Assembly: GCF_001027545.1 (NCBI RefSeq)
Contig: NZ_CP009498.1
Location: forward strand, 124,001-188,000
Length of the DNA: 64,000 bases
Direction of reading: 5' to 3'
Source: Endomicrobium proavitum
GTDB taxonomy: Bacteria; Elusimicrobiota; Endomicrobiia; Endomicrobiales; Endomicrobiaceae
Shown here: one piece after another, positions 1-64,000 of the stretch
Layout of the letters: the number at the start of each line of letters is the position of its first letter
Position numbering within the stretch: position 1 is the first letter of the stretch
The notes under the pieces: generated by a model
Seen by the model: only the letters and a program-made list of their open reading frames with translations
Told to the model about the DNA's origin: nothing
Database searches by the model: none
Made by a program: the position numbers and the translations under genes

Positions 1-1
1 T

Positions 2-1132
<1,131 letters not shown>

Positions 1133-1147
1133 AAAAAGACAAAGTTT

Positions 1148-1200
1148 AAAGTGAAAAGTGACACGAAGTGTCATCCCAGAGTGTCTTAATCCGGGATCCA
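1148..1200 (+). repeat. Short palindromic repeat element, copy 1
   Basis: 53-base element made of two hairpins: TGACAC-GAA-GTGTCA, then a second arm pair ending in CCGGGAT. It matches 51 of 53 positions with a copy at 3997-4049. This copy is in the untranslated region after secA. The rest of the secA-lnt gap (1201-1419) shows only degenerate inverted segments and no gene. Confidence 0.85.
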
Positions 1201-1419
1201 TGGCTGCTAAATATTGGATGTGTTTCCATATATCTTTTAAAGTGTAAAGTTCAAATAAGGGCAATTGATAATTGAGAATTTAACGCCAAACAACACAATC
1301 CGCCTTCGGCGTTTCGCTTCTGCTGCGCGATATAAATTAAATATTGCGTTGTAATGTAGCGAAGACGAACAAGTTCAGCTTCACATAATCTGTTATTGCG
1401 CGTCTGCAACTATATGCAT

Positions 1420-2958
1420 ATGAAATATATTAACAAATATAAAAACATTCTTTTGTCCGTATTAACGGGTTTATTGGCGGTGGCTGCGTTTCCGAAAATA
1501 GACCTGTTTTTTTTGGCTTGGATAGCGTTTGTTCCGCTTATTAGCGTTGCGTTAAATTCCGGTGTGAAAAAAAGTTTTTTTTACGGTTTTCTTTCCGGAT
1601 TTATTTTTAACGCCGCGGGGCTTTACTGGCTTGTGCCGATGCTTGAATTTAATACGGGTTCTTACGTTCAGGCGTTTGTCGCCGCCGGCGCATTGTGGAT
1701 TTATCTTGCGCTGTATTGGGCTGTTTGGGCGCTTTTAGTTAATGTGGCGCAAAAACACTCGCCTAAAAAATATTTCCAGTGGATTGCCGTGCTTGCGCCG
1801 CCTTTAATTTGGGTTTTGCTTGAATACGCCAGAACTTATTTCTTAACGGGCTTTCCGTGGATGCTTTTAGGATATTCGCAATATAAATTTACGGAAGCTA
1901 TCCAAATTGCGGAATACGCGGGCGTTTACGGAGTTTCTTTTATTATTGTTCTTTGCAACTTTTTATTTTATTTTTGGGTATTTAAAAAAGAAAAAAAATA
2001 TCTTTACGCGGCAATAGCCGTTTTGGCCGCGGTTTGCATTTTCGGCGCTTTTAAAGTTGATAAATTTAAATACTACGGCGACAAAATTTTTAGAGCAGTT
2101 GTTATTCAGCCAAATATTGACCAGTATAAAAAATGGGACGAAAGTTACAAAAAAGAAATTCTTTCGGACTTGAAAAAATTTTCACAGGAAGCCGCAAGTT
2201 TTCACGCGGATTTAATTGTATGGCCGGAAACGGTTCTTCCGGCTTTTGACAAAGAATCTTTGGACGCCGTTGAAGCTTCCCAAAATTCAGGCGGGCTCAA
2301 TATTTTAAGCGCGGTTTACTTGGAACCGCGCGGCATGTTAAGCTCATGGCTTGACGCTTATAACGTTGTTTTTGTAACCGATAAAAATAAAGCAATTCTT
2401 GAAATGCACAAAAAAAATCACCTTGTGCCGTTTGGAGAATTTATTCCGTTTAGAAAACAGCTGTCAAAGTTTTTCGGAGTGTTAAATTCCTTCGGCGATA
2501 TTTCGCGCGGAACGGACGCAGCTGTATTTACCGACGGGGAACTTGCCGCGGGCGCTTTGATATGTTCGGAAAATTTCTTTCCCGATATTGCGGCAAAACT
2601 TGTGTTAAACGGCGCGCGCGTTTTAACAAACCACACAAACGACGCGTGGTTTTTTGATACCGCTGCCCCGCACCAGCATTTTATTATGAACGTTTTTAGA
2701 GCGGTTGAAACGCGTAAAACCGTCATTGTTTGCGCAAATTCCGGAGTGTCCGCAATTGTGGAAGCGTCGGGAAAAGTAACTAAAAAAACTCCTGTTTCAA
2801 AATCTTTAATATTTTCGGAAGAGTTTTTACAAAACGGATACAAATCTTTCTACACCCGCCGCGGCGATGCGTTTGTGTTTTTCTGCGGCTTGCTTTTTTT
2901 AGCGATAATTATTTTTGAAGGAGCGCATAAATGCTTGAAAAACAAAAAGAGAGAATAA
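1420..2958 (+). CDS. lnt: Apolipoprotein N-acyltransferase Lnt
   Basis: Inner-membrane enzyme that adds the third acyl chain to the N-terminal cysteine of lipoproteins, the last step of lipoprotein maturation in diderms. About 512 residues, the usual length. The N-terminal ~190 residues are a run of hydrophobic helices; the rest is a nitrilase fold. The catalytic triad is visible: Glu about 270 in VWPETVLP, Lys about 332 in KKNHLVPFGEF, Cys about 382 in ICSENFFPD, close to E267/K335/C387 of E. coli. I chose ATG 1420; an in-frame ATG at 1414 and TTG at 1396 are also possible and no clear ribosome site decides. The last 28 bases overlap prfB. At least two lipoproteins in this window (20807, 23417) would be clients. 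Confidence 0.93.
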   Translation: MKYINKYKNILLSVLTGLLAVAAFPKIDLFFLAWIAFVPLISVALNSGVKKSFFYGFLSGFIFNAAGLYWLVPMLEFNTGSYVQAFVAAGALWIYLALYWAVWALLVNVAQKHSPKKYFQWIAVLAPPLIWVLLEYARTYFLTGFPWMLLGYSQYKFTEAIQIAEYAGVYGVSFIIVLCNFLFYFWVFKKEKKYLYAAIAVLAAVCIFGAFKVDKFKYYGDKIFRAVVIQPNIDQYKKWDESYKKEILSDLKKFSQEAASFHADLIVWPETVLPAFDKESLDAVEASQNSGGLNILSAVYLEPRGMLSSWLDAYNVVFVTDKNKAILEMHKKNHLVPFGEFIPFRKQLSKFFGVLNSFGDISRGTDAAVFTDGELAAGALICSENFFPDIAAKLVLNGARVLTNHTNDAWFFDTAAPHQHFIMNVFRAVETRKTVIVCANSGVSAIVEASGKVTKKTPVSKSLIFSEEFLQNGYKSFYTRRGDAFVFFCGLLFLAIIIFEGAHKCLKNKKRE

Positions 2959-4038
2959 TTATTTTGAGGGGGTCTCTTTGATATAGACTCAATTTTAAAA
3001 AAAATCAAAGAACTTGAAACGGAAATTTCAAGTGCCGATTTTTGGAACAATCAAAACAACGCAAAAAAAATAATGTCGGAGCTTGACGGATTAAAAAGCT
3101 CTTACAATCTTTGGCAAAGTTTGCAGGCGCAGGTTGAAAGTTTGATAGAGCTTAAAGAGCTTGCCGAAGCCGCAAACGACGAAACTTTGCTTAAAGAAAT
3201 TGAAGAAGGTTCAAAGAAACTTGAAAAAGAGCTTGCCGCTTTTGAAACTAAAACAAAACTCGGCGGCATTCACGATAAAAATAACGCAATAGTCGCAATA
3301 CACGCCGGAGCCGGCGGAACCGAAAGCTGCGACTGGGCGCAGATGCTTGTGCGCATGTATTCCCGCTGGGCGGAAGATAAAGGTTTTGAAACGGAAGTTG
3401 TGGACAGTCTTGACGGCGACGAAGCCGGAATAAAAAGTTTAACAATGATAATAAAAGGCGAATACGCATACGGGTTTTTGCAGTCGGAAATAGGCGTTCA
3501 CCGTTTGGTTAGAATTTCTCCTTTTGACTCAAATAAAAGAAGACACACGTCTTTTGCGTCGGTGGACGTTATTCCTGAAGTTGAAGATACTATAAATATA
3601 ATTGTTGAAGAAAAAGATATTAGAATTGACACTTACCGCGCGTCGGGAGCGGGCGGTCAGCACATAAACAAAACGGATTCCGCCGTGCGCATTACGCATA
3701 TTCCGACCGGCATAATAGTTCAGTCGCAAAACGACCGTTCGCAAATAAAAAACAGAGCTACGGCTATGAAACTTCTTAAAGCCAAACTCTACGAATTTGA
3801 ACGCGAAAAACAGCGCGCTTCTTTTGAAAAACACTACAGCGAAAAAGGCGCCATAGAGTGGGGCAGCCAAATACGCTCTTACGTTTTCATGCCCTACCAG
3901 CTTGTAAAAGACGCCCGCACAGGTTACGAAACCTCGCAAGTAGCCTCAGTTATGGACGGCGACATAGACGGCTTCATAAGCGCATACTTAAACTACAAAG
4001 TGAAAAGTGACACGAAGTGTCATCCCGGAATGTCTTAA
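2931..4038 (+). CDS. prfB: Peptide chain release factor 2, made by programmed +1 frameshift
   Basis: RF2 reads UGA and UAA stop codons and triggers peptide release. Translation starts at ATG 2931 behind AAGGAG (2918-2923) inside the end of lnt. Sixteen codons later it meets an in-frame TGA (2979-2981). Skipping T2979 continues in the +1 frame from 2980, giving about 368 residues in total, the family length. SPF (about 196-198), the stop-codon recognition motif, and GGQ (about 241-243), the peptidyl-hydrolysis motif, are both intact. The 3' end is odd: the last 13 codons (KVKSDTKCHPGMS) and the stop lie inside a palindromic repeat element, replacing whatever the native tail was. If only the region after the frameshift is called, the gene looks truncated at 3073. 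Confidence 0.96.
2967..2981 (+). promoter_or_regulatory. RF2 autoregulatory frameshift signal
   Basis: AGGGGG, three bases, then CTT TGA: an internal Shine-Dalgarno-like sequence placed just upstream of the slippery CTT codon and the TGA stop. This is the conserved bacterial prfB recoding site. When RF2 is scarce the ribosome pauses at TGA and slips +1; when RF2 is abundant it terminates. Confidence 0.95.
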
Positions 4039-4049
4039 TCCGGGATCCA
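3997..4049 (+). repeat. Short palindromic repeat element, copy 2, overlapping the prfB 3' end
   Basis: Same 53-base double-hairpin element as 1148-1200, with 2 differences. Bases 3997-4038 are translated as the tail of RF2, and the stop TAA lies in the loop of the second hairpin. Similarity to copy 1 continues loosely for about 30 bases past the end. Confidence 0.87.
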
Positions 4050-4132
4050 CGTTTGCTAAATATTATACGTGTTCATTATGTAACGGTGAAGTGAAAAGTG
4101 GAATTAACAACGCTGCTCCTTGGGGGATTTCA

Positions 4133-4156
4133 CACTTCGTGTCACTTTTCGCTTTG
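4133..4156 (-). repeat. Inverted partial copy of the palindromic repeat
   Basis: The reverse complement reads CAAAGCGAAAAGTGACACGAAG and so repeats the left end of the 53-base element in opposite orientation. With copy 2 it forms an inverted pair in the prfB-gap intergenic region. Bases 4092-4100 carry another GTGAAAAGTG fragment. Confidence 0.6.
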
Positions 4157-4163
4157 TCTTTTC

Positions 4164-4192
4164 TTGACTTTGCCTGTAGTTTTTTATATCAT
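4164..4192 (+). promoter_or_regulatory. Likely sigma-70-type promoter of gap
   Basis: TTGACT (4164-4169), 17-base spacer, TATCAT (4187-4192); each box matches the consensus at 5 of 6. Transcription would start near 4199, leaving a leader of about 60 bases before gap. Confidence 0.6.
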
Positions 4193-4260
4193 TTACGCCA
4201 ATAGGATTTACCAAATAGATATAATCTTATCAATAAAATCAAACACAGGAGGCAGTAATT

Positions 4261-5277
4261 ATGGCAGTTAAAGTTGCTATTAATGGTTTCGGACGTATCG
4301 GAAGACTTGCATTTAGACAGATGTTCGGCGCGAAAGGTTATGATGTTGTAGCTATCAACGATTTGACCAACCCTAAAATGTTGGCTCACTTGTTGAAGTA
4401 TGATACGGCTCAGGGCACTTACGCTTTGGCAGACAAAGTTCAGTCTACCGAAAACTCAATTATAGTTGACGGCAAAGAAATTAAAATTTACGCAGAAAAA
4501 GACGCAAAAAATCTTCCTTGGGGAAAAATCGGCGTTGACGTAGTTCTTGAATGCACCGGTTTTTACACATCAAAAGCAAAAGCTCAGGCTCACATAGACG
4601 CAGGCGCAAAGAAAGTTGTTATTTCAGCTCCCGCGGGCGACGATCTTCCTACAATTGTGTTTAACGTAAACCACAAAATTTTGACGGCAAAAGACAACAT
4701 AATATCTGCGGCTTCTTGCACAACAAATTGCTTGGCTCCTATGGCAAAAGCGCTTAACGATTTTGCTCCTATACAGAGCGGTATTATGACAACTGTTCAC
4801 GCTTACACAGGCGACCAGATGACTCTTGACGGTCCTCACCCGAAAGGCGATTTGAGAAGAGCAAGAGCGGCGGCGGCAAACATAGTTCCTAATTCAACCG
4901 GAGCTGCAAAAGCTATCGGTCTTGTTATTCCTGAACTTAACAAAAAACTTATCGGTTCAGCTCAGAGAGTTCCTGTTGTAACAGGTTCAAGCACCATTTT
5001 GGTTGCGGTTGTAAAAGGTAAAGATTTAACAAAAGAAGCAATCAACGCGGCAGTTAAAAAGACTGCTGACGAATCTTTCGGATATACCGAAGAAGAATTG
5101 GTTTCTTCCGACGTTATCGGAATTAAATTCGGTTCATTGTTTGACGCAACTCAGACAAGCGTAATAAAAATTAACGACGATACCTATCAGGTTCAGGTTG
5201 TTTCATGGTACGACAATGAAAACAGCTACACAAGCCAGATGGTAAGAACAATAAAATTCTTCGCAGAATTGGCATAA
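4261..5277 (+). CDS. gap: Glyceraldehyde-3-phosphate dehydrogenase
   Basis: Glycolytic enzyme that oxidises glyceraldehyde 3-phosphate to 1,3-bisphosphoglycerate with NAD and phosphate. 338 residues, standard length. The N-terminal Rossmann motif INGFGRIGR is at residues 8-16, the catalytic cysteine C153 is in [10 protein letters not shown], and the C-terminal [12 protein letters not shown] motif is present. Start ATG 4261 follows a strong AGGAGG 7 bases upstream. It is followed by a terminator and then pgk, the next enzyme of the pathway, a common bacterial pair. Codon use here is notably T-rich and regular, as expected of a highly expressed gene. Confidence 0.98.
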
Positions 5278-5379
5278 TTGCCGCTTTGCGCAAATGCGGT
5301 CGTGTCGTAAGGGCAAATGCCCGAAGACGCATTGGCATCAATACTTCATATTGAGTAAAGCTGTTCAAGTAAAAACGGT

Positions 5380-5413
5380 TTGCCATTGCGAGGAGCGAAG
5401 CGACGTGGCAATC
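5380..5413 (+). repeat. Intergenic palindromic repeat (TTGCCA...TGGCAA type)
   Basis: TTGCCATTGCGAGGAGCGAA followed by GCGACGTGGCAATC. The ends (TTGCCA/TGGCAA) pair as an inverted repeat. The same kind of element is scattered through intergenic regions of many unrelated bacterial genomes. It lies between gap and its terminator. Confidence 0.7.
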
Positions 5414-5430
5414 CGGAAATTCTAAAAATC

Positions 5431-5470
5431 AAATGTCGCTCCGAGTGTAATTTCGGAGCGACATTTTTTT
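5431..5470 (+). terminator. Rho-independent terminator after gap
   Basis: Perfect 14-base stem (5431-5444 with 5453-5466), 8-base loop, then a T run. It ends 20 bases before the pgk start, so pgk expression must come from read-through or from an unseen promoter. Confidence 0.9.
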
Positions 5471-5490
5471 ATTTTATCGGGAGGTTTTAA

Positions 5491-6738
5491 ATGAAAAAAA
5501 CTTTAAAAGACATTGACGTAAAAGGTAAAAAAGTTATAGTTCGCGTAGATTACAATGTGCCTCTTGACGCGGGTTTAAATATTACCAACGACAAAAGAAT
5601 AGTTGCAACTTTGCCTACAATAAATTATTTGTTGCAACAAAATGCGGCGGTAATTCTTATTGCCCATCTTGGACGTCCGAAAGGAAAAGCCGTTGATTCA
5701 ATGAGCTTAAAACCGGTAGCTCCGAAACTTGCCGAGCTTCTCGGAAAACCCGTAAAATTTGTAGGTAAAGATGTAATAAGCGCAGAAGCTAAAAAAGCCG
5801 CCGCAGATTTAAAGTCCGGCGAAATTTTGCTGCTTGAAAATTTAAGATTTCACCCCGAAGAAGAAGGCAAAAACGCGGCGGGCGAAAAAGATAAAGCCGC
5901 TCTTGACGCTTTTGCAAAAGAACTCGCGTCTCTTGGCGAAGTTTTTGTTCAAGACGCTTTCGGTACCGTGCACAGAGCTCATGCTTCCACCGCGGGAATT
6001 GTTAAATACGTTAAAGACGCGGCCGCGGGTTTCCTTGTAGAAAAAGAATTAAAATTTTTGGGCGAAGCTTTGGACAAACCGGTTAAGCCTTTTGTGGCAA
6101 TTTTGGGCGGAGCAAAAGTAAGCGATAAAATTAACGTTATTGAAAATTTATTAAATAAAGTGGACGCAATTATTATCGGCGGCGCAATGGCTTACACGTT
6201 TTTAAAATCGCAAGGCATCGGCACGGGCACTTCTCTTGTTGAAGACGATAAATTAGACCTTGCAAAAGAATTGCTTAAAAAAGCGGCGGATAAAAAAGTT
6301 AACTTTTTGCTTCCCGTTGACCACGTTGTTGCGGATAAAGTTGATTTCGTAAATAAAGCCGTTCCCGCCGGAGCAAAAGTTGAAATTACCTCCGATGCGT
6401 CTATACCCGCAGGTTTTATGGGGGTTGACGCCGGTCCTAAATCCATAGAAAAATTCGGCGAAGTCGTTAAGTCTGCAAAAACAATAGTTTGGAACGGACC
6501 TTTGGGAATTTTTGAAATTCCGGAATTTGCAAAAGGCACCGTAGAAATTGCAAAACTTGCGGCCGAAGCCACCGACAAAGGCGCAATTTCCGTCGTAGGC
6601 GGAGGCGATTCCGTATCTGCCGTAAAAAAAGCCGGCGTAGATAAAAGAATCACTCACATTTCAACCGGCGGCGGCGCAAGTTTAGAATTCTTAGAAGGAA
6701 AAGAACTTCCCGGAATAGCGGCGTTGCCTGAAAAATAA
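5491..6738 (+). CDS. pgk: Phosphoglycerate kinase
   Basis: Transfers phosphate from 1,3-bisphosphoglycerate to ADP, the first ATP-yielding step of glycolysis. 415 residues. The N-domain substrate signature [12 protein letters not shown] is near residues 15-26, [10 protein letters not shown] near 54-63, and the C-terminal nucleotide-binding [18 protein letters not shown] is close to the end. Start ATG has GGGAGG 6 bases upstream. It lies directly behind gap. Confidence 0.98.
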
Positions 6739-6745
6739 TAATAAT

Positions 6746-6784
6746 CCGGCGGAGTTTAATTTTAAACTCCGCCGGTTTGATTTT
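6746..6784 (+). terminator. Rho-independent terminator after pgk
   Basis: 14-base perfect stem (6746-6759 with 6762-6775) with a very small loop, then TTTGATTTT. The T-rich tail overlaps the -35 box of the secG promoter. Confidence 0.85.
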
Positions 6785-6805
6785 AAATCTAATTTTTAGT
6801 ATAAT
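6777..6805 (+). promoter_or_regulatory. Likely secG promoter, almost leaderless
   Basis: TTGATT (6777-6782), 17-base spacer, TATAAT (6800-6805). The secG ATG follows only 9 bases later with no Shine-Dalgarno, so the mRNA leader would be a few bases at most. Confidence 0.65.
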
Positions 6806-6814
6806 TTTTCGCAT

Positions 6815-7114
6815 ATGAATATTCTATATACTTTTGTTGAAATCGTTCACTACATAGTTTGTATAAGCCTTATTTTAATTGTTCTTTTCCAAGCGGGAAA
6901 GAGCGGCGGAATGGCAGGCATTTTCGGCGGCGGCAGTTCGGATCAAATATTTAACGCTCCGTCCGGAATGGCGTTTATTAAAAAAGTTACCGTAGTTATG
7001 GCTTGCGTTTTTGTTGTTACCTCAATAACGTTAACAAAGCTTTCTACGGACAACAGCTTCAAATCGGTTATAGGCAGTTCCCCTGTAGCAGCGGCGCCTT
7101 CGCAGCCTCAGTAA
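6815..7114 (+). CDS. secG: Preprotein translocase subunit SecG
   Basis: Small inner-membrane subunit of SecYEG that assists SecA cycling. 99 residues with two hydrophobic segments (about 8-26 and 50-70). The family hallmark is the loop between them: LFQAGKSGGMAGIFGGGSS. The C-terminal tail is Ala/Pro/Gln-rich. There is no ribosome-binding site, and a TATAAT box is 9 bases from the ATG, so it is probably translated from a near-leaderless mRNA. tRNA-Gly follows 30 bases downstream. Confidence 0.94.
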   Translation: MNILYTFVEIVHYIVCISLILIVLFQAGKSGGMAGIFGGGSSDQIFNAPSGMAFIKKVTVVMACVFVVTSITLTKLSTDNSFKSVIGSSPVAAAPSQPQ

Positions 7115-7144
7115 CTATTTGTTTAATGTTCTTTATAAATTTTT

Positions 7145-7216
7145 GCGGGTGTAGTTCAGCGGTAGAACGTCTCGTTGCCAACGAGAAGGTCGTGGGTTCA
7201 AGTCCCATCGCCCGCT
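7145..7216 (+). tRNA. tRNA-Gly (anticodon GCC)
   Basis: 72 bases. Acceptor GCGGGTG pairs with CGCCCGC, the anticodon stem TCTCG/CGAGA encloses TTGCCAA with GCC at 7177-7179, and the T-arm is GTGGGTTCAAGTCCCAT. CCA is not encoded, consistent with the nucleotidyltransferase gene at 28.4 kb. Confidence 0.96.
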
Positions 7217-7230
7217 TTTTTTGCTTCGTC

Positions 7231-7310
7231 TTTTGAGTTTATACTGCGTTGCGCTCATCCTCACGTGCCTTTGCACGCTTCGTCGGAGCGCGCTTTGTTT
7301 AAACTCAAAA
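7231..7310. repeat. Long inverted repeat between two tRNA genes
   Basis: TTTTGAGTTTA (7231-7241) pairs with TAAACTCAAAA (7300-7310), and pairing extends imperfectly outward into the CTTCG/GCGAAG-like flanks. The 58-base interior is itself rich in CG hairpins. It could be a terminator-like or degenerate repeat element; no gene is seen. Confidence 0.6.
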
Positions 7311-7351
7311 TACTTCGCAAAAATTTGATTATTGTAATTAAGTAGTTAAAA

Positions 7352-7433
7352 GCTGGGGTGGCGGAACTGGCATACGCGCACGTTTGAGGGGCGTGTCCTT
7401 AACCGGATGCGGGTTCAAATCCCGCCCTCAGCA
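7352..7433 (+). tRNA. tRNA-Leu (anticodon GAG)
   Basis: 82 bases with a long variable arm typical of class II tRNA. Acceptor GCTGGGG pairs with CCTCAGC, anticodon GAG is at 7386-7388, and the T-arm is GCGGGTTCAAATCCCGC. No encoded CCA. Confidence 0.95.
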
Positions 7434-7486
7434 TAATAATTAACAAAAAAGTTGTTTATATAGAAAAAGGTTTGTTTGTAGCGCCA

Positions 7487-7513
7487 TTGTCATTGTTTGT
7501 CAAAAAATATGAT
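7487..7513 (+). promoter_or_regulatory. Possible promoter upstream of the (GACA)17 tract
   Basis: TTGTCA (7487-7492) and TATGAT (7508-7513), each 5 of 6, but with a short 15-base spacer. If used, the transcript would run through the GACA tract and into the terminator at 7710-7748. Confidence 0.35.
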
Positions 7514-7587
7514 AACATCTTTTGTTAGATTACCATTTTTTACTACAAACACAACTGAGAAAATCAGGACGTCTTTCGCTTTCAAAA

Positions 7588-7657
<70 letters not shown>

Positions 7658-7709
7658 CCACTACCTGCAATAAACAGATACAGGTTACAAACAATATATT
7701 ATTTTTCTT

Positions 7710-7748
7710 AATCACATCTCTTTTTAATTTAGAGATGTGATTTTTTTT
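7710..7748 (+). terminator. Rho-independent terminator between the GACA tract and the OmpA-like gene
   Basis: 12-base stem (7710-7721 with 7731-7742), 9-base loop, then T6. It stands 21 bases before the OmpA-like gene, so a transcript from upstream would either stop here or read through into the adhesin locus. Confidence 0.88.
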
Positions 7749-7769
7749 ATTTTTATAATTGAGGGATAA

Positions 7770-8276
7770 ATGAAAAAAATCATTACGCGGTTAAACGGTT
7801 TTATTTTTGCGTTGGCGTTAATTTGCGCATTATTAACTGTTGTTTGCAAACTTTCGTTTGCGGGCATAGCAGAGAAAGCGCAGGAAAGTAAGCTTCAGTC
7901 TGTAAAGATTGCGCAGTTGTCGTCGGGCAAGCCTCATATTAAACCATTTAACGCCGGACTTATGCATTTTGATACCCGCAAATATAACATATCGCCGCAA
8001 ACGCAGGCAGAGTTAAAAATTCTTGTTAAAGAAATAAATCAGTTTGAGTATGATGAAATTATAGTTGAAGGTCATACGGATTTTGAAGGAAGCGGTTCCG
8101 GTAATATTGAGCTTTCTAAAAACCGCGCAAAAGCCGTTTACGGTGAGCTTTTGAAACTTGGCGTTCCGCCGGCAAAAATAAAATATTACGGTTCGTCGTC
8201 ATATAAACCTAAAGCGGAAAATTATACAACTCAAGGAAAAGCCGCAAACCGCAGAGTTGAGATATTTGTAAAATAA
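7770..8276 (+). CDS. Exported OmpA-domain protein (peptidoglycan-binding)
   Basis: 168 residues. The N-terminus is a signal peptide or anchor (hydrophobic residues about 9-30, then an alanine-rich turn). The rest is one OmpA C-terminal-type domain (about 60-168): the core motif VEGHTDFEGS, the NRAKAV helix and the AANRRVEIFV terminus are clear. Such domains bind diaminopimelate peptidoglycan in the periplasm. It closely resembles the OmpA domain fused to the end of the 1866-residue autotransporter two genes downstream, so the two probably share an origin. RBS GAGGG lies 7 bases before the ATG. Its exact role (linking the wall to the outer membrane, or supporting the adhesin) is inferred. Confidence 0.85.
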   Translation: MKKIITRLNGFIFALALICALLTVVCKLSFAGIAEKAQESKLQSVKIAQLSSGKPHIKPFNAGLMHFDTRKYNISPQTQAELKILVKEINQFEYDEIIVEGHTDFEGSGSGNIELSKNRAKAVYGELLKLGVPPAKIKYYGSSSYKPKAENYTTQGKAANRRVEIFVK

Positions 8277-8311
8277 AAAATTCATATAATTTTTATCGGA
8301 GAGAAACCCAA

Positions 8312-9670
8312 ATGCCAGAACAAGAAAAAAACACGTCGCAAAATATAAATCAGGAAAAAACGGCGCAAGACGCGCCCAAACATATGGGCGTAGCAGGGCA
8401 AAACGTATTTTTTGCGCCGCCGCAAATAGTTACGGCGTCAGCCGTACCGCAAGGGGCGGACGCGCCAAATGTTGCGCTGAAAGATCCGTTTTTTGCGCCG
8501 CCGCCGGCAGTTCCAACGCAAGAAGGACCGCTTGGAATAAAGTTTGACTTTAACGACGGCTGCCGAGTACTTTTACCCAAAGGGCAGTGGCACGTGCAAA
8601 TAGAAGACGCCGAATCGGGCAATATAATTTTCATATGCGATGTTGACGAAGGGTGGGTTGTAAGCACAAAAAAATATTATATTCCGTTTGTAATAAAAGT
8701 ATGGAAACGAGGCGAGCCCAACCCTGTGTTTATGCACGAATTAAATTTAACGGGCAAAGAAGTTGTATTAAAGTTTCCGGTGGGCACAGTGGGCGATACG
8801 GTCGGCTGGCTGCCATACGCGGAAAAGTTTTACTTAAAACACAAATGCGCAACAGAACTTACAATGGGCAAAGATATGGTAGATATATTTGCGGCGCAGT
8901 ATCCCAACATACAGTTTAGCGCAATGCCCGGAAAAGTCCGTTACGAAAAACCGTATGCCACATATAAAATGGGATTGTTTTTCAGAGGGGATAAAAATAA
9001 CCAGCCGATAGATTTCAGACAAGTGGGTTTGCACAGAACGGCAGGATATATATTGGGAGTAGATCCAACGGAAGAGCCGCCGAAAGTGAATTTGAGTTAC
9101 GAAAGAAAAATAAAAGAGCCGTATGTTGTAATAGCCACAAAAGCGTCAAGCTTGCCGAAAATGTGGAACAACGGGCACGGGTGGGACATAGTCTGCAAGT
9201 ATTTGAAGTTTTTAGGATACAGGGTTTTAGCAATAGACAGGGAGTATATTTTCGGACAGAACTTCACATATCAGCAAGTTCCAAGGGACGCGGAAGATTT
9301 TACGGGCAACAAGCCGCTTGCGGAAAGAATAGAGTTATTGCAGCACGCGGATTTTTTTGTTGGATTGTCGTCGGGTTTAAGCTGGCTGGCGTGGGCAAGC
9401 AAAATTCCGGTAGTAATGATAAGCGGTTTTACGCTGCCGATATGCGAGTGGAATAACCCGTACAGAGTATTTAACAGCCACGGCTGCAACGGTTGCTGGG
9501 ACGACGTGAATGAGAATTTTGATCACAAAGATTTTTTCTGGTGCCCCAAACACAAAGGAACAGACAGACAATTTGAGTGCACGCGCTTAATAACAGGAAA
9601 ACAAGTAGTAGGGCATATAGACAGATTGATGAAAGATAAAAACATAGCAGCGCCAAAAGACAGAAAGTAA
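8312..9670 (+). CDS. Autotransporter O-heptosyltransferase (BAHT/TibC-type)
   Basis: 452 residues, cytoplasmic, no signal peptide. The first ~65 residues are a Pro/Ala/Gln-rich linker with a repeated FFAPP motif. An N-terminal beta domain (about 72-145) follows, then a GT-B glycosyltransferase part with GLFFRGDK, PYVVIATKASSLPKMWN and FFVGLSSGLSWLAWA. Four cysteines C392, C395, C411 and C423 follow the pattern C-x2-C-x15-C-x11-C, resembling the Fe(III)-binding cysteines of TibC. Enzymes of this group transfer heptose from ADP-heptose to serines on AIDA-type passenger repeats. The gene sits directly upstream of an AIDA-repeat autotransporter, the expected substrate. Sugar donor identity is inference. 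RBS CGGAGAG precedes the ATG. Confidence 0.86.
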   Translation: MPEQEKNTSQNINQEKTAQDAPKHMGVAGQNVFFAPPQIVTASAVPQGADAPNVALKDPFFAPPPAVPTQEGPLGIKFDFNDGCRVLLPKGQWHVQIEDAESGNIIFICDVDEGWVVSTKKYYIPFVIKVWKRGEPNPVFMHELNLTGKEVVLKFPVGTVGDTVGWLPYAEKFYLKHKCATELTMGKDMVDIFAAQYPNIQFSAMPGKVRYEKPYATYKMGLFFRGDKNNQPIDFRQVGLHRTAGYILGVDPTEEPPKVNLSYERKIKEPYVVIATKASSLPKMWNNGHGWDIVCKYLKFLGYRVLAIDREYIFGQNFTYQQVPRDAEDFTGNKPLAERIELLQHADFFVGLSSGLSWLAWASKIPVVMISGFTLPICEWNNPYRVFNSHGCNGCWDDVNENFDHKDFFWCPKHKGTDRQFECTRLITGKQVVGHIDRLMKDKNIAAPKDRK

Positions 9671-10023
9671 AGGCAACCCCTAACCCCTTGCGGGAGAGGG
9701 ACTTGCAAAGCAAGAGGGAAGTTAATTCCCCTTTTATAAAAAAGGGGTGTCAGGCAAAGCCTGACGGGGTATTTGCCGTTTAGGCTGTTGCCTCTGGTTG
9801 CGAAAAAGAAGGGAAGCACAGAAAGCGAATTGTTTCAAGATTTGTCGTTGCAGTAAAAATTTGAAAATAAAAAGCAGCCTCTGAAACAAGGGGCATTGCC
9901 CCAAGTTCAGGGTGGCAATAATTAATATAAAAATAAATGGCATGCGGTTATAGTTTGTTTGCAACAGTAACATAAAAAAATATAAGTTGAATTCATAGCG
10001 CCACGTGCGCAAGGAGCAACACA
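9671..10023. repeat. Intergenic region with nested palindromes before the AIDA autotransporter
   Basis: No gene. Bases 9702-9714 (CTTGC-AAA-GCAAG), 9728-9747 (CCCCTTTT/AAAAGGGG) and 9749-9765 (GTCAGGC-AAA-GCCTGAC) form three consecutive hairpins typical of a mobile intergenic repeat. A further nested hairpin (CTGAA 9881-9885 with TTCAG 9906-9910, inner GGGGC/GCCCC) lies in the likely leader of the autotransporter mRNA. No promoter is convincing. Confidence 0.6.
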
Positions 10024-13000
10024 ATGAGTATAAAAAAAGAGAAATTATTTGGGACTAAACAGCCTCAAGAATTTTCGCCTTTAGAAAACTATCCGGTATC
10101 ATCGTCCGCCTATTTGGCGTCCGACGAATATGTATCTTCGTCGTTTAGCTCGGCGTGCAGAGGACCGGTTATTACCAGATTTTTTAACGGCGGCAAAAAG
10201 ATTGTGCAAACCGTAGCTCTTACGGCAATGCTCGCCCAAAATTTTGCCCCTTACGCCCACGGCGCTTTCACTTCAAATGTAAATAGCGGCGATGTTGTAT
10301 CAGGAGAAGCAGTATTAAGCGGTACCCAAAACGTTTATAACGGCGGAGTAACGGTTGATATTTTAATTAAAAATTACGGCAATCAGTATGTTTACTCCGG
10401 TGGAATCGCTTCTAACACATATGTGGGCAGCACCGGAACTCAATACGTTTCCGGCGGCACGACGCTTAACATAATAGCATTGAACTATGCTCTGTTATAT
10501 TTACAGTCCGGCGGATACGCTTCGGGCGTAAGTTTTAAGAATGGCGGCGCTATGTATATCTCGTCGGCAAGCGCTGACAACACTTCTTTTGTAAGCGGCG
10601 TGCAGTATGTTTCTTCCGGAGGTGTAGCAAGCAACAACACGTTTGACGTTTACGGTTCTCAAGGCGTTGACGGCGGCAGCGCATATAATAATAGTTTTTA
10701 TAACTCTTATATCAATCAAAGCGTATATTCCGGTATTGCTTCGGGAAATTATTTTTTCTATTCAAGAGAGAACGGCGGACAAGGGCAAACTGTGCAATAC
10801 GCTTCTGTGCTCAATAATTCTTTTTACGGGCAATACGCTTCGCAGTCTATCTATTCCAGCGGTTATGCTTCAGGCAACTATTATACAAATTTTGGATATC
10901 AACAAGTTTCCAACTATGCAAGCGCGTTAGATACTTATTTCGGCGCTTCTGCAACCCAAACTCTTTACTCTTCCGCATACGCTTCTAAAACTGTTTTCAA
11001 CGCGGGAGGGTATCAAAATGTGTCCGCATATGCTTCGGCGGTTGACAATGTTTTGCAAGGCGGTATGTATTCAAGCGCTTACTATCAAAGTTATGTAAGC
11101 GCGTATCAAAGCGTATATTCCGGCGGGCAAGTTTACAGCACGGTTCTTAATGCCGGCGCGTATAGTTATCTTGCAAGCTTTGCGTTTGCGCAGTCAACTA
11201 CAATAAACGCAAGCGCAAGCCAGTATGTGGCAAGTTATGCGTCTTCTTTCGATACAATTATTAGCGGACAAAGCGCCGGCCAAACTTTGGCAAACTATGC
11301 TGTGGCGTCTAATACTTTAATTAATGATTTAGCCTTGCAAGTTGTCAGTTCCGCCGCAAGCGCCTATTCAACTACAATAAACAGCGGAGGAATGCTTGCT
11401 GTCTTGTCTGGCGCAAGAGCTTATAATGTAAACCAATCCTCAGGAGGTTTAATAAGCACAATAGTTGACAGATACGGATATGGCACTTATATTTCAGGAA
11501 GTAACGCTTCCGGAGTTTTTTGGCTTTCGGGAAGTTCGACGTATAATTTTGATCTTTACGGAGGCGTATATACTTCGGTATCCTCCGGTTCCGTATATTC
11601 ATATATAAAACAAGGGCAGCTTACCGTATTATCCGGCGGTACGGCTAACAGCACTACAGTTAATAATTTTGGAGGGTTGTATGTTTACTCGTCAGGGTCG
11701 GCTATAAATACCGTGCAAAATTCCGGCGGGAATATTTATGTAAGCGTTCAGGCAGGACTGGCGGATTATGTTTCCGGAGTGAATGCTTCCGGACAAGCTT
11801 TCTGGCTTTCAGGCGGCACGGCAAGCAACTTTATACTTTATTCCGGCGGAAGTCAGTATGTGGGGCGTTACGGTTCTACCGTAAACGCAACGATAAACAG
11901 CGGCGGACTTTTATATGTGGCTCCTGACGGTTCGGCAATAGGCGTAACGCAATCTTCCGGCGGGGATTTAATTTTTACATTGAGCAACAATAATTCAAAT
12001 TATATTTCAGGAACAAATCAAGACGGCGCAACAATGTATTTGTCGGGAAGTTCGGCGTCAGGTTTTATATTTAACTCCGGCGGCTTTGCAGCCGTGAACA
12101 CGGGCGGAACGATTACCGATACAACAGTAAATTCCGGCGGCAGGCTTGATGTTTCCGGCGGCACTTCTCTTGTTACGGCATCTAATATAATTCAAAGTTC
12201 CGGCGGTAATATTAATGTAAACATTGTGTCTAACAACGGATATAATTCTCTGTTTGTTTCCGGCTCAAATGACAACGGAACGTTTTACGCTTCCGACGGT
12301 TATGCGTCCGGTTTTGTATTGTATAGCGGCGGCTTTTTAGGAGTTTCTTCCGGCGGTATTATGGAGAACACAATACTTAGCGGCGGCTCTATTGCTCTTT
12401 CCGGCGGTTCGCTTTTAAATGTAAGCCAGTTAGCCGGCAATATCAGCGTTTATTTCTCAAGCGGCGACAGTTCAACTTATATTTCCGGAGTAAATCAGTA
12501 TGGCAATTTATTGTATTACTCCGGCGGCACGGGCAGCGGTTTTACGTTTAACTCGGGTATTTGGATGTACGCATCGGGTAGCGGAGTTTCTCTTTATGAC
12601 GTTACCGTTAACTCTTCGGCATATTTCAGCGCCTATTCGGGCGCGTCGGTTGTAGGCATTAAAGTTAACTCCGGCGGAAATTTTATGGTTTCTGAAGTTG
12701 TCGGTTATGACAGCTCTACATATGTTTCCGGCGAAAATCAGTTTGGCAGCAAACTGTATTATGCAAGCGGAGTAGGCAGCGGGTTTGTGCTTAGCGCAGG
12801 TAACAGTTTATATGTTTCTTCCGGCGGGAAAATTTATGATACTTTAATTGAAGGCAAATATGACAGCGATTACGGATATATTTCATCAGCATATGTTTCA
12901 ATGTATAGCGGCAGCGCAATAAATACGGTAATTAACGCCTATGCCTCAATGGGATTTTACAGCGCATATTTATCTAATACAATAGTTAATTCCGGCGGAG

Positions 13001-15624
13001 TAATTTCCGGCGGAACCGCTAATTTGTATAACACAAAAATTAACGGCGGATACGTTTCAGTGGGTTCCGCAAATATGAAAAACACCGAAGTTAACGGCGG
13101 ATGGTTTTATGTTAGCAGCGGAAATTATTACGATACTGTTCTTAACGGAAGTTCTTTGTTAAGCTATTATTCCGCAAATGTAATAGACTTGCAGGTAAAT
13201 TCCGGAGCGCTTGTCATAGGCGGGTCGGGAAATGTTGTAAACGCTCAGATAAATTCCGGCGGTTCTGTTGAGGCTAGCGCCGGAACCTACACCGGAACTA
13301 AAATTGCATACGGCGGATACCAATATTTAAACTATGCAATTGTTGATTTTTCGGGAACGGTTAACGGAATTCAGCTTTTAAATTCTGCCACAATAGGAAT
13401 AAGTACAACGGTTAACTCCGGCGGTTCTCAAATTTTAAATTACTCCGCCAGCGCAATAGACGTTACTCTTAACGGCGGATATCAGTATGTAGGCGGTGGG
13501 GCTACAGCGGCAAATGCTACAGTCAATTCCGGCGGCGTGCAATATGTAGAAGTAGAAGGCACAGCAATGCGTACAACCGTAAATGCCGGAGGAGTTCAAT
13601 CGGTTAATATATTTGCGACTGCGGAAGATACCACTGTTAACGCAGGCGGACGCATGCAAATTAAAAAAGGCAGTTTTATAACTGAAAAAACTAAAATTAA
13701 CGCCGGCGGAACTCTTGACGGATATTCTTTTGACATAGAAGACGTAACTCTTAACGGCGGAAAATGGATTAACGCCGGACAAGCTACCGTTAGAGATTTA
13801 ACCATAAACGGCGGCGTGTTGGATATGCGTAAACAATCTTTCGCGCCGGAATTTACAAATTTCAAAGTTGCCAATTTGTCTGCAAATAACGGCATAATAG
13901 ACATGAGCGTTACTCTCAATTCCGACGGGTCTCCGGCGGATTTGCTTATTATTGACGATTCGTTTGCCGGCAAGGCTTTGATAAGAGTCCATAATACCGG
14001 CGGCGCAGGCGACGAAACTTTTGCCGACGGAATACAGCTTGTTGACGGCGGAGCAATATTAGCCGGCGACGGAACTTTCGGGCTTGTCGGCGGAAAATAC
14101 GATGTCGGCGGATGGGAATATAAACTTTACAGAGGCGGGCTTGACGGAATTTCTAACCCTAACGCTTGGTTCCTTCGTTCCGGAGTTATGCCAAATTACA
14201 CGGATATGTTTAGAACGATTGCCAACGTGCCTATTATAAACGTTGTGCTTGCAAAAACAGGAATGAACTCGCTTGAAAAACGTTTGGGAGATTTGCGCGC
14301 GGCAAATAACGGCGACAATACTCAAGGCGTATGGGTAAGAACGTACGGCAAACAAGCGCAGGTTAACGATTTAATAAAAACAGATTTAACGCTCTTTGGC
14401 GCGGAAGCGGGCTATGATTATCTTATATCTTCCGACGGGTTTAACAAATTATATTTAGGAGTTATGGCAGGCTACATGCTTGCCGACAGTATTAAAACAA
14501 AACAGGCAACCGGCTCTTACAGCAAGGGAAACGGAGAATCTCCAAGCGCCGGAGCTTATTTGTCTTACGTAGCCGGCAACGGCTGGTTTGTTGACGCAAC
14601 GGCAAGAAATTTCTGGACAAAGCTGGATATGACAAATATCGCTTCAGACGGCACGGAGCTTATGTTTAAACCGGAAAGAAATATTTTTGCCGCAAGCGTT
14701 GAAGTAGGCAAAACGTTTACTTCCAAACTGTCCGACAATTCTTACTTAAGAATAGAGCCTAAAGCCGAACTTCAGTATTATAAAGCAAACGGCAATCAAA
14801 CAGACGTTTCAAACGGCGTAGGCAGCATAGTTTACGACGATGCGGATTACTTCAACGGAAAACTTGCGCTACTTTTAGGGCTTACAAAAATTAAAACAAA
14901 CGGACTTATTTTTGAACCGTATGTTGAAGTTGCTTATAACAACGAATTTGCCGGCAAGGGCGATATCAGTTACGGCGGCGCGGACTATAAGTCTGACTTG
15001 TCCGGCGGAAACTTTGAAGGTTCTTTGGGTTTAAACGTAAATCTTGCAAAAGGAACTTACATTTACGCGCAAGCAACTTATGAAAACGGACAAAAGGTAG
15101 ATGCTATAGGCGCAAATTTGGGCATACGTTACGGCTTCGGCTCAACTGCTGCGGCAGAAAAACAACAGCCGGCAAAAAAAATTCAGACTGATGTTAATAA
15201 TGTTAACGCGGCAGCCGTTGGCGTAGAAGAATCCGGAACCGAAAAAATAACGGCTGTTCAAAAAACCGTAAACTCTCAAGGCAAAACCTATTCAAGAGAT
15301 TTCTATTTTGCCACTATAAACTTTGATCACGGCAAGTCCGACATCAATCATAAATCTGCGGACATTGTCAGATCTGCCGCTGAGAAAATAAGACAGTTGC
15401 AGTATAATTACGTTGTAATTGAAGGTCATACCGATTCAACCGGCGATTTTAAACATAAGCAGGAACTTTCAAGAACGCGCGCAAAAGCCGTTCGCGATAT
15501 GTTAATAGGCGCGGGAATTCCGGTAGGTAAAATAGTAACTATCGGCTACGGCGACAGCCAGTTGAAAAACGTTGATTCTCAAGGCGAAGCGCAAAACAGA
15601 AAAGTTGATATTACAATAAGATAG
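10024..15624 (+). CDS. Giant AIDA-repeat autotransporter with C-terminal OmpA domain
   Basis: 1866 residues; start ATG behind AAGGAG. An extended signal region (hydrophobic stretch about 60-82, ending near YAHG) leads into a passenger of about 1200 residues made of strand-loop-strand repeats with recurring NSGG, SSGG and VNSGG turns, as in AIDA-I, TibA and Ag43-type adhesins. An autotransporter barrel follows (about 1430-1705, from GVWVRTYGK to LGIRYGFG). Unlike usual autotransporters, the barrel is not the end: about 50 linker residues and an OmpA-type peptidoglycan-binding domain (about 1755-1866, with VIEGHTDSTGD and AQNRKVDITIR) follow. The upstream heptosyltransferase probably glycosylates the passenger. 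Likely role: surface adhesin anchored to the wall from the periplasmic side. Terminator follows. Confidence 0.9.
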   Translation: MSIKKEKLFGTKQPQEFSPLENYPVSSSAYLASDEYVSSSFSSACRGPVITRFFNGGKKIVQTVALTAMLAQNFAPYAHGAFTSNVNSGDVVSGEAVLSGTQNVYNGGVTVDILIKNYGNQYVYSGGIASNTYVGSTGTQYVSGGTTLNIIALNYALLYLQSGGYASGVSFKNGGAMYISSASADNTSFVSGVQYVSSGGVASNNTFDVYGSQGVDGGSAYNNSFYNSYINQSVYSGIASGNYFFYSRENGGQGQTVQYASVLNNSFYGQYASQSIYSSGYASGNYYTNFGYQQVSNYASALDTYFGASATQTLYSSAYASKTVFNAGGYQNVSAYASAVDNVLQGGMYSSAYYQSYVSAYQSVYSGGQVYSTVLNAGAYSYLASFAFAQSTTINASASQYVASYASSFDTIISGQSAGQTLANYAVASNTLINDLALQVVSSAASAYSTTINSGGMLAVLSGARAYNVNQSSGGLISTIVDRYGYGTYISGSNASGVFWLSGSSTYNFDLYGGVYTSVSSGSVYSYIKQGQLTVLSGGTANSTTVNNFGGLYVYSSGSAINTVQNSGGNIYVSVQAGLADYVSGVNASGQAFWLSGGTASNFILYSGGSQYVGRYGSTVNATINSGGLLYVAPDGSAIGVTQSSGGDLIFTLSNNNSNYISGTNQDGATMYLSGSSASGFIFNSGGFAAVNTGGTITDTTVNSGGRLDVSGGTSLVTASNIIQSSGGNINVNIVSNNGYNSLFVSGSNDNGTFYASDGYASGFVLYSGGFLGVSSGGIMENTILSGGSIALSGGSLLNVSQLAGNISVYFSSGDSSTYISGVNQYGNLLYYSGGTGSGFTFNSGIWMYASGSGVSLYDVTVNSSAYFSAYSGASVVGIKVNSGGNFMVSEVVGYDSSTYVSGENQFGSKLYYASGVGSGFVLSAGNSLYVSSGGKIYDTLIEGKYDSDYGYISSAYVSMYSGSAINTVINAYASMGFYSAYLSNTIVNSGGVISGGTANLYNTKINGGYVSVGSANMKNTEVNGGWFYVSSGNYYDTVLNGSSLLSYYSANVIDLQVNSGALVIGGSGNVVNAQINSGGSVEASAGTYTGTKIAYGGYQYLNYAIVDFSGTVNGIQLLNSATIGISTTVNSGGSQILNYSASAIDVTLNGGYQYVGGGATAANATVNSGGVQYVEVEGTAMRTTVNAGGVQSVNIFATAEDTTVNAGGRMQIKKGSFITEKTKINAGGTLDGYSFDIEDVTLNGGKWINAGQATVRDLTINGGVLDMRKQSFAPEFTNFKVANLSANNGIIDMSVTLNSDGSPADLLIIDDSFAGKALIRVHNTGGAGDETFADGIQLVDGGAILAGDGTFGLVGGKYDVGGWEYKLYRGGLDGISNPNAWFLRSGVMPNYTDMFRTIANVPIINVVLAKTGMNSLEKRLGDLRAANNGDNTQGVWVRTYGKQAQVNDLIKTDLTLFGAEAGYDYLISSDGFNKLYLGVMAGYMLADSIKTKQATGSYSKGNGESPSAGAYLSYVAGNGWFVDATARNFWTKLDMTNIASDGTELMFKPERNIFAASVEVGKTFTSKLSDNSYLRIEPKAELQYYKANGNQTDVSNGVGSIVYDDADYFNGKLALLLGLTKIKTNGLIFEPYVEVAYNNEFAGKGDISYGGADYKSDLSGGNFEGSLGLNVNLAKGTYIYAQATYENGQKVDAIGANLGIRYGFGSTAAAEKQQPAKKIQTDVNNVNAAAVGVEESGTEKITAVQKTVNSQGKTYSRDFYFATINFDHGKSDINHKSADIVRSAAEKIRQLQYNYVVIEGHTDSTGDFKHKQELSRTRAKAVRDMLIGAGIPVGKIVTIGYGDSQLKNVDSQGEAQNRKVDITIR

Positions 15625-15650
15625 CGGCAAGACGTTTCAAAGGTAGTAAA

Positions 15651-15687
15651 AAGCGGCGCGTGGCAATTGCTACGCGCCGCTTTTTTT
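15651..15687 (+). terminator. Rho-independent terminator after the AIDA autotransporter
   Basis: 11-base GC-rich stem (15651-15661 with 15672-15682), self-complementary inner loop, seven Ts. The loop and T-tail overlap the likely alaS promoter. Confidence 0.92.
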
Positions 15688-15695
15688 GGTAAAAT
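15667..15695 (+). promoter_or_regulatory. Likely alaS promoter
   Basis: TTGCTA (15667-15672), 17-base spacer, TAAAAT (15690-15695). It is embedded in the preceding terminator. The leader to the alaS ATG would be about 29 bases. Confidence 0.5.
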
Positions 15696-15730
15696 TAGCT
15701 CAATTATTAAATATTTTTAGGATTTTAAAA

Positions 15731-18361
15731 ATGAATAAACCGTCTGCAAAAATTAGAGCTGAATTTTTAGATTTTTTTAAAGAACAAGGCTGCAAAACAG
15801 TTCCGTCGGATTCGTTAATTCCGTCTGGCGATAAAACTTTGTTGTTTACTTCCGCCGGAATGGTGCAATTTAAACAGCACTTTTTAGGACAAAGCAACGA
15901 TACTTTTACCCGCGCGGCAAGCTGCCAGAAATGTTTTAGAACTTCGGATATAGAAAACGTAGGCATAACTTCAAGACATTTAACTTTTTTTGAAATGCTC
16001 GGCAATTTCAGTTTCGGAGATTATTTCAAAAAAGAAGCTATAGCGTGGGCTTATGAATTTTTAACAAAAAATATGTCGCTTCCGAAAGATAAACTTTATT
16101 TTACGGTGTATAAAGACGACGACGAAGCCGCGGAAATTTGGAAGAAACTTGTTCCTTTCGACAGAATTATAAAAATGGGCGAAGATACAAATTTTTGGAA
16201 TATGGGCGACACCGGCCCTTGCGGACCGTGTTCTGAAATTTTAATTGATCTCGGCGAAGATATGAGCTGCGGAAAGCCGGACTGCGGGCCTGCATGCAGC
16301 TGCGACAGACATCTTGAAATTTGGAATTTGGTGTTTACTCAATTTGATAAACAACCGGACGGTTCTTTGAAACCGTTGCCCAGAAAAAATATTGATACCG
16401 GAATGGGTTTGGAAAGAATAGTTGCGGCGGCAAACGGCAAAAAAAGTATTTTTGAAACAGATTTGTTCATGCCTATAATAGAAAACGCGGCGGACATTTT
16501 AAAAATTAAAGCCGAAGGCAAAAATATTTCAAAATTAAGAATGATTGCAGACCACTCGCGCGCCGTAACGTTTTTAATTTCCGACGGAGTTTTGCCGTCT
16601 AATGAAGGGCGCGGTTATGTTTTGAGAAGAATTTTAAGAAGAGCTTTAAGAGCCGGAAAACTTTTCGGTTACAATAAACCTTTTATATCCGATTTGTCGG
16701 ATTCCGTTTTTAAAATTATGGAACCGGCTTATCCGGAGCTCTCTTCCAAACTTGCAAACATAAAATCCATAATAAAAATAGAAGAAGAGAAATTTTTGGA
16801 AACGCTTGAATCCGGGTCTAACGTTTTAAATAATATTATAAATGCGTATCAAGCTAAAAAAGCTTCGCAGTTAAGCGGCGAGGATGTTTTTAAACTTTAC
16901 GACACTTACGGTTTTCCTTACGATTTAACAAAAGAAATAGCGGCTGAAAGCGGTTTAACGGTGGACGAGAAAGGTTTTAAACGGCAGCAAAAAGCGGCTC
17001 AAGAAAAATCTCGCGCGGCGTGGGGCGGAAGCGGCGAGAAAGACGTAACTTTCTATTCCATACTTCATAAAAAAACCGGCGACACGGAATTTACGGGCTA
17101 TAATCATTACACGTCGTTATCCAAAGTTTTGGCCGTCATAAAAGATTCAAAAGAAGTTTCTGAAATTGCATCCGGCGATACGGCCGAGGTTGTTTTTGAT
17201 AAAACTCCTTTTTATGCGCTTTCCGGCGGACAAAGCTCGGATAAAGGCTTTATTTTAAACGATAATTTTAAAGCTGAAGTTATTGACGTAGTTAAGCCTA
17301 TAGGAAATTTATTTGTTCATAAAATAAAAGTTTTAGACGGCGTTTTAAAAACCGGCGATAAGGTTAATGCCGATATAAACATAGAGCGCAGAAAACAAAT
17401 TGCGCGTCATCATACCGCTACGCATTTGCTTCACAAAGCGCTTCGCGAAGCTTTCGGCGAGCACATAACGCAGGCCGGTTCTCTTGTGGCGCCGGATTAT
17501 TTACGTTTTGACTTCACGCATTTTGCGCCGGTAAAAAAAGAAGATTTAATAAAAATTGAAAACAGAATAAACGCGGTAATTCGCGCAAATATGCCCGTAA
17601 ATATAGAAAGTATGGATATAAACAAAGCCAGAAAACACGGAGCAATGGCGCTTTTCGGAGAAAAATACGGCGAAGTAGTTAGAACCGTTACAGTTGTTGA
17701 TAACGACGCAAATTGTAATTTCTCCATGGAGCTTTGCGGCGGAACTCATATAGAGCGCACCGGCGACATAGGGTTTTTTAAAATAGTTTCGGAATCTTCC
17801 GTGGCGGCGGGCGTAAGAAGAATAGAAGCCGTTGCCGGTTTTGCGGCTGAAAATTACGTTTTAAACGAAGAAAATAATATTTTAAAAACCGCAGAACTTC
17901 TCTCTGTTTCCAAAGATGAAATTTTAAATAAGACGCAAAAAATTCTTGCGGATTATAAAAAGCTTGAGCAGGAATTAAATACTTTTAAAAGCAGTTTAAT
18001 ATCTGCGGATATTGACAATTACGTCAAAGAAGCAAAAGATGTTAACGGAATAAAATTTTTAACCGTCCGCGTTGCGGACGTTGACGTGAAATCTTTAAGA
18101 GACATGTCGGATAAACTAAAAGAAAAACTTAAAAGCGCGGTTATTTTAATAGTTTCAAAAAGCGCCGATAAAGCCTCTTTTATAGTTTCAGTAACGGCTG
18201 ACAACGTTGACAAGGGGTTTAATGCCGGCAAAATTGCAAAATCTTTTGCCGCAGAAATAGGCGGCTCCGGCGGCGGAAAACCGGACTTTGCCCAAGGCGG
18301 AGCAAAAGATTTGTCAAAAATAGACGTCGCGATAAAAAACGTTGAAAAGTATTTGAAATAA
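15731..18361 (+). CDS. alaS: Alanyl-tRNA synthetase
   Basis: Charges tRNA-Ala. 876 residues, normal length. The class II catalytic core starts at AEFLDFFKEQGC, and LLFTSAGMVQFKQHFLG is characteristic of AlaRS. The editing domain shows the zinc ligands HTATH and, further on, CGGTH, which hydrolyse mischarged Ser/Gly-tRNA. The C-terminal DHHA1 domain carries GGSGGGKPDFAQGGA. I chose ATG 15731, where AGGA lies 10 bases upstream and the homologous start MNKPSAKIRAEFLDFF begins; an in-frame upstream start at 15686 would add 15 unrelated residues encoded in the terminator tail. Confidence 0.98.
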   Translation: MNKPSAKIRAEFLDFFKEQGCKTVPSDSLIPSGDKTLLFTSAGMVQFKQHFLGQSNDTFTRAASCQKCFRTSDIENVGITSRHLTFFEMLGNFSFGDYFKKEAIAWAYEFLTKNMSLPKDKLYFTVYKDDDEAAEIWKKLVPFDRIIKMGEDTNFWNMGDTGPCGPCSEILIDLGEDMSCGKPDCGPACSCDRHLEIWNLVFTQFDKQPDGSLKPLPRKNIDTGMGLERIVAAANGKKSIFETDLFMPIIENAADILKIKAEGKNISKLRMIADHSRAVTFLISDGVLPSNEGRGYVLRRILRRALRAGKLFGYNKPFISDLSDSVFKIMEPAYPELSSKLANIKSIIKIEEEKFLETLESGSNVLNNIINAYQAKKASQLSGEDVFKLYDTYGFPYDLTKEIAAESGLTVDEKGFKRQQKAAQEKSRAAWGGSGEKDVTFYSILHKKTGDTEFTGYNHYTSLSKVLAVIKDSKEVSEIASGDTAEVVFDKTPFYALSGGQSSDKGFILNDNFKAEVIDVVKPIGNLFVHKIKVLDGVLKTGDKVNADINIERRKQIARHHTATHLLHKALREAFGEHITQAGSLVAPDYLRFDFTHFAPVKKEDLIKIENRINAVIRANMPVNIESMDINKARKHGAMALFGEKYGEVVRTVTVVDNDANCNFSMELCGGTHIERTGDIGFFKIVSESSVAAGVRRIEAVAGFAAENYVLNEENNILKTAELLSVSKDEILNKTQKILADYKKLEQELNTFKSSLISADIDNYVKEAKDVNGIKFLTVRVADVDVKSLRDMSDKLKEKLKSAVILIVSKSADKASFIVSVTADNVDKGFNAGKIAKSFAAEIGGSGGGKPDFAQGGAKDLSKIDVAIKNVEKYLK

Positions 18362-18475
18362 AGTAGCAAGTAGGAAGGAGTAGGGAGCAAGTAAAAAATA
18401 ATAGGTAAAAGGTAACAAATAGCAGGGGCGGTTATATCAATAAAATTATCTTTTAATATCCAAAAGAGGAATATT

Positions 18476-18997
18476 ATGTCTAAATACGTTTCTTTAACTG
18501 CAATCGGTAAAGATAAACCGGGAATTGTCGGCGCAATAACAAAAGTTTTATACGAGCTTAATTGTAATATTGAAGATTCCACAATGACAATTCTTTACGG
18601 GCAGTTTGCAATGATTCTCATTATAAAACTTCCCGCAAAGTTTTCTCAAAAAACTTTGTCTTCAAAACTGGCAAAACTTAGCGGACTTTCTTTTTCCTAT
18701 TCAAAACTTTCTTCCGTTACGGATAAAAAAACAAAAAAACAAAACGCGTTTGTAATTTCGGTTTACGGAGCCGATAAGCCCGGCATAGTTTATAAAGTAA
18801 GCGAATTTTTAGCGGGTAAAAAAATTAACATAACGGACGTCCAGACTATGGCGTCTAAAAAAACTTACATAATGCTTATAGAGGCTCAATTCCCAAACGC
18901 TCTTTCCGAATTGAAAGTTTCAAAAGAACTCTCCGCTTTGGCCGCAAGTCTTGGCGTAACGGTATCGTTAAATAAAGCAGAGCTTTCCCGGATATGA
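18476..18997 (+). CDS. Double-ACT-domain regulatory protein (GcvR-like)
   Basis: 173 residues with two tandem ACT domains, about 4-80 (VSLTAIGKDKPGIVGAIT) and 92-168 (VISVYGADKPGIVYKVSE). ACT domains bind amino acids; proteins with just two of them are usually annotated as glycine-cleavage regulator GcvR-like. No DNA-binding domain is visible, as in GcvR. The specific ligand is unknown, and an ACT-domain role unrelated to gcv is equally possible. RBS AGAGG lies before the ATG. The stop overlaps the def start (ATGA), so they are translationally coupled. The 114-base gap before it holds only purine-rich degenerate repeat. Confidence 0.82.
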   Translation: MSKYVSLTAIGKDKPGIVGAITKVLYELNCNIEDSTMTILYGQFAMILIIKLPAKFSQKTLSSKLAKLSGLSFSYSKLSSVTDKKTKKQNAFVISVYGADKPGIVYKVSEFLAGKKINITDVQTMASKKTYIMLIEAQFPNALSELKVSKELSALAASLGVTVSLNKAELSRI

Positions 18998-19485
18998 GCG
19001 TTTTGCCGATTATAACCATTCCCAACCCTTTGCTGAAACAAAAATCTCTTCCGGTTGAAAATATAACGGAAGAAGTTAAAGAGCTTGTTGAGAATATGCG
19101 CGAGACAATGCTTTTTCATAAATCTTGCGTAGGCATTGCAGCCGTGCAGGTTGCGGCATTATCAAGAATAATCATTGTAGATGTTTCTCTTGCGCAGACG
19201 CCTCACAGAAGCTCGGGGCTTCTTGTTATGATTAATCCCGTTATCGCTTATTCGTCGGGAAAATCAAGTTCTCGGGAGGGGTGTTTAAGCGTTCCTGATT
19301 TTATCGGTTCGGTAACAAGAAAAAAGAAAATTGAAGTTGAATATTTGGATATCAACGGGCAAAAACAGCGTTTAAAAACAGAAGGCTTTGAAGCGGTCTG
19401 CATTCAGCACGAAATAGATCATCTTGACGGATACGTTTTTTTAGACAGAGTTACTTCGGTAAAAACCGACGTATTTAGAAGATAA
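18994..19485 (+). CDS. def: Peptide deformylase
   Basis: Removes the formyl group from the N-terminal methionine of new proteins. 163 residues. All three motifs are present: GIAAVQ (motif 1, usually GxGLAAxQ), EGCLSVP (motif 2 with the metal-binding Cys) and QHEIDHLDG (motif 3 with the two His ligands and catalytic Glu). The start overlaps the ACT gene stop by four bases. tRNA-Arg follows 9 bases after the stop. Confidence 0.97.
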   Translation: MSVLPIITIPNPLLKQKSLPVENITEEVKELVENMRETMLFHKSCVGIAAVQVAALSRIIIVDVSLAQTPHRSSGLLVMINPVIAYSSGKSSSREGCLSVPDFIGSVTRKKKIEVEYLDINGQKQRLKTEGFEAVCIQHEIDHLDGYVFLDRVTSVKTDVFRR

Positions 19486-19494
19486 ATAAAAAAT

Positions 19495-19566
19495 GCGCTC
19501 ATAGTCCAATGGATAGGACATCGGTTTCCGGAACCGACGATTCCGGTTCAAGTCCGGATGGGCGCT
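19495..19566 (+). tRNA. tRNA-Arg (anticodon CCG)
   Basis: 72 bases. Acceptor GCGCTCA pairs with TGGGCGC, the anticodon stem TCGGT/ACCGA encloses TTCCGGA with CCG at 19528-19530, and the T-arm is TCCGGTTCAAGTCCGGA. No encoded CCA. Confidence 0.95.
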
Positions 19567-19576
19567 TGCGATAAAT

Positions 19577-20461
19577 ATGAATTTTGAAAAAAATATAGAA
19601 ACTTTGTTTTCAATGCAGGACGCCTGCGTTATTTGTCCTAAAAAGTGTAAAGCTAAAAGAAACGCCGGACAAAAAGGTCTTTGCAAAACTGCCGATAAAA
19701 TATTTATAGCAAGCGCAAACGTTCACACGGGTGAGGAGCCGCCTATTTCCGGCAGCCGCGGTTCGGGCACAATATTTTTTTCAAACTGCACGCTTTCTTG
19801 CGTTTTCTGCCAGAATTATCCGATAAGCAGTCTTGGCAACGGCAATGAATTTTCGCTTGAAGAGCTTGTAGATAAAATGTTGCTGCTGCAGGATAAAGGC
19901 GTTCATAATATTAATTTTGTAACGCCTACTCATTATAGCGCGCATGTTGCAAAAGCAGTTTATCTGGCAAAAAAGAAAGGTTTGACAATTCCGATTCTTT
20001 CAAACAACAGCGGTTATGAAAGCGTTGAAACTTTAAAGCTTCTGGAAGGACTTATAGATATTTATCTGCCCGATATAAAATATGCCGATAACGAAATTGC
20101 GTTAAAATATTCCGGCGTTAAAGATTATGTTGAAGTAAATCGCGCGGCATTAAAAGAAATGCAAAGACAAGTCGGAAATTTAGAATTTGACGAAAACGGC
20201 ATAGCAAAAAGCGGACTTTTAATAAGACATATGGTAATGCCGGAAAATTTAGAAAATACGCGCGCTTCTTTAGAGTTTATATCGCTGCGGCTTTCGCCGC
20301 AAACTTATGTAAGCCTTATGGCGCAGTATCATCCGGCAAATAAATCTTACAATTTTAAAGAACTTTCAAGAGGACTTACAAAAGAAGAATACGATAAAGC
20401 TGCAGAATATTTAAAGCTTTACGGTTTGGAAAACGGCTGGATGCAGGAATTGGAGAATTAA
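19577..20461 (+). CDS. PflA-like radical SAM protein (COG1313/PflX type)
   Basis: 294 residues. An N-terminal cysteine cluster (CVICPKKCKAKR) is followed by the radical-SAM motif CTLSCVFC at about residues 72-79, which coordinates a 4Fe-4S cluster, and then a TIM-barrel region (FVTPTHYSAHV, PILSNNSGYES, DIYLPDIKYAD). It matches the uncharacterised homologues of pyruvate formate-lyase activating enzyme; no PFL gene is adjacent, so the substrate is unknown. An oxygen-sensitive enzyme like this fits an anaerobic lifestyle. It starts 11 bases after tRNA-Arg without a clear ribosome site, and the next gene follows after 2 bases. Confidence 0.85.
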   Translation: MNFEKNIETLFSMQDACVICPKKCKAKRNAGQKGLCKTADKIFIASANVHTGEEPPISGSRGSGTIFFSNCTLSCVFCQNYPISSLGNGNEFSLEELVDKMLLLQDKGVHNINFVTPTHYSAHVAKAVYLAKKKGLTIPILSNNSGYESVETLKLLEGLIDIYLPDIKYADNEIALKYSGVKDYVEVNRAALKEMQRQVGNLEFDENGIAKSGLLIRHMVMPENLENTRASLEFISLRLSPQTYVSLMAQYHPANKSYNFKELSRGLTKEEYDKAAEYLKLYGLENGWMQELEN

Positions 20462-20463
20462 TA

Positions 20464-20817
20464 ATGTGGCGATATTTTTTAGCTGTAATTCTTACTTTGT
20501 TTTTCGGGCCCGGCGTTCCCGGCGTTGGGCATTTGGTTATAAGACAATATAAAAAAGCAATTATTTTAATTTTGCTTTCCATAGCGGTTGTTTTTATAAT
20601 GTCGGCGTATTTGGTTTCATTTGCAGATTTAACTCCTCTGGAAACGGGAGTTTTAAATTTTTCATCCATGATGGAATTTTCAAAAAAACTTCTTGCCGAT
20701 AATTCCGACAAGATGTTTTATTCTAACATAGCTCTTGCCGCAATTTGGGCATACGCTTTAGCGGACATAATTTGGAATGCGGTTATCGCTTTTAGGAGTC
20801 AACGAAATGAAAAGTAA
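20464..20817 (+). CDS. Small membrane protein of unknown function
   Basis: 117 residues. Hydrophobic segments lie at about 3-24, 29-50 and 87-110, with a Gly/Pro-rich hairpin GPGVPGVGHL between the first two. That hairpin resembles small two- to three-helix families annotated only as domains of unknown function. It is tightly coupled: 2 bases after the radical SAM gene, and its 3' end overlaps the following M16 peptidase start by 11 bases. No function is assigned. Confidence 0.7.
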   Translation: MWRYFLAVILTLFFGPGVPGVGHLVIRQYKKAIILILLSIAVVFIMSAYLVSFADLTPLETGVLNFSSMMEFSKKLLADNSDKMFYSNIALAAIWAYALADIIWNAVIAFRSQRNEK

Positions 20818-22102
20818 AATTTTATTTATCGCGGCTTGTTTTTTGTTTGCCAGCGGCTGCGCTTCAAAAGGAGCGGAAACAGTGAAATACGATAACGGGC
20901 TTACGGCTGTTTTTTTATACAATCAGGAAAGTTTAGCGGCTTCGGTAAACGTTTTTGTTCGCGCCGGAGCAATAGACGAAAAACCGTCTCAGGCGGGGCT
21001 TTCGCATTTTTTAGAGCATTTAATGTTTAAAGGAAGTAAAAATTATCCGGGCGACGCTTTAAGCAGAAATACTGAAAATCTCGGCGGATACATAAACGCC
21101 ATGACTTCTAAAGATTTTACAAGGTATTACATTAACATACAAAAAGACGGCGTGCCCGAAACAATAAAAATGCTTGCCGACGCAATGCAAAACCCGTTAT
21201 TTCCGCAGGAAGAAATAGACAAAGAAAGCAAGGTTGTTATTGAAGAAATAAAAATACATTTAGATAATCCCGTTTCCGTTCTTTACGATAAATTTTGCGA
21301 TATGATTTACGAAAAAAGCGCTATGAAAAACAGCGTTATAGGAAGAGCCGAAGTTATAGCAAACGTAAGCCGCGATGAAATTTATGAGTATTATTCTTCG
21401 CATTATGTTCCCGAGAAAATGCTTGTTATAATAGCCGGAAATTTTGACGTTAAAAAGGCGCAAAAACTTGTGGCGCAAACTTTCGGTAAATTTGAAAAAA
21501 AGGCGCCGCCTGCGGAACCTAATCTTATAGAGCCGGTTCATCCGTCTAAAAATTACGTTAAAAAAAGCGATGTTGAAGTTTCGTATATGGTAAACGCATT
21601 TTTAGGTCCGGACGATTCTTCCGACGATATGTTTGCGGGCGATATAGCTTCCATAATTTTGGGCGGCTCAAAATCTTCGCGTCTTAACATGGTTTTAAAA
21701 GAAGAAAAACAGCTGGTTTATTCTATAGGTTCGGCGTCTGTTTCTTCAAAAGGGACGGGAGTGTTTTATATTTACAGCGTCTTTGACGCAAAAAATATGG
21801 ACGCTATAAAAACGGAAGTCAGAAAACAAATTGAAAAAATTATTGCGGACGGCGTTACCGACGAAGAACTTAACAGAGCAAAAATTGCGGTAAAAACAGG
21901 CTGGAGTTTTTCTCAGGAAAAACCGTCGGATATTGCTCACGAAAGAGGATACTGGGCGGTTATAGGAAAGCCCGATTATCCGGATGTTTATCTTTCCAAA
22001 ATAGAATCCGTTACTTCGGACGACGTTAAAAACTTTTTTACTAAATATTATTTGCCCGACGCAGTTACAAATACCGCGCTTATACCGGAGAAAACAAAAT
22101 GA
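20807..22102 (+). CDS. M16 family zinc peptidase, lipoprotein, catalytic subunit
   Basis: 431 residues. The signal peptide ends in lipobox FASGC (Cys18), so it is probably lipid-anchored in the envelope. The inverted zinc motif HFLEH is at H67-E70-H71 and the distal glutamate is in KVVIEEIKIH near 147. These are the pitrilysin/insulinase (M16B) catalytic residues. The C-terminal half is the second M16 domain. I chose ATG 20807, which has AGGAG upstream and begins the signal peptide; an earlier in-frame start at 20777 would disrupt it. The stop overlaps the start of a second M16 gene that lacks the zinc motif, the usual active/inactive heterodimer arrangement. Confidence 0.92.
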   Translation: MKSKILFIAACFLFASGCASKGAETVKYDNGLTAVFLYNQESLAASVNVFVRAGAIDEKPSQAGLSHFLEHLMFKGSKNYPGDALSRNTENLGGYINAMTSKDFTRYYINIQKDGVPETIKMLADAMQNPLFPQEEIDKESKVVIEEIKIHLDNPVSVLYDKFCDMIYEKSAMKNSVIGRAEVIANVSRDEIYEYYSSHYVPEKMLVIIAGNFDVKKAQKLVAQTFGKFEKKAPPAEPNLIEPVHPSKNYVKKSDVEVSYMVNAFLGPDDSSDDMFAGDIASIILGGSKSSRLNMVLKEEKQLVYSIGSASVSSKGTGVFYIYSVFDAKNMDAIKTEVRKQIEKIIADGVTDEELNRAKIAVKTGWSFSQEKPSDIAHERGYWAVIGKPDYPDVYLSKIESVTSDDVKNFFTKYYLPDAVTNTALIPEKTK

Positions 22103-23382
22103 AAAAAATATTGACGGCTGTTATTTTTTTGCAAATTTTGTTTGTGTCCGCAGCGTTTGGAGGAGAAATGGAAACGTTTAAATTAACAAACGATATAAAA
22201 GTTATATTTGATAAAACAAACGGACCTAAAGTAGTTTCGGTTAGAGTTTTTACGCCTGTTTCAGCAGTTTGCGAGAATAGTAAAAATTCCGGAGTCTCTG
22301 CTTTAACGTCAAGGCTTATGACAAAATCAACGCTCAACCGTTCTAATGAAGTTTTGGCAAACGATACGGATAATATAGGCTCTGATATTTATTGCGACAT
22401 AGATTATGACTACGCAAATATAGGGCTTAACGTATTGGCTGAATACTTTGATAAAGGCGCCGAACTTTTGGCTGATGTCGTTATAAATCCGGCGTTTAAC
22501 GATAAAGAGCTTGAGTTTGAAATAAAAGACGCCGTTGCGGGGCTGAATTCAAGAAAAGACAGCATTAACGCCGTAGCGACGGATAATTTTACAAAATTGT
22601 TTTACGGCGGGCTTCCGTATTCTTTGCCTGTTGCCGGCAGCGTTTCTTCAATAAAAAAAATAACTTCTCAAGATTTAAAGCAATGGCATAAGTATTCTTA
22701 TAACGCTTCAAATATTTTTATTGTTGTTGCGGGCAATATTGATAAAAAAACCGTTAAAGAAAATTTGGAAAAATATTTTTCTGATATAGAAAAAGGCGAG
22801 AAATTTCAGAAACCTGTTTTTGAAATAGAAAAACCTTCTAAATCCGTCCGCAGGATTAAAGGGAAATTTAATCAGGCTTATATTTATAAAGGTTTTCTTG
22901 CTCCGTCGGTGTCGGATAAAGAGTTTTTGTCTCTTAAGGCTGCGGGAGCCGTGCTTGGCGGTAAAATGTCCAGCAGGCTTTTTGTTGAGCTTAGAGAGAA
23001 ACTCGGTCTTGCTTACAATGTAAGCGTGGCGTATCCTACAAGAGTTGAAGACAGCTATTTTGCAATATACATAGGTCTTGATAAAAAAAATATCAATTTA
23101 ACCCTTCAAAAAATTGACGAGATATTAAAAGATTTTTGCGAAAACGAAGTAGGCGCGCAGGAATTGAAAGATACAAAAACTTATGTTGCCGGCATTTACG
23201 CCTTGGACAGGCAAACCGTTAACAATCTTACTTATTACTACGGCATTCGCGAAATTTGGGGGCAGGGGTATAAGTACGATGAAAAGTATATAAAAGATTT
23301 TAATAAAGTAAGTTCAAAAGATATAAACGCCGTCGCAAATTTAATTTTCAAAAGGCAGCCTCTTACGGTTGTAATTGATTAA
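22099..23382 (+). CDS. M16 family protein, non-catalytic partner subunit
   Basis: 427 residues with an N-terminal signal peptide (cleavage near AAFGG). Overall M16 fold: FKLTNDIKVIF at the start, and a C-terminal half with AGAVLGGKMSSRLFVELREKLGLAYNV. Where the active partner has HFLEH, this one reads GVSALTSRLM, so the zinc site is absent. Other M16B heterodimers have one active and one substrate-holding subunit. The start overlaps the previous stop (ATGA), supporting equal production. Substrate unknown; the peptide importer downstream suggests peptide degradation or uptake. Confidence 0.9.
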   Translation: MKKILTAVIFLQILFVSAAFGGEMETFKLTNDIKVIFDKTNGPKVVSVRVFTPVSAVCENSKNSGVSALTSRLMTKSTLNRSNEVLANDTDNIGSDIYCDIDYDYANIGLNVLAEYFDKGAELLADVVINPAFNDKELEFEIKDAVAGLNSRKDSINAVATDNFTKLFYGGLPYSLPVAGSVSSIKKITSQDLKQWHKYSYNASNIFIVVAGNIDKKTVKENLEKYFSDIEKGEKFQKPVFEIEKPSKSVRRIKGKFNQAYIYKGFLAPSVSDKEFLSLKAAGAVLGGKMSSRLFVELREKLGLAYNVSVAYPTRVEDSYFAIYIGLDKKNINLTLQKIDEILKDFCENEVGAQELKDTKTYVAGIYALDRQTVNNLTYYYGIREIWGQGYKYDEKYIKDFNKVSSKDINAVANLIFKRQPLTVVID

Positions 23383-23416
23383 TTTTACAGGCGCCAGCCG
23401 TTAACATAATAATGTA

Positions 23417-25027
23417 ATGAAAAAAATATCGGTTTTAATTTTATTTTTTCTTTTAGCTTGCTCGCCAAAGGATTTTGAAAACTCCGCTTCGGAAAATTCT
23501 TCCGAAACTCCTTCTTACGGCGACGTTTATGTTATGGCAAATTTAAGCGATGCGTCTTATTTAAATCCTGTTCTTGCAGCCGACACTTCATCCGGAGTTG
23601 TGTTGGAGAAAATTTTTAACGGACTTATAAAATACGATAAAGATTTAAAAATAACCGGAGATTTGGCGCAAAGTTTTGAAGTGTCCCAAGACGGGCTTGA
23701 GATAACTTTCCATTTAAGAAAAAATGTCAAATGGCACGACGGAAAACGCTTTAGCGCCCGCGATGTGTTTTTTACTTATAAGACTTTGACGGATCCGAAT
23801 ACAAAAACCCCATACTCTTCCAATTTCACTATGATTAAAGAATTTAAAATCATAGACGATTACACAATTAAAGTTGTCTATCACGAACCTTTCGCCCCCA
23901 ACCTTGAAAGCTGGGGAATGTATATAATTGCGGAACATGTTTTTAAAGGACAAGATATAAACACCGCGCCGGCAAATAGAAAACCTATAGGAACCGGCCC
24001 CTATAAATTTAAATCGTGGGAAACGGATCAAAAAATAGTTTTGGAAGCAAATCCGGATTATTACGAGGGAAAACCTTACATAAACGGATTTGTAGTAAGA
24101 GTTGTTCCTGATCAGTCAGTGCAGTTTTTAGAGTTAAGAAGCCAATCTTTAGATTCCGTTTCTTTAACGCCTGACCAGTGGAACGCATACGATTCTTTTT
24201 TCAAACATTACAATAAATACAGAGAATCGGTTTTTGCGTTTACATACCTTGGTTTTAACATGAAACGCAAACCTTTTGACGATAAAAAATTCAGGCAAGC
24301 CGTTCAATACGCGATAAATAAAAAAGATATTATTCAAGGCGTTCTTCTTGGAACGGGAAAAGAAGCCACAGGCCCTTATCCGCCGCAAAGCTGGGCTTAT
24401 AACAATAAAATAAAACCGTCCGAATACAACCCTCAAAAAGCCGTTGAAATTTTGAAATCGCTTGGTTTTGACGACGTAAACGGCGACGGATATCTTGATT
24501 ATAAAGGCAAATCTTTTGAATTTACAATAACTACAAATCAGGGAAACAGGCAGAGAGAACTTTCCGCGCAAATTATTCAGGAAAATCTGAAAAAAATAGG
24601 CTTGAAAGTAAATATAAGAGTAATAGAATTTTCTGCATTTTTAAATCAGTACATAGCAAAAAGAGATTTTGACGCCGTAATTATGGGCTGGAGTCTTACT
24701 CTTGATCCGGACCAATACGCTTTATGGCATTCCGCGCAAACGGCGCCGAGAGAATATAATTTTATGTCTTATAATAATCCGGAAGCGGATAAACTTTTTG
24801 AAGAAGGCAGAACAACTTTTAGCCAAGACGAGCGAAAAAAGAAATATTTTAGAATACAGGAAATTATGGCTGAAGACATTCCGTGCGTTTTTTTGTATTA
24901 CCCTGAAAATCTTACCGCTTTGCACAAAAGATTTCACGGAGTCAAAGAAGCGCCGATAGGCATAGGCTACAACTTCATAAAGTGGTGGGTGCCGAAAAAT
25001 CAAATAAAATATTCGTTTCAGGAATAG
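23417..25027 (+). CDS. Peptide ABC transporter substrate-binding lipoprotein (SBP family 5)
   Basis: 536 residues, Dpp/Opp-type solute receptor. Lipobox LLAC (Cys about 15) anchors it to a membrane. SBP_bac_5 features: DLAQSFEVSQDGLEITFHLR, VKWHDGKRFSARDVFFTYK, and the C-terminal VLFLYY-like strand FLYYPENL. It binds peptides or similar oligomers in the periplasm. It heads a five-gene importer (binding protein, two permeases, two ATPases) that is contiguous and tightly spaced. A short EF-hand-like stretch DDVNGDGYLDYKG is visible near residue 355. Peptide specificity is inferred from family. Confidence 0.93.
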   Translation: MKKISVLILFFLLACSPKDFENSASENSSETPSYGDVYVMANLSDASYLNPVLAADTSSGVVLEKIFNGLIKYDKDLKITGDLAQSFEVSQDGLEITFHLRKNVKWHDGKRFSARDVFFTYKTLTDPNTKTPYSSNFTMIKEFKIIDDYTIKVVYHEPFAPNLESWGMYIIAEHVFKGQDINTAPANRKPIGTGPYKFKSWETDQKIVLEANPDYYEGKPYINGFVVRVVPDQSVQFLELRSQSLDSVSLTPDQWNAYDSFFKHYNKYRESVFAFTYLGFNMKRKPFDDKKFRQAVQYAINKKDIIQGVLLGTGKEATGPYPPQSWAYNNKIKPSEYNPQKAVEILKSLGFDDVNGDGYLDYKGKSFEFTITTNQGNRQRELSAQIIQENLKKIGLKVNIRVIEFSAFLNQYIAKRDFDAVIMGWSLTLDPDQYALWHSAQTAPREYNFMSYNNPEADKLFEEGRTTFSQDERKKKYFRIQEIMAEDIPCVFLYYPENLTALHKRFHGVKEAPIGIGYNFIKWWVPKNQIKYSFQE

Positions 25028-25029
25028 AA

Positions 25030-26001
25030 ATGTATAAATACATATTAAAAAGACTTCTTTATTCAATACCCATAATTGTCGGGATAACGGTTATAACTTT
25101 TGCCGTTATGTTTTTTACTCCCGGTAAACCTACCGATGCAATTACCGATTTTAATACAAAAATTACGTCGGAATCCAAAGAGCGTTTATATCAACTTTAC
25201 GGTTTGGACAAACCTGTTTACGAGCAATACTGGAACTGGTTTAAAAGAGTAATAGTTTTTGATTTCGGACAATCGTTTAAAGACGGTCAGCCTGCGTCTG
25301 AAAAAATAATTCAAAGACTTCCCGCTACAATATTGTTAAACGTTTTATCAATGCTGCTTATGTTAATTGTGGCTGTTCCCGCAGGCGTGTATTCCGCGGT
25401 TAAAAAATATACCGCAGGCGACAGAGTTCTTACGTCGTTTATGTTTATATGTTTTTCCGTGCCTGCGTTTTGGGTAGCGTTAATGCTTATGATAGTTTTC
25501 GGGCTATGGCTTGGCTGGCTGCCTATATCGGGAATAGTTTCATTTAATTTTGATCGGCTTTCTCTTTTGGGGAAAGTTTGGGATTTAAGCAAACATTTAA
25601 TTCTGCCTGTCTTTGTTTCGTCGCTTGCATCGTTTGCCGTTTTATCAAGATACGTGCGTTCCGGAATGCTTGACGTTTTAAAACAAGATTATATTAAAGC
25701 GGCGTATGCTAAAGGGTTTAGCCGTAAAGATATAATTTTCAAGCACGCTTTAAAAAACGCTTTGCTTCCTTTAATTACAATAATTGGCTTGTCCATACCC
25801 GCTCTTGTCGGCGGAAGTTTTATTATAGAAACGGTTTTTTCTTATCCGGGCATGGGGCGTTTAGGTTTTGAAGCCATTATGGCAAGAGACTATCCCGTTA
25901 TAATGGGTATAGGCGTAATTTCAGCGTTTTTAACGCTGGCGGGAAATATCGTAGCCGACGTTTTATATTCCGTTGCCGATCCGAGGATTCGCTACAAATG
26001 A
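25030..26001 (+). CDS. Peptide ABC transporter permease, DppB/OppB type
   Basis: 323 residues, about six membrane helices. The N-terminus YILKRLLYSIPIIVGITVI is typical of DppB, and the EAA-type cytoplasmic loop that contacts the ATPase is at AAYAKGFSRKDIIFKHALKN. I chose ATG 25030, two bases after the binding-protein stop. The stop overlaps the next permease (ATGA). Confidence 0.95.
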   Translation: MYKYILKRLLYSIPIIVGITVITFAVMFFTPGKPTDAITDFNTKITSESKERLYQLYGLDKPVYEQYWNWFKRVIVFDFGQSFKDGQPASEKIIQRLPATILLNVLSMLLMLIVAVPAGVYSAVKKYTAGDRVLTSFMFICFSVPAFWVALMLMIVFGLWLGWLPISGIVSFNFDRLSLLGKVWDLSKHLILPVFVSSLASFAVLSRYVRSGMLDVLKQDYIKAAYAKGFSRKDIIFKHALKNALLPLITIIGLSIPALVGGSFIIETVFSYPGMGRLGFEAIMARDYPVIMGIGVISAFLTLAGNIVADVLYSVADPRIRYK

Positions 26002-26816
26002 AAAAATTATTAAAAAATAGAGCGGCTTTCACAGGACTTGTTTTTTTGACGGTTGTAATTTTAGCCGCTGCGTTTGCGCCGTTAATTACGCCGTATGATC
26101 CCTCGTCGCAGGATTTAACTCAAAGGCTTGCTGCGCCGTCCGCAGCGCATATTCTTGGAACCGACGACTTGGGAAGAGACGTGCTGTCGCGAATAATTTA
26201 CGGCGCGAGAATTTCAATTTCCGTCGGTTTTTTTGCGGTTCTTTTAACCGTTATAATAGGTTCTCTTGTCGGAATGTTTGCCGGATATTTCGGGGGAGTT
26301 GCCGACAGCGCGCTTATGCGTTTTACAGATATTATGCTTTGCTTTCCGACGTTTTTTTTAATACTTCTTGTAATAGCTTTTTTTGAGCCTAATATTTATA
26401 ACGTTATGATTGTAATAGGAATAACTTCGTGGACGGGTCTTGCAAGAATTGTGCGCGCTGAAGTTTTGTCCGTGCGTGAAAGGGAATTTGTTTTGGCGTC
26501 AAAGATGCTGGCGGTTAGCAAGTTTCGTCTTTTTTTCAGACATATTTTGCCAAACGTTATTTCTCCTATAATAGTTTACAGCGCTATAGGCGTGGGAAGC
26601 GCAATACTTACGGAATCGGGGCTTTCGTTTTTAGGGCTTGGAGTTCAGCCGCCTACGGCGTCTTGGGGGCAAATTCTTATGCAGGGTAAAGATTATATTT
26701 ATGTCGCGTGGTGGTTGTCTGTGTTTCCGGGCATTGCAATACTTTTGACGGTACTGTCTTTTAATTTGCTCGGGGAAACTTTAAGAGACGTTTTAGATCC
26801 TAAGGATAATACATGA
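25998..26816 (+). CDS. Peptide ABC transporter permease, DppC/OppC type
   Basis: 272 residues. An N-terminal segment with FAPLITPYDPSSQDLTQRL and HILGTDDLGRDVLSRIIYG is diagnostic of the DppC family; five to six membrane helices follow, with an EAA-like loop around KMLAVSKFRLFFRHILPN. It forms the heteromeric channel with the preceding permease. Four-base overlaps at both ends show a coupled operon. Confidence 0.95.
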   Translation: MKKLLKNRAAFTGLVFLTVVILAAAFAPLITPYDPSSQDLTQRLAAPSAAHILGTDDLGRDVLSRIIYGARISISVGFFAVLLTVIIGSLVGMFAGYFGGVADSALMRFTDIMLCFPTFFLILLVIAFFEPNIYNVMIVIGITSWTGLARIVRAEVLSVREREFVLASKMLAVSKFRLFFRHILPNVISPIIVYSAIGVGSAILTESGLSFLGLGVQPPTASWGQILMQGKDYIYVAWWLSVFPGIAILLTVLSFNLLGETLRDVLDPKDNT

Positions 26817-27589
26817 TAATTCTTGCGGTAAAAAATTTATCCGTTGAATATAATATTTCTTGCGGAACCGTTAAAGCCGTAAGAAAAATTTCCTTTAACG
26901 TTAAAAAAGGGGAAACGTTTGCCGTTGTGGGGCGTTCCGGAAGCGGAAAAAGCAGCGTTGCGTCAGCCGTTATAGGTTTGTCGGATATAGACGGAGCAAT
27001 AATAAAATCCGGAAGTATAACGTATGATAAAAAAGATTTTCTGAAATTGTCTTTTGAAGATAAAAGAAAAATTCGCGGCAAAAAAATATCTATGATTTTT
27101 CAGGATCCGCAGTCTTACTTAAACCCTGTTGTAAAAATAAGAAAGCAGATGGAAGAATCTTGGACGGCGCATAATCCTAAAGCCTCAAAAAAAGAAATAA
27201 AAACAAAAGTAAGCGAAGTCCTGAAAAAAGTTCGGCTTGATGACGCTGAAAGGATTTTAAACTCTTATCCCCATATGCTTTCAGGGGGGCAAAAACAGAG
27301 AATTTTAATAGCTATGGCTATAATTAACGAACCTGAAATCTTAATTGCCGACGAGCCGACAACAGGGCTTGACGCGGCTATTCAAAAACAAATTTTAGAT
27401 TTGTTAAAAGATTTGAAAAAAAGTTTAGGGCTTACTATGATTATAATAACGCACAATATGAAGGTAGCAAAAAAATATTCGGACACAATAGCGGTAATGC
27501 ACGCCGGCAAAATAATAGAAACTGGCGCTACTGCGAGAATTTTTAAAAATCCTAAAAACAATTACACAAAGCTTTTAATTAATTCTTAA
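26813..27589 (+). CDS. Peptide ABC transporter ATPase, DppD/OppD type
   Basis: 258 residues. Walker A GRSGSGKSS (about 41-49), Q-loop IFQDPQSYLNP, signature LSGGQKQR, Walker B ILIADEPTTGLD and the H-loop IITHN are all present. It energises the importer together with the next gene. It is shorter than typical DppD (about 320-330): the C-terminal oligopeptide-specific extension with the 4Fe-4S cysteines is missing. Confidence 0.94.
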   Translation: MIILAVKNLSVEYNISCGTVKAVRKISFNVKKGETFAVVGRSGSGKSSVASAVIGLSDIDGAIIKSGSITYDKKDFLKLSFEDKRKIRGKKISMIFQDPQSYLNPVVKIRKQMEESWTAHNPKASKKEIKTKVSEVLKKVRLDDAERILNSYPHMLSGGQKQRILIAMAIINEPEILIADEPTTGLDAAIQKQILDLLKDLKKSLGLTMIIITHNMKVAKKYSDTIAVMHAGKIIETGATARIFKNPKNNYTKLLINS

Positions 27590-27598
27590 AAGGAACGC

Positions 27599-28348
27599 AT
27601 GCTTTTAGAAGTAAAAAAATTATCTAAAATATATTCCGAAAAAAGCTTTTTTAAAGAAAGCCGCTTTCTTGCTTTAAACAAGGTAAGTTTTAATCTGCAG
27701 GAGGGAGAAAGTCTTTCAATTATAGGAAGCTCCGGCTGCGGAAAAACTACTTTAGGAAAAATTCTGGCAAATATTATCTCTTTTGATTTAGGAAGCGTTC
27801 GTTATCTCGGAGAAGATTTAAAAAAATATCCCGTTGCGCGTTTGTCTGAAACAGTGCAAATGGTATTTCAAAACCCTTACGCTTCTTTAGACCCTAAACT
27901 TAAAATTAAATCTTCTCTTCTGGAAGCTTTCGGCAATAAAAAACCGGCAGATGCCGATAAAATTATGGCCGATACTTTAAAAAGCGTTGGGCTTGACGCT
28001 AAAATTTTAAATAATTATCCTCATCAGTTTTCCGGAGGACAAAGACAGAGAGTAGCCATAGCCAGAGTTCTTATAAAAAAGCCTAAACTTATAATAGCCG
28101 ACGAACCTTTTGCGTCTTTGGATATCTATTCGCAAAACCAGATAACCGATATTTTTAAAAATATAATTAAAACCACAAACACGTCTATAATTTTAATAAC
28201 GCACGATATTTCCGCCGCCGCAAAATTTGCAAAAAGAATGATAATAATAAATGAAGGCAAAATTATAAAAGACGATACCGTAAAAAAAGTTTTTGCGGAG
28301 AAAAAAGATAAATATATAGTTAATCTTTTTTCTTCAACGGAGTTTTAA
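27599..28348 (+). CDS. Peptide ABC transporter ATPase, DppF/OppF type
   Basis: 249 residues. Walker A GSSGCGKTT, Q-loop MVFQNPYASLDP, signature FSGGQRQRVAIAR, Walker B LIIADEPFASLD and ILITHD. Like its partner it lacks the long C-terminal extension. It starts 9 bases after dppD-like behind AAAGGA, and completes the five-gene importer. Confidence 0.94.
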   Translation: MLLEVKKLSKIYSEKSFFKESRFLALNKVSFNLQEGESLSIIGSSGCGKTTLGKILANIISFDLGSVRYLGEDLKKYPVARLSETVQMVFQNPYASLDPKLKIKSSLLEAFGNKKPADADKIMADTLKSVGLDAKILNNYPHQFSGGQRQRVAIARVLIKKPKLIIADEPFASLDIYSQNQITDIFKNIIKTTNTSIILITHDISAAAKFAKRMIIINEGKIIKDDTVKKVFAEKKDKYIVNLFSSTEF

Positions 28349-28358
28349 TTTAAATACT

Positions 28359-29807
28359 ATGGAAAAATTAATAAAAACAATTAACGGTTTATCCGGCGGC
28401 TGCGAAGTTTACGGCGTAGGCGGTTTTGCGCGCGATTTGCTTTTAAAGCGCAAACACGAAGATATTGATTTGGCAGTAAATAAAAACGCGCAAAAATTTT
28501 CTAAAAAACTTGCCGTGTCGCTGAAAGCAAAGTTTGTGATTCTTGACGATAAAAATAAAATTTACAGAATAATGCTTTCTAAAGATTATCCCGTAAAAAA
28601 TATAGACGTCTCTCTTTTTGACGGCAAAACTATCAACGAAGATTTAAAAAACAGAGATTTTACGATAAATGCCGCGGCGTTTAAACTGAAAGATTTTGCA
28701 AGTTATAAAAAAAATCTTTTAACGGTAAACAATAAAGTATTAAAAGATTTAAAAACAAAAACCATAAGAGCGGTTTCGGACAATATTTTTAAAAGCGATC
28801 CTTTAAGAATGTTAAGAGCTTTCAGGTTTTCGGCGGAACTTAAATTTGCGCTTTCAAAAGATACTTTATCATTAATAAAAAAATATTCAAGCTCTGTTTT
28901 AAACTCCGCGCCCGAAAGAATAAAAAATGAGTTTTTCAGAATTTTATCCGCCGGCAATTCGCGCGAAATTTTAGAAGTTATGGATAAATGCTTGCTGTTG
29001 CCTGCGCTTTTTGACGCAATTTCGCACATGAAGAAAGCTTCAAAAAAACACTACTATCACCCCGGCGGACTTTTTGAGCATTCTTTTGAAACTATGTCTG
29101 CTGCAGAAAATATTTTAAATAATCTGCGCAAGTATTTTCCGGAAAATGCCGCAGAACTTAAAGAACATTTTTTTAAAACCGGAGAGTATTCTGAAAATAT
29201 TACGCGAGCTAACCTTTTAAAGTTTGCCGCTTTATTTCATGACAGCGCAAAACCGGAAACTGCAAAAAAAGAAGGCGCAAAAATGAGGTTTTTCGGTCAT
29301 GAAGATCTTGGCGCTAAAAAAATATCCGATGTAATGAAATCTTTGAAAATGGGGAAAAAAGAAATTTCCGCCGCGTCTTTTCTTGTGTCCAAACATATGA
29401 GGCCTTCAACTCTTACAAAAAATAATATAGTTACAAAAAAAGCCTCCTTAAAGTTTTTCAGAGATATTGAAGACAACACGCCCGATTTGCTTATTTTGTC
29501 TATGGCTGACTGGCACTCGTATAAGAAACTTAAAATTCATTCAAAAAAAGAACTTAAATTTCAGGAAGATTCCGTCAGAAAACTTCTTAAAGAGTTTTAC
29601 GAACTTAAAAACAAAAAACCTCTTTCAAAAATTATAGACGGACACATCGTTATGAAAAAATTTGCATTAAAACCCGGTCCGTGGATTGGCGACCTTGTCA
29701 ATCTTGTTCTTGAAAAGCAATATGAAGGAAAACTTGCGGATACTGCCGCCGCTCTTAAGTTTCTTGACTCAAAATTGACACAAATTAAGAAAAAATATAA
29801 ACTTTGA
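28359..29807 (+). CDS. CCA-adding / poly(A) polymerase-family nucleotidyltransferase with HD domain
   Basis: 482 residues. The N-terminal class II nucleotidyltransferase head has VGGFARDLLL and the metal-binding pair in DIDLAV, then the RDFTINAAAF motif, and the nucleotide-recognition region DPLRMLRAFRF. The C-terminal half is an HD hydrolase domain: HPGGLFEHSFETM and FHDSAKPET (H294-D295). The four tRNA genes in this window do not encode CCA, so an enzyme adding CCA is needed, but a poly(A) polymerase or a partial C/A-adding role cannot be excluded from sequence. HD domains in such enzymes act as phosphatase or phosphodiesterase. tRNA-Gly follows 7 bases later. Confidence 0.9.
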   Translation: MEKLIKTINGLSGGCEVYGVGGFARDLLLKRKHEDIDLAVNKNAQKFSKKLAVSLKAKFVILDDKNKIYRIMLSKDYPVKNIDVSLFDGKTINEDLKNRDFTINAAAFKLKDFASYKKNLLTVNNKVLKDLKTKTIRAVSDNIFKSDPLRMLRAFRFSAELKFALSKDTLSLIKKYSSSVLNSAPERIKNEFFRILSAGNSREILEVMDKCLLLPALFDAISHMKKASKKHYYHPGGLFEHSFETMSAAENILNNLRKYFPENAAELKEHFFKTGEYSENITRANLLKFAALFHDSAKPETAKKEGAKMRFFGHEDLGAKKISDVMKSLKMGKKEISAASFLVSKHMRPSTLTKNNIVTKKASLKFFRDIEDNTPDLLILSMADWHSYKKLKIHSKKELKFQEDSVRKLLKEFYELKNKKPLSKIIDGHIVMKKFALKPGPWIGDLVNLVLEKQYEGKLADTAAALKFLDSKLTQIKKKYKL

Positions 29808-29814
29808 CATTATT

Positions 29815-29885
29815 GCGGGTGTAGTCCAATGGTAGAATGAAAGCTTCCCAAGCTTTAGACGTGGGTTCGATTCCCATCACCCGCT
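29815..29885 (+). tRNA. tRNA-Gly (anticodon CCC)
   Basis: 71 bases. Acceptor GCGGGTG pairs with CACCCGC, the anticodon stem AAAGC/GCTTT encloses TTCCCAA with CCC at 29847-29849, and the T-arm is GTGGGTTCGATTCCCAT. No encoded CCA. Confidence 0.95.
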
Positions 29886-29989
29886 ATTTGTTGTTGCAAG
29901 GAAACCTGCCTCGTAAGGTTGTAATACGAGGTGAATGCCCCAGAGTCTGCGAAGTGGACGAGGTATTTGTCTTTAATTCATAATAGTTG

Positions 29990-30030
29990 TTTCTTACCCT
30001 CCTACCATCTTAACTTCCTACCCTCTATTT
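29990..30030 (-). repeat. Purine-rich degenerate intergenic repeat
   Basis: On the minus strand it reads GAGGGTAGGAAGTTAAGATG and continues GTAGGAGGGTAAGAAACAAC. Related strings occur on the plus strand at about 36095-36140 and 50255-50300. The rest of 29886-30035 shows no gene. Confidence 0.5.
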
Positions 30031-30035
30031 TCTTC

Positions 30036-30064
30036 TTGTTTTTTTCAAACAGTTAGGTTATAAT
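30036..30064 (+). promoter_or_regulatory. Likely promoter of the Pmp-like locus
   Basis: TTGTTT (30036-30041), 17-base spacer, TATAAT (30059-30064). The transcript would start near 30071 and carry the (GACA)9 tract in its leader. Confidence 0.6.
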
Positions 30065-30105
30065 AAAGAACAAAATTTTATTACATTTAAAAAAAGAGAA
30101 AAAAT

Positions 30106-30165
<60 letters not shown>

Positions 30166-30307
30166 ATACTTCGTTGGTGTTGTTATCCGAAAAAAACATC
30201 CTTGCTGTCAATTCCAATAAAATAGAATGCGCTGAATGCCAAACGGCAGTCAGTGTTTTTTCATTTATAAAACAAAAAGTAAAAATACAATTTGAAAGAG
30301 GAAAAAA

Positions 30308-32647
30308 ATGAAAACAATTTTACGAGCAGTCATTGCATTTTTTGTATGCGTCCGTCATACCGTGCTTGGCACGGTATCCATGTTAAATAAAAAACGGATT
30401 CCGATTTTCAACGGAAGCAGGAAAGCCGTTACTTTCTCCTTACTCCTTGCTACTTTTTCCTTGTTTTTGGCAGCGCCAAAAGCCTACGCCCAAACGTCTG
30501 TAAACAACTTTGACAATTTTATAGCCATAACAACCGTAACAAACAATTACAACATATCTTTAACCGGCAATATCTTATTTTCCACCGGCGGCTTTAGCGT
30601 ATTAACCGGCACAATTACCGGAAACGGATATGCGTTAGACGGGCAAAATGCAAACGCCGGAATTACTCTTTCTTCCGGAAACAGTTTATTTTTTTATGGA
30701 CCCATAACATTTCAAAATTTTAAAAAAGTAATAAGTAGTAGTGGAAGCGCAGCGCAGGGAGGAGCATTATTTGCAGCAGGGGCATATAATACCTATTCAA
30801 ACAGCACAACCATGTTAGATTTTACAAATGCAACAGTAAACTTTACAGGCAATACGGTAACAACTGTAAGCGATTATATCTATGGAAGCGCAGCGCAAGG
30901 CGGAGGACTATTTGTAGGCGGAGCGGTCTCTGCAGGGGCATATGGTGGAATAGCCAATTCCAGTAGCGGCACAGCAGTAGTAAACTTTACATCATCAATA
31001 ATAAATTTTACAAGCAATACGTTAATGAGTGGAGCTATCGGAAGCGTAGCGCAAGGCGGAGGGCTATTTGTAGGAGGAGCAGTCTCTGCCGGAGCATTTA
31101 CCGGTGGAACCAATAACTCCAGCAGCGGCACAGCGGTAGTAAACTTTACATCGTCAACAATAAATTTTACAAGCAATATGTCAACTTACACGATTGGAAC
31201 GGTGAGAACAGTAGGGCAAGGCGGAGGATTATTTGTGGGCGGAGCGGTCTCTGCCGGAACAAGGGATACCGGAGTAAACAATTCCGGTAGCGGCATAGCG
31301 GTAGTAAATTTTATATCATCAACAATAAATTTCACAAGCAATACAGTAACGGGTAAAAATGCAGCGCAAGGCGGAGGACTATTTGTAGGCGGAGCCTCTG
31401 CCAGTGGAGAAAATAACAATTCCAGCAGCGGCACAGCGATAGTAAATTTTATATTGTCAATAATAAACTTTACAAGCAATACAGTAAATGGGGCAAATGC
31501 AGTGCAAGGAGGAGGCTTATTTGTGGGAGGCGCGGTGTCTGCCGGCGCGGCATATCAGTATAATATTGGTGTAAACAATGCCAGCAGCGGCACAGCGGCA
31601 GTAAACTTTACATCATCAATAATAAACTTTACAGACAATATAATGAGTGGTCAATCCGCCTCGCAAGGAGGAGGGCTATTTGTAGGCGGAGCCTCTGACA
31701 GTGGAGGACATGACAATTCCGGCAGCAGCGGCGGCACAGCAGTAGTAAACTTTACATCTTCAACAATAAACTTTACAGGCAATACAGCATATGCTAGAAG
31801 TGCGCAAGGAGGAGGATTATTTGTAGGCGGAGCAGTCTCTGCCGGAGTATGGTACGATGATGCAAATTCCAACAGCGGCACAGCGGTAGTAAACTTTACA
31901 TCATCAACAATAAACTTTACAGGCAATACGGTAAAGGGTGCAACTATGGGAAGCGCCGCGCAAGGCGGAGGGCTATTTGTAGGAGGAGCGGTCTCTGCCG
32001 GAGCATATGGTGGAATAGTCAATTCCAGCGGCGGCACAGCAGTAGTAAACTTTACATCGTCAACAATAAACTTTACAAACAATAAAGTAACTTTCAATAT
32101 TGGAGAGGGGGGAACAGCAGGGCAAGGAGGAGGATTATTTGTAGGCGGAGCGGTCTCTGTCGCAGCATTTGCTAGCGGAATAAACAATTCCAGCAGCGGC
32201 ACAGCGGTAGTAAACTTTACATCATCAACAATAAACTTTACAGGCAATACAGTAGCGAGTGGATACAGAGCAACCGTAGTACAAGGAGGCGGACTATTTG
32301 TAGGCGGAGCGGTCTCTGCCGGAATATGGGCGGCAAACTCAAACACCAGCAGCGGCACAGCGATAGTAAACTTTACATCGTCAATAATAAACTTTACAGG
32401 TAATGCGATAAATATGGGATACACTGGAAGCGCCGCGCAAGGCGGAGGGCTATTTGTAGGTGGAGCGGTATCTGCCGGAGTAGGTAGGACTGTAATAAAC
32501 AATTCCAGTAGCGGCACAGCGGTAGTAAATTTTACATCATCAATAATAGACTTTACAGGTAATATGGTACAGGGTGGACGCACTGGAAGCGCCTCGCAAG
32601 GAGGAGGGCTATTTGTAGGGGGGGGCAGTTTCTGCCGCAATATCTGA
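30308..32647 (+). CDS. Pmp-like repeat autotransporter, 5' part (passenger), ends at a G8 frameshift
   Basis: 779 residues in the present frame. A long signal region (62 residues, ending AAPKAYAQ) includes a stretch encoded by a palindromic repeat. The passenger consists of repeats of about 45-60 residues with the core QGGGLFVGGAVSAG, then a variable loop, then GTAVVNFTSS-INFT-NTV. The paired G-G-G-L/I and F-x-x-N motifs resemble chlamydial polymorphic membrane proteins. The frame fails at a run of eight Gs (32618-32625), after which 7 unrelated residues and TGA follow. With seven Gs the frame continues into the next entry, giving one protein of about 1922 residues (30308-36077). As read, this product lacks the barrel and could not be displayed as an autotransporter. 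RBS AGAGG before the ATG. Confidence 0.85.
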   Translation: MKTILRAVIAFFVCVRHTVLGTVSMLNKKRIPIFNGSRKAVTFSLLLATFSLFLAAPKAYAQTSVNNFDNFIAITTVTNNYNISLTGNILFSTGGFSVLTGTITGNGYALDGQNANAGITLSSGNSLFFYGPITFQNFKKVISSSGSAAQGGALFAAGAYNTYSNSTTMLDFTNATVNFTGNTVTTVSDYIYGSAAQGGGLFVGGAVSAGAYGGIANSSSGTAVVNFTSSIINFTSNTLMSGAIGSVAQGGGLFVGGAVSAGAFTGGTNNSSSGTAVVNFTSSTINFTSNMSTYTIGTVRTVGQGGGLFVGGAVSAGTRDTGVNNSGSGIAVVNFISSTINFTSNTVTGKNAAQGGGLFVGGASASGENNNSSSGTAIVNFILSIINFTSNTVNGANAVQGGGLFVGGAVSAGAAYQYNIGVNNASSGTAAVNFTSSIINFTDNIMSGQSASQGGGLFVGGASDSGGHDNSGSSGGTAVVNFTSSTINFTGNTAYARSAQGGGLFVGGAVSAGVWYDDANSNSGTAVVNFTSSTINFTGNTVKGATMGSAAQGGGLFVGGAVSAGAYGGIVNSSGGTAVVNFTSSTINFTNNKVTFNIGEGGTAGQGGGLFVGGAVSVAAFASGINNSSSGTAVVNFTSSTINFTGNTVASGYRATVVQGGGLFVGGAVSAGIWAANSNTSSGTAIVNFTSSIINFTGNAINMGYTGSAAQGGGLFVGGAVSAGVGRTVINNSSSGTAVVNFTSSIIDFTGNMVQGGRTGSASQGGGLFVGGGSFCRNI
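30357..30377 (+). repeat. Palindrome inside the Pmp-like signal-peptide coding region
   Basis: ATACCGTGC-TTG-GCACGGTAT, a perfect 9-base stem, followed by CCATG as in the other palindromic elements (GGATCCATG at 1195-1203). It is translated in frame within the residues VRHTVLGTVSM. Confidence 0.75.
32618..32625 (+). repeat. G8 homopolymer: frame switch of the Pmp-like gene
   Basis: Every other repeat copy has GTAGGCGGAGC here. This copy has GTA followed by eight Gs and CAG. Deleting one G restores V-G-G-A-V-S-A and an open frame to 36077. Either a slippage-prone phase switch or a sequencing error. Confidence 0.9.
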
Positions 32648-32738
32648 TGAGGGAGCAAACAATGCCGGCAACGGTATAGCGGTAGTAGATTTCACATCGT
32701 CAATAATAAACTTTGCAAGTAATACAGTAGAAAATAGA

Positions 32739-35700
32739 ATGAATGGAACCGCAGCACAAGGCGGCGGGCTATTTGTAGGTGGAGCGGTATCTGCCGGAGC
32801 ATATGAAGAATATACCGATGATACAGCAAACAATTCCAGCAGCGGCACAGCGGCAGTAAACATTACGTCATCAGCAATAAACTATATAGGCAATACGGTA
32901 ACGAGCGGAGGCACTGGAAGCGCATCGCAAGGCGGAGGACTATTTGTAGGCGGAGCGGTCTCTGCCGGAGTAGCTGGTTCCGGAGCAATCAATTCCAGCA
33001 GCAGCGGCACAGCGGTAGTAAATTTTATATCATCAACAATAAATTTCACAAGCAATACGGTAACGAGCGGAGGCAATGGAAGCGCCTCGCAAGGAGGAGG
33101 GCTATTTGTAGGCGGAGCAATATCTGTCGGAGCATATGATTCCGGAGCAAACAATTCCAGCAGTGACACAGCGATAGCAAACTTTATATCATCAACAATA
33201 AATTTTACAAGCAATACGGTAACGAGCGAATATATAGGAAACGCCGCGCAAGGCGGAGGGTTATTTGTAGGCGGAGCGGTTTCCGCCGGATTATATAGTA
33301 ACGGAGCAACCAATTCCAGCAGCAGCGGCACGACCGTAGTAAACTTTATGTTGTCAGCAATAAACTATATAGGCAATACGGTAACAAGTAGAAACGGGGG
33401 AACCGCCGCGCAAGGAGGAGGGCTATTTGTAGGCGGAGCGGTATCTGCCGGAATACGTAATGGTGGGGACAATATTTCCCGCAACGGAACAGCAGTGGTA
33501 AACTTTACATCATCAACAATAAATTTTACAAGCAATGTGTTAGCAAGAGGAATTAACGGAACAGCCGCGCAAGGCGGAGGATTGTTTGTAGGCGGAGCGG
33601 TATCTGCCGGAGCATATAATGTTGGAATTAATGATTCCGACAGCGGCACAGCAATAGTAACTTTCACAAATTCAAAAGTTAATATAAATAATAACACAGC
33701 GGAAGAAGGCGGAGGAATATTTGCAGGCGGTTCAGTGTCTGCAGGGTCATCAGGAATAGGGACCAATGCTATAAATCTCGCCTTTTTCGGCGTTGCGGAA
33801 ATAAATTTTAAAGGTTCAACGGTAACAATAAACGGCAACACAGCAACAACCGGCGCAGGAATATATGTAGCCGGAAATTATATGGACTTCTTCAGCGGCA
33901 ACATGGCTGCGGGAGGACAAGCAAAAATAATATTTGAAGATTCGCAAGTGGCGCTTAATTATAACACAGCAAGTTCAACCGGCGCAGCAGTATATGCCGA
34001 CGACGCAATAGTAACCCTCAAGAACACAGTAATGACATTTATGAATAATAAATCGTTAATAGGCGCAAGCATATATGCAAGCAATAATTCAAGCATAACA
34101 TTGTCCGGAAAAGGAAACTTCACAGGAAACCAAGCAACAACAGCGGGAGGGGCAATCTACGTAACCGGAGGCAGCACAGTAACAGTGGAAGCCGCAAGCG
34201 GCAATATATTATTTACAGGCAACAAAGCAGGCAGCGCGCCAAACGATATATATCTTGATAACAATAGCTTGTTGAATTTAATAACGGCAGGAACAAACAC
34301 AATAAGTTTAGTCGGCGGAATACAAAGCGCAATCAGCGCAACAAATATAGCGGTTAACAAAACAGGAGCCGGCGATTTATACATAGGCGGCAACAACCAA
34401 ATTAACGGCGACTTCACAGCAACAGCAGGAAAAGTAGCGCTGTTAGAAAACGCAACGCTTGAGGCAAACAACCTGATATTTAGAGGCGCAAAATTTGACA
34501 TGACCGACAGCAACACGCATGTAAACGTAGCAACAGCAACAACGTTGTTTGAAAGCGATACAAACTTATTGATGGATATATTTGCAAACGGAGAAAACGA
34601 CCAAATATATGCAAGCTCGGCGCAAGTAGGAGGGAATTTGCATATAAAAGCGCGTTTTGGCTTTTACAATAACAGAGAATATAAACTAATAATGTCCGGC
34701 AACAACGTAGTATTTGGAACGTTTACAACAACAACGTTTGATTACGTAGGAACAAGCAGCTTTTCGTATGAAATAAAATATAACGATATAACAGACTGGA
34801 CAGGAATAGTAAGAATAATAGTAAGCGGAACAAGCGCCGCAAATTTCCAAGAGCTGCCGAATTTAACATATAACCAAAAAGAAACAGCAAGAACGTGGGA
34901 CGCGTTGTCGCTGGCGCCGGAAATAGGAAATGATTTGATGAATGTAATGTCGGAAACAGCGGGCTTGGCAGAGAAAGAGCAGAAAGAAGTTCTGTCGGCA
35001 GTATCAGGATATTTTGTAAGCAACGTAATAAGAAGCGCAGCGTTAGACAGCGAGAATATTGAGCTGTATGAGAGAATAAAGAAAGAGAATGGAGTAGAAG
35101 AAACAACCACAGCAATGTGGGTGCAGGCAATAGGGGCAAGCGCAAAGTTTGGAAAAGATATAAACAGCATAGGTGAATATAAAGACAGCGGATACGGAGT
35201 AGCGGCAGGTTTTGACGTGTATTTTGGACCAACAAGCGGATTAAATAAAACAACGTTGGGAGCATATGTAAAGTATAAAGGCAACAGTATAAAAGAAGAA
35301 GCAAATAAAGCAACGCTAAATAAAATAGGCGGAGGAATATACGGCGGCTACGCGTCGGAGAAGTATGAAATAAAAGCGACGATAAACGCAAGCAAAGACA
35401 GCTATGAAACAACAAGAAATATAGAGCTAAGCAAATATTTCCCCGGGTATGAAGATAGAGAAGCAAAAGGAAGTTACGCAGGAATGACAATAGGCGGCGA
35501 CGTGGAAGGAGCGCTAAAAATAAAAATAGCAAACAATACAATCTTCAAACCATATATAGGAGCAGAAGTAAAAAACGCAAGTTATGAAAGCTTTAAAGAA
35601 ACAGGAGCAAACGGACTAAACTTAAATGTGGAAGCAGGAAATTATTTCAGAAGCGCAGGACGAGTAGGAGCGGGAGTAAACTACGAGAATGAGAAATGGG

Positions 35701-36077
35701 CAGGATATGTAAACTTGGAAGGAAAATATTTGCTTGCAGGAAACAAATACGAAATAGAAAGCGCATTTGAAGGAACAGAAATAAAATTCCAAAGCCGAGG
35801 ATATGAAGAGAGCGGCGTGATATTGGGAGTAGCAATAGGAGGAAGCGTAAAAGTAGCGGAAGGGTTGAAAATAATAGCAGGAGCAAACGCATACACAGCG
35901 GATAATTACACAACCATTAACGGCAACGCCGGATTAAGATATAACTTTGGCGCAGCAACAAACAAGATAACAAGCAAAGAAGAAGCCCAGGCAACCCCTG
36001 AACCGACAGCCGCCGCCGAAACGCAATTATACGAGATGAACGATTTGCCTGACGAGTTACAAAATGCTTTAAGATGA
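32739..36077 (+). CDS. Pmp-like repeat autotransporter, 3' part (passenger end and beta-barrel)
   Basis: 1112 residues from the first ATG after the frameshift; the frame is open back to the G8 tract. Six more QGGGLFVGG repeats are followed by shorter Pmp-like units (GGAIYVTGG, FTGNKA), a parallel-helix end region (about nt 34300-34850), and an autotransporter barrel from TTTAMWVQAIGASAKFG (nt about 35100) to GLRYNFGA (nt about 35940). After the barrel an extra ~45-residue tail rich in Glu, Thr and Ala ends at ALR. No signal peptide or convincing ribosome site precedes ATG 32739, so this half is probably expressed only when the frame is joined to the 5' part. Codons here favour A in third position, unlike neighbours. 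Confidence 0.83.
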   Translation: MNGTAAQGGGLFVGGAVSAGAYEEYTDDTANNSSSGTAAVNITSSAINYIGNTVTSGGTGSASQGGGLFVGGAVSAGVAGSGAINSSSSGTAVVNFISSTINFTSNTVTSGGNGSASQGGGLFVGGAISVGAYDSGANNSSSDTAIANFISSTINFTSNTVTSEYIGNAAQGGGLFVGGAVSAGLYSNGATNSSSSGTTVVNFMLSAINYIGNTVTSRNGGTAAQGGGLFVGGAVSAGIRNGGDNISRNGTAVVNFTSSTINFTSNVLARGINGTAAQGGGLFVGGAVSAGAYNVGINDSDSGTAIVTFTNSKVNINNNTAEEGGGIFAGGSVSAGSSGIGTNAINLAFFGVAEINFKGSTVTINGNTATTGAGIYVAGNYMDFFSGNMAAGGQAKIIFEDSQVALNYNTASSTGAAVYADDAIVTLKNTVMTFMNNKSLIGASIYASNNSSITLSGKGNFTGNQATTAGGAIYVTGGSTVTVEAASGNILFTGNKAGSAPNDIYLDNNSLLNLITAGTNTISLVGGIQSAISATNIAVNKTGAGDLYIGGNNQINGDFTATAGKVALLENATLEANNLIFRGAKFDMTDSNTHVNVATATTLFESDTNLLMDIFANGENDQIYASSAQVGGNLHIKARFGFYNNREYKLIMSGNNVVFGTFTTTTFDYVGTSSFSYEIKYNDITDWTGIVRIIVSGTSAANFQELPNLTYNQKETARTWDALSLAPEIGNDLMNVMSETAGLAEKEQKEVLSAVSGYFVSNVIRSAALDSENIELYERIKKENGVEETTTAMWVQAIGASAKFGKDINSIGEYKDSGYGVAAGFDVYFGPTSGLNKTTLGAYVKYKGNSIKEEANKATLNKIGGGIYGGYASEKYEIKATINASKDSYETTRNIELSKYFPGYEDREAKGSYAGMTIGGDVEGALKIKIANNTIFKPYIGAEVKNASYESFKETGANGLNLNVEAGNYFRSAGRVGAGVNYENEKWAGYVNLEGKYLLAGNKYEIESAFEGTEIKFQSRGYEESGVILGVAIGGSVKVAEGLKIIAGANAYTADNYTTINGNAGLRYNFGAATNKITSKEEAQATPEPTAAAETQLYEMNDLPDELQNALR

Positions 36078-36164
36078 TGACAGGAAGCGATGATGGTAAG
36101 AAGTTAAGAAGATAAGAGGGTAAGTAACGACAAGAAACAACAATTACAAATTAGAAACAAAAAG

Positions 36165-36206
36165 AAACGGCAGATTTCCGGCTTAACCGAAAATCTGCCG
36201 TTTGCT
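36165..36206 (+). terminator. Hairpin terminator after the Pmp-like gene
   Basis: 13-base stem (36165-36177 with 36191-36203) with an extra inner CGG/CCG pair. The T-tail is weak (TTTGCTGTT), so termination efficiency is uncertain. The purine-rich repeat at 36095-36140 lies just upstream. Confidence 0.65.
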
Positions 36207-36249
36207 GTTGTAGTTAATTACACTTTTCACTTTGCAGTTAAACGCTTTC

Positions 36250-36278
36250 TTGCCATTGCCGTGCTAAAATAGTAAAAT
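36250..36278 (+). promoter_or_regulatory. Likely leaderless promoter of the CpXC gene
   Basis: TTGCCA (36250-36255), 17-base spacer, TAAAAT (36273-36278), each 5 of 6. The ATG follows after 6 bases and there is no Shine-Dalgarno. Confidence 0.65.
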
Positions 36279-36284
36279 TCTATT

Positions 36285-36938
36285 ATGTCTATTTCAAATA
36301 AAGAAGAAATAAAATGCTCTTGCGGACATGTTTTTGAAGCGGAGCTTGTTTCTGCGATAAGCGTTTTCGATAATCCGGAGCTTAAAGAAGCTTTGATTGC
36401 CGGAGAAATAAATCTTGTAACATGTCCTGCCTGCAAGGAAATGTTTTACGCGGAAAATTTTATTTTGTATCACGACAGCGAAAACGAACTTATAGCCTTT
36501 GTATATCCGCTTTCTTTTCAGAATCAGGCGGCGCAATGCAGAAAAAAAATGCTTGCGGACTTTGCGCAGGCTGTTGAAAGTTTTAGCGAAAAACAAAAAA
36601 TAAATTACGACCCGCTTCTTATTTTCGGCGTTGAAGATTTAACTCTGTTGTTAAAGAGCGAACATGAAGCCGAAGACGAGGAGATGGTTTTAACTTATAC
36701 GGCTCCCGAGATTTCTCTTGATATATTTAAAATATCTCCGCATGCCGCAAGAAAGTTTTCAATGCCTAAAGTTTTGCCGGTGTTAAAAGGCGATAAAAAT
36801 CCGAATTTAAAATCAGTCCTTGCCGCTTTGCAAGTACTTCTTAAACACAATTCCAATCTTCTCCACTATCACGCTCTTCTTGAAAAGCTGTCAAAAAATA
36901 AAACGCTTTTTGAAGAAATTAAGAAAAAGGCAAAATAA
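36285..36938 (+). CDS. CpXC domain protein
   Basis: 217 residues, soluble. The N-terminal zinc-ribbon-like domain has two Cys pairs, CSCG (about 10-13) and CPAC (about 47-50), followed by MFYAENFILYHD, the pattern of the CpXC family, whose function is unknown. The remainder is alpha/beta with an acidic patch (EAEDEEMVL). It is followed after 2 bases by a small membrane protein. Translation is probably leaderless. Confidence 0.8.
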   Translation: MSISNKEEIKCSCGHVFEAELVSAISVFDNPELKEALIAGEINLVTCPACKEMFYAENFILYHDSENELIAFVYPLSFQNQAAQCRKKMLADFAQAVESFSEKQKINYDPLLIFGVEDLTLLLKSEHEAEDEEMVLTYTAPEISLDIFKISPHAARKFSMPKVLPVLKGDKNPNLKSVLAALQVLLKHNSNLLHYHALLEKLSKNKTLFEEIKKKAK

Positions 36939-36940
36939 AA

Positions 36941-37297
36941 ATGCCGGCTCAAACTGGAAGTTCGTATGCAAGTTTTATCCTTGGAGTTATACTTATAATA
37001 GCGAACTACCCGCTTGGTTGGGTAGGGCTTGTGTGGCTTTCTCATTTTGCAAGCAAGACCGGTAAAAAAATCTACTATTTTTATGCTGCATTTGTGTATG
37101 CCGTTTCATGGGCTTTGCTTTTTGCAGGCATATATCTTTGCGGAAAAGAGTATGCCGCGGCGCTTTTTAGAGAATATCACACATATATAATAGCAGGCAC
37201 TGTTATTTTTATAACCGCAATAGTTGCCCTCAATCTGTTTTTCTACAAAAAAGGACTCAAAAATCAATCAAAACATTCAATTGACAAGAAAGCTTAA
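36941..37297 (+). CDS. Small membrane protein of unknown function
   Basis: 118 residues with three or four predicted helices (about 9-36, 44-65, 82-104) and a Lys-rich C-terminus. The start is two bases after the CpXC stop, so it is coupled. The promoter of the M50 gene lies in its last codons. Family not recognised. Confidence 0.65.
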   Translation: MPAQTGSSYASFILGVILIIANYPLGWVGLVWLSHFASKTGKKIYYFYAAFVYAVSWALLFAGIYLCGKEYAAALFREYHTYIIAGTVIFITAIVALNLFFYKKGLKNQSKHSIDKKA

Positions 37298-37310
37298 AAA
37301 GTTGTAAAAT
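37281..37310 (+). promoter_or_regulatory. Likely promoter of the M50 protease operon
   Basis: TTGACA (37281-37286, perfect), 18-base spacer, TAAAAT (37305-37310). The leader is about 28 bases to the M50 start. It may also drive trpS and scpA/scpB, which follow closely. Confidence 0.65.
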
Positions 37311-37344
37311 TGTTTGAAAAATATAACGTTTTTTGGAGAAAAAA

Positions 37345-37995
37345 ATGGATTTTCTTGTAATATTTATATATGTTGTAGTTATACTTTTTTCTGTTATTAT
37401 TCATGAAGTAGCGCACGGGCTTGCCGCATATTGGCGCGGAGACGATACGGCAAAACTTGCCGGCAGATTAACTCTTAACCCTATTGTGCATATAGATTTG
37501 TTCGGCAGTATTATATTGCCGGCAATGTTGATATTGCTTCATACGCCTATATTTTTTGCGTGGGCTAAACCTGTTCCGTTTAACCCCGTAAAACTGAAAA
37601 ACCCGAAAACGGATATTCCGCTTGTATCTGCGGCGGGTCCGCTTTCAAATATATTTTTGGCTGTTTTATCGGGACTTATCATAAGAATTGTAAATGCGTT
37701 TCCGGAATTATTTGCGGGTTTTGCCTCGTCAATAACGGAATTTTTCGGCTTAATGCTTATGATAAATATAGTTTTGCCCGTTATAAATTTAATTCCGGTT
37801 CCGCCGCTTGACGGTTCAAAAGTGGTTACTTATTTTATGCCGCGCGAAATTGCCGTGCGTTACATGAATATTAATCCGTATTTAGGTCTTTTGGTTTTGT
37901 TTGTTTTGCTGTATTCTGGCGCGGTGTGGAAAATTATCGCTCCGTTAATAAATTTTTGCGTAACTATTCTTAGCGGGCAACCGCTTTATTATTAA
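37345..37995 (+). CDS. Site-2-type M50 membrane metalloprotease
   Basis: 216 residues, a polytopic membrane zinc protease. HEVAH at residues 20-24 in the first helix and LIPVPPLDGSK with the third ligand Asp in a later helix form the zinc site. The short form lacks a PDZ domain, as in rhomboid-sized YwhC-like proteins rather than RseP. ATG 37345 follows GGAG at 8 bases; an in-frame TTG at 37333 is less likely. Substrate unknown; family members cut anti-sigma factors or signal remnants. Confidence 0.88.
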   Translation: MDFLVIFIYVVVILFSVIIHEVAHGLAAYWRGDDTAKLAGRLTLNPIVHIDLFGSIILPAMLILLHTPIFFAWAKPVPFNPVKLKNPKTDIPLVSAAGPLSNIFLAVLSGLIIRIVNAFPELFAGFASSITEFFGLMLMINIVLPVINLIPVPPLDGSKVVTYFMPREIAVRYMNINPYLGLLVLFVLLYSGAVWKIIAPLINFCVTILSGQPLYY

Positions 37996-38004
37996 AGGTG
38001 AAAT

Positions 38005-38979
38005 ATGCGTAAAACAGTTTTGTCGGGAATGCGTCCTACGGGAAGACTTCATCTTGGGCATTATTTCGGCGCTTTAAACAATTGGGTTCAAATGCAAAAC
38101 GAATACAACTGTTACTATATGTCAGCCGATTGGCATGCGCTTACCACAGATTACGCCGACACTTCAAACGTTGCCGGAAATATTTTGGAAATGGTTGCGG
38201 ACTGGCTTACCGCCGGGGTAGATCCGCAAAAAGCAGTTTTGTTTAAACAGTCTGCCGTCAGCGCGCACAGCGAACTTTTTTTGATTTTGTCTATGATAAC
38301 GCCGCTTGGCTGGCTTGAAAGATGCCCTACGTATAAAGAGCAAAAAAATGAAATAAAAAATAAAGATTTAAATAATTTCGGATTTTTAGGATACCCCGTT
38401 TTAATGGCGTCAGATATTTTAATTTATAAAGCAGATTACGTTCCCGTAGGAGAAGACCAGCTTGCGCATCTTGAATTTTCGCGAGAAATAACAAGACGCT
38501 TCAACAATTTTTACGGAAATGTTTTGGTTGAACCGCAGGCAAAACTTACAAAGTCCGCAAGAGTTCCGGGTCTTGACGGAAGAAAAATGTCAAAATCTTA
38601 CGGAAATTCCATTTTTCTCGGGGAAGACGACGATTCTATCAAGAAAAAAGTTCAGACAATGTTTACAGACCCTTTGAAAATAAAAAAGGACGATCCGGGT
38701 CATCCCGAAGGCTGCGTTGTTTTTGCGTTTCATAAAATATTCAATAAAGATTTTAAAGTAAGACAAGAAGAATGCAAGGCGGGTGCGGTAGGCTGCGTTG
38801 CGTGCAAAAAACAGATTATGGAAATGCTTAGCGAATTTATGAAACCGCTTGCGCAAAAAAGAAAAGATTTGATAAGCGATAAAAGTTATCTTCAAAAAAT
38901 TATTGACGAGGGCTCGTCAAAAGCAAACGAGACCGCGCAAAAAACTCTTGCCCAAATACGCAAAGCGTTGAAGTTTTAA
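38005..38979 (+). CDS. trpS: Tryptophanyl-tRNA synthetase
   Basis: Charges tRNA-Trp. 324 residues, class I synthetase. HIGH-type motif HLGHYFG (about 15-21), KMSKS motif GRKMSKSYGN (about 195), and the TrpRS signature SGMRPTGRLHLGH near the start. RBS AAAGGTG precedes the ATG. It lies 9 bases after the M50 protease gene. Confidence 0.97.
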   Translation: MRKTVLSGMRPTGRLHLGHYFGALNNWVQMQNEYNCYYMSADWHALTTDYADTSNVAGNILEMVADWLTAGVDPQKAVLFKQSAVSAHSELFLILSMITPLGWLERCPTYKEQKNEIKNKDLNNFGFLGYPVLMASDILIYKADYVPVGEDQLAHLEFSREITRRFNNFYGNVLVEPQAKLTKSARVPGLDGRKMSKSYGNSIFLGEDDDSIKKKVQTMFTDPLKIKKDDPGHPEGCVVFAFHKIFNKDFKVRQEECKAGAVGCVACKKQIMEMLSEFMKPLAQKRKDLISDKSYLQKIIDEGSSKANETAQKTLAQIRKALKF

Positions 38980-38990
38980 AAAGGGAAAAT

Positions 38991-39815
38991 ATGGTTTACG
39001 ACATACATCTTGACGTTTTTGAAGGTCCTTTAGACCTTCTATTACATCTTATAAAAAAGAACGATCTTGAAATCGGCGAGATAAAAATTGCAGATATCAC
39101 GGCGGAGTATCTTTCTTATCTTGAACTTATGAAAGATCTCAACATAGACATAGCCGGCGAATTTCTTGTTATGGCGTCAACGCTTATGCAGATAAAAGCT
39201 AAAACTCTTCTTCCTTCAAACGGAGAAAAAGAGGACGGCGAAGATCCGTTTGATCAGCTGAAAAACAGATTAATTGAATATCAGAAATACAAAGAAATAG
39301 GGAAACTTTTATCTTATAAAGCAATAGAAAATTCCCAAATTTATTACAGACCGGCGCCGGTTATAGACAAGCAGGATTTTGTTTTAGACGCGACGATGTT
39401 TGACCTTATAGGCAGCTTCCGCGAGGCGCTGACGGCTCTTCCTGAAAATATAAAAGAAATAATGTATAAAGAAATCCCCATTGAAACTAAAATCAGGGAA
39501 ATTCTTGACGTGTTGGAAGGAAAACAATACGTTTCTTTTACTGAAATATTAAAAATGCAAAAAAGCAGAATGGCGCTAATTGTTTGCTTTATGGCTGTTT
39601 TGGAACTTGTTAAAAATAAACAAATCGCCGCCAAGCAGTCCGAGCTGTTTGACGAAATAAGAATATATAAAATATATAACGAAGAAACCGAAGTTAAAGA
39701 AAGCGAGGAAGTATTTGAATTTATAGAAAAAGACGAAGATAAAAAACAGGAACCCGTTGCCGAAAGTTTGGAACTGGTTTCCGAAAATAACGAGGATAGC
39801 GATGGAAACATCTGA
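38991..39815 (+). CDS. scpA: Segregation and condensation protein A
   Basis: Kleisin subunit of the Smc-ScpAB condensin, needed for chromosome compaction and segregation. 274 residues. The N-terminal Smc-binding region begins YDIHLDVFEGPLDLLLHLI, and the C-terminal winged-helix region has SFTEILKMQKSRMALIVCF. The acidic tail (about 235-274) is longer than usual. Its end overlaps scpB by 14 bases. Confidence 0.96.
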   Translation: MVYDIHLDVFEGPLDLLLHLIKKNDLEIGEIKIADITAEYLSYLELMKDLNIDIAGEFLVMASTLMQIKAKTLLPSNGEKEDGEDPFDQLKNRLIEYQKYKEIGKLLSYKAIENSQIYYRPAPVIDKQDFVLDATMFDLIGSFREALTALPENIKEIMYKEIPIETKIREILDVLEGKQYVSFTEILKMQKSRMALIVCFMAVLELVKNKQIAAKQSELFDEIRIYKIYNEETEVKESEEVFEFIEKDEDKKQEPVAESLELVSENNEDSDGNI

Positions 39816-40509
39816 AATTAAACGCGTTTTGGAAGCGTTGTTATTTGTCTCTGAAAGACCGTTGAGTCTTAAAGAGCTGAAAAATATCGTGAAGGAAGAT
39901 TACGAAGATTCGGCTAATCTTGAAAATATTTTAAACGAGCTGAAAACGGAATACGAAGTTCTTAACAAACCGTATGAAATAAAGTTTGTCGCAAACGGCT
40001 GGACTTTTTCTACAAAAGCTTCTTATTCTCCGTGGATAAAAAAACTTTTGAAAGAAAAATCCGTTTTAAAACTTTCTCCGTCCGCGCTTGAAACTCTTGC
40101 CATGATTGCTTATAAGCAACCTATAACAAGAGCCGAAATAGACGAAATAAGGGGCGTAGAATCTTCAGGAGTTATAGACACGCTTCTTGAAAGAAAACTT
40201 ATAAAAATAACGGGACGCAAAGAAGCTTTGGGAAAACCGCTTCTTTACGGAACCACGCAGGATTTTTTAAAACATTTCGGTCTTGCGCATTTAAGCGAAC
40301 TTCCTCTTATAGAAGATATGCCCAAAGAAGTTCAGCAAACAGAAAACGCCGCCGAGCCGGAACTTCCTTTTTCCGCACAAGAGCGGCAGGAACAAAGCTT
40401 AGACGGACATAGCGACAAGCAACCATTGCAGGAAACTTTGTCGGCTCAAGCCGTGGAAACGGTAAACGATAATAACGCCTCGGAAGACGCAGAAGAAAAT
40501 AAAGAGTAG
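39802..40509 (+). CDS. scpB: Segregation and condensation protein B
   Basis: Dimeric winged-helix partner of ScpA in condensin. 235 residues. ALLFVSERPLSLKELKNIV at the start and the MIAYKQPITRAEIDEIRGV signature are diagnostic. I chose ATG 39802, with GAGG 6 bases upstream inside scpA; a start at 39757 would add unrelated residues. The last ~70 residues are an acidic, Gln-rich low-complexity tail not found in short ScpB proteins. Confidence 0.96.
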   Translation: METSEIKRVLEALLFVSERPLSLKELKNIVKEDYEDSANLENILNELKTEYEVLNKPYEIKFVANGWTFSTKASYSPWIKKLLKEKSVLKLSPSALETLAMIAYKQPITRAEIDEIRGVESSGVIDTLLERKLIKITGRKEALGKPLLYGTTQDFLKHFGLAHLSELPLIEDMPKEVQQTENAAEPELPFSAQERQEQSLDGHSDKQPLQETLSAQAVETVNDNNASEDAEENKE

Positions 40510-40525
40510 TCCGGAGAAATACTCC

Positions 40526-41977
40526 ATGAAAATTTTAATGGCAGCTTCAGAATGCGCGCCGTTTGTGAAAGTAGGCGGGCTTGCAGACGTTCTCGGCACT
40601 CTTCCGGCATATCTGAAAAAAGCCGGACACGACGTGCGCGTCATTATTCCGAAATATAAAGCAATAGACGAAAAAAAATACGACTTAAAGCCTGCCGCGC
40701 AGGGGCTTTCCGTTAAAGTTTCAGGCGATGAAGAGTTATTTGCCGTTAAGCAGTGCGTAACCAAAGACGGCGTTAAAGTTTATTTTGTTGAAAGCCGCCG
40801 CTTTTTTGACCGCAACGGCGTTTACGGCGAAGGCGGATACGAATACGGCGACAGCAGGGAAAGATATATTTTTTTCTGCCGCGCGGTTTTTGAATCTCTG
40901 AAAGCCGTAAATTTTATTCCCGATGTAATTCATTGCCACGATTGGCAAACCGGGCTTATTCCGGCTTACCTTAAAACAGTTTTAAAAAACGATGATTATT
41001 TTTCAAAAACCTCAAGCGTTTTTACCATTCACAATATAGCTTATCAAGGTTCGTTTCCTGCAGACACGGTGGTTGCAGCCGGGTTTTCCTGGGAAGATTT
41101 TACGGTGGATAAACTTGAGTTTTATGATACCGTAAATTTTATGAAATGCGGTATTCAATTGGCGGACGCTGTTTCTACCGTAAGTCCTACTTATGCTCTT
41201 GAAATACAAGATTTTAACGGCAAGGGAATGTCGGTAGTTTTAAATTCGCGCAAAGATAAAATTTACGGCATACTTAACGGAATAGATTACGATTATTGGA
41301 ATCCCGAAACAGATAAAAATATAATTTCTAATTTTTCAAAATACGATACTTCCGGAAAAAGTTTTTGTAAGGCGGATCTTCAGGAATTGTGCGGTTTTGA
41401 AGTTAAAGAAGACGCATATCTTTTCGGGTGCGTTTCAAGACTTGATAATCAAAAAGGTTTTGACATAATTACGGACGCGCTTTACCATCTTAAAGATAAA
41501 AATATGCAGTTTGTGATACTCGGCTCCGGCGATCCGTCAATAAAACGGGCTTTGGAAGACGCCGTAAGAAATATGCCTAAAAAAGCCGCGGCGTTTTTTG
41601 AATATAACGAAGCGCTTGCGCATAAAATATATGCCGGCGCAGACGCTTATATGATGCCGTCCAGATTTGAGCCTTGCGGCTTAAGCCAGATGATAGCGTT
41701 GGCATACGGCGCAATACCCGTAGTAAACAGAACCGGGGGGCTGTCGGATACTATAGTTTATTACAACCATTACACACATGAGGGCAACGGTTTTGTGTTT
41801 AATATAACGTACGGCGAAAATTTTGTTGAAACCATTTTAAAGTCCGAAAAAATTTTCAGAGATAAAGCGTCTTGGAGTCCGCTTATGCAAAACGCTTTTA
41901 ACAGCAATTTTTCATGGGATAATTCCGTTATTGAATATATAAAGATGTATAAAAACATTCTTAAGGCAAAGAGGTAA
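40526..41977 (+). CDS. glgA: Glycogen synthase (GT5, ADP-glucose type)
   Basis: Elongates alpha-1,4-glucan from ADP-glucose. 483 residues. The N-terminal KVGGLADVLGTLP binds the sugar nucleotide; HCHDWQTGLIPAYLK, PSRFEPCGLSQMIALAYGAIPV (quoted only in part here: SRFEPCGLSQMIA) and RTGGLSDTI are GT5 marks. With glgP at 47.6 kb it indicates a glycogen cycle. RBS CCGGAG lies 13 bases before the ATG. It starts 16 bases after scpB. Confidence 0.96.
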   Translation: MKILMAASECAPFVKVGGLADVLGTLPAYLKKAGHDVRVIIPKYKAIDEKKYDLKPAAQGLSVKVSGDEELFAVKQCVTKDGVKVYFVESRRFFDRNGVYGEGGYEYGDSRERYIFFCRAVFESLKAVNFIPDVIHCHDWQTGLIPAYLKTVLKNDDYFSKTSSVFTIHNIAYQGSFPADTVVAAGFSWEDFTVDKLEFYDTVNFMKCGIQLADAVSTVSPTYALEIQDFNGKGMSVVLNSRKDKIYGILNGIDYDYWNPETDKNIISNFSKYDTSGKSFCKADLQELCGFEVKEDAYLFGCVSRLDNQKGFDIITDALYHLKDKNMQFVILGSGDPSIKRALEDAVRNMPKKAAAFFEYNEALAHKIYAGADAYMMPSRFEPCGLSQMIALAYGAIPVVNRTGGLSDTIVYYNHYTHEGNGFVFNITYGENFVETILKSEKIFRDKASWSPLMQNAFNSNFSWDNSVIEYIKMYKNILKAKR

Positions 41978-41981
41978 TCTT

Positions 41982-42719
41982 ATGAATGAAAATGCTGCGG
42001 TAAAAGCTTGGTCAAAGGTTGTTAAATTTTTTGCGCTTGCAGCGTTTTGCGCGTTTAGTGTTTTATTTGCGGATCATTATTACCGCGTTGATAAATACGC
42101 CAAAGATATGTCGGAAAATCTTGCAATAACGGTTTTTTTAAATAAGAATGTTAATAATTCAAACGATGTTGCGTCCGCAATTGAAAGTTTAGGATATGTA
42201 AACGTTAACGAATATGTAAGCGCGGAGCAGTCATATTACAGAGCCGTGAAAAAAAATCCTTTCCTTAAAGACGTTTCCGTTCCGGGAGATAAAGATTCCT
42301 TTGCCGCTTATTTTAAAGTTTCTCCCAACATTCTTCCCACGGATCAATTTTTAATAGTTGTGCGCAACGCCATGGCGCAAATTACGGGGGTAAACGATGT
42401 TGTTTACGACGCGGACGGATATAAAAAATACATTCAGGCTAAAAGAACTTTAGAGTTGTATGAAAAAATAAGTTTGATATTTGCTTTAACTATCTTTGCG
42501 CTTTTTATTATTAAAATTTTATTTTTATATTACGGTAATAATGTCGGCGCAAAAAAACTTTCCAAGGATTTTGTTATTTATTTATTGTCTGCCGCCGCCG
42601 GATTTTTGGCGGTGTGGAGCGCGGGTATTTTTGTATTTTATCCTCTTTTAATAAAAGAAGCGGCGGTGTTTGGCATAATTGCAGTTACCGCGGCTTTAGG
42701 AATAATTTTCAAAGATTAA
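41982..42719 (+). CDS. FtsX-like permease domain protein
   Basis: 245 residues. One N-terminal helix (about 15-35), an extracytoplasmic domain opening with SENLAITVFLNKNV, and three C-terminal helices (about 155-177, 190-212, 218-240), the FtsX topology. FtsX with ATPase FtsE gates cell-wall hydrolase activation at division. FtsE is not adjacent: glgA precedes. But the next gene is an EnvC-like activator, the classical FtsX partner, which supports the call. Sequence similarity to well-studied FtsX is low. Confidence 0.75.
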   Translation: MNENAAVKAWSKVVKFFALAAFCAFSVLFADHYYRVDKYAKDMSENLAITVFLNKNVNNSNDVASAIESLGYVNVNEYVSAEQSYYRAVKKNPFLKDVSVPGDKDSFAAYFKVSPNILPTDQFLIVVRNAMAQITGVNDVVYDADGYKKYIQAKRTLELYEKISLIFALTIFALFIIKILFLYYGNNVGAKKLSKDFVIYLLSAAAGFLAVWSAGIFVFYPLLIKEAAVFGIIAVTAALGIIFKD

Positions 42720-42720
42720 A

Positions 42721-43842
42721 ATGAAAATAAGAATTGTTGCATTTACGTTTGCATGTTTGTTTTTTTTCTGCTGCGAGGTTTTTGCCAAGCAGGCGGGCGT
42801 TCAGTCGCAGTCTGCACAGCTTTCCGACGTAAACAAAAAAATTCAGGCCAAAAAGCTTGAAAAAAACAAACTGATGCTTCAGGAAAAAAATGTTAAAAGA
42901 GAACTTAAAAATCTTAACGATTCAATAGCAAGAAACGAAAAACGCCTTCAAAAAATATCGGGCGATATAAAAATTGCGGAAGGCAATCTTGCGACCGCTT
43001 CAAAACAGTATAACAACGCTTTTGCAAAAAGTGCCGAAGTAAATAAAAAAATGCGCGCCGAGCTTGAACTTTTTCACAAGCAATCAATGTCTTTGTCTTA
43101 TGAAACCGACCCCGTGGAATATAAGATACGAAAAAACGCGCTTGAGGCAAAAAAAGCTAATTTTGAAAAAGAAAGAATAGCGGCGTCTGTATCTGCCGCC
43201 GCCGTAAAAAAATGGAACGACGCAAAAAAAGAACTTTTGCGGCTGCAAGATCAGGAAGACTCTCTTGCGGCAGAGAAAAGAAATCTTATAAAAGAAAAAA
43301 ACGAGCTTCTAAAAACTACGGCCGGAAAAAGAGCCGAAGCCGAAGAAGAAATTAAAACGTTAAATGAAAACGCTAAAGCTCTTCAGGCTCTTATAAAACA
43401 GCTGTCGTCTTCTAAAAGAAAAAAAAGCAATGGAACCGTTATCCGAGCGTCAACGCCGAAACATAAAAAAAATCTTCCGTGGCCTGTTGAGGGGAAAGTT
43501 GTTGCGCAGTTCGGCAAGAGTAAACATCCTGAAATGGATACATATATTATAAGCAACGGCATAAAAATTAAAGCTTCTGATTATGCCAAAGTTAAAAGCG
43601 TAGATTCGGGAACTGTTATATTTGCAGGCAATTTCCGTTCTTACGGAAAAGTTGTTATAATAGATCATAACGACTCAACTTTTAGCGTTTACGGGCAGTT
43701 AGATAAAATACTTGTTACGGACGAGCAGAAAGTTTCAAAAGGTTCAACGCTTGCGCAGCTTGGCGCCGGTCAGGAAAATGTTTTGTATTTTGAAATCAGA
43801 AATGAAAACATTGCTGACAATCCAATGCTTTGGCTTAAATAA
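42721..43842 (+). CDS. EnvC-like murein hydrolase activator (degenerate LytM/M23 domain)
   Basis: 373 residues. A signal peptide (to about FAK) precedes a long coiled coil (about 35-225, Lys/Glu/Ala-rich) and a LytM-type domain (about 255-373, PWPVEGKVVAQFGKSKHPE to NPMLWLK). The zinc ligands of active M23 peptidases are replaced: NGIKIKA where H-x-x-x-D is expected and YGQLDKI where HxH is expected. As in E. coli EnvC, such inactive domains switch on amidases. It starts 1 base after the ftsX-like stop and precedes ctpA, a widespread order. Confidence 0.9.
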   Translation: MKIRIVAFTFACLFFFCCEVFAKQAGVQSQSAQLSDVNKKIQAKKLEKNKLMLQEKNVKRELKNLNDSIARNEKRLQKISGDIKIAEGNLATASKQYNNAFAKSAEVNKKMRAELELFHKQSMSLSYETDPVEYKIRKNALEAKKANFEKERIAASVSAAAVKKWNDAKKELLRLQDQEDSLAAEKRNLIKEKNELLKTTAGKRAEAEEEIKTLNENAKALQALIKQLSSSKRKKSNGTVIRASTPKHKKNLPWPVEGKVVAQFGKSKHPEMDTYIISNGIKIKASDYAKVKSVDSGTVIFAGNFRSYGKVVIIDHNDSTFSVYGQLDKILVTDEQKVSKGSTLAQLGAGQENVLYFEIRNENIADNPMLWLK

Positions 43843-43871
43843 AGCTAAATAGAATTATATCGGAGAATTAA

Positions 43872-45158
43872 ATGAAAATTGTAAGAGTAAAAATTTTGTC
43901 CGCTGTCTTAATTATTTCTTTGTTTTGCGCAGGTTCTGTTTTTGCCGCGGACGAAACATATGAGAAACTTAAAACCATGATAGACGTTATGGAAATTATT
44001 AACGTCAACTATGTTTCCGAAACAAAAAGCGCGGATTTGGCGGTAGGGGCAATTAAGGGCGTTGTAAGAACGTTAGATCCGTTTTCTCAATACATGGAAG
44101 AAAAAGCTTACAAAGATATGAAAAACGAAACCGAAGGAAACTACAGCGGCGTAGGTTTGCGAATTATGGAAAAAAACGGATTTATTACTGTTGTTTCGCC
44201 GATAGTTGGAACGCCGGCTTTTAAAGCCGGAGTTTTACCGGACGACAGAATTATAAAAATAGATAAAAAGTCGGCGCAGGGCATGTCTACAAACGAAGCC
44301 GTAGATTTAATGCGCGGAAAAGCCGGCAAAAAAGTTAAAGTTATCATACGGCGCGATAACGTTGTTGAAGATTTGGTTTTTGACCTTGTCCGCGAGAAAA
44401 TAAAAATAGAAACCGTGCGCTCAACTATGCTTGAAGAAAATATAGCTTACATACGCCTTAGCGAATTTAACGCTCAAAGCGCGGCGGATGTAAAAAAAGA
44501 GCTTTCGTCTCTAAAAAAAGAGGGCGCTCAAGCCGTAATTTTAGATTTAAGAAATAATCCCGGCGGACTTTTGGATTCCGCAATAGACATAATAAGCGCA
44601 TTTGTAAAAGAAAAAACGCTTGCTCTTACCACAAGAGGAAGAGTGGAAGGTTCCGAGAAAAAATATTACACGCACGGCGTCGCGGAATTTGCAGACATTC
44701 CTTTTATAATTTTGGTTAATAGAGGCTCTGCCTCGGCTTCGGAAATAGTTTCCGGCGCTTTTCAAGATTTTAAAAGAGCTTTAATAATAGGGCAAAACAC
44801 GTTCGGCAAAGGAAGCGTGCAGACAATATTTCCTCTTTCCGACGGTACCGCGTTAAGGCTTACAATTGCAAAATACTATCTGCCGTCAGGAAGACCTATT
44901 AACCGCTCCGACGATGTTAACGCTAAAAACGGAATAACGCCGGATATAGAAATAAAAGTTTCAATTGAAGACGAAATAAAACTTTATACGCAGGCGGATA
45001 TGGTGTTTGCCAAAGATAGCGAAAAAAAGAGCGATGTAAAAACCGATGATAAAAATAAAGTTGAAGACGAGGCTTTAAAGAAAGCAATTGAAATTATCAA
45101 AGCAGGTAATGTTGCGGCCGAAATAGAAAAATCCGCAAAACAGAATAGTAAAAAATAA
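43872..45158 (+). CDS. ctpA: Carboxy-terminal processing protease (S41)
   Basis: Periplasmic serine protease that trims or degrades envelope proteins, often wall hydrolases. 428 residues. Signal peptide (to about VFAAD), PDZ domain (about 85-165, GVGLRIMEKNGFITVVSPI), and an S41 core with GSASASEIVSGAF (catalytic Ser) and TFGKGSVQT (catalytic Lys). The Lys-rich tail is low complexity. It follows the EnvC-like gene by 29 bases with RBS CGGAGA. Confidence 0.95.
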   Translation: MKIVRVKILSAVLIISLFCAGSVFAADETYEKLKTMIDVMEIINVNYVSETKSADLAVGAIKGVVRTLDPFSQYMEEKAYKDMKNETEGNYSGVGLRIMEKNGFITVVSPIVGTPAFKAGVLPDDRIIKIDKKSAQGMSTNEAVDLMRGKAGKKVKVIIRRDNVVEDLVFDLVREKIKIETVRSTMLEENIAYIRLSEFNAQSAADVKKELSSLKKEGAQAVILDLRNNPGGLLDSAIDIISAFVKEKTLALTTRGRVEGSEKKYYTHGVAEFADIPFIILVNRGSASASEIVSGAFQDFKRALIIGQNTFGKGSVQTIFPLSDGTALRLTIAKYYLPSGRPINRSDDVNAKNGITPDIEIKVSIEDEIKLYTQADMVFAKDSEKKSDVKTDDKNKVEDEALKKAIEIIKAGNVAAEIEKSAKQNSKK

Positions 45159-45174
45159 ATAAGCGGAGATTGTT

Positions 45175-45612
45175 GTGTCCGAAAAAGAAAAAAGAAAAGA
45201 AAGTTTTGTAATTAAAATTTATATAGTAATTTTGTTTTTGCTGGGCGTGGGAGTTTGGCTTTCAGTTCATCCGGACAGCAAAGAAAAAATTTCTCTTGAC
45301 GTAGAGCTTAACAAAAGAGTTGTTAACGCGCTTGTGGCAAACGGCATAAAACAGGAAGATATTGTAAGCGAGTATCAGCGCGAAAGAGATACTTCGCGCG
45401 CGTCGTGGATAGAATTTTACAAAACGATAAAACTCCAAAAAGGCAAAAGCGCGCAAAGTTTTGAAACAGGTTTAAGAAGCGTGGCGCGTTCGGTAAAAGT
45501 AGGGTTGCAAAAAACAGAAAATTCGCAGGAAGGTTCCGTTACATATAAATTTTTTGATAAAAACAGAAGTTATTCCAACGTAACTTTTATAAGTTTTCCA
45601 AACATAAAATAG
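45175..45612 (+). CDS. Single-pass membrane protein of unknown function
   Basis: 145 residues from GTG 45175 (RBS GCGGAG). A basic N-terminus and one helix (about 13-31) precede a soluble part. In many genomes a divergent polysaccharide deacetylase follows ctpA, and the opening of this protein after the helix resembles the N-terminal domain of such proteins, but no deacetylase domain is present. I cannot assign a function. Confidence 0.65.
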   Translation: MSEKEKRKESFVIKIYIVILFLLGVGVWLSVHPDSKEKISLDVELNKRVVNALVANGIKQEDIVSEYQRERDTSRASWIEFYKTIKLQKGKSAQSFETGLRSVARSVKVGLQKTENSQEGSVTYKFFDKNRSYSNVTFISFPNIK

Positions 45613-45621
45613 GTAAAAACT

Positions 45622-46635
45622 TTGAATATATTAGCGATAGAAACTTCATGCGACGAAACGTCGGCTTCCGTAGTTTCAAACGGAACGGACGTTAAGTCTG
45701 CAATTATATCGTCGCAAATTGCCGTTCACGCTAAATTTTTCGGCGTTGTTCCGGAACTTGCAAGCCGAGAGCATATAAAAAATATAAATCCTGTAATTGC
45801 GGCTTCTCTTAAAAAGGCGGGGTTTTCTTTTGACAATATAGACGCTATAGCTTTTACCTCGGGGCCGGGTCTTGCGGGCGCGCTTCTTGTTGGCGCAACG
45901 GCGGCTAAAACCCTTGCGTCCGTTTATTCAAAGCCGTTAATTCCCGTTAACCATCTTGAAGGACATCTCTATTCTTCGTTTATAGAAAATAAATCACTCC
46001 GTCCGCCTTTTTTAAGCGTGATAATTTCCGGCGGGCATACCGAACTTATCGTTGTGCAAGATTTCGGAAAATATAAAATTTTAGGCGCTACAAGAGACGA
46101 TGCCGCCGGCGAAGCTTTTGATAAGGCGGCTAAAATGTTAGGCTTGTCTTATCCCGGAGGGCCGGTTATAGATAAAAGAGCCGCCGACGGAAATCCTGAA
46201 GCCGTGCATTTTACAAGACCTTACTTAAAAGGAAGCTGGGATTTTTCTTTCTCCGGAATTAAAACGGCTTTGTTAAACTACCTCAAACAAAACCCCGTTA
46301 AAAACGAGCGGTATATAAACGACATTTGCGCTTCTTTCAGAGCGGCAATAGCCGAAACTTTATGTTTTAAATCTTTTGAAGCCGCAAAAACTTTTGGGCT
46401 TAAAAGAATTGCTCTCGGCGGCGGCGTGTCTTCCAACGCTCTTATAAGAAAATTATTTTTAGACGTAGGCAAAAAAAATAAAATAGAAGTTTTTATTCCT
46501 TCGTCGCTATATTGCACTGACAATGCCGCCATGATAGGCTGTGCGGCGTATTTTAAGCAGCGCGTTTTGGGGTTTAAATATAACGCGCAGCAATTGAAAT
46601 CTTCTTCGTCTTTACAGCTTACGAATTGGAAATAA
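45622..46635 (+). CDS. tsaD: tRNA N6-threonylcarbamoyltransferase TsaD
   Basis: Installs threonylcarbamoyl on A37 of ANN-decoding tRNAs with TsaB, TsaC and TsaE. 337 residues. ILAIETSCDETSASVV at the start, the metal ligands in NHLEGHLYS, SGGHTEL, and GGGVSSNALIR near the end are all family marks. The start is TTG 45622 (homologous M-N-I-L-A-I-E-T), with AGG about 8 bases upstream. Confidence 0.97.
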   Translation: MNILAIETSCDETSASVVSNGTDVKSAIISSQIAVHAKFFGVVPELASREHIKNINPVIAASLKKAGFSFDNIDAIAFTSGPGLAGALLVGATAAKTLASVYSKPLIPVNHLEGHLYSSFIENKSLRPPFLSVIISGGHTELIVVQDFGKYKILGATRDDAAGEAFDKAAKMLGLSYPGGPVIDKRAADGNPEAVHFTRPYLKGSWDFSFSGIKTALLNYLKQNPVKNERYINDICASFRAAIAETLCFKSFEAAKTFGLKRIALGGGVSSNALIRKLFLDVGKKNKIEVFIPSSLYCTDNAAMIGCAAYFKQRVLGFKYNAQQLKSSSSLQLTNWK

Positions 46636-46644
46636 ACTTTATTT

Positions 46645-47616
46645 ATGAAAATTAAAATAGGGAATGTAACGCTTGATAATAATATAGTTCTTGCGCCTAT
46701 GGCGGGAATAAGCGATTTTCCCGTAAGACTCTTGGCGAAAGCCGGAGGAGCGGGCCTTGTATATACCGAGATGGTTTCCGCTAAAGCTTTACTTCACGCC
46801 GACGCAAAAACAAGAAAACTTCTTTACAGCGAGAAAAAAGAAAAGCCGGTTGCCGCGCAAATTTTTGGGGCAGACGCTTACAGCATGGGCGAAGCCGCAA
46901 AAATAATAAGCGGTTTAGGCGCTGATATAATTGACATAAATTTAGGATGCCCTGTTAAAAAAATTGCAAAAGCCGGAGCGGGGGCAAAGCTTTTATCAAA
47001 CGCGTCGCTTGTGGCGAAAATTCTTGAAAGCGTAGTTGCAAATTCAAGCGTTCCGGTGACGGTTAAAATAAGAATAGGTCTTGTTCCCGGGCAAAATGTG
47101 GCTCCTGAAATTATAAAAATAGCGTATGAAGCAGGTATAAAAATGGTTGCCGTCCATGCGCGTCCCGCCTCGCAGGGACATTCGGGAGATCCTGATTTAG
47201 ACGCTTTTGCGAAATCCTGCGACGGGGCAAAAATTCCCGTTTTTGGAAACGGCGGTATTACGGACGAAGAAACGGCGGAAAAATTTTTAAATATTTCAAA
47301 CTGTTGTGGAATTATGATAGGACGCGGGGCGATAGGTAATTACGATATTTTTAAAAGGCTTGAAAAGTATTTTGCTTCCGGTAAAATACAAAAAATCCCT
47401 TCTGCAAAAAAGAAAATATCATGGTTTAAACGCCACGCAAAACTTTCCGTTAAACATTACGGCGAGAAAAGAGGTTTTGTGCTTATGAGAAAAACCGCTC
47501 AATATTATATAAAAGGGCTTCCCGAAGCCTCAAAAATAAGAGATATGTTTAATAAAATTGAAACGTTTAAAGAGTTTGATAAAGTTTTAGAGATTTTAGA
47601 AAATTCTGCAAAATGA
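46645..47616 (+). CDS. dus: tRNA-dihydrouridine synthase (Dus)
   Basis: FMN enzyme reducing uridines in tRNA D-loops. 323 residues. APMAGISDFPVRLLA at the start, INLGCPVKKIAKAGAGA with the catalytic Cys, and VHARPASQGHSG and FGNGGI for FMN and substrate contacts. DusB-type by general appearance. It starts 9 bases after tsaD, placing two tRNA modification genes together. Confidence 0.95.
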   Translation: MKIKIGNVTLDNNIVLAPMAGISDFPVRLLAKAGGAGLVYTEMVSAKALLHADAKTRKLLYSEKKEKPVAAQIFGADAYSMGEAAKIISGLGADIIDINLGCPVKKIAKAGAGAKLLSNASLVAKILESVVANSSVPVTVKIRIGLVPGQNVAPEIIKIAYEAGIKMVAVHARPASQGHSGDPDLDAFAKSCDGAKIPVFGNGGITDEETAEKFLNISNCCGIMIGRGAIGNYDIFKRLEKYFASGKIQKIPSAKKKISWFKRHAKLSVKHYGEKRGFVLMRKTAQYYIKGLPEASKIRDMFNKIETFKEFDKVLEILENSAK

Positions 47617-47622
47617 TATAAT
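47614..47622 (+). promoter_or_regulatory. Likely extended -10 promoter of glgP
   Basis: TGATATAAT: a TGn extended -10 with a perfect TATAAT (47617-47622), overlapping the dus stop codon. No -35 box stands out. The leader would be about 20 bases with AAGGAG before ATG 47649. Confidence 0.5.
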
Positions 47623-47648
47623 TTACAAAATGCATTTAAGGAGTATTT

Positions 47649-50252
47649 ATGAATAAAGATTTATTTAACGAAAATCAGGAAACTTTTGTTTCTCCAAACG
47701 CTAAAGCTTTTGTAGTTGTGCCTAATCTTCCGGAAATTCTTTCTCCGCTTCTTGCCATAGCAAATAACGTTTGGTGGTGCTGGAACTCCGACGCCGTAGA
47801 ACTTTTCAGAAGACTTGACAGAGATTTGTGGGAAGAAACTTATCATAATCCTAAAGCTATGCTTGGCATGATAAAACAGGAAACTCTCGCCGCGCTTTCC
47901 GAAGACGACAGTTTTGTGTCTCACATGGAAAGAGTAAAAGGCGAACTTGATAAATATATGTCCATGAATACTTGGTATCACGATTCGTGTTCGGATTACG
48001 CCGATATGAAATTTGCGTATTTCTCCACGGAGTTTGCAATACATGAAAGCCTTCCGATTTATTCCGGCGGGCTTGGAATTTTATCGGGCGACCACTTAAA
48101 ATCCGCAAGCGATATGGGTTTGCCGCTTGTGGGCGTAGGACTTCTTTACAGATACGGATATTTTAAACAGTATTTAAATTCCGACGGAATACAGCAGGAA
48201 GAGTATAACGAAAATCATTTTGAGCTTATGCCTCTTGAGCTTGTTAAAGATAAAAAGAACGAACCGCTTATAATAACCATAGATATTCCTAAAGAAAAAA
48301 TTTCCGCGCGGGTTTGGAAGCTTCAAGTCGGAAGAGTTCCTCTGTATCTTTTGGATACCGATTTCAGTAAAAATTCAAAAGAGGTAAGAGAGATAACCGG
48401 CGAGCTTTACGGCGGCGATAGAAATATGCGCATTCGTCAAGAAATTTTGCTTGGCGTGGGCGGAGTAAAACTTCTTAAAGCTTTAAATATAGACCCGGGC
48501 GTAATACATATTAACGAAGGTCATTCGGCTTTTTTGCTTCTTGAAAAAATGAGGGAGTACATAGAAGACGAAGGGCTTTCTCAGGCAGAAGCGTTCCAGC
48601 TTGTGCAAAGCGGATGCGTGTTTACAACGCACACGCCTGTTCCGGCGGGAAATGAAATTTTCGGCGCGGATCTTGTTACAAGATATTTTGAACCGATGTA
48701 TAAAAAACTGGGTTTTTCCGCAGAACAATTTTTAGCGCTCGGATCGTTTCCGGCAAAAAATTTGAAGATGGGAAATCCTTCGGATTTTTCTATGACCATT
48801 CTTGCTTTGAAAATGACAAACAAAGCAAACGGCGTCAGCAGACTTCACGCTACCGTTGCAAGAGAAATGTGGTCGGGCATATGGCCGGGTTTGCCCAGAA
48901 AAGAAATTCCGATAACGCACATAACAAACGGCATACATACAAATACGTGGATATCTTACGAGTTTGCCGGACTTTTTGACAGATATCTCGGCGCGGCGTG
49001 GAAAGACGAGCCGGCGGATCATACAATATGGCAGAGAGTGGCTCATATTCCCGATGCGGAACTTTGGAGAAGTCATGAAAGAAGAAGAGAAAGGCTTGTG
49101 TCTTTTGCCAGAGCGCGCCTTAAACACCAGCTTAAGCGCAGAGGTCTTTCCGAAATTATGTCAAGTTACGCCGACGAAGTTTTAGATCCGGAAGCGCTCA
49201 CAATAGGTTTTGCGAGAAGATTTGCTTCCTATAAACGCGGCAATTTAATTTTTAAAGATTTGGAAAGAATTAAAAAAATTATTACCAGCAAGGAACACCC
49301 CGTCCAAATTATTATCGCCGGAAAAGCGCATCCGCAAGACGGCGTTGGAAAAGAAATAATAAAACAGATAGTAAGCCTTGCAAACGATCCCGAACTTAAA
49401 TATAAAGTAGTGTTTTTGGAAGATTACGATATGAATGTGGCGCACTATCTTGTGCAGGGCGCCGACATATGGCTTAATAATCCTCTGCGTCCGGAAGAAG
49501 CGTCGGGAACGAGCGGTATGAAAGCCGCGGTTAACGGAGCTTTAAATTTCAGCGTTTTAGACGGCTGGTGGTGCGAAGGATATAACGGTGACAACGGTTG
49601 GACTATAGGTTCTATAGACGAATATTCCGACAGAGAGTATCAGGACGAAGTTGAAAGCAAAGCCATTTACGACACTCTTGAAAAAGAAATTGTTCCGCTG
49701 TTTTACGCCAGAGGCATAGACGGCATTCCAAGAGGCTGGACAAAGAAAATGAAAATGTCCATGCAAACGCTCGGACCCGTTTTCAACACAAACAGAATGA
49801 TTGAAGAGTATGCTAAAAAGTTTTATATAACTTCGGCGCTTTCGCATGAAAAATTGAAAAAAAATAAATTTGAAGCGGCTAAAAAGAAAGCCCAGTGGCT
49901 TATAAACGTGCGCAACAACTGGAAAGACGTTCACGTCGTAAAAGTTGAAGATAACATAAACGGCGAAATAAGCGTTTTCGGCGATATGTCTGTTACAGCG
50001 AGGGTTTATATAGGCTCTTTAAATCCTGAAGACGTCAGCGTTCAAATTTTCAGCGGTTTTATAAATTCAAAGCAAGTTGTAAGCTCTCAAGAAACTTATG
50101 AAATGAGGCTTGTTTCAAAAGAAGGCAACGATTTTATTTTTGAAGGGAAGGTTTTTGCCGACAAAGTCGGACGCTGCGGATATACCGTTAGAATTCTTCC
50201 GCAATGCGGCGGAGAAGTGCAGTATATATCCGAACTTATAAAATGGCAATGA
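47649..50252 (+). CDS. glgP: Alpha-glucan (glycogen) phosphorylase, GT35 with N-terminal DUF3417
   Basis: Releases glucose-1-phosphate from glycogen. 867 residues. The N-terminal DUF3417-type region has NVWWCWNSDAVELFRRLD. Catalytic features: SGGLGILSGDHLKSASDMG, HINEGHSAF, THTPVPAGNE, and the pyridoxal-phosphate region EASGTSGMKAAVNGALN. The C-terminal ~110 residues form an extra beta domain. It is the counterpart of glgA at 40.5 kb. Confidence 0.96.
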   Translation: MNKDLFNENQETFVSPNAKAFVVVPNLPEILSPLLAIANNVWWCWNSDAVELFRRLDRDLWEETYHNPKAMLGMIKQETLAALSEDDSFVSHMERVKGELDKYMSMNTWYHDSCSDYADMKFAYFSTEFAIHESLPIYSGGLGILSGDHLKSASDMGLPLVGVGLLYRYGYFKQYLNSDGIQQEEYNENHFELMPLELVKDKKNEPLIITIDIPKEKISARVWKLQVGRVPLYLLDTDFSKNSKEVREITGELYGGDRNMRIRQEILLGVGGVKLLKALNIDPGVIHINEGHSAFLLLEKMREYIEDEGLSQAEAFQLVQSGCVFTTHTPVPAGNEIFGADLVTRYFEPMYKKLGFSAEQFLALGSFPAKNLKMGNPSDFSMTILALKMTNKANGVSRLHATVAREMWSGIWPGLPRKEIPITHITNGIHTNTWISYEFAGLFDRYLGAAWKDEPADHTIWQRVAHIPDAELWRSHERRRERLVSFARARLKHQLKRRGLSEIMSSYADEVLDPEALTIGFARRFASYKRGNLIFKDLERIKKIITSKEHPVQIIIAGKAHPQDGVGKEIIKQIVSLANDPELKYKVVFLEDYDMNVAHYLVQGADIWLNNPLRPEEASGTSGMKAAVNGALNFSVLDGWWCEGYNGDNGWTIGSIDEYSDREYQDEVESKAIYDTLEKEIVPLFYARGIDGIPRGWTKKMKMSMQTLGPVFNTNRMIEEYAKKFYITSALSHEKLKKNKFEAAKKKAQWLINVRNNWKDVHVVKVEDNINGEISVFGDMSVTARVYIGSLNPEDVSVQIFSGFINSKQVVSSQETYEMRLVSKEGNDFIFEGKVFADKVGRCGYTVRILPQCGGEVQYISELIKWQ

Positions 50253-50254
50253 AA

Positions 50255-50310
50255 AAGAAGATGAGATGTTAGGAAGATAGGAAGTTAAGTAACGGCGAGC
50301 TATATGGAGT
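50255..50310 (+). repeat. Purine-rich degenerate intergenic repeat
   Basis: GATGAGATGTTAGGAAGATA followed by GGAAGTTAAGTAACGGCGAG. It resembles the repeats at 29990-30030 (inverted) and 36095-36140. The region up to 50372 otherwise holds nothing recognisable. Confidence 0.5.
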
Positions 50311-50372
50311 AGTAAGGAGTAAATTTTGTTAATTCCGCTTTTTACTATTTATATTTCACTTTGTGTTTAAAA

Positions 50373-51047
50373 ATGAGCTATGAATTTTTAATATTTGATT
50401 TAGACGGGACGCTTGTAGATTCGCAATACGATTTGACTACGGCCGTAAATTTAATGAGGAAAGATTTTGGACTTGCGCCTTTTCCCGTTGAAAAAGTCAG
50501 TTCGTATCTCGGAAGCGGCGTGAATGCTTTAATAGCAAAAGTTTTGCCTGAAAAGCCAGATAATGTAAATGAAGCGCTAAGGCTTTTTACGGAGCATTAC
50601 AAAAAGCATTTGCTTGACACTACAAAACTTTACGATGGCGTTAAAGAAACTCTTGAAAAATTAAAAGATAAAAAAATAGCGTTGCTTTCAAATAAAACAG
50701 AAATTTTTTGCAGAGAAATTTTAACCCGTTTGGACATTGCAAAATATTTTTGCGAAATTTTCGGCGGAGATAGTGCCGGCGTAAAAAAACCAGATCCGAA
50801 ACCTATTTTAGATTTAATAAAACTTAGCAACGCAGATGCGCGTAAAACGGTTATGATAGGCGACAGTGCGAACGATTTTAAGGCGGCAAAATCTGCAAAC
50901 GTAGATTCTATAGCGGTTTCATACGGATATTTAAATTTAGAGGGAATAAAAACTTTTTCTCCGACCTACATAGTTAATAAGTTTGACGAAATAATAAAAA
51001 TAACAGAGAAGCAAGGAGGGAAGAGTGTTTATAGTAAAAATACTTAA
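50373..51047 (+). CDS. HAD-family phosphatase, phosphoglycolate phosphatase-like
   Basis: 224 residues. HAD motif I is FDLDGTLVDS at residues 6-15; motif II is ALLSNK; motif III is KKPDPKP and motif IV is MIGDSANDF. The helical cap after motif I fits the Gph type. Substrate is not certain: family members dephosphorylate phosphoglycolate, PPi or sugar phosphates. ATG 50373 is chosen over an upstream in-frame start at 50361; no clear ribosome site. The end overlaps the next gene by 23 bases. Confidence 0.85.
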   Translation: MSYEFLIFDLDGTLVDSQYDLTTAVNLMRKDFGLAPFPVEKVSSYLGSGVNALIAKVLPEKPDNVNEALRLFTEHYKKHLLDTTKLYDGVKETLEKLKDKKIALLSNKTEIFCREILTRLDIAKYFCEIFGGDSAGVKKPDPKPILDLIKLSNADARKTVMIGDSANDFKAAKSANVDSIAVSYGYLNLEGIKTFSPTYIVNKFDEIIKITEKQGGKSVYSKNT

Positions 51048-51525
51048 AGATATTTTTAAAGTTCTTCAAACCGACGTGTCACCCAATCAGGTTGCGTTCG
51101 GCGCGGCGTTAGGAATTTTTCTCGGTTTTGTTCCCGGAGTTTTGTGGAAGTGCATATTTTTCTTTTTAATAATGATACTGCGCGTAAATATCGGCGCGGC
51201 GTTTGTTTCGTGGACGGTGTTCGGGCTTGTAGGTCTTTTGTTAGATCCGATAGCGGATAAAATAGGGTACTTTATTTTAAATTTAGGTTTTCTTTTTAAT
51301 TTATTTACTTCGCTTTATAACGCAGATATTGTTCCGTTTACAAAATTCAACAACACGGTGGTTATGGGCAATCTTGCCCTTGGCGTTATTCTTTTTTACC
51401 CTGCGTATTTCTTCTCGAAAAAATTCATACTTTATTACAGATCTCACTGGCGTGAAAAAATTGCCAAATGGAGAATAGTAAAACTTCTTACGGCAAGCTC
51501 AATTTCTTACACGATTTTTAAATAG
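51025..51525 (+). CDS. TIGR03546-type membrane protein (DUF2062-like)
   Basis: 166 residues from GTG 51025 behind GGAGG. It has an amphipathic start, then VSPNQVAFGAALGIFLGFVP, as in DUF2062 proteins, and three to four helices. It is paired with a large AsmA-like protein downstream, a two-gene unit known in diverse outer-membrane bacteria as TIGR03546/TIGR03545, function unknown. Family assignment is from memory of those models. Confidence 0.7.
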   Translation: MFIVKILKDIFKVLQTDVSPNQVAFGAALGIFLGFVPGVLWKCIFFFLIMILRVNIGAAFVSWTVFGLVGLLLDPIADKIGYFILNLGFLFNLFTSLYNADIVPFTKFNNTVVMGNLALGVILFYPAYFFSKKFILYYRSHWREKIAKWRIVKLLTASSISYTIFK

Positions 51526-51536
51526 GCGGTATAAAA

Positions 51537-53441
51537 ATGAAAATATTCAGAACGGCTTTTGTAATTCCTGCTGTTATAATAGTAGTTTTAGTGTGGGTTT
51601 TCTTCGCGTTTTATTTTGATTTCTATTTAAAGAAAGGAATTATTGCCGGCGGCGAAGCGGCGTTTGGCGCGAAAGTTGAAATAGGCTCTCTTAACACTAC
51701 GTTTACAAAACTTTCAATAAATATAAACGCAATGAAAATAGGCGATAAAGACGACGAGTTTAAAAATCTTGCCGATATTGACAATATAAATTTTAAAGTC
51801 AGATTTATTCCTCTTTTGTCAAAGAAAGTGATAATAGACAACATGAGCGTTAGCGGGTTTAAATGGTCAACCGCAAGGAAAACTTCGTGCAAGCTTCCGG
51901 AAAAAAAGAAGAAGAAGAAGTCCGATGAAAACAGCTTGCTTGCCAAAACCATGAAACAGATAAAAGATAAATCCGAAGCGGAATATAACGCATTGCCGTC
52001 AGTGCAAAAATTCGGCGAAATACAAGAGCAGATAAAGGATTTTTCGCCGGAAGGCGCTATAGATATGGCGGGCATAAAATCCGTCGGCAAACTTAAAGAT
52101 TCTTATGTTGGCTTAATGGGTAAATACGATTCTTACTCAAAAACCGTAAACGGTCTTGACACTCAAAAGCAGATTGATTCCGTAAAAGAATCTATAGATA
52201 AACTTTCAAAAATAAGCGTTAAAACTCCGGCGGACATTGCTGTTTTGCGCGAAAATATTACGCTTCTTAACGAACAAAGAAAATCGCTTGAAACCACATA
52301 TAACGATTTAAAAAATGTGCAAGCAGGTTTGTCAAAAGATATTGCAGACCAGCAGAAAGCGCTTAAAGATGTAAATGCGCTGATAAATCAAGACGTTGAC
52401 AATATAGCTTCAAAACTATCTATTCCGTCGCTTGATTTTAAAAATGTCAGCAGAACGCTTTTCGGCGATGTGTGGGTAAATAAAGTTGACTCTGTTCTCT
52501 ATTATATGAGTATAGCCAGAAAGTATATGCCGCAAAAATCCGAAGAAGATAAGAAAAAAGCTCAAGCGCAGGAAAGATTAAAAGGAAGAGAAATAACTTA
52601 TCCTTTGAAGGGAACGCTTCCGTCTTTTTGGATAGCAAATATTTCCATGTCGGGAACATCCGGCGGAGAAGGTAAAGATATTCCAAACCCCGTAAGCTTT
52701 AGAGGCGTTGTGCAAAATATAACTTCCGATCAAAAACTTATAGGTAAAGCCATGACTTTTGAGCTTTACGGAGATAATACAAACCAAACTTTTAAAATCA
52801 ACGGCAAGTTTGACCGTCTTGGAAATGTCGCGCAAGATGTTATAACGGTTGTTATGGACGGCGTAGATGCCGCCGCTCTTGGGGTTGCGGATACGGATTA
52901 TACGCCTTCGTTTGCAAAAGCGAAAGCTAAAATTAATGCGGAATTTGCTTTGAAAGGAAACGATTACACAACTAAAGCCGGAGTTGTTGTTACGGGTTTA
53001 ACTTATGACGCGGCTTCTAAAAATTTTAGCGGCGCCAACGCAGCTACCGTAAAATATGTAAACGCTTTGTGGAACGGCATAGATTCCGTAAGCGTTCAGG
53101 CGAAAACGGAAATTATTGAAAATAAAGGTTTTAACATGAGTTTCACTTCCAACATAGATTCTCTACTTGGTTCAAGATTTTCAAATATTATAAACTCTGC
53201 CGCAGGAGACGTAAAAGATAAAATAAGACAGGAAGTTACAAGCTATGTAAACGATCAGAAAAAAGTTCTTCAGTCTGATGCGGATAAATATAAATCCGGA
53301 CTTCAGTCGGAACTTGAGCCGAAACTCAGAGATGTTCAGAAACAAATTGACGATGCGAAATCGTTGATAGCGCAGAAAGAAAACGAGATTAAAAAACAAG
53401 CCGTTTCTTCTTCAGGGCTTGGGTCTTTGTTTTCAAAATAA
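51537..53441 (+). CDS. TIGR03545-type envelope protein (AsmA-like)
   Basis: 634 residues. One N-terminal helix (about 5-28) anchors a long periplasmic part. Residues 35-115 look AsmA-like (FGAKVEIGSLNTTFTKLSI). A Lys-rich loop (about 122-130), a helical/coiled-coil region (about 135-300), a beta-rich region with lipoprotein-free strands (about 360-540), and a terminal coiled coil follow. The architecture suggests bridging or lipid-handling between the membranes, but that is inference. It follows its partner by 11 bases; terminator downstream. Confidence 0.72.
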   Translation: MKIFRTAFVIPAVIIVVLVWVFFAFYFDFYLKKGIIAGGEAAFGAKVEIGSLNTTFTKLSININAMKIGDKDDEFKNLADIDNINFKVRFIPLLSKKVIIDNMSVSGFKWSTARKTSCKLPEKKKKKKSDENSLLAKTMKQIKDKSEAEYNALPSVQKFGEIQEQIKDFSPEGAIDMAGIKSVGKLKDSYVGLMGKYDSYSKTVNGLDTQKQIDSVKESIDKLSKISVKTPADIAVLRENITLLNEQRKSLETTYNDLKNVQAGLSKDIADQQKALKDVNALINQDVDNIASKLSIPSLDFKNVSRTLFGDVWVNKVDSVLYYMSIARKYMPQKSEEDKKKAQAQERLKGREITYPLKGTLPSFWIANISMSGTSGGEGKDIPNPVSFRGVVQNITSDQKLIGKAMTFELYGDNTNQTFKINGKFDRLGNVAQDVITVVMDGVDAAALGVADTDYTPSFAKAKAKINAEFALKGNDYTTKAGVVVTGLTYDAASKNFSGANAATVKYVNALWNGIDSVSVQAKTEIIENKGFNMSFTSNIDSLLGSRFSNIINSAAGDVKDKIRQEVTSYVNDQKKVLQSDADKYKSGLQSELEPKLRDVQKQIDDAKSLIAQKENEIKKQAVSSSGLGSLFSK

Positions 53442-53456
53442 ACGGCAGACTTTATA

Positions 53457-53494
53457 AAACGGGGCGTCTTTGAAGAAAGACGTCCCGTTTTTTT
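53457..53494 (+). terminator. Rho-independent terminator after the TIGR03545-type gene
   Basis: Stem of about 15 bases with one G-T pair (AAACGGGGCGTCTTT with AAAGACGTCCCGTTT), loop GAAG, then a T run. It isolates the copper operon downstream. Confidence 0.9.
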
Positions 53495-53503
53495 TATTTA
53501 CTC

Positions 53504-53538
53504 TTGATACCCCAATGGGGTATATACTATAATATAAT
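53504..53538 (+). promoter_or_regulatory. CsoR-type operator within the copA promoter
   Basis: Perfect palindrome ATACCCC-AAT-GGGGTAT (53507-53523), the known form of CsoR operators. It lies between TTGATA (53504-53509) and TATAAT (53528-53533, 18-base spacer), so a bound repressor would block polymerase. copA ATG 53540 is 6 bases after the -10, so the mRNA is probably leaderless. Confidence 0.88.
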
Positions 53539-53539
53539 C

Positions 53540-55741
53540 ATGAAAGAAAAATATAACATAACGGGAATGAATTGCGCCGTTTGCAGCGGGCATGTTCAAA
53601 AAGCCGTATCAAAACTTATCGGGGTTAAAAACGCCAAGGTAAACTTGTTGCAAAATTCCATGTCTGTGGAATATGACGAAAGTAAAACCGGAAAAGAAAT
53701 TATAATACAAGCTGTTAAGAAAGCCGGATATGGCGCTTCTTTGCAAGCTTATGTTTCCCAAGCCAATACTGTTGAACTTGCCGAAACCGAGAAAACAAAA
53801 AAACAGCTTGTATGGTCCGTAATATTTTTAATTCCGCTTTTATATTTATCTATGGGGCACATGGTTGGGCTGCCGGAATTGAATTTGCTCTCTTCGCATC
53901 ATAATTTTTTGTATTTTGCTCTTGCCCAGTTTTTGCTTGCGCTTATCATAGTTTTTATAAATAGAAATTATTTTCAAAGAGGTTTTAAAAGTTTAATAAA
54001 TTTAAATCCTACGATGGATTCTCTTATAGCTATAGGTTCGTCGGCGGCTGTAATTTACGGAATCTATTCTATTGTAAAAATATTCGCAGATAATGCGGCG
54101 GCTCATTTTGATTTGTATTTTGAATCTGCCGGAACAATTCTTACTTTTATTACAATCGGCAAATTTTTTGAAGCGCGTTCAAAAGTAAAAACCAACGACG
54201 CTGTGAAAAGTCTTATTAAACTTGCGCCTAAAACCGCGCTTTTGGATAAGGGCGGGAAAGTAATAGAAATAGCCGCTGAAGATATATCTGTAGGCGATAT
54301 TCTAATAGTTAAGTCGGGAAGCGCCGTTCCGGCGGACGGCGTAATTACGGAAGGTTCGGCTTTTATAGACGAGTCGTCTATTTCCGGAGAAAGCGTTCCC
54401 GTTGAAAAAATAAAGAGCGGTAAAGTAACCGGCGCAACAATAGTTAAATCCGGATATTTTAAAATGAAAGTTTTGCGCATAGGCAAGGATACGGTTTTGT
54501 CTCAAATTATTAAGCTTGTTGAAGAAGCGGGTTCAAGTAAAGCAGACATAGCTAGACTTGCAGATAAAGTAAGCGCGGTTTTTGTGCCGGTTGTAATTGT
54601 AATTGCATTGGCGGCATTTGCCGCATGGCTTATAATCGGCGCGGGTATAGAGTTTGCAGTTTCCATAGGAATTGCAGTTTTGGTGATAAGCTGTCCTTGC
54701 GCTTTGGGGCTTGCAACTCCTACGGCTATAATGGTGTCTATGGGCGTAGGCGCCAAACGCGGAATTCTTTTTAAAAACGCGCAAAGTCTTGAAACCGCCC
54801 GCTTAATAAACGCTGTAATTTTAGATAAAACGGGAACTCTTACCGACGGCAAATTAACCGTAAGCGGAATTTATCCGTATGAAAAAACATCGGCTAAAAA
54901 ACTTTTATCCGTTGCGGCGTCCGTTGAAAGTTTGTCCGAACATCCTCTTGCAAACGCCGTAATGCGTAAAGTTGCAAAACTTAAAATTTCTTATGCAAAG
55001 GCGCGCAAATTTTTTCAAATTCCCGGAAGAGGCGTTAAAGCTGTTGTCGGCGGAAAAACTGTTCTTGCCGGAAATGCCGCGTTTATGAAAGATGAAAAAA
55101 TAAAATTTAAAAATGCAGCCGATGTAAAGGGAACGTCTTTATTTTTTGCGGAAAATAAAGTTTTTCTCGGAGTTATAACTTTTTCGGATTCCGTTAAACG
55201 CGAAAGCGCAAATGCCGTTAAAAAACTTAAATCTTTAGGATTAGACGTAGTTTTGCTTACGGGAGATAACAAATACAGCGCAAATGCCGCTGCAAAGCAG
55301 GCGGGTATAGATAAAGTAATTTACGGGGTTTTGCCGGCAGATAAAGAAAAATATGTGAGAAGTTTGCAGGCTGAAAATAAAAAAGTTGCCATGGTGGGCG
55401 ACGGAGTAAATGACGCGCCGGCGTTAACTGCCGCGGATTTGTCAATAGCCATAGGCGCGGGTACGGATATTGCAATAGACAGCGCGCAGGTTGTTCTTAT
55501 AAAAAACGATTTAAACGATGTTGCTGCAGTTATAACTCTTTCAAAAGCAACTGTAAAAAATATAAAGCAGAATTTGTTTTGGTCGTTTTTTTATAATGCA
55601 TGCGGCATTCCTCTTGCCACCGGAGTTTTTTACGGCGTTTTGGGATGGAAATTAAACCCTATGTTTGCGGCGGCAGCTATGAGCTTATCTTCAATATTTG
55701 TAGTTACAAACGCGCTGCGTTTAAGATTTTTTAAATCATAA
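53540..55741 (+). CDS. copA: Copper-exporting P-type ATPase CopA
   Basis: Pumps Cu(I) out of the cytoplasm. 733 residues. One N-terminal heavy-metal domain with GMNCAVCSGH (C12, C15); eight membrane helices; the transport motif CPC at C385-C387; phosphorylation site DKTGTLT with D429; SEHPLANAV (HP motif of the nucleotide domain); and GDGVNDAPAL hinge. The conserved C-terminal membrane pair supports Cu(I) specificity. Start ATG 53540 lacks a ribosome site. Its regulator csoR follows 16 bases downstream. An upstream in-frame codon at 53504 would place the -35 box inside the gene and is rejected. Confidence 0.96.
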   Translation: MKEKYNITGMNCAVCSGHVQKAVSKLIGVKNAKVNLLQNSMSVEYDESKTGKEIIIQAVKKAGYGASLQAYVSQANTVELAETEKTKKQLVWSVIFLIPLLYLSMGHMVGLPELNLLSSHHNFLYFALAQFLLALIIVFINRNYFQRGFKSLINLNPTMDSLIAIGSSAAVIYGIYSIVKIFADNAAAHFDLYFESAGTILTFITIGKFFEARSKVKTNDAVKSLIKLAPKTALLDKGGKVIEIAAEDISVGDILIVKSGSAVPADGVITEGSAFIDESSISGESVPVEKIKSGKVTGATIVKSGYFKMKVLRIGKDTVLSQIIKLVEEAGSSKADIARLADKVSAVFVPVVIVIALAAFAAWLIIGAGIEFAVSIGIAVLVISCPCALGLATPTAIMVSMGVGAKRGILFKNAQSLETARLINAVILDKTGTLTDGKLTVSGIYPYEKTSAKKLLSVAASVESLSEHPLANAVMRKVAKLKISYAKARKFFQIPGRGVKAVVGGKTVLAGNAAFMKDEKIKFKNAADVKGTSLFFAENKVFLGVITFSDSVKRESANAVKKLKSLGLDVVLLTGDNKYSANAAAKQAGIDKVIYGVLPADKEKYVRSLQAENKKVAMVGDGVNDAPALTAADLSIAIGAGTDIAIDSAQVVLIKNDLNDVAAVITLSKATVKNIKQNLFWSFFYNACGIPLATGVFYGVLGWKLNPMFAAAAMSLSSIFVVTNALRLRFFKS

Positions 55742-55757
55742 AAATAAGGGGAAATAA

Positions 55758-56030
55758 ATGAAAGCCGATAAAAAGAAAGTGCTGCGTCTTTTAAATACCG
55801 CCCGAGGGCAAATAGACGGCGTAATTAAAATGATTAATGACGATAAGTATTGCGTGGATGTGGTAAATCAAATTATGGCAAGTTCGGCGATTTTAAAAAA
55901 AACCGCAAAAGATGTTTTGGAAGGACATTTAACTTCATGCGTTGCGGAATCTTTTAAAAGCGGGAAACAAAGCGACAGGGAAGAAAAGATTGAAGAGATA
56001 ATAGATATTTTTTCAAAATTAAGTAAATAA
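55758..56030 (+). CDS. csoR: Copper-sensing transcriptional repressor CsoR
   Basis: 90 residues, all helical. Cu(I) binding releases it from DNA. The ligand set is C32 (KYCVDV), H57 and C61 (EGHLTSC), the x-W-X CsoR fingerprint, and the N-terminal RLLNTARGQIDGVIKMI is the DNA-facing helix. RBS AGGGG precedes the ATG. With the operator at 53507-53523 it forms a self-contained copper-responsive unit controlling copA and itself. Confidence 0.94.
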   Translation: MKADKKKVLRLLNTARGQIDGVIKMINDDKYCVDVVNQIMASSAILKKTAKDVLEGHLTSCVAESFKSGKQSDREEKIEEIIDIFSKLSK

Positions 56031-56043
56031 ACGCTGTAAAACA

Positions 56044-56082
56044 AAAGAGCCTGAAACTTTAAAAAGTTTCAGGCTCTTTATT
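56044..56082. terminator. Bidirectional terminator between csoR and the minus-strand genes
   Basis: 17-base perfect stem (56044-56060 with 56063-56079), tiny loop. A-runs on one side and T-runs on the other allow termination in both directions. The stop codon of the convergent DJ-1-type gene lies in the hairpin. Confidence 0.88.
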
Positions 56083-56583
56083 TATAGCTTTAAGAAGCGT
56101 TTTGCCAAACTCTTCTGCAGTTTCGTAATTTGCCGCTGTTATAATGTTGCCGTCTGTTTCAACGTTTTTTTTGCTGTAAATTGCTCCGCCTTTTTTTAAG
56201 GCTTCTATTCCGTCAGGGAAAACCGTAGCTTTTTTGCCTTTCAGTATTCCTGCATTTGCAAGTATTGTAGGAGCTATGCAAATTGCGGCTGTAATTTTTT
56301 TATCAGTATAGAAACGGTTTGCAAGTTTTAAAGCGCTGCCGTCTTCAAAAAAAACGCTTGCTCCGCTACCGCCTATGTAAACTATAGCGTTAAAATCTTC
56401 CGGTTTTACGTCTTCAAGAAGAATATCGCTTTTAGCTTTTAAACCGAATTTGCCCGTTATTTCCCCGGTTTTATTGCTTGCCGTAATTACTTTAACTCCG
56501 GCATCTTCAAGAATCTTTTTAGGTATGTCGTATTCTTCGTCTCTGAAAACTTCAGGGGCGGTTATAAAAACTGCTTTTTTCAT
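56059..56583 (-). CDS. DJ-1/PfpI family protein
   Basis: 174 residues, glutamine-amidotransferase-like fold. The N-terminal KKAVFITAPEVFRDEEYDIP, GGSGASVFFED and the nucleophile elbow AAICIAPTILANAG with Cys about 100 are typical. Relatives act as chaperones, deglycases or stress proteins; here the residue after the Cys is Ile, not His, so protease activity is unlikely. It sits 10 bases downstream of the cyclophilin gene in the same direction and ends in a bidirectional terminator. Confidence 0.85.
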   Translation of the reverse strand: MKKAVFITAPEVFRDEEYDIPKKILEDAGVKVITASNKTGEITGKFGLKAKSDILLEDVKPEDFNAIVYIGGSGASVFFEDGSALKLANRFYTDKKITAAICIAPTILANAGILKGKKATVFPDGIEALKKGGAIYSKKNVETDGNIITAANYETAEEFGKTLLKAINKEPETF

Positions 56584-56593
56584 AACTGCGTCC

Positions 56594-57208
56594 TTATTTT
56601 TTCTCTATAGTTACGCTTTTCAATATTATAGGTTCTATAGGTTTGTCCGAAAAATCAACTTCGGCTCTTGCAATTTTTTTAACAACTTCAAGGCCTTCTA
56701 CAACTTCTCCGAAAATGGTGTGGTTGCCGTTAAGCCATGGTGTTGAAACTTCGGTTATAAAAAACTGAGATCCGTTTGTGTTGGGACCTGCGTTTGCCAT
56801 TGCCAAAAGTCCGGGTTTGGTAAACTTGAGCGCTGGGTCTATTTCATCTTCAAATTTGTAACCCGGTCCGCCGGTTCCCGTGCCGAGAGGGTCTCCGCCT
56901 TGTATCATAAATTGGGGTATAACTCTGTGGAAAATAAGTCCGTCGTAGAATTTCTTCTTTGTTTGCTTGCCTGTTTTCGGGTCTGTGAACTCTCTTGTTC
57001 CTTCGGCAAGCTCTACGAAATTTGCAACAGTTTTAGGCGCATTTTCGGGAAACAGCTTAATTTTAATGGTTCCGTAAGACGTGTTAAAAATAGCAAACAT
57101 TGCTTTTTTCTCCTTAGAAGCATCTTGTTTTTTTGTCTGCGCAATTGCAGAACCTGCGAATGTAAAACTCAATACGGCTGCAAATAAACATAAGAAATAT
57201 TTTTTCAT
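56594..57208 (-). CDS. Cyclophilin-type peptidyl-prolyl isomerase, exported
   Basis: 204 residues. Signal peptide (hydrophobic to about AGSAIAQ) then a cyclophilin domain with FHRVIPQFMIQGGDPLGTGTGG and MANAGPNTNGSQFFITE, the active-site motifs, and HTIFGEVVEGLEVV near the end. It catalyses proline isomerisation of envelope proteins. ATG 57208 is chosen; a TTG five codons upstream is less likely. There is no Shine-Dalgarno, and the -10 box lies 6 bases before the ATG. Confidence 0.93.
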   Translation of the reverse strand: MKKYFLCLFAAVLSFTFAGSAIAQTKKQDASKEKKAMFAIFNTSYGTIKIKLFPENAPKTVANFVELAEGTREFTDPKTGKQTKKKFYDGLIFHRVIPQFMIQGGDPLGTGTGGPGYKFEDEIDPALKFTKPGLLAMANAGPNTNGSQFFITEVSTPWLNGNHTIFGEVVEGLEVVKKIARAEVDFSDKPIEPIILKSVTIEKK

Positions 57209-57214
57209 TTTTTT

Positions 57215-57243
57215 ATTATACAAATCTATCGCGCATTTTGCAA
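57215..57243 (-). promoter_or_regulatory. Likely leaderless promoter of the cyclophilin gene
   Basis: On the minus strand TTGCAA, 17-base spacer, TATAAT, then 6 As and the ATG. No room for a Shine-Dalgarno. Confidence 0.65.
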
Positions 57244-57260
57244 AAGAGCAAGCCGTTTTA

Positions 57261-57289
57261 TTTCAAAAACGAGCAAATTTTTGTATAAT
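57261..57289 (+). promoter_or_regulatory. Possible valS promoter
   Basis: TATAAT at 57284-57289; the -35 (TTTCAA, 17-base spacer) is weak. It would leave a leader of about 40 bases before valS. Confidence 0.45.
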
Positions 57290-57337
57290 CTACAGATTGT
57301 TTTTTAATATTTTTTATAGTAAAGGAACAAAGGCAAC

Positions 57338-59992
57338 ATGGAAAAAGTTTACGATTCAAAAAGCGTGGAGCAGAAGTGGCGTAAGTATTGGATAGAAAAC
57401 AAAACGTTTTCTGCCGTCTGCGATAAAAATAAAAAACCTTTTACAATAGTTATACCTCCGCCTAACGTTACGGGTTCTCTTCACATGGGGCACGCGTTAA
57501 ACAATACTCTTCAGGACATTATAATAAGGTTTAAAAAACTTTCAGGATTTAATACGCTGTGGGTTCCGGGAACAGACCACGGCGGAATAGCCACGCAAAA
57601 CGTAGTTGAAAAACTTCTCAAAAAAGAAGGTAAAACAAAATACGACCTTGGCAGAGAAAAGTTTTTAGAAACTATGTGGAAGTGGAGAAACGATACCGGC
57701 GACACAATTTTGCAGCAGCTAAAACAGCTTGGCTGCGGTCTTGATTGGGACAGAACCGCTTTTACCATGGATGAAAGCCGCTCAAAATCAGTAAAAAGAG
57801 CTTTTATTGACCTTTTCAATAAAGGTCTTATATACAGAGGCAAAAGGCTTGTAAACTGGTGTCCTCGCTGCGCGACGGCTTTATCCGATATTGAAGTTGA
57901 ATACGCCGACGAAAAAAGCAATTTGTGGCATATAAAATATCCTTTCAGAGATAGCGAGGGTTATGTTATAGTAGCCACAACTCGTCCGGAAACTATGCTT
58001 GGCGATACTGCCGTTGCGGTAAGCCCTGACGATGAAAGATATGCAAACGTTGTCGGACAAACTATAAAACTTCCTATAGTAAACAGGGAAATAAAAATTG
58101 TTTCGGATTATATTGTAGAAAAGTCTTTCGGCACGGGCGCGGTAAAAGTTACGCCGGCTCACGACGCAACGGATAATGAAATATCTAAACGCAATAATCT
58201 TGAAATTATAGAAATTATAGACGCCGACGGAAAAATGATAAACGTTCCGGAAAAATATAAAGGGCTTTCGGTAAAAGATGCAAGACAAGCAGTGGTTAAA
58301 GATTTGGAAGAAGGCGGATTTTTAGTAAAAATTGAAGACTACTCTCATTCGGTGGGAAGATGTTACAGATGTTCTACAACCATAGAACCTTTGATGAGCG
58401 AGCAGTGGTTTTTAAATGTAGGCGACATGTCAAAAAAAGCCGTTTCCGCGGCAAATGAAGAGAAGACAAAATTTTATCCGTCTTCGTGGAAAAAACCTTA
58501 CGTTTTGTGGCTTGAAAATTTAAGGGACTGGTGCATAAGCCGCCAAATTTGGTGGGGGCACAGAATTCCCGTTTATTATTGCGTTGACCAAAAAGGCAAT
58601 AAAAATACAAATTGCAAACCTATAGCAGCCGCGGAAACTCCAAAAGAATGTCCTAATTGCAAGGGAATAAAATTTGTTCAGGATGAAGACGTTTTGGACA
58701 CATGGTTCTCATCGGCGTTGTGGCCTATTAGCGTGTTTAATTGGGGAGAAAATCCGGATAATGAAGATTTAAAATATTTTTATCCTACTTCTGTTTTGGC
58801 TACAGGGCATGAAATTTTGTATTTGTGGGTTGCCAGAATGGTGCAGTTCGGGCTTGAATTTATGAAAGAAGTCCCCTACAGCCATGTTTTTATTCACGGA
58901 ATAGTTCGCGATAAACAGGGCAAGAAAATGTCAAAATCGCTTGGCAACGTTATAGATCCGCTGACAATTATGGAGCAATACGGCACCGACGCGTTAAGGT
59001 TTGCTTTGGCGCAGGCGGCCGCTCCCGGAAGAGATATGCAGATTTCCGACGAGTCGTTTTTAGCCGCAAGAAATTTTGCAAATAAAATATGGAATGCGTC
59101 GCGCTTTATAATAATGAATTTGGAAGGCATTGATAAACTTGATGAAACCGTTAAACCGTCAGAGCTTGCCGACGAATGGATTTTGGCGGAATTTGAAAAC
59201 GCGCGCAAAAAAATAAGCGCCGCTTACGAGTCTTACGATATGGACTGCGCCGCCAGAGAACTTTACGATTTCTTCTGGACAAAATACTGCGACTGGTATA
59301 TAGAACTTTCAAAAATAAGAATGATGTCGGAAGATATTGCCGTTAAAAAACAGGTTCTTTCAATACTTATAAAAATATTAAAATCTGCGTTGCAGCTTAT
59401 GTCGCCGGTAATGCCGTTTATTACGTCTGAAATATGGGAAATTTTAAATAAAAAAGATTCTGCCGTTATTGCGGAAACAACTTTGCAGGACGCTTTTGAA
59501 ATTCCTAATAAAGAATCCGTCGTTGAAAAGATGTCGTTAATTCAGGACGTAATAACAAAAATAAGAACGTTGAGAAGCGAAATGAATATTTCTCCAGCGG
59601 TGCAGGTTGAGGCAATATTTAACATTTCAGACTCGTCAAAAGAAAATATTTTAAAAGATAACGAAAGCTACGTTAAACAGCTTGCAAAAATAAGCGCTGT
59701 AAAAATAGGTAAAAATTTAAAACGCCCTAATAATTCCGCGCTTGCGGTAGCGGGCGGTTTTGAAATATTTTTGCCGCTTGAAGGGCTTATAGATATAGAA
59801 AAAGAAAAGGCAAGACTTGCTAAAGAAATACTTGCTGCCCGTCAGGAAATAGACAGAACTAACGCGAAACTTTCCAATGAAAATTTTATAAAAAGAGCGC
59901 CTGCGGCGGAAGTTGAAAAAATAAATATAAGGCTTAATGAAGCAAAACTTAAAATAGAAAAAATAGAAGAAAGTTTAAAATTTTTAGGATAA
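57338..59992 (+). CDS. valS: Valyl-tRNA synthetase
   Basis: Charges tRNA-Val. 884 residues. Class I motifs: PPPNVTGSLHMGHALN (HIGH) near residues 37-52 and KKMSKSLGNVIDP (KMSKS) near 528. The editing domain with TTRPETMLGDTA and the C-terminal coiled-coil arm (about 815-884, EKEKARLAKEILAARQEI) are present. A Cys cluster (CPNCKG) lies in the insertion. RBS AAAGG and AAAGGC precede the ATG. The autotransporter gene follows after 29 bases. Confidence 0.97.
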   Translation: MEKVYDSKSVEQKWRKYWIENKTFSAVCDKNKKPFTIVIPPPNVTGSLHMGHALNNTLQDIIIRFKKLSGFNTLWVPGTDHGGIATQNVVEKLLKKEGKTKYDLGREKFLETMWKWRNDTGDTILQQLKQLGCGLDWDRTAFTMDESRSKSVKRAFIDLFNKGLIYRGKRLVNWCPRCATALSDIEVEYADEKSNLWHIKYPFRDSEGYVIVATTRPETMLGDTAVAVSPDDERYANVVGQTIKLPIVNREIKIVSDYIVEKSFGTGAVKVTPAHDATDNEISKRNNLEIIEIIDADGKMINVPEKYKGLSVKDARQAVVKDLEEGGFLVKIEDYSHSVGRCYRCSTTIEPLMSEQWFLNVGDMSKKAVSAANEEKTKFYPSSWKKPYVLWLENLRDWCISRQIWWGHRIPVYYCVDQKGNKNTNCKPIAAAETPKECPNCKGIKFVQDEDVLDTWFSSALWPISVFNWGENPDNEDLKYFYPTSVLATGHEILYLWVARMVQFGLEFMKEVPYSHVFIHGIVRDKQGKKMSKSLGNVIDPLTIMEQYGTDALRFALAQAAAPGRDMQISDESFLAARNFANKIWNASRFIIMNLEGIDKLDETVKPSELADEWILAEFENARKKISAAYESYDMDCAARELYDFFWTKYCDWYIELSKIRMMSEDIAVKKQVLSILIKILKSALQLMSPVMPFITSEIWEILNKKDSAVIAETTLQDAFEIPNKESVVEKMSLIQDVITKIRTLRSEMNISPAVQVEAIFNISDSSKENILKDNESYVKQLAKISAVKIGKNLKRPNNSALAVAGGFEIFLPLEGLIDIEKEKARLAKEILAARQEIDRTNAKLSNENFIKRAPAAEVEKINIRLNEAKLKIEKIEESLKFLG

Positions 59993-60021
59993 AATTTAAA
60001 AAATAAATATTGCGGGGTAGT

Positions 60022-63000
60022 ATGAAAAAAATTGTATTAGGCGTTTTTTTATTTCTTGCGGCTGTTTGCGCGTCGTTTGCCGACACGGTTATAGTTGACA
60101 GTTTCACTTATTTTAACGAGTCCGTAGCGGAGGCGGTAACGCCAAGAACCATAGAGCTGTCAACTTCAATAATTGCGGATTCCGCGTTTAATTATCAGGG
60201 CGCTGACGACCTGACAATTTTCGGAAACGGTTTTTTTATTGACGGCGCGGGTTTTGGTCTGTTTGTAAGCACCGGAATCGGAAAAAGCATAACTTTTTCA
60301 AGCGTTACCCTTTTAGGATTTGCAAACTCCGTTGCTGCAGATTCGGACTCTTATTCTTACGGCGGCGCGCTTTACGCAGGCGGTTTTGCAAATATTTTTG
60401 ACGCTGTTTTTACAAGCAATACGGCTATAGCTTACATTACTTCAGGCACTGCGGTTGCATACGGCGGCGCAATTTACAATGCGGGCACAACTACAATTAC
60501 AAATTCTTATTTTGCTTTTAACACAGCCGTAAGCAGCGGCGGAGGGCAGGCTTTTGGCGGCGCAATTTATAACGCTAACGGCTCAACATTATATGTGGTT
60601 GCCAACGGCACAAACACGGTTTTTGAAGGAAATTTTGCAAACGGAAGCAGAAATGCAATTTATAATTCAAGCGAAGCTTTGATATATTTAAACGCAGCAG
60701 CGGGAAGCAGCATTATTTTTAACGACGCAATAAATGGAAACGCGCAGGCGGGGGTTCACGGAGCGGTGCATATTAACAGCAACACAAACTCTCTTCCATA
60801 CGGCGGAGATGTTGTTCTAAATAATTCTTTAATCGCCAACGATATCTATCTATATTCCGGCACATTAAAAGTTGGATTATTTAACGGAGTATCATATTAC
60901 GACAATGTGGCAGAAACTACGGTAACCGTTATCGCTGGTTCAAGAGGTTCAATCGGCGCAAGCGGGCTTGAAAACAGAGGCACGTTGTTTTTAGGAAACG
61001 GTTCTGTGTTAGATATGGCAAACGGAGTAACGGGAGATACGGTTTATATCTCTACGCTTACGGTTGACGGAACGGCTAAAGTTAATATAGATGTAGATCT
61101 TGCAAGCGCCCGCGACGGTTATGTAAGAAATTTAGACATTATAGAATTTCCAAATTTAAATACTGACGGAACCGGAACTCTTGATTTTAGAGGCATAAAA
61201 ATAATCTCTGATTTTACCTCGGGTATAACGACAAATTTTCAGGTTTTTAGATACGACCCTGCAACTGATTTGCTTGCCGGTACGCCGGACTTTTACACAA
61301 ACAGAGGAAGCGCCACTTACTATGTAACAAGGTTTAGCAGTTCTATTTTCAATATCACCCTTGAAAGTTACAATCCTGACGTTTTCCAAAACTTTGTTTC
61401 AACGCAAACGGGAAACCGCGTTTACTGGTCTTCGTCAAGTTATTATACTCCTCTTCTATATAGCGGAGTAGTTAACGATGGCGAACTTTGGATTAACGGC
61501 GGCACGGACGCAAGCAGTAAAACTTTTTCAATAAACGGCGCAAATATAAACAGAATTTTTAATATTAACAGCGACAACGTGGTTTTGGAAATAAACGACA
61601 TAACTCTTTCAAACGGTTTGTCGCCGGCTGGTTCGGCAATTTTGAACTCTTCGGGAACAGTCAGATTGTCAAATGTTACATTTCAAAGCAACGTGGCAAA
61701 ATCTACCGAAGAAATTTCTTATGTCGGCGGCGGCGCGCTTTATAACTCAAGCTATACATATATAGTTAATTCTGCTTTTAACGGAAATTCCGCGGCGGGC
61801 ATAGCTTTCGGCACTGCTGTTGTATCTGCATACGGCGGAGCAATTTACAACGACGTTGGCGCAGAGCTTACTATTATAGATACGTCATTTAAAGATAATT
61901 CGGTTTCAGGCAGCGGCTCTTTGGGCGGAGCAATTTACAACGCCGGAGAAATCAATATCATTACCGCGGGCAGAAATTCAGAGTTTGAGCAGAATTCGGC
62001 GCAGGGAGTTTCAAATGCAATTCATAATGCCGGACATGCAACATTAAATTTAAACGCCGGCGCAGGCGATATTATTTTTAGAAGCAATATCACTTCTTCG
62101 GGAAACGCTAACATTATAAATATTAACGCCAGCTCTACTTCGGTTGCAGGCGCGCCTGTAAACGGCAATGTGTTAATTGCCGCCGATATGTCCGGTTTTG
62201 GAAATATCAACGGGGAAATCGGAAACACTGTAAATTTTTATGCCGGCACGCTTTCTGTTGACAAAGGGGCTGTTTTGTTTGAAAACGCGCAGTTTAATAT
62301 GTATGCCGGTTCAAGACTTAATTTGCAAAACGGATCTTTTGACAGCGTTAAGTTTTCAGATTTTAACTTGTCCGGTTCAGGCGATGCTTTTGTGGGTATA
62401 GACGTAAATTTACATACGCGGCAGTCGGATAATTTTGTTGGCAGCGTTTTAACTGCCGGCGGCGCAAATTTTGTAATAGATAAAATTTCAATATTGGAAG
62501 ACGCGGGCAATCTTGATAAAGTTGTTAATATTCTTATAGCCGACAACGCTAATTTGCAAAACTCCATAACTCTTTCCGACGGCGTAAAAAAACTTATGGG
62601 ACCTATTTTCGTATATGACGTTTCTTACAATAACGGAACGCTGTCGTTTGCATACACTCAAGATTTTAATCCTGCGGTTTTTATAGTTCCCGTTACTATG
62701 TATGTGGGCGGATACGTTGAGCAGCTTAATTCTTATAAACAAACTTTTGACGTTGTTGAAAACAGAGCTCTTGAGAAAACTCAAAGCTCTTTCTGGATAA
62801 GACCATACGGTTACCGCGAAGAAATTAATCTTTATAAAAATCTTAAAGTAACCCATGAAACTTACGGCGCTTTTATAGGATATGACACTCCCGAGTCGGA
62901 ACTTTCGGGACTTAATCTTGCGTTTTCAATATTCGGCGGGCTTAATTCTTCGTCGCAAAAATACGACGGAGCGCATATAGATCAAATCGGCGGTATTGCA

Positions 63001-63570
63001 GGCGCAACGGCTGTATTATACGGGGAAAATTTTTGGACTGCGTTAAGCGCAAACTTGGGCGTAACCAGCGAGCACGGGGAAGGTTCTTACGGCACTGAAA
63101 CTTTTATGATGTACACAAAAGGAATAGCTTCTAAAACAGGGTACACGTTCTCGCTTGATTTTGATAACAAATATAAACTTGTGCCTGCGTTGATGCTTGC
63201 CGCTTCGTTTATAGATATGGCGCCCTTTGGAGAAGATCAAAACGTAACCGTAACATCCGACGGGGTTTATCCCATAACGGTTGAACCTTCCGTAAAATTT
63301 CTTGCCGATGTAAGCGAAGATTTCAGCGCGTATGTAAATTTAAATTTTGTTTATTCTATTCTTAACGACCCTAACTTTAAAGCCAACCATGTAATTTTGC
63401 CGAATTTTTCAATAGACCCTTATGTTCAATACGGATTTGGCTGCGTTAAAAAGCTCAGCGATATTGTAAGCGCAAGAGCCGAGGTTTTTGGAATAAGCGG
63501 CGGCAGAAGCGGCGTTGGCGGACAGCTTAACGTTCAGTTTAAATTGGGCGGCGGCAGCGAGAACAATTAA
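60022..63570 (+). CDS. Pmp-like autotransporter
   Basis: 1182 residues. Signal peptide MKKIVLGVFLFLAAVCASFA. The passenger (about 25-900) contains recurrent GGAIYN/GGALY and F-x-x-N motifs (FTSNTAIAY, FEGNFANG, FKDNSVSG) like chlamydial polymorphic membrane proteins, in two similar halves. The barrel (about 920-1182) starts at SSFWIRPYGYREE and ends VQFKLGGGSENN, close to the normal autotransporter C-terminus. ATG 60022 is preceded by GGGG. Unlike the 30308 locus it has no GACA or G tract and is in frame. It shares a transcription direction with valS and ends 1 base before rdgB, so it may be co-expressed with housekeeping genes. Confidence 0.88.
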   Translation: MKKIVLGVFLFLAAVCASFADTVIVDSFTYFNESVAEAVTPRTIELSTSIIADSAFNYQGADDLTIFGNGFFIDGAGFGLFVSTGIGKSITFSSVTLLGFANSVAADSDSYSYGGALYAGGFANIFDAVFTSNTAIAYITSGTAVAYGGAIYNAGTTTITNSYFAFNTAVSSGGGQAFGGAIYNANGSTLYVVANGTNTVFEGNFANGSRNAIYNSSEALIYLNAAAGSSIIFNDAINGNAQAGVHGAVHINSNTNSLPYGGDVVLNNSLIANDIYLYSGTLKVGLFNGVSYYDNVAETTVTVIAGSRGSIGASGLENRGTLFLGNGSVLDMANGVTGDTVYISTLTVDGTAKVNIDVDLASARDGYVRNLDIIEFPNLNTDGTGTLDFRGIKIISDFTSGITTNFQVFRYDPATDLLAGTPDFYTNRGSATYYVTRFSSSIFNITLESYNPDVFQNFVSTQTGNRVYWSSSSYYTPLLYSGVVNDGELWINGGTDASSKTFSINGANINRIFNINSDNVVLEINDITLSNGLSPAGSAILNSSGTVRLSNVTFQSNVAKSTEEISYVGGGALYNSSYTYIVNSAFNGNSAAGIAFGTAVVSAYGGAIYNDVGAELTIIDTSFKDNSVSGSGSLGGAIYNAGEINIITAGRNSEFEQNSAQGVSNAIHNAGHATLNLNAGAGDIIFRSNITSSGNANIININASSTSVAGAPVNGNVLIAADMSGFGNINGEIGNTVNFYAGTLSVDKGAVLFENAQFNMYAGSRLNLQNGSFDSVKFSDFNLSGSGDAFVGIDVNLHTRQSDNFVGSVLTAGGANFVIDKISILEDAGNLDKVVNILIADNANLQNSITLSDGVKKLMGPIFVYDVSYNNGTLSFAYTQDFNPAVFIVPVTMYVGGYVEQLNSYKQTFDVVENRALEKTQSSFWIRPYGYREEINLYKNLKVTHETYGAFIGYDTPESELSGLNLAFSIFGGLNSSSQKYDGAHIDQIGGIAGATAVLYGENFWTALSANLGVTSEHGEGSYGTETFMMYTKGIASKTGYTFSLDFDNKYKLVPALMLAASFIDMAPFGEDQNVTVTSDGVYPITVEPSVKFLADVSEDFSAYVNLNFVYSILNDPNFKANHVILPNFSIDPYVQYGFGCVKKLSDIVSARAEVFGISGGRSGVGGQLNVQFKLGGGSENN

Positions 63571-63571
63571 A

Positions 63572-64000
63572 ATGATAGACGAAATTATAATAGCTACGGG
63601 CAACAAACACAAAGTTGAAGAGATAAGCGCAATTTTAAAAGATTTAAACATTAAAGTTATCCCCATGTCCGAATTGCAATCTTTTCCGAAAACCGTTGAA
63701 GACGGGGATACTCTTAAAACGAATGCCGAAAAAAAAGCTAAAGAAGCGGCGGCGTTTTTTAAGAAATGGGTTATTGCCGACGACACAGGTCTTGAAGTAG
63801 ATTATTTAAACGGCGCTCCGAGCGTGTATTCGGCAAGATATGCCGGAGAAAATTGTTCTTACGACGATAACAATAAAAAATTATTGGCGGCTCTTAGCGA
63901 TGTTCCTCAAGAAAAAAGAACTGCAAAATTTAAATGCGTTATAGCTGTTGCAAGCCCTGAAGGCAAAACTTATTTTGCAGAAGGTGAAATTTTTGGTATA
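63572..64000 (+). CDS. rdgB: XTP/dITP diphosphatase (RdgB/HAM1), partial at window end
   Basis: Removes non-canonical purine nucleotides such as dITP and XTP. 143 codons are visible, the frame open to the end. IIIATGNKHKVEEI at the start, the catalytic/metal region ADDTGLEVDYLNGAPSVYSA, RYAG and the KFKCVIAVASPEG strand are family marks. ATG 63572 is one base after the autotransporter stop. Confidence 0.96.
   Translation, partial: MIDEIIIATGNKHKVEEISAILKDLNIKVIPMSELQSFPKTVEDGDTLKTNAEKKAKEAAAFFKKWVIADDTGLEVDYLNGAPSVYSARYAGENCSYDDNNKKLLAALSDVPQEKRTAKFKCVIAVASPEGKTYFAEGEIFGI

What the first reader, a model, noticed from the sequence alone, without database searches (positions are those of the whole stretch)
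8312..15624. Heptosyltransferase-adhesin pair far from the Proteobacteria where it is known
Seen: a GT-B enzyme with the TibC-like four-Cys pattern (C392, C395, C411, C423; last spacing 12 instead of the 16 I recall for TibC) immediately before an AIDA-repeat autotransporter. Known: BAHT enzymes hyper-heptosylate AIDA-I/TibA-type passengers. Inference: protein O-heptosylation in this lineage.
Basis: partly seen in the sequence, partly recalled or inferred. Interest (0 to 1): 0.68.

Follow-up and report, generated by a model that had tools for sequence, protein, structure and literature searches.

The report
Switchable sugar-coated adhesin cassette in Endomicrobium
A termite-gut bacterium carries a complete, ordinary-looking kit for coating a giant surface adhesin with heptose sugar, and its copies of this kit and several other surface genes sit behind short DNA repeats that look like random on/off switches.

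Summary
The pair is real. ORF 8312-9670 is a TibC/AAH-type autotransporter heptosyltransferase (BAHT; TIGR04414 554 bits, cut-off 200). ORF 10024-15624 is an AIDA-type autotransporter with matching repeats.

Its refuter does not apply: all five ADP-heptose enzymes have homologues, three slightly below curated cut-offs. S353 matches the AAH residue that accepts both heptose donors. BAHTs occur in seven phyla; the Elusimicrobiota enzymes group together, so this is no recent transfer. As an enzyme-substrate pair it is a new member of a known kind.

Beyond the finding: (1) a second cassette has a near-identical BAHT and a diverged passenger; (2) the barrel is followed by an OmpA-type peptidoglycan-binding tail; (3) both cassettes lie behind AGAC tetranucleotide arrays. 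The genome has nine such arrays, all before envelope-protein genes and followed by terminator-like hairpins, resembling the leader-peptide attenuator of Streptococcus gallolyticus pili. That switch is convincing for cassette 2, less clear for the window's own array. Neither heptosylation nor switching was measured.

The parts
7509..7673 (+). possible leader ORF (54 aa) that reads through the AGAC array; start codon uncertain
   Evidence: the ATG at 7509 overlaps the only good -10 candidate TATGAT, so this leader is less sure than that of cassette 2
7588..7655 (+). (AGAC)17 tetranucleotide array
7710..7742 (+). terminator-like hairpin (12 pairs, no mismatch) followed by a T run, between the array and the first gene
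   Evidence: fold z-score -7.2, 0 of 200 shuffles as stable
7770..8276 (+). OmpA-like peptidoglycan-binding envelope protein, 168 aa, first gene of the probable operon
   Evidence: PF00691 58.4 bits
8312..9670 (+). BAHT (TibC/AAH-type autotransporter heptosyltransferase), 452 aa; D162, S279, K283, R339, S353, W358, C392/C395/C411/C423
10024..15624 (+). AIDA-type autotransporter, 1866 aa, predicted BAHT substrate
10279..13785 (+). passenger of strand-loop-strand repeats, 16.2% Ser, no Cys, 29 SGG motifs (shuffled mean 4.4, max 11)
13786..14127 (+). autochaperone domain AC_1
   Evidence: PF18883 62.5 bits
13852..15138 (+). autotransporter barrel domain (TIGR01414 full length)
   Evidence: model; Foldseek to BrkA beta domain 3qq2
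15322..15600 (+). OmpA-type periplasmic peptidoglycan-binding tail after the barrel
   Evidence: PF00691 64.4 bits; separate domain in model; OprF C-terminal domain 5u1h
15650..15683 (+). terminator-like hairpin and T run after the autotransporter gene
   Evidence: read by eye in the sequence
30106..30165 (+). leader ORF (19 aa) with (AGAC)10 at 30115-30154, second member of the switch family in this window
30229..30256 (+). terminator-like hairpin between that leader and the PMP-type autotransporter at 30308

Best explanation
The locus makes a heptosylated self-associating-type adhesin. The BAHT protein takes ADP-heptose from the cell's LPS-precursor pathway and adds heptose to many serines of the strand-loop-strand repeats of the neighbouring autotransporter in the cytoplasm. 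The passenger is then exported through its own barrel. A separate OmpA-type domain behind the barrel probably ties the outer-membrane anchor to peptidoglycan. Family membership and presence of the pathway are shown by sequence; donor use, transfer to serine, export and anchoring are inferred from TibC/AAH and OmpA homologues. Cassette expression is probably switched by changes in AGAC copy number in a leader ahead of an attenuator: likely for cassette 2, possible for the window's own copy.
For: Equivalog-level match to TIGR04414 and TibC. Conserved catalytic base and donor residues: D110/D162, K230/K283, R286/R339, W305/W358; all four iron-finger Cys. P300 of TibC is S353 here, as Ser-294 in AAH, the residue that lets AAH use both ADP-D,D- and ADP-L,D-heptose (PMC4358343 section 12). 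HldD (390 bits, cut-off 275) and HldA (397, cut-off 345) adjacent; GmhA (194) and HldC (180) adjacent; GmhB-like (168). 24 of 24 BAHT-positive Elusimicrobiota genomes have a TIGR02199 match, 17 of 24 over the cut-off. 14 of 19 relatives' BAHT genes are followed directly by an autotransporter-like ORF and 3 are preceded by one. The two BAHT copies differ at 4/1/21 sites by codon position, so selection keeps the protein. The barrel and OmpA tail are separate domains in the model.
Against: GmhA, HldC and GmhB homologues score just under their curated cut-offs, so these names rest on best match and gene pairing. T226 of TibC is Ser here and V266 of the thumb is Thr. 2 of 19 relatives' BAHT genes have no autotransporter in the fetched stretch, one at a contig end. 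G103 is BAHT-positive with only a weak partial HldC match (E 1.8e-4). The window's own leader has no clear start, and a promoter-like TATAAT follows its hairpin.
Confidence: 0.82

Rival explanations
1. The enzyme is a TibC-fold transferase that has moved to another ADP-sugar or another acceptor, so the passenger carries some other glycan.
For: S279 replaces Thr-226, a phosphate contact. Three donor-pathway enzymes are under curated cut-offs. The genome also has several GT9 LPS-heptosyltransferase-like genes under their cut-offs, so ADP-heptose may serve LPS alone.
Against: Equivalog score almost three times the cut-off; the other donor residues are kept; the passenger holds the same repeat family (TIGR04415), and all 22 genome matches of that family lie in the two BAHT partners.
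Confidence: 0.08
2. The AGAC arrays are not switches but neutral repeats carried along by duplication and recombination among surface genes; the hairpins just end upstream transcripts.
For: Several elements share copied flanks, e.g. AT30308 with its duplicate at 643 kb. The array is absent upstream of BAHT in 19 of 19 other Elusimicrobiota loci looked at. G089 has 11 matches to the array-end pattern; of these 11, 0 have a hairpin of score 14 or more and 1 has an in-frame ATG ahead of the array. No copy-number variation could be observed.
Against: 8 of 9 arrays have a hairpin of score 14 or more at the right distance, against 0.7% of 1500 random positions and 5.5% of positions upstream of ORFs. 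All 9 have one early and two late stops, expected 1.97 with shuffled spacers. 8 of 9 have an ATG leader through the array and the ninth a GTG. The layout recurs in another genus of the family and others.
Confidence: 0.35
3. The cassette is a recent transfer from gut Proteobacteria.
For: Patchy presence: 24 of 340 phylum genomes over the cut-off, 3 of 76 in its own family. Relatives occur in other rumen and termite-gut bacteria.
Against: All 19 named Elusimicrobiota rows stand on one side of a 100/100 branch, away from 49 Pseudomonadota rows. A decayed copy lies in a small-genome relative (G271), as expected from loss.
Confidence: 0.05

Closest known systems
TibC-TibA (ETEC) and AAH-AIDA-I (DAEC): BAHT family with strand-loop-strand autotransporter
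   Same: Same N-terminal domain, GT-B core, catalytic base, iron-finger cysteines with identical spacing, repeat-type passenger, gene order enzyme then adhesin (PMC4358343)
   Different: N-terminal extension of about 50 residues; AAH-type Ser at the stereoselectivity site; autotransporter has an OmpA tail after the barrel; two near-identical enzymes with different passengers; AGAC arrays upstream
Streptococcus gallolyticus pil1/pil3 phase-variable attenuator (Danne et al. 2014, PMC3894217)
   Same: Short repeats inside a leader ORF, stem-loop terminator behind it; one repeat phase stops the leader well before the hairpin, the other two stop next to or inside it
   Different: AGAC units instead of GCAGA; nine loci in one genome instead of two; outer-membrane and autotransporter genes instead of pili; a different phylum; no functional proof here
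Peptidoglycan-binding OmpA-like domains (OprF C-terminal domain, Pal, YfiB)
   Same: Sequence and fold match of the adhesin tail
   Different: Here fused behind a type Va autotransporter barrel

Membership tests
BAHT (TIGR04414, TibC/AAH) | Equivalog model over curated cut-off | tested here: met
   554.4 bits against 200
BAHT (TIGR04414, TibC/AAH) | N-terminal TibC beta-barrel domain and GT9-type catalytic domain | tested here: met
   PF21129 122.7 bits, PF01075 29.2 bits
BAHT (TIGR04414, TibC/AAH) | Catalytic base Asp-110 and donor residues Lys-230, Arg-286, Trp-305 | tested here: met
   D162, K283, R339, W358; all invariant in 11 Elusimicrobiota rows
BAHT (TIGR04414, TibC/AAH) | Donor residue Thr-226 | tested here: not met
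   Ser279 instead, conservative; Ser is invariant in the 11 Elusimicrobiota rows. Not treated as excluding: PMC4358343 lists Ala mutants of Asp-110, Arg-286, Trp-305 and Lys-230 as inactive, and these and the model cut-off are met
BAHT (TIGR04414, TibC/AAH) | Four iron-finger cysteines with TibC spacing | tested here: met
   C392/C395/C411/C423 corresponds to C339/C342/C358/C370
BAHT (TIGR04414, TibC/AAH) | Neighbouring autotransporter with heptosylation-type repeats | tested here: met
   TIGR04415 in 13 stretches
BAHT (TIGR04414, TibC/AAH) | Heptose transfer to serine; dodecamer | not testable with these tools
   needs biochemistry
AIDA-type self-associating autotransporter | AIDA repeats, autochaperone, type Va barrel | tested here: met
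   PF16168, PF18883, TIGR01414; barrel in model
AIDA-type self-associating autotransporter | Barrel forms the C-terminus of the protein (recalled as typical, not from a call) | tested here: not met
   about 160 further residues with an OmpA domain; 7 of 15 BAHT-linked autotransporters scanned carry OmpA. I therefore call it AIDA-type, with a variant C-terminus
ADP-heptose pathway | GmhA, HldA, GmhB, HldC, HldD present | tested here: met
   homologues of all five; HldA and HldD over cut-offs; GmhA 194/209, HldC 179.7/181.5, GmhB 168/178 just under
S. gallolyticus-type repeat attenuator | Repeat array inside a translated leader ORF | tested here: inconclusive
   promoter and ATG for cassette 2 and several others; start uncertain for the window's own array; translation itself not testable
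S. gallolyticus-type repeat attenuator | Intrinsic terminator between leader and gene | tested here: met
   8 of 9 at score 14 or more
S. gallolyticus-type repeat attenuator | One phase stops early, others stop at or in the hairpin | tested here: met
   9 of 9
S. gallolyticus-type repeat attenuator | Repeat number varies in the population and sets expression | not testable with these tools
   only one assembly held; needs reads or reporters

The most novel reading that the evidence does not exclude
E. proavitum runs a genome-wide set of AGAC-repeat attenuators, nine in one 1.6-Mb genome, that stochastically switch its outer-membrane surface, including two heptosylated, peptidoglycan-tethered adhesins. 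In the sequenced clone 8 of 9 leaders are in the early-stop (predicted off) phase and only the 3281-residue PMP-type autotransporter is in a predicted on phase, which would fit near-exclusive display of one large adhesin at a time. In the papers searched the only repeat attenuators found are those of streptococcal pili.
Probability: 0.45. Interest if true: 0.75.

Novelty: new variant of a known kind. Interest (0 to 1): 0.52.

Why it matters
It puts protein O-heptosylation, described in the paper read only for proteobacterial pathogens, into cultivable gut Elusimicrobiota as a long-standing trait, so it is not a pathogen speciality. It offers a simple natural experiment: two near-identical enzymes facing two very different passengers. 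If the AGAC leaders switch as predicted, a small host-associated bacterium from a little-studied phylum uses repeat slippage plus transcription attenuation across its surface proteins, a mechanism found in my searches only for Streptococcus gallolyticus pili, and one whose state can be read off from repeat number alone. The decayed enzyme gene in a small-genome relative hints that the trait goes when genomes shrink.

Tried and rejected
Rejected: altered iron finger (spacing equals TibC). Rejected: missing ADP-heptose pathway. Rejected: recent proteobacterial transfer. Rejected: AGAC control as a general BAHT feature; 0 of 19 other Elusimicrobiota BAHT loci have any 4-9 nt repeat of 4 or more copies within 1.2 kb upstream. 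Considered: AGAC array as promoter-spacing switch; in seven of nine a good -10 lies before the leader start, so spacing would not change; for the duplicate at 643 kb no clear -10 was found, and for the window array the -10 candidate overlaps the leader ATG.

Statistical cautions: the nine arrays are not nine independent cases. Three share one downstream flank and two another, so P = 5e-7 for the stop pattern is too small; about six flanks are independent. The 28-nt limit comes from PMC3894217; the 22-nt limit and the hairpin score were chosen after seeing the data. '8 of 9 early' (P 0.001; 7 of 8 without the window, P 0.0026) assumes random phases and correct repeat counts in a long-read assembly. 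The early phase of the 1408-kb array uses its GTG start and was worked out by hand.

Literature: searches for Elusimicrobium minutum + autotransporter, Endomicrobium + autotransporter, and heptosylation + autotransporter + Planctomycet returned 0 papers; Elusimicrobi + phase variation returned 4, listing only seen, none on this by title; repeat attenuators returned only PMC3894217; OmpA-tailed autotransporters returned 3, listing only seen. The library lacks most subscription papers, so absence is weak. Read: PMC4505116 whole; PMC4358343 outline, abstract, passages and sections 6, 11, 12; PMC3894217 abstract, passages and section 16; PMC11257099 passages only; others listing only.

Full report
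WHAT IS THERE. The window lies in a single-contig genome of 1,588,979 bases, the same length as the published chromosome of Endomicrobium proavitum Rsa215 (PMC4505116, read whole), a free-living termite-gut Elusimicrobiota isolate. The assignment rests on that exact length and on close kin in the tree; no tool named the organism.

THE ENZYME. ORF 8312-9670 scores 554.4 bits against TIGR04414, NCBI's equivalog model for the autotransporter strand-loop-strand O-heptosyltransferase (cut-off 200), and 554 bits against solved TibC. Mapping TibC residues named in PMC4358343 gives D162, S279, K283, R339, W358 and C392/C395/C411/C423. One informative change is P300 to S353. In AAH the corresponding Ser-294 accepts both heptose epimers, while Pro-300 makes TibC selective. 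The genome has HldD, so both donors should be present; I predict AAH-like donor use.

THE DONOR. HldD and HldA are neighbours in a KDO/LPS gene cluster (L010). GmhA and HldC are neighbours elsewhere (L011). A GmhB-like phosphatase lies at 291 kb. HldD and HldA exceed curated cut-offs; GmhA (194 of 209), HldC (179.7 of 181.5) and GmhB (168 of 178) fall just short. Of 24 Elusimicrobiota genomes with a BAHT over the cut-off, 24 have a TIGR02199 match and 17 exceed its cut-off; G103 has only a weak one.

THE SUBSTRATE. ORF 10024-15624 has AIDA and TIGR04415 repeats, an autochaperone and a barrel. All 22 TIGR04415 matches in the genome lie in this protein and in the partner of the second BAHT. The passenger is 16.2% serine, has no cysteine and holds 29 SGG and 10 NSGG motifs against shuffled means of 4.4 and 0.4; one of the two TibA sites located in PMC4358343, Ser-313, sits in NSGG. 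Behind the barrel is a flexible linker and a separate OmpA domain: AlphaFold2 on 5 aligned sequences, mean pLDDT 76.4, pTM 0.62, linker under 50. Foldseek finds autotransporter barrels (BrkA 3qq2) and OmpA-type domains (OprF 5u1h). OmpA is found in 7 of 15 BAHT-linked autotransporters scanned, AIDA in 14 of 15. A peptidoglycan tether is therefore likely, but is inferred from homology.

A SECOND CASSETTE. At 853-861 kb a BAHT with 6 of 452 differences precedes a 1876-aa autotransporter. DNA identity is 97% across the enzyme and 96% into the adhesin's signal region, then the passengers part. The 26 nucleotide differences in the enzyme fall 4/1/21 by codon position. The enzyme is thus kept constant while the passengers diversify.

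KINSHIP. TIGR04414 exceeds its cut-off in 24 of 340 phylum genomes, in three families. Of 19 relatives' BAHT loci fetched, 14 are followed by an autotransporter-like ORF, 3 preceded by one (one weakly), and 2 have none in the stretch. A scan of named genomes kept 80 of 216 loci across several phyla, many from rumen or termite gut. In an 85-row tree the 19 named Elusimicrobiota rows form one side of a 100/100 branch against the other named groups; the window joins E. labiotermitis. G120's enzyme (phylum f16) lies outside that group on a long branch. A decayed remnant with three of four finger cysteines lost lies in G271, a 0.9-Mb member of the family.

THE SWITCH. An (AGAC)17 array lies at 7588-7655 and (AGAC)10 at 30115-30154. 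Genome-wide there are nine array places; their copy numbers account for all 148 20-mer hits. Each lies upstream, on the same strand, of an envelope-protein gene: the two BAHT cassettes, PMP-type or other autotransporters at 154, 368, 478 and 643 kb, and small outer-membrane barrels at 520, 1360 and 1408 kb. The 643-kb gene was recognised as a duplicate of the 154-kb one and was not itself scanned. Eight arrays sit in an ATG leader ORF and the ninth in a GTG one. A terminator-like hairpin starts at +41 to +80: score 14 or more in 8 of 9, against 0.7% of 1500 random positions and 5.5% of positions upstream of ORFs. In all nine one repeat phase ends the leader early, well before the hairpin, and the other two end it close to, inside or beyond the hairpin; spacer shuffles give 1.97 expected. 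At cassette 2 the stops are +17, +78 and +82 with the hairpin at +61 to +98. This is the layout shown to work in S. gallolyticus pil1, where 22 GCAGA repeats end the leader 39-49 bases before the terminator and out-of-frame variants run into it.

STATE AND SPREAD OF THE SWITCH. In the assembly 8 of 9 leaders are in the early phase and the 368-kb giant is in a late one. (AGAC)6 occurs in 8 of 76 family genomes and 0 of the 3 other genus members. The array-leader-hairpin layout with one early and two late stops is seen in G317, G318 and G300; G303 and G085 have a hairpin but two early phases; G312 and G316 have suitable stops, but no convincing hairpin was scored there by my scan. In G248 and G301 the arrays read lay at contig ends or without this layout. 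BAHT genes elsewhere in the phylum lack such arrays (0 of 19), so the switch and the glycosylation kit are separate traits joined in E. proavitum.

LIMITS FOR THE WINDOW COPY. The ATG at 7509 overlaps the only -10 candidate, and a promoter-like TATAAT follows the hairpin. I put about 0.45 on a functional leader here and about 0.6 for cassette 2; these are judgements, not computed values.

VERDICT. As an enzyme-substrate pair this is a confident new member of the BAHT family in a phylum where my searches found it undescribed. The OmpA tail and the repeat attenuators make the whole a new variant. The boldest part, a nine-locus switch regulon, is sequence-based and directly testable.

Noticed in passing
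L012:4220-9850 (-), residues 1623-1741: The second cassette's autotransporter carries an ART-PolyVal (ADP-ribosyltransferase-like) domain, PF18760 44.8 bits over its 31.2 cut-off, between the barrel and the OmpA tail, i.e. on the predicted periplasmic side.
   Followed up: no
window 30308-32647 and 32739-36077; L109: The autotransporter behind the (AGAC)10 leader is split into two ORFs, and its duplicate at 643 kb is split with the same protein ends, so the break predates the copy.
   Followed up: partly
window 29991-36300 against L109: The autotransporter locus at 154 kb is duplicated at 643 kb with 96.7% identity over 4.4 kb; the first ORF is shorter in the duplicate (422 against 779 aa) in a region of 159-base internal repeats.
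   Followed up: partly
L219, L227, L230-L238 (G089): One Elusimicrobiaceae genome has 11 matches to the array-end pattern AGACAGACAGATACTCT[TC]; most share an upstream TTTAT flank, none has a strong terminator-like hairpin, and by eye several precede housekeeping genes: probably a different element.
   Followed up: partly
L217 (G085): A short AGAC/AGAT leader with a strong hairpin precedes a type IV pilin-like gene in another family, perhaps a related attenuator.
   Followed up: no
L010:7-3018 (+): An autotransporter with a long Lys/Ala-rich tail after the barrel instead of an OmpA domain.
   Followed up: no
L074:8455-8656 (G271): Decayed BAHT remnant in two frames with three of four iron-finger cysteines lost, in a small genome of the same family.
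   Followed up: partly
L012:2844-3662 (-): A Mutator-type transposase lies just downstream of the second cassette, a possible vehicle of the duplication.
   Followed up: no

Follow-up and report, generated by a model that had tools for sequence, protein, structure and literature searches.

The open reading frame at positions 10024 to 15624 of the window (the whole stretch of 64,000 nucleotides analyzed) encodes a protein of 1,866 amino acids that is probably a heptosylated, AIDA-type adhesin of type Va with a mechanical, load-bearing cell wall anchor in cis. Its autotransporter barrel is followed, on the same chain, by a linker and an OmpA-type domain predicted to bind peptidoglycan. Judged by profile matches, this fusion is widespread in the host's family, within the sampled phylum.

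Gene and domain order

The features of the locus, in window positions, are as follows.

7588 to 7656, + strand: (AGAC)17 tetranucleotide tract, candidate for phase variation, 5' of the cassette
7770 to 8276, + strand: small protein of 168 aa with an OmpA domain; its signal peptide has no clear lipobox; located 36 bases 5' of the heptosyltransferase gene
8312 to 9670, + strand: autotransporter strand-loop-strand O-heptosyltransferase (Aah/TibC family), 452 aa (TIGR04414; PF21129)
10024 to 15624, + strand: AIDA-type autotransporter with C-terminal OmpA domain, 1,866 aa (open reading frame and profile matches)
10024 to 10266, + strand: long N-terminal signal region, aa 1 to 81, with hydrophobic core IVQTVALTAMLA and putative cleavage site (sequence)
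10267 to 13785, + strand: passenger with AIDA/strand-loop-strand repeats, target of Aah/TibC heptosyltransferases (PF16168, eight matches; TIGR04415, eight matches)
13786 to 14127, + strand: autochaperone domain AC_1, aa 1255 to 1368 (Pfam)
14227 to 15138, + strand: pore helix and complete 12-strand beta barrel, approximately aa 1402 to 1705 (profiles, model, Foldseek, phmmer)
15139 to 15321, + strand: flexible periplasmic linker, aa 1706 to 1766, ∼60 residues (mostly low model confidence)
15322 to 15621, + strand: predicted OmpA-type peptidoglycan-binding domain, aa 1767 to 1866 (Pfam, model, structure and sequence matches)
15433 to 15435 and 15478 to 15480, + strand: codons of D1804 and R1819, equivalent to D271 and R286 of A. 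baumannii OmpA

The frame starts with ATG, has a good ribosome-binding site (AGGAG) just 5' of the start codon, and is not interrupted by any stop. In the signal region, a long N-region precedes the hydrophobic core at residues 60 to 71. The passenger contains eight AIDA repeats (Pfam PF16168, E 2.5e-37), and its eight NCBIfam TIGR04415 matches belong to the class modified by Aah/TibC enzymes. AC_1 scores 62.5 bits against a Pfam cut-off of 27.1, and the NCBIfam autotransporter barrel profile TIGR01414 aligns at residues 1277 to 1705 over positions 5 to 432 of 432 (E 2e-57), a stretch also matched by Pfam PF03797. The sequence-only reading had placed the end of the barrel, after passenger repeats, near residue 1705, and the profile match ends at exactly that residue. 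The linker and complete OmpA C-terminal domain that it had described up to residue 1866 are likewise borne out, by a Pfam match (PF00691) to residues 1767 to 1859 covering profile positions 2 to 96 of 98 at 64.4 bits against a cut-off of 27.2, and by the presence of D1804 and R1819.

The protein has the traits of an AIDA-class type Va autotransporter, i.e., a 12-strand barrel with a pore helix and, N-terminal to the barrel, a beta-helix passenger with an autochaperone. The barrel is not at the extreme C terminus, as type Va would have it: 161 residues follow the last strand, and the protein is therefore a variant of type Va rather than a standard member.

Barrel and predicted structure

Classical type Va autotransporters end with the last barrel strand, which is recognized by BAM. 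In a phmmer alignment, BrkA is matched over residues 4 to 284 of 284, i.e., to its last residue, and the alignment ends at residue 1705 of the autotransporter; the extension thus begins where a classical autotransporter stops. Residues 1385 to 1866 were modeled with AlphaFold2 from an alignment of only 5 rows, and in the best model (mean pLDDT 72, pTM 0.61; the other four of five runs were poor) a helix and 12 strands are followed by a disordered, low-confidence linker and then by an OmpA-type fold. The sequence-only reading had named structure prediction of residues 1400 to 1866 as the check on its barrel; the model and its top Foldseek match, the BrkA barrel (target TM 0.88), return a 12-strand autotransporter barrel. 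Further Foldseek matches were EspP, EstA, Hbp, AIDA-I (4mee), and NalP, with the peptidoglycan-binding domain of OprF lower down. As modeled, the barrel is a closed 12-strand barrel of type Va. The genome encodes one Omp85 protein of BamA type. Since a type Va barrel is followed here by a folded periplasmic domain, BAM would have to read the last strand internally, as in OmpA.

Terminal domain and predicted peptidoglycan binding

The closest solved domain by sequence is the C-terminal domain of OprF (5u1h; E 5e-15). D1804 and R1819 are 15 residues apart, the same spacing as for D271 and R286 of A. baumannii OmpA, which bind diaminopimelate (PMC6572160). An Asp/Arg pair at this spacing is found in 24 of the 25 fused tails checked and also in two of the separate OmpA-domain proteins discussed here. 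By sequence, the terminal domain is complete and keeps both predicted peptidoglycan-binding residues, and a degenerate OmpA domain was considered and rejected. The genome encodes the diaminopimelate epimerase DapF, which makes a wall containing meso-diaminopimelate plausible. These residues, with the precedent, suggest that the tail binds peptidoglycan, and the topology of autotransporters indicates that the linker and OmpA domain would lie in the periplasm.

Distribution of the fusion

The genome, a single contig of 1.59 Mb, contains 23 autotransporter barrels and 22 OmpA domains, and an OmpA domain follows in the same frame after 13 of the 23 barrels. At least 22 more fusions, one of them scoring below the OmpA cut-off, occur in seven of ten related genomes, in which barrel and OmpA matches were joined by contig and frame. 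Loci from other relatives, searched with a widened barrel profile, add nine fused proteins. Overall, 17 genomes together encode at least 44 fused proteins, at least 31 of them in relatives, and the fusion is present in at least 10 of the 14 genera sampled from the host's family; these counts, drawn from the matches listed, are lower bounds. Relatives have between 0 and 10 or more fused copies each, and the nearest relatives outside the genus (L029 and L030) have no OmpA domain after the barrel. Outside the family, within the sampled phylum, autotransporter barrels are nearly absent. When the barrel and OmpA domain were searched by tblastn against 72,556 plasmids, 411 records matched, none covering 80% of the query, and at this sensitivity the architecture was thus not seen on plasmids. 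A chance origin of the architecture was rejected, as at least 44 proteins share this build.

A literature search, with subscription papers outside its reach, found no type Va autotransporter with an OmpA tail, only in-trans or other cases, and no paper linking Elusimicrobi* with autotransporters that describes an OmpA-tailed build. A term search within the 2022 review of autotransporter classes (PMC9289746) returned no mention of such a tail, and in a 2016 survey the AT-1 family appears for Proteobacteria alone (PMC4827864). The sequence-only reading had named an already widespread architecture as a ground for refuting it; within the family the architecture is indeed widespread and no lone oddity, though no sign of it was found in what was searched elsewhere or in the literature found. 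Published precedents concern type Vc, with SLH tails and with TpgA, and type Ve; none was found for an OmpA domain after a type Va barrel.

Comparison with known systems

AIDA-I, Ag43, and TibA (type Va, with Aah/TibC) have the same AIDA and heptosylation repeats, AC_1, 12-strand barrel, and adjoining TIGR04414 enzyme, but they end at the last barrel strand, to which the present protein adds a linker and OmpA domain. In AtaA and TpgA of Acinetobacter sp. Tol 5 (type Vc), an adhesin barrel is coupled to an OmpA-type protein encoded beside it. That system is trimeric with its anchor on a separate polypeptide, whereas here the barrel is monomeric and the arrangement is mostly one chain; two giant autotransporters of the host use a separate chain, like TpgA. 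The NCBIfam TpgA model matches the OmpA part only, at 35.1 bits, far below its cut-off of 350; given this score and the type Va barrel, membership of the TpgA family was rejected, and the tail would work like TpgA without being a member.

Trimeric autotransporters of Veillonella carry an SLH domain after the YadA anchor and thus also place a peptidoglycan-binding domain past the barrel in the periplasm (PMC5491611). They differ in their type Vc barrel and in an SLH domain of the OmpM kind, and they are reported to be restricted to Negativicutes (PMC5491611). Intimin and invasin (type Ve) combine a periplasmic, probably peptidoglycan-binding domain, a barrel, and a surface domain in one chain (PMC3297439), but in inverted order, the periplasmic domain being N-terminal (PMC3297439). 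OmpA and OprF have a barrel followed by the same C-terminal domain, that of OprF being the best solved relative, but their barrel is an 8-strand barrel of another family, without a passenger.

Swappable tails

On an unrooted tree of 54 barrels, in which direction is not set, the OmpA tail requires eight changes, at least five of them forced by well-supported branches, and by this evidence from sequence the tail is a swappable module. Near-identical barrels carry different tails within the genome (347399 versus 377192 and 220825 versus 7540). Other tails are Lys/Ala rich, Arg/Thr/Tyr rich (L030), or contain a short repeated DELxNALR motif, and plain barrel ends are found in L029 and many others.

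In L030 (10900 to 11524), the place that OmpA takes in others is occupied by a tail of ∼200 residues enriched in Arg, Thr, Tyr, and Ser; being basic, it too could bind the wall. A short acidic motif like DDLSDELRNALR ends four autotransporters, in L010 (476493), L015 (1224038), the window (35886 to 36074), and L019 (638351), with four tandem copies in one of them; it is possibly a docking or processing signal. One autotransporter of the window is apparently split into two frames (30308 to 32647 and 32739 to 36077) inside an array of 159-base tandem repeats, and an apparently identical copy of its barrel is located at 638351 to 639121 of the genome.

Split and fused forms

Two giant autotransporters, with frames of 7,051 and 8,163 codons, lack an OmpA tail and end instead in a small domain, VYVVTYNDKNFYF... 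A secreted OmpA-domain protein of 271 aa starts ∼14 bases after the stop codon of each. The small domain, which has no Pfam family and forms the C-terminal 65 aa in L012, is common to the giant tails and the downstream OmpA partners (L012, 8230 to 9278; L017, 3936 to 4990). In a relative (L057), a single chain contains the barrel, then two copies of the VYVVTYNDKNFYF domain, and then OmpA; the 271-aa partner is identical to the L057 tail at 72 of 248 positions (E 6e-31), and the small tail domain also aligns (E 1e-6). Furthermore, the barrel of one giant is almost the same as that of a fused sister (the pair at 347399 and 377192). That the partner is fused to a barrel in L057 argues for a joint function of OmpA unit and barrel, whether in cis or in trans, and on sequence comparison L057 would bridge the in-cis form and one that acts in trans like AtaA/TpgA.

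Heptosyltransferase cassette

The enzyme encoded at 8312 to 9670 scores 554 bits against the NCBIfam TIGR04414 cut-off of 200 and should, from its family and position, glycosylate the passenger. A second, almost identical heptosyltransferase in the genome adjoins a second AIDA autotransporter (L024), in which the first ∼80 residues are identical while passenger and tail differ. ADP-heptose may be supplied through an RfaE/HldE kinase domain (397 bits; cut-off, 345), and in the rumen relative L030 a heptosyltransferase gene is directly 5' of the AIDA autotransporter. The adjoining heptosyltransferases, the HldE/RfaE match, and the same gene order in L030 make it very probable that the passenger is heptosylated. 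The 168-aa OmpA-domain protein encoded upstream is a possible periplasmic helper.

In the second AIDA autotransporter, an ADP-ribosyltransferase-like domain lies between barrel and OmpA (L024, 3220 to 4560, minus strand, aa 1623 to 1741). This domain is PF18760, ART-PolyVal (44.8 bits; cut-off, 31.2); its usual His-Gly-Thr motif seems to be absent, and it may therefore be inactive.

Genes for tRNA-Gly and tRNA-Leu (window 7145 to 7216 and 7352 to 7433) immediately precede the AGAC tract and the cassette. Further AGAC tracts, with n from ∼9 to 57, are found in the window (30115 to 30154, besides 7588 to 7656), elsewhere in the genome (367691 to 367918, 477905 to 477940, 643011 to 643074, and 861048 to 861147), and in L077 (519 to 562), L078 (542 to 657), and L079 (544 to 603). 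They lie either upstream of genes for autotransporters and other secreted or outer membrane proteins or within short leader frames that precede such genes, both heptosyltransferase-AIDA cassettes included, and look like a genome-wide phase variation system for surface proteins.

Alternative explanations

The main rival to anchoring is that the OmpA tail serves chiefly in assembly, holding the precursor near BAM or the wall for display of the passenger, with anchoring secondary. TpgA provides the precedent: it binds AtaA as well as peptidoglycan, and without it adhesion and display are reduced (PMC5861075), including the amount of AtaA at the surface (PMC8151025). The largest autotransporters, too, have OmpA modules. 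Nevertheless, sisters of similar size end without OmpA, e.g., that at 121614 (a frame of 3,429 codons, with 22 residues after the match), which argues that the tail is not needed in general to display a large passenger, and the peptidoglycan residues are kept, although a pure chaperone role does not require them. Assembly as the main role is therefore unlikely; it could coexist with anchoring, and the tail is possibly an assembly aid as well as an anchor. The fused OmpA domains could also be general tethers between outer membrane and peptidoglycan, doing the job of OmpA or Lpp with the passenger incidental. Thirteen fused autotransporters and several separate OmpA proteins in a 1.59-Mb genome would fit such a role, but small, separate OmpA/Pal-like proteins exist for it (911010, 1041596, and 31982) and the fused copy number varies from none to 10 or more among relatives, making this explanation quite improbable.

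More improbable still is that the tail is a passive relic of recombination, OmpA being one neutral end among C-terminal cassettes shuffled between paralogues. The exchange of tails between the near-identical barrels (347399 and 377192; 220825 and 7540) and the existence of Lys/Ala-rich, Arg/Thr/Tyr-rich, and DELxNALR tails would be expected of shuffling. A neutral end is hard to reconcile with the retention of the Asp/Arg pair and full fold in 24 of 25 tails, when many of the proteins are only ∼20 to 40% identical over barrel and tail, or with a pairing of barrel and OmpA that is kept in split and fused forms. An artifact of assembly or frame joining two genes has a negligible probability and was rejected: nothing speaks for it, the frame is open throughout, the genome is a single contig, and 44 or more proteins from 17 genomes have the same join.

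Proposed mechanism and implications

In OmpA itself, a periplasmic domain comes after the last strand, and a single chain spanning surface, outer membrane, and wall, as the sequence-only reading had proposed, is therefore the best reading of the closed barrel and complete OmpA domain, contact with the wall being predicted. We propose the following for the anchored adhesin. (i) A Sec signal would export the autotransporter. (ii) BAM would insert the barrel via its internal last strand. (iii) The passenger would be threaded out through the barrel and displayed. (iv) The linker and OmpA domain would remain in the periplasm. (v) The OmpA domain would bind meso-diaminopimelate of the peptidoglycan. 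(vi) A pull on the adhesin would then be borne by the sacculus and not by the fluid outer membrane alone. Load bearing, heptosylation, and adhesion are what we infer for this protein, and cleavage that frees passenger or tail may also occur. The anchor is not obligatory, since several autotransporters of the genome and family stop in the classical way or carry another tail.

How force on a long adhesin is met at the outer membrane is a stated open question in work on AtaA and TpgA, where TpgA roughly doubles the extraction force in simulation (PMC13082670). An anchor in cis bears on how single-chain adhesins could resist being pulled from the membrane. The anchor exists in natural versions (with, without, and split in two), so that removing or mutating one domain would allow clean comparisons. 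It is possible, although on balance we would not assume it, that type Va anchoring in the host's family is modular and exchangeable, operating in cis (OmpA tail), in trans (OmpA partner carrying the small domain of the tail, perhaps with like-with-like docking), or through other periplasmic tails. If so, the choice of tail would set the load that each adhesin can bear.
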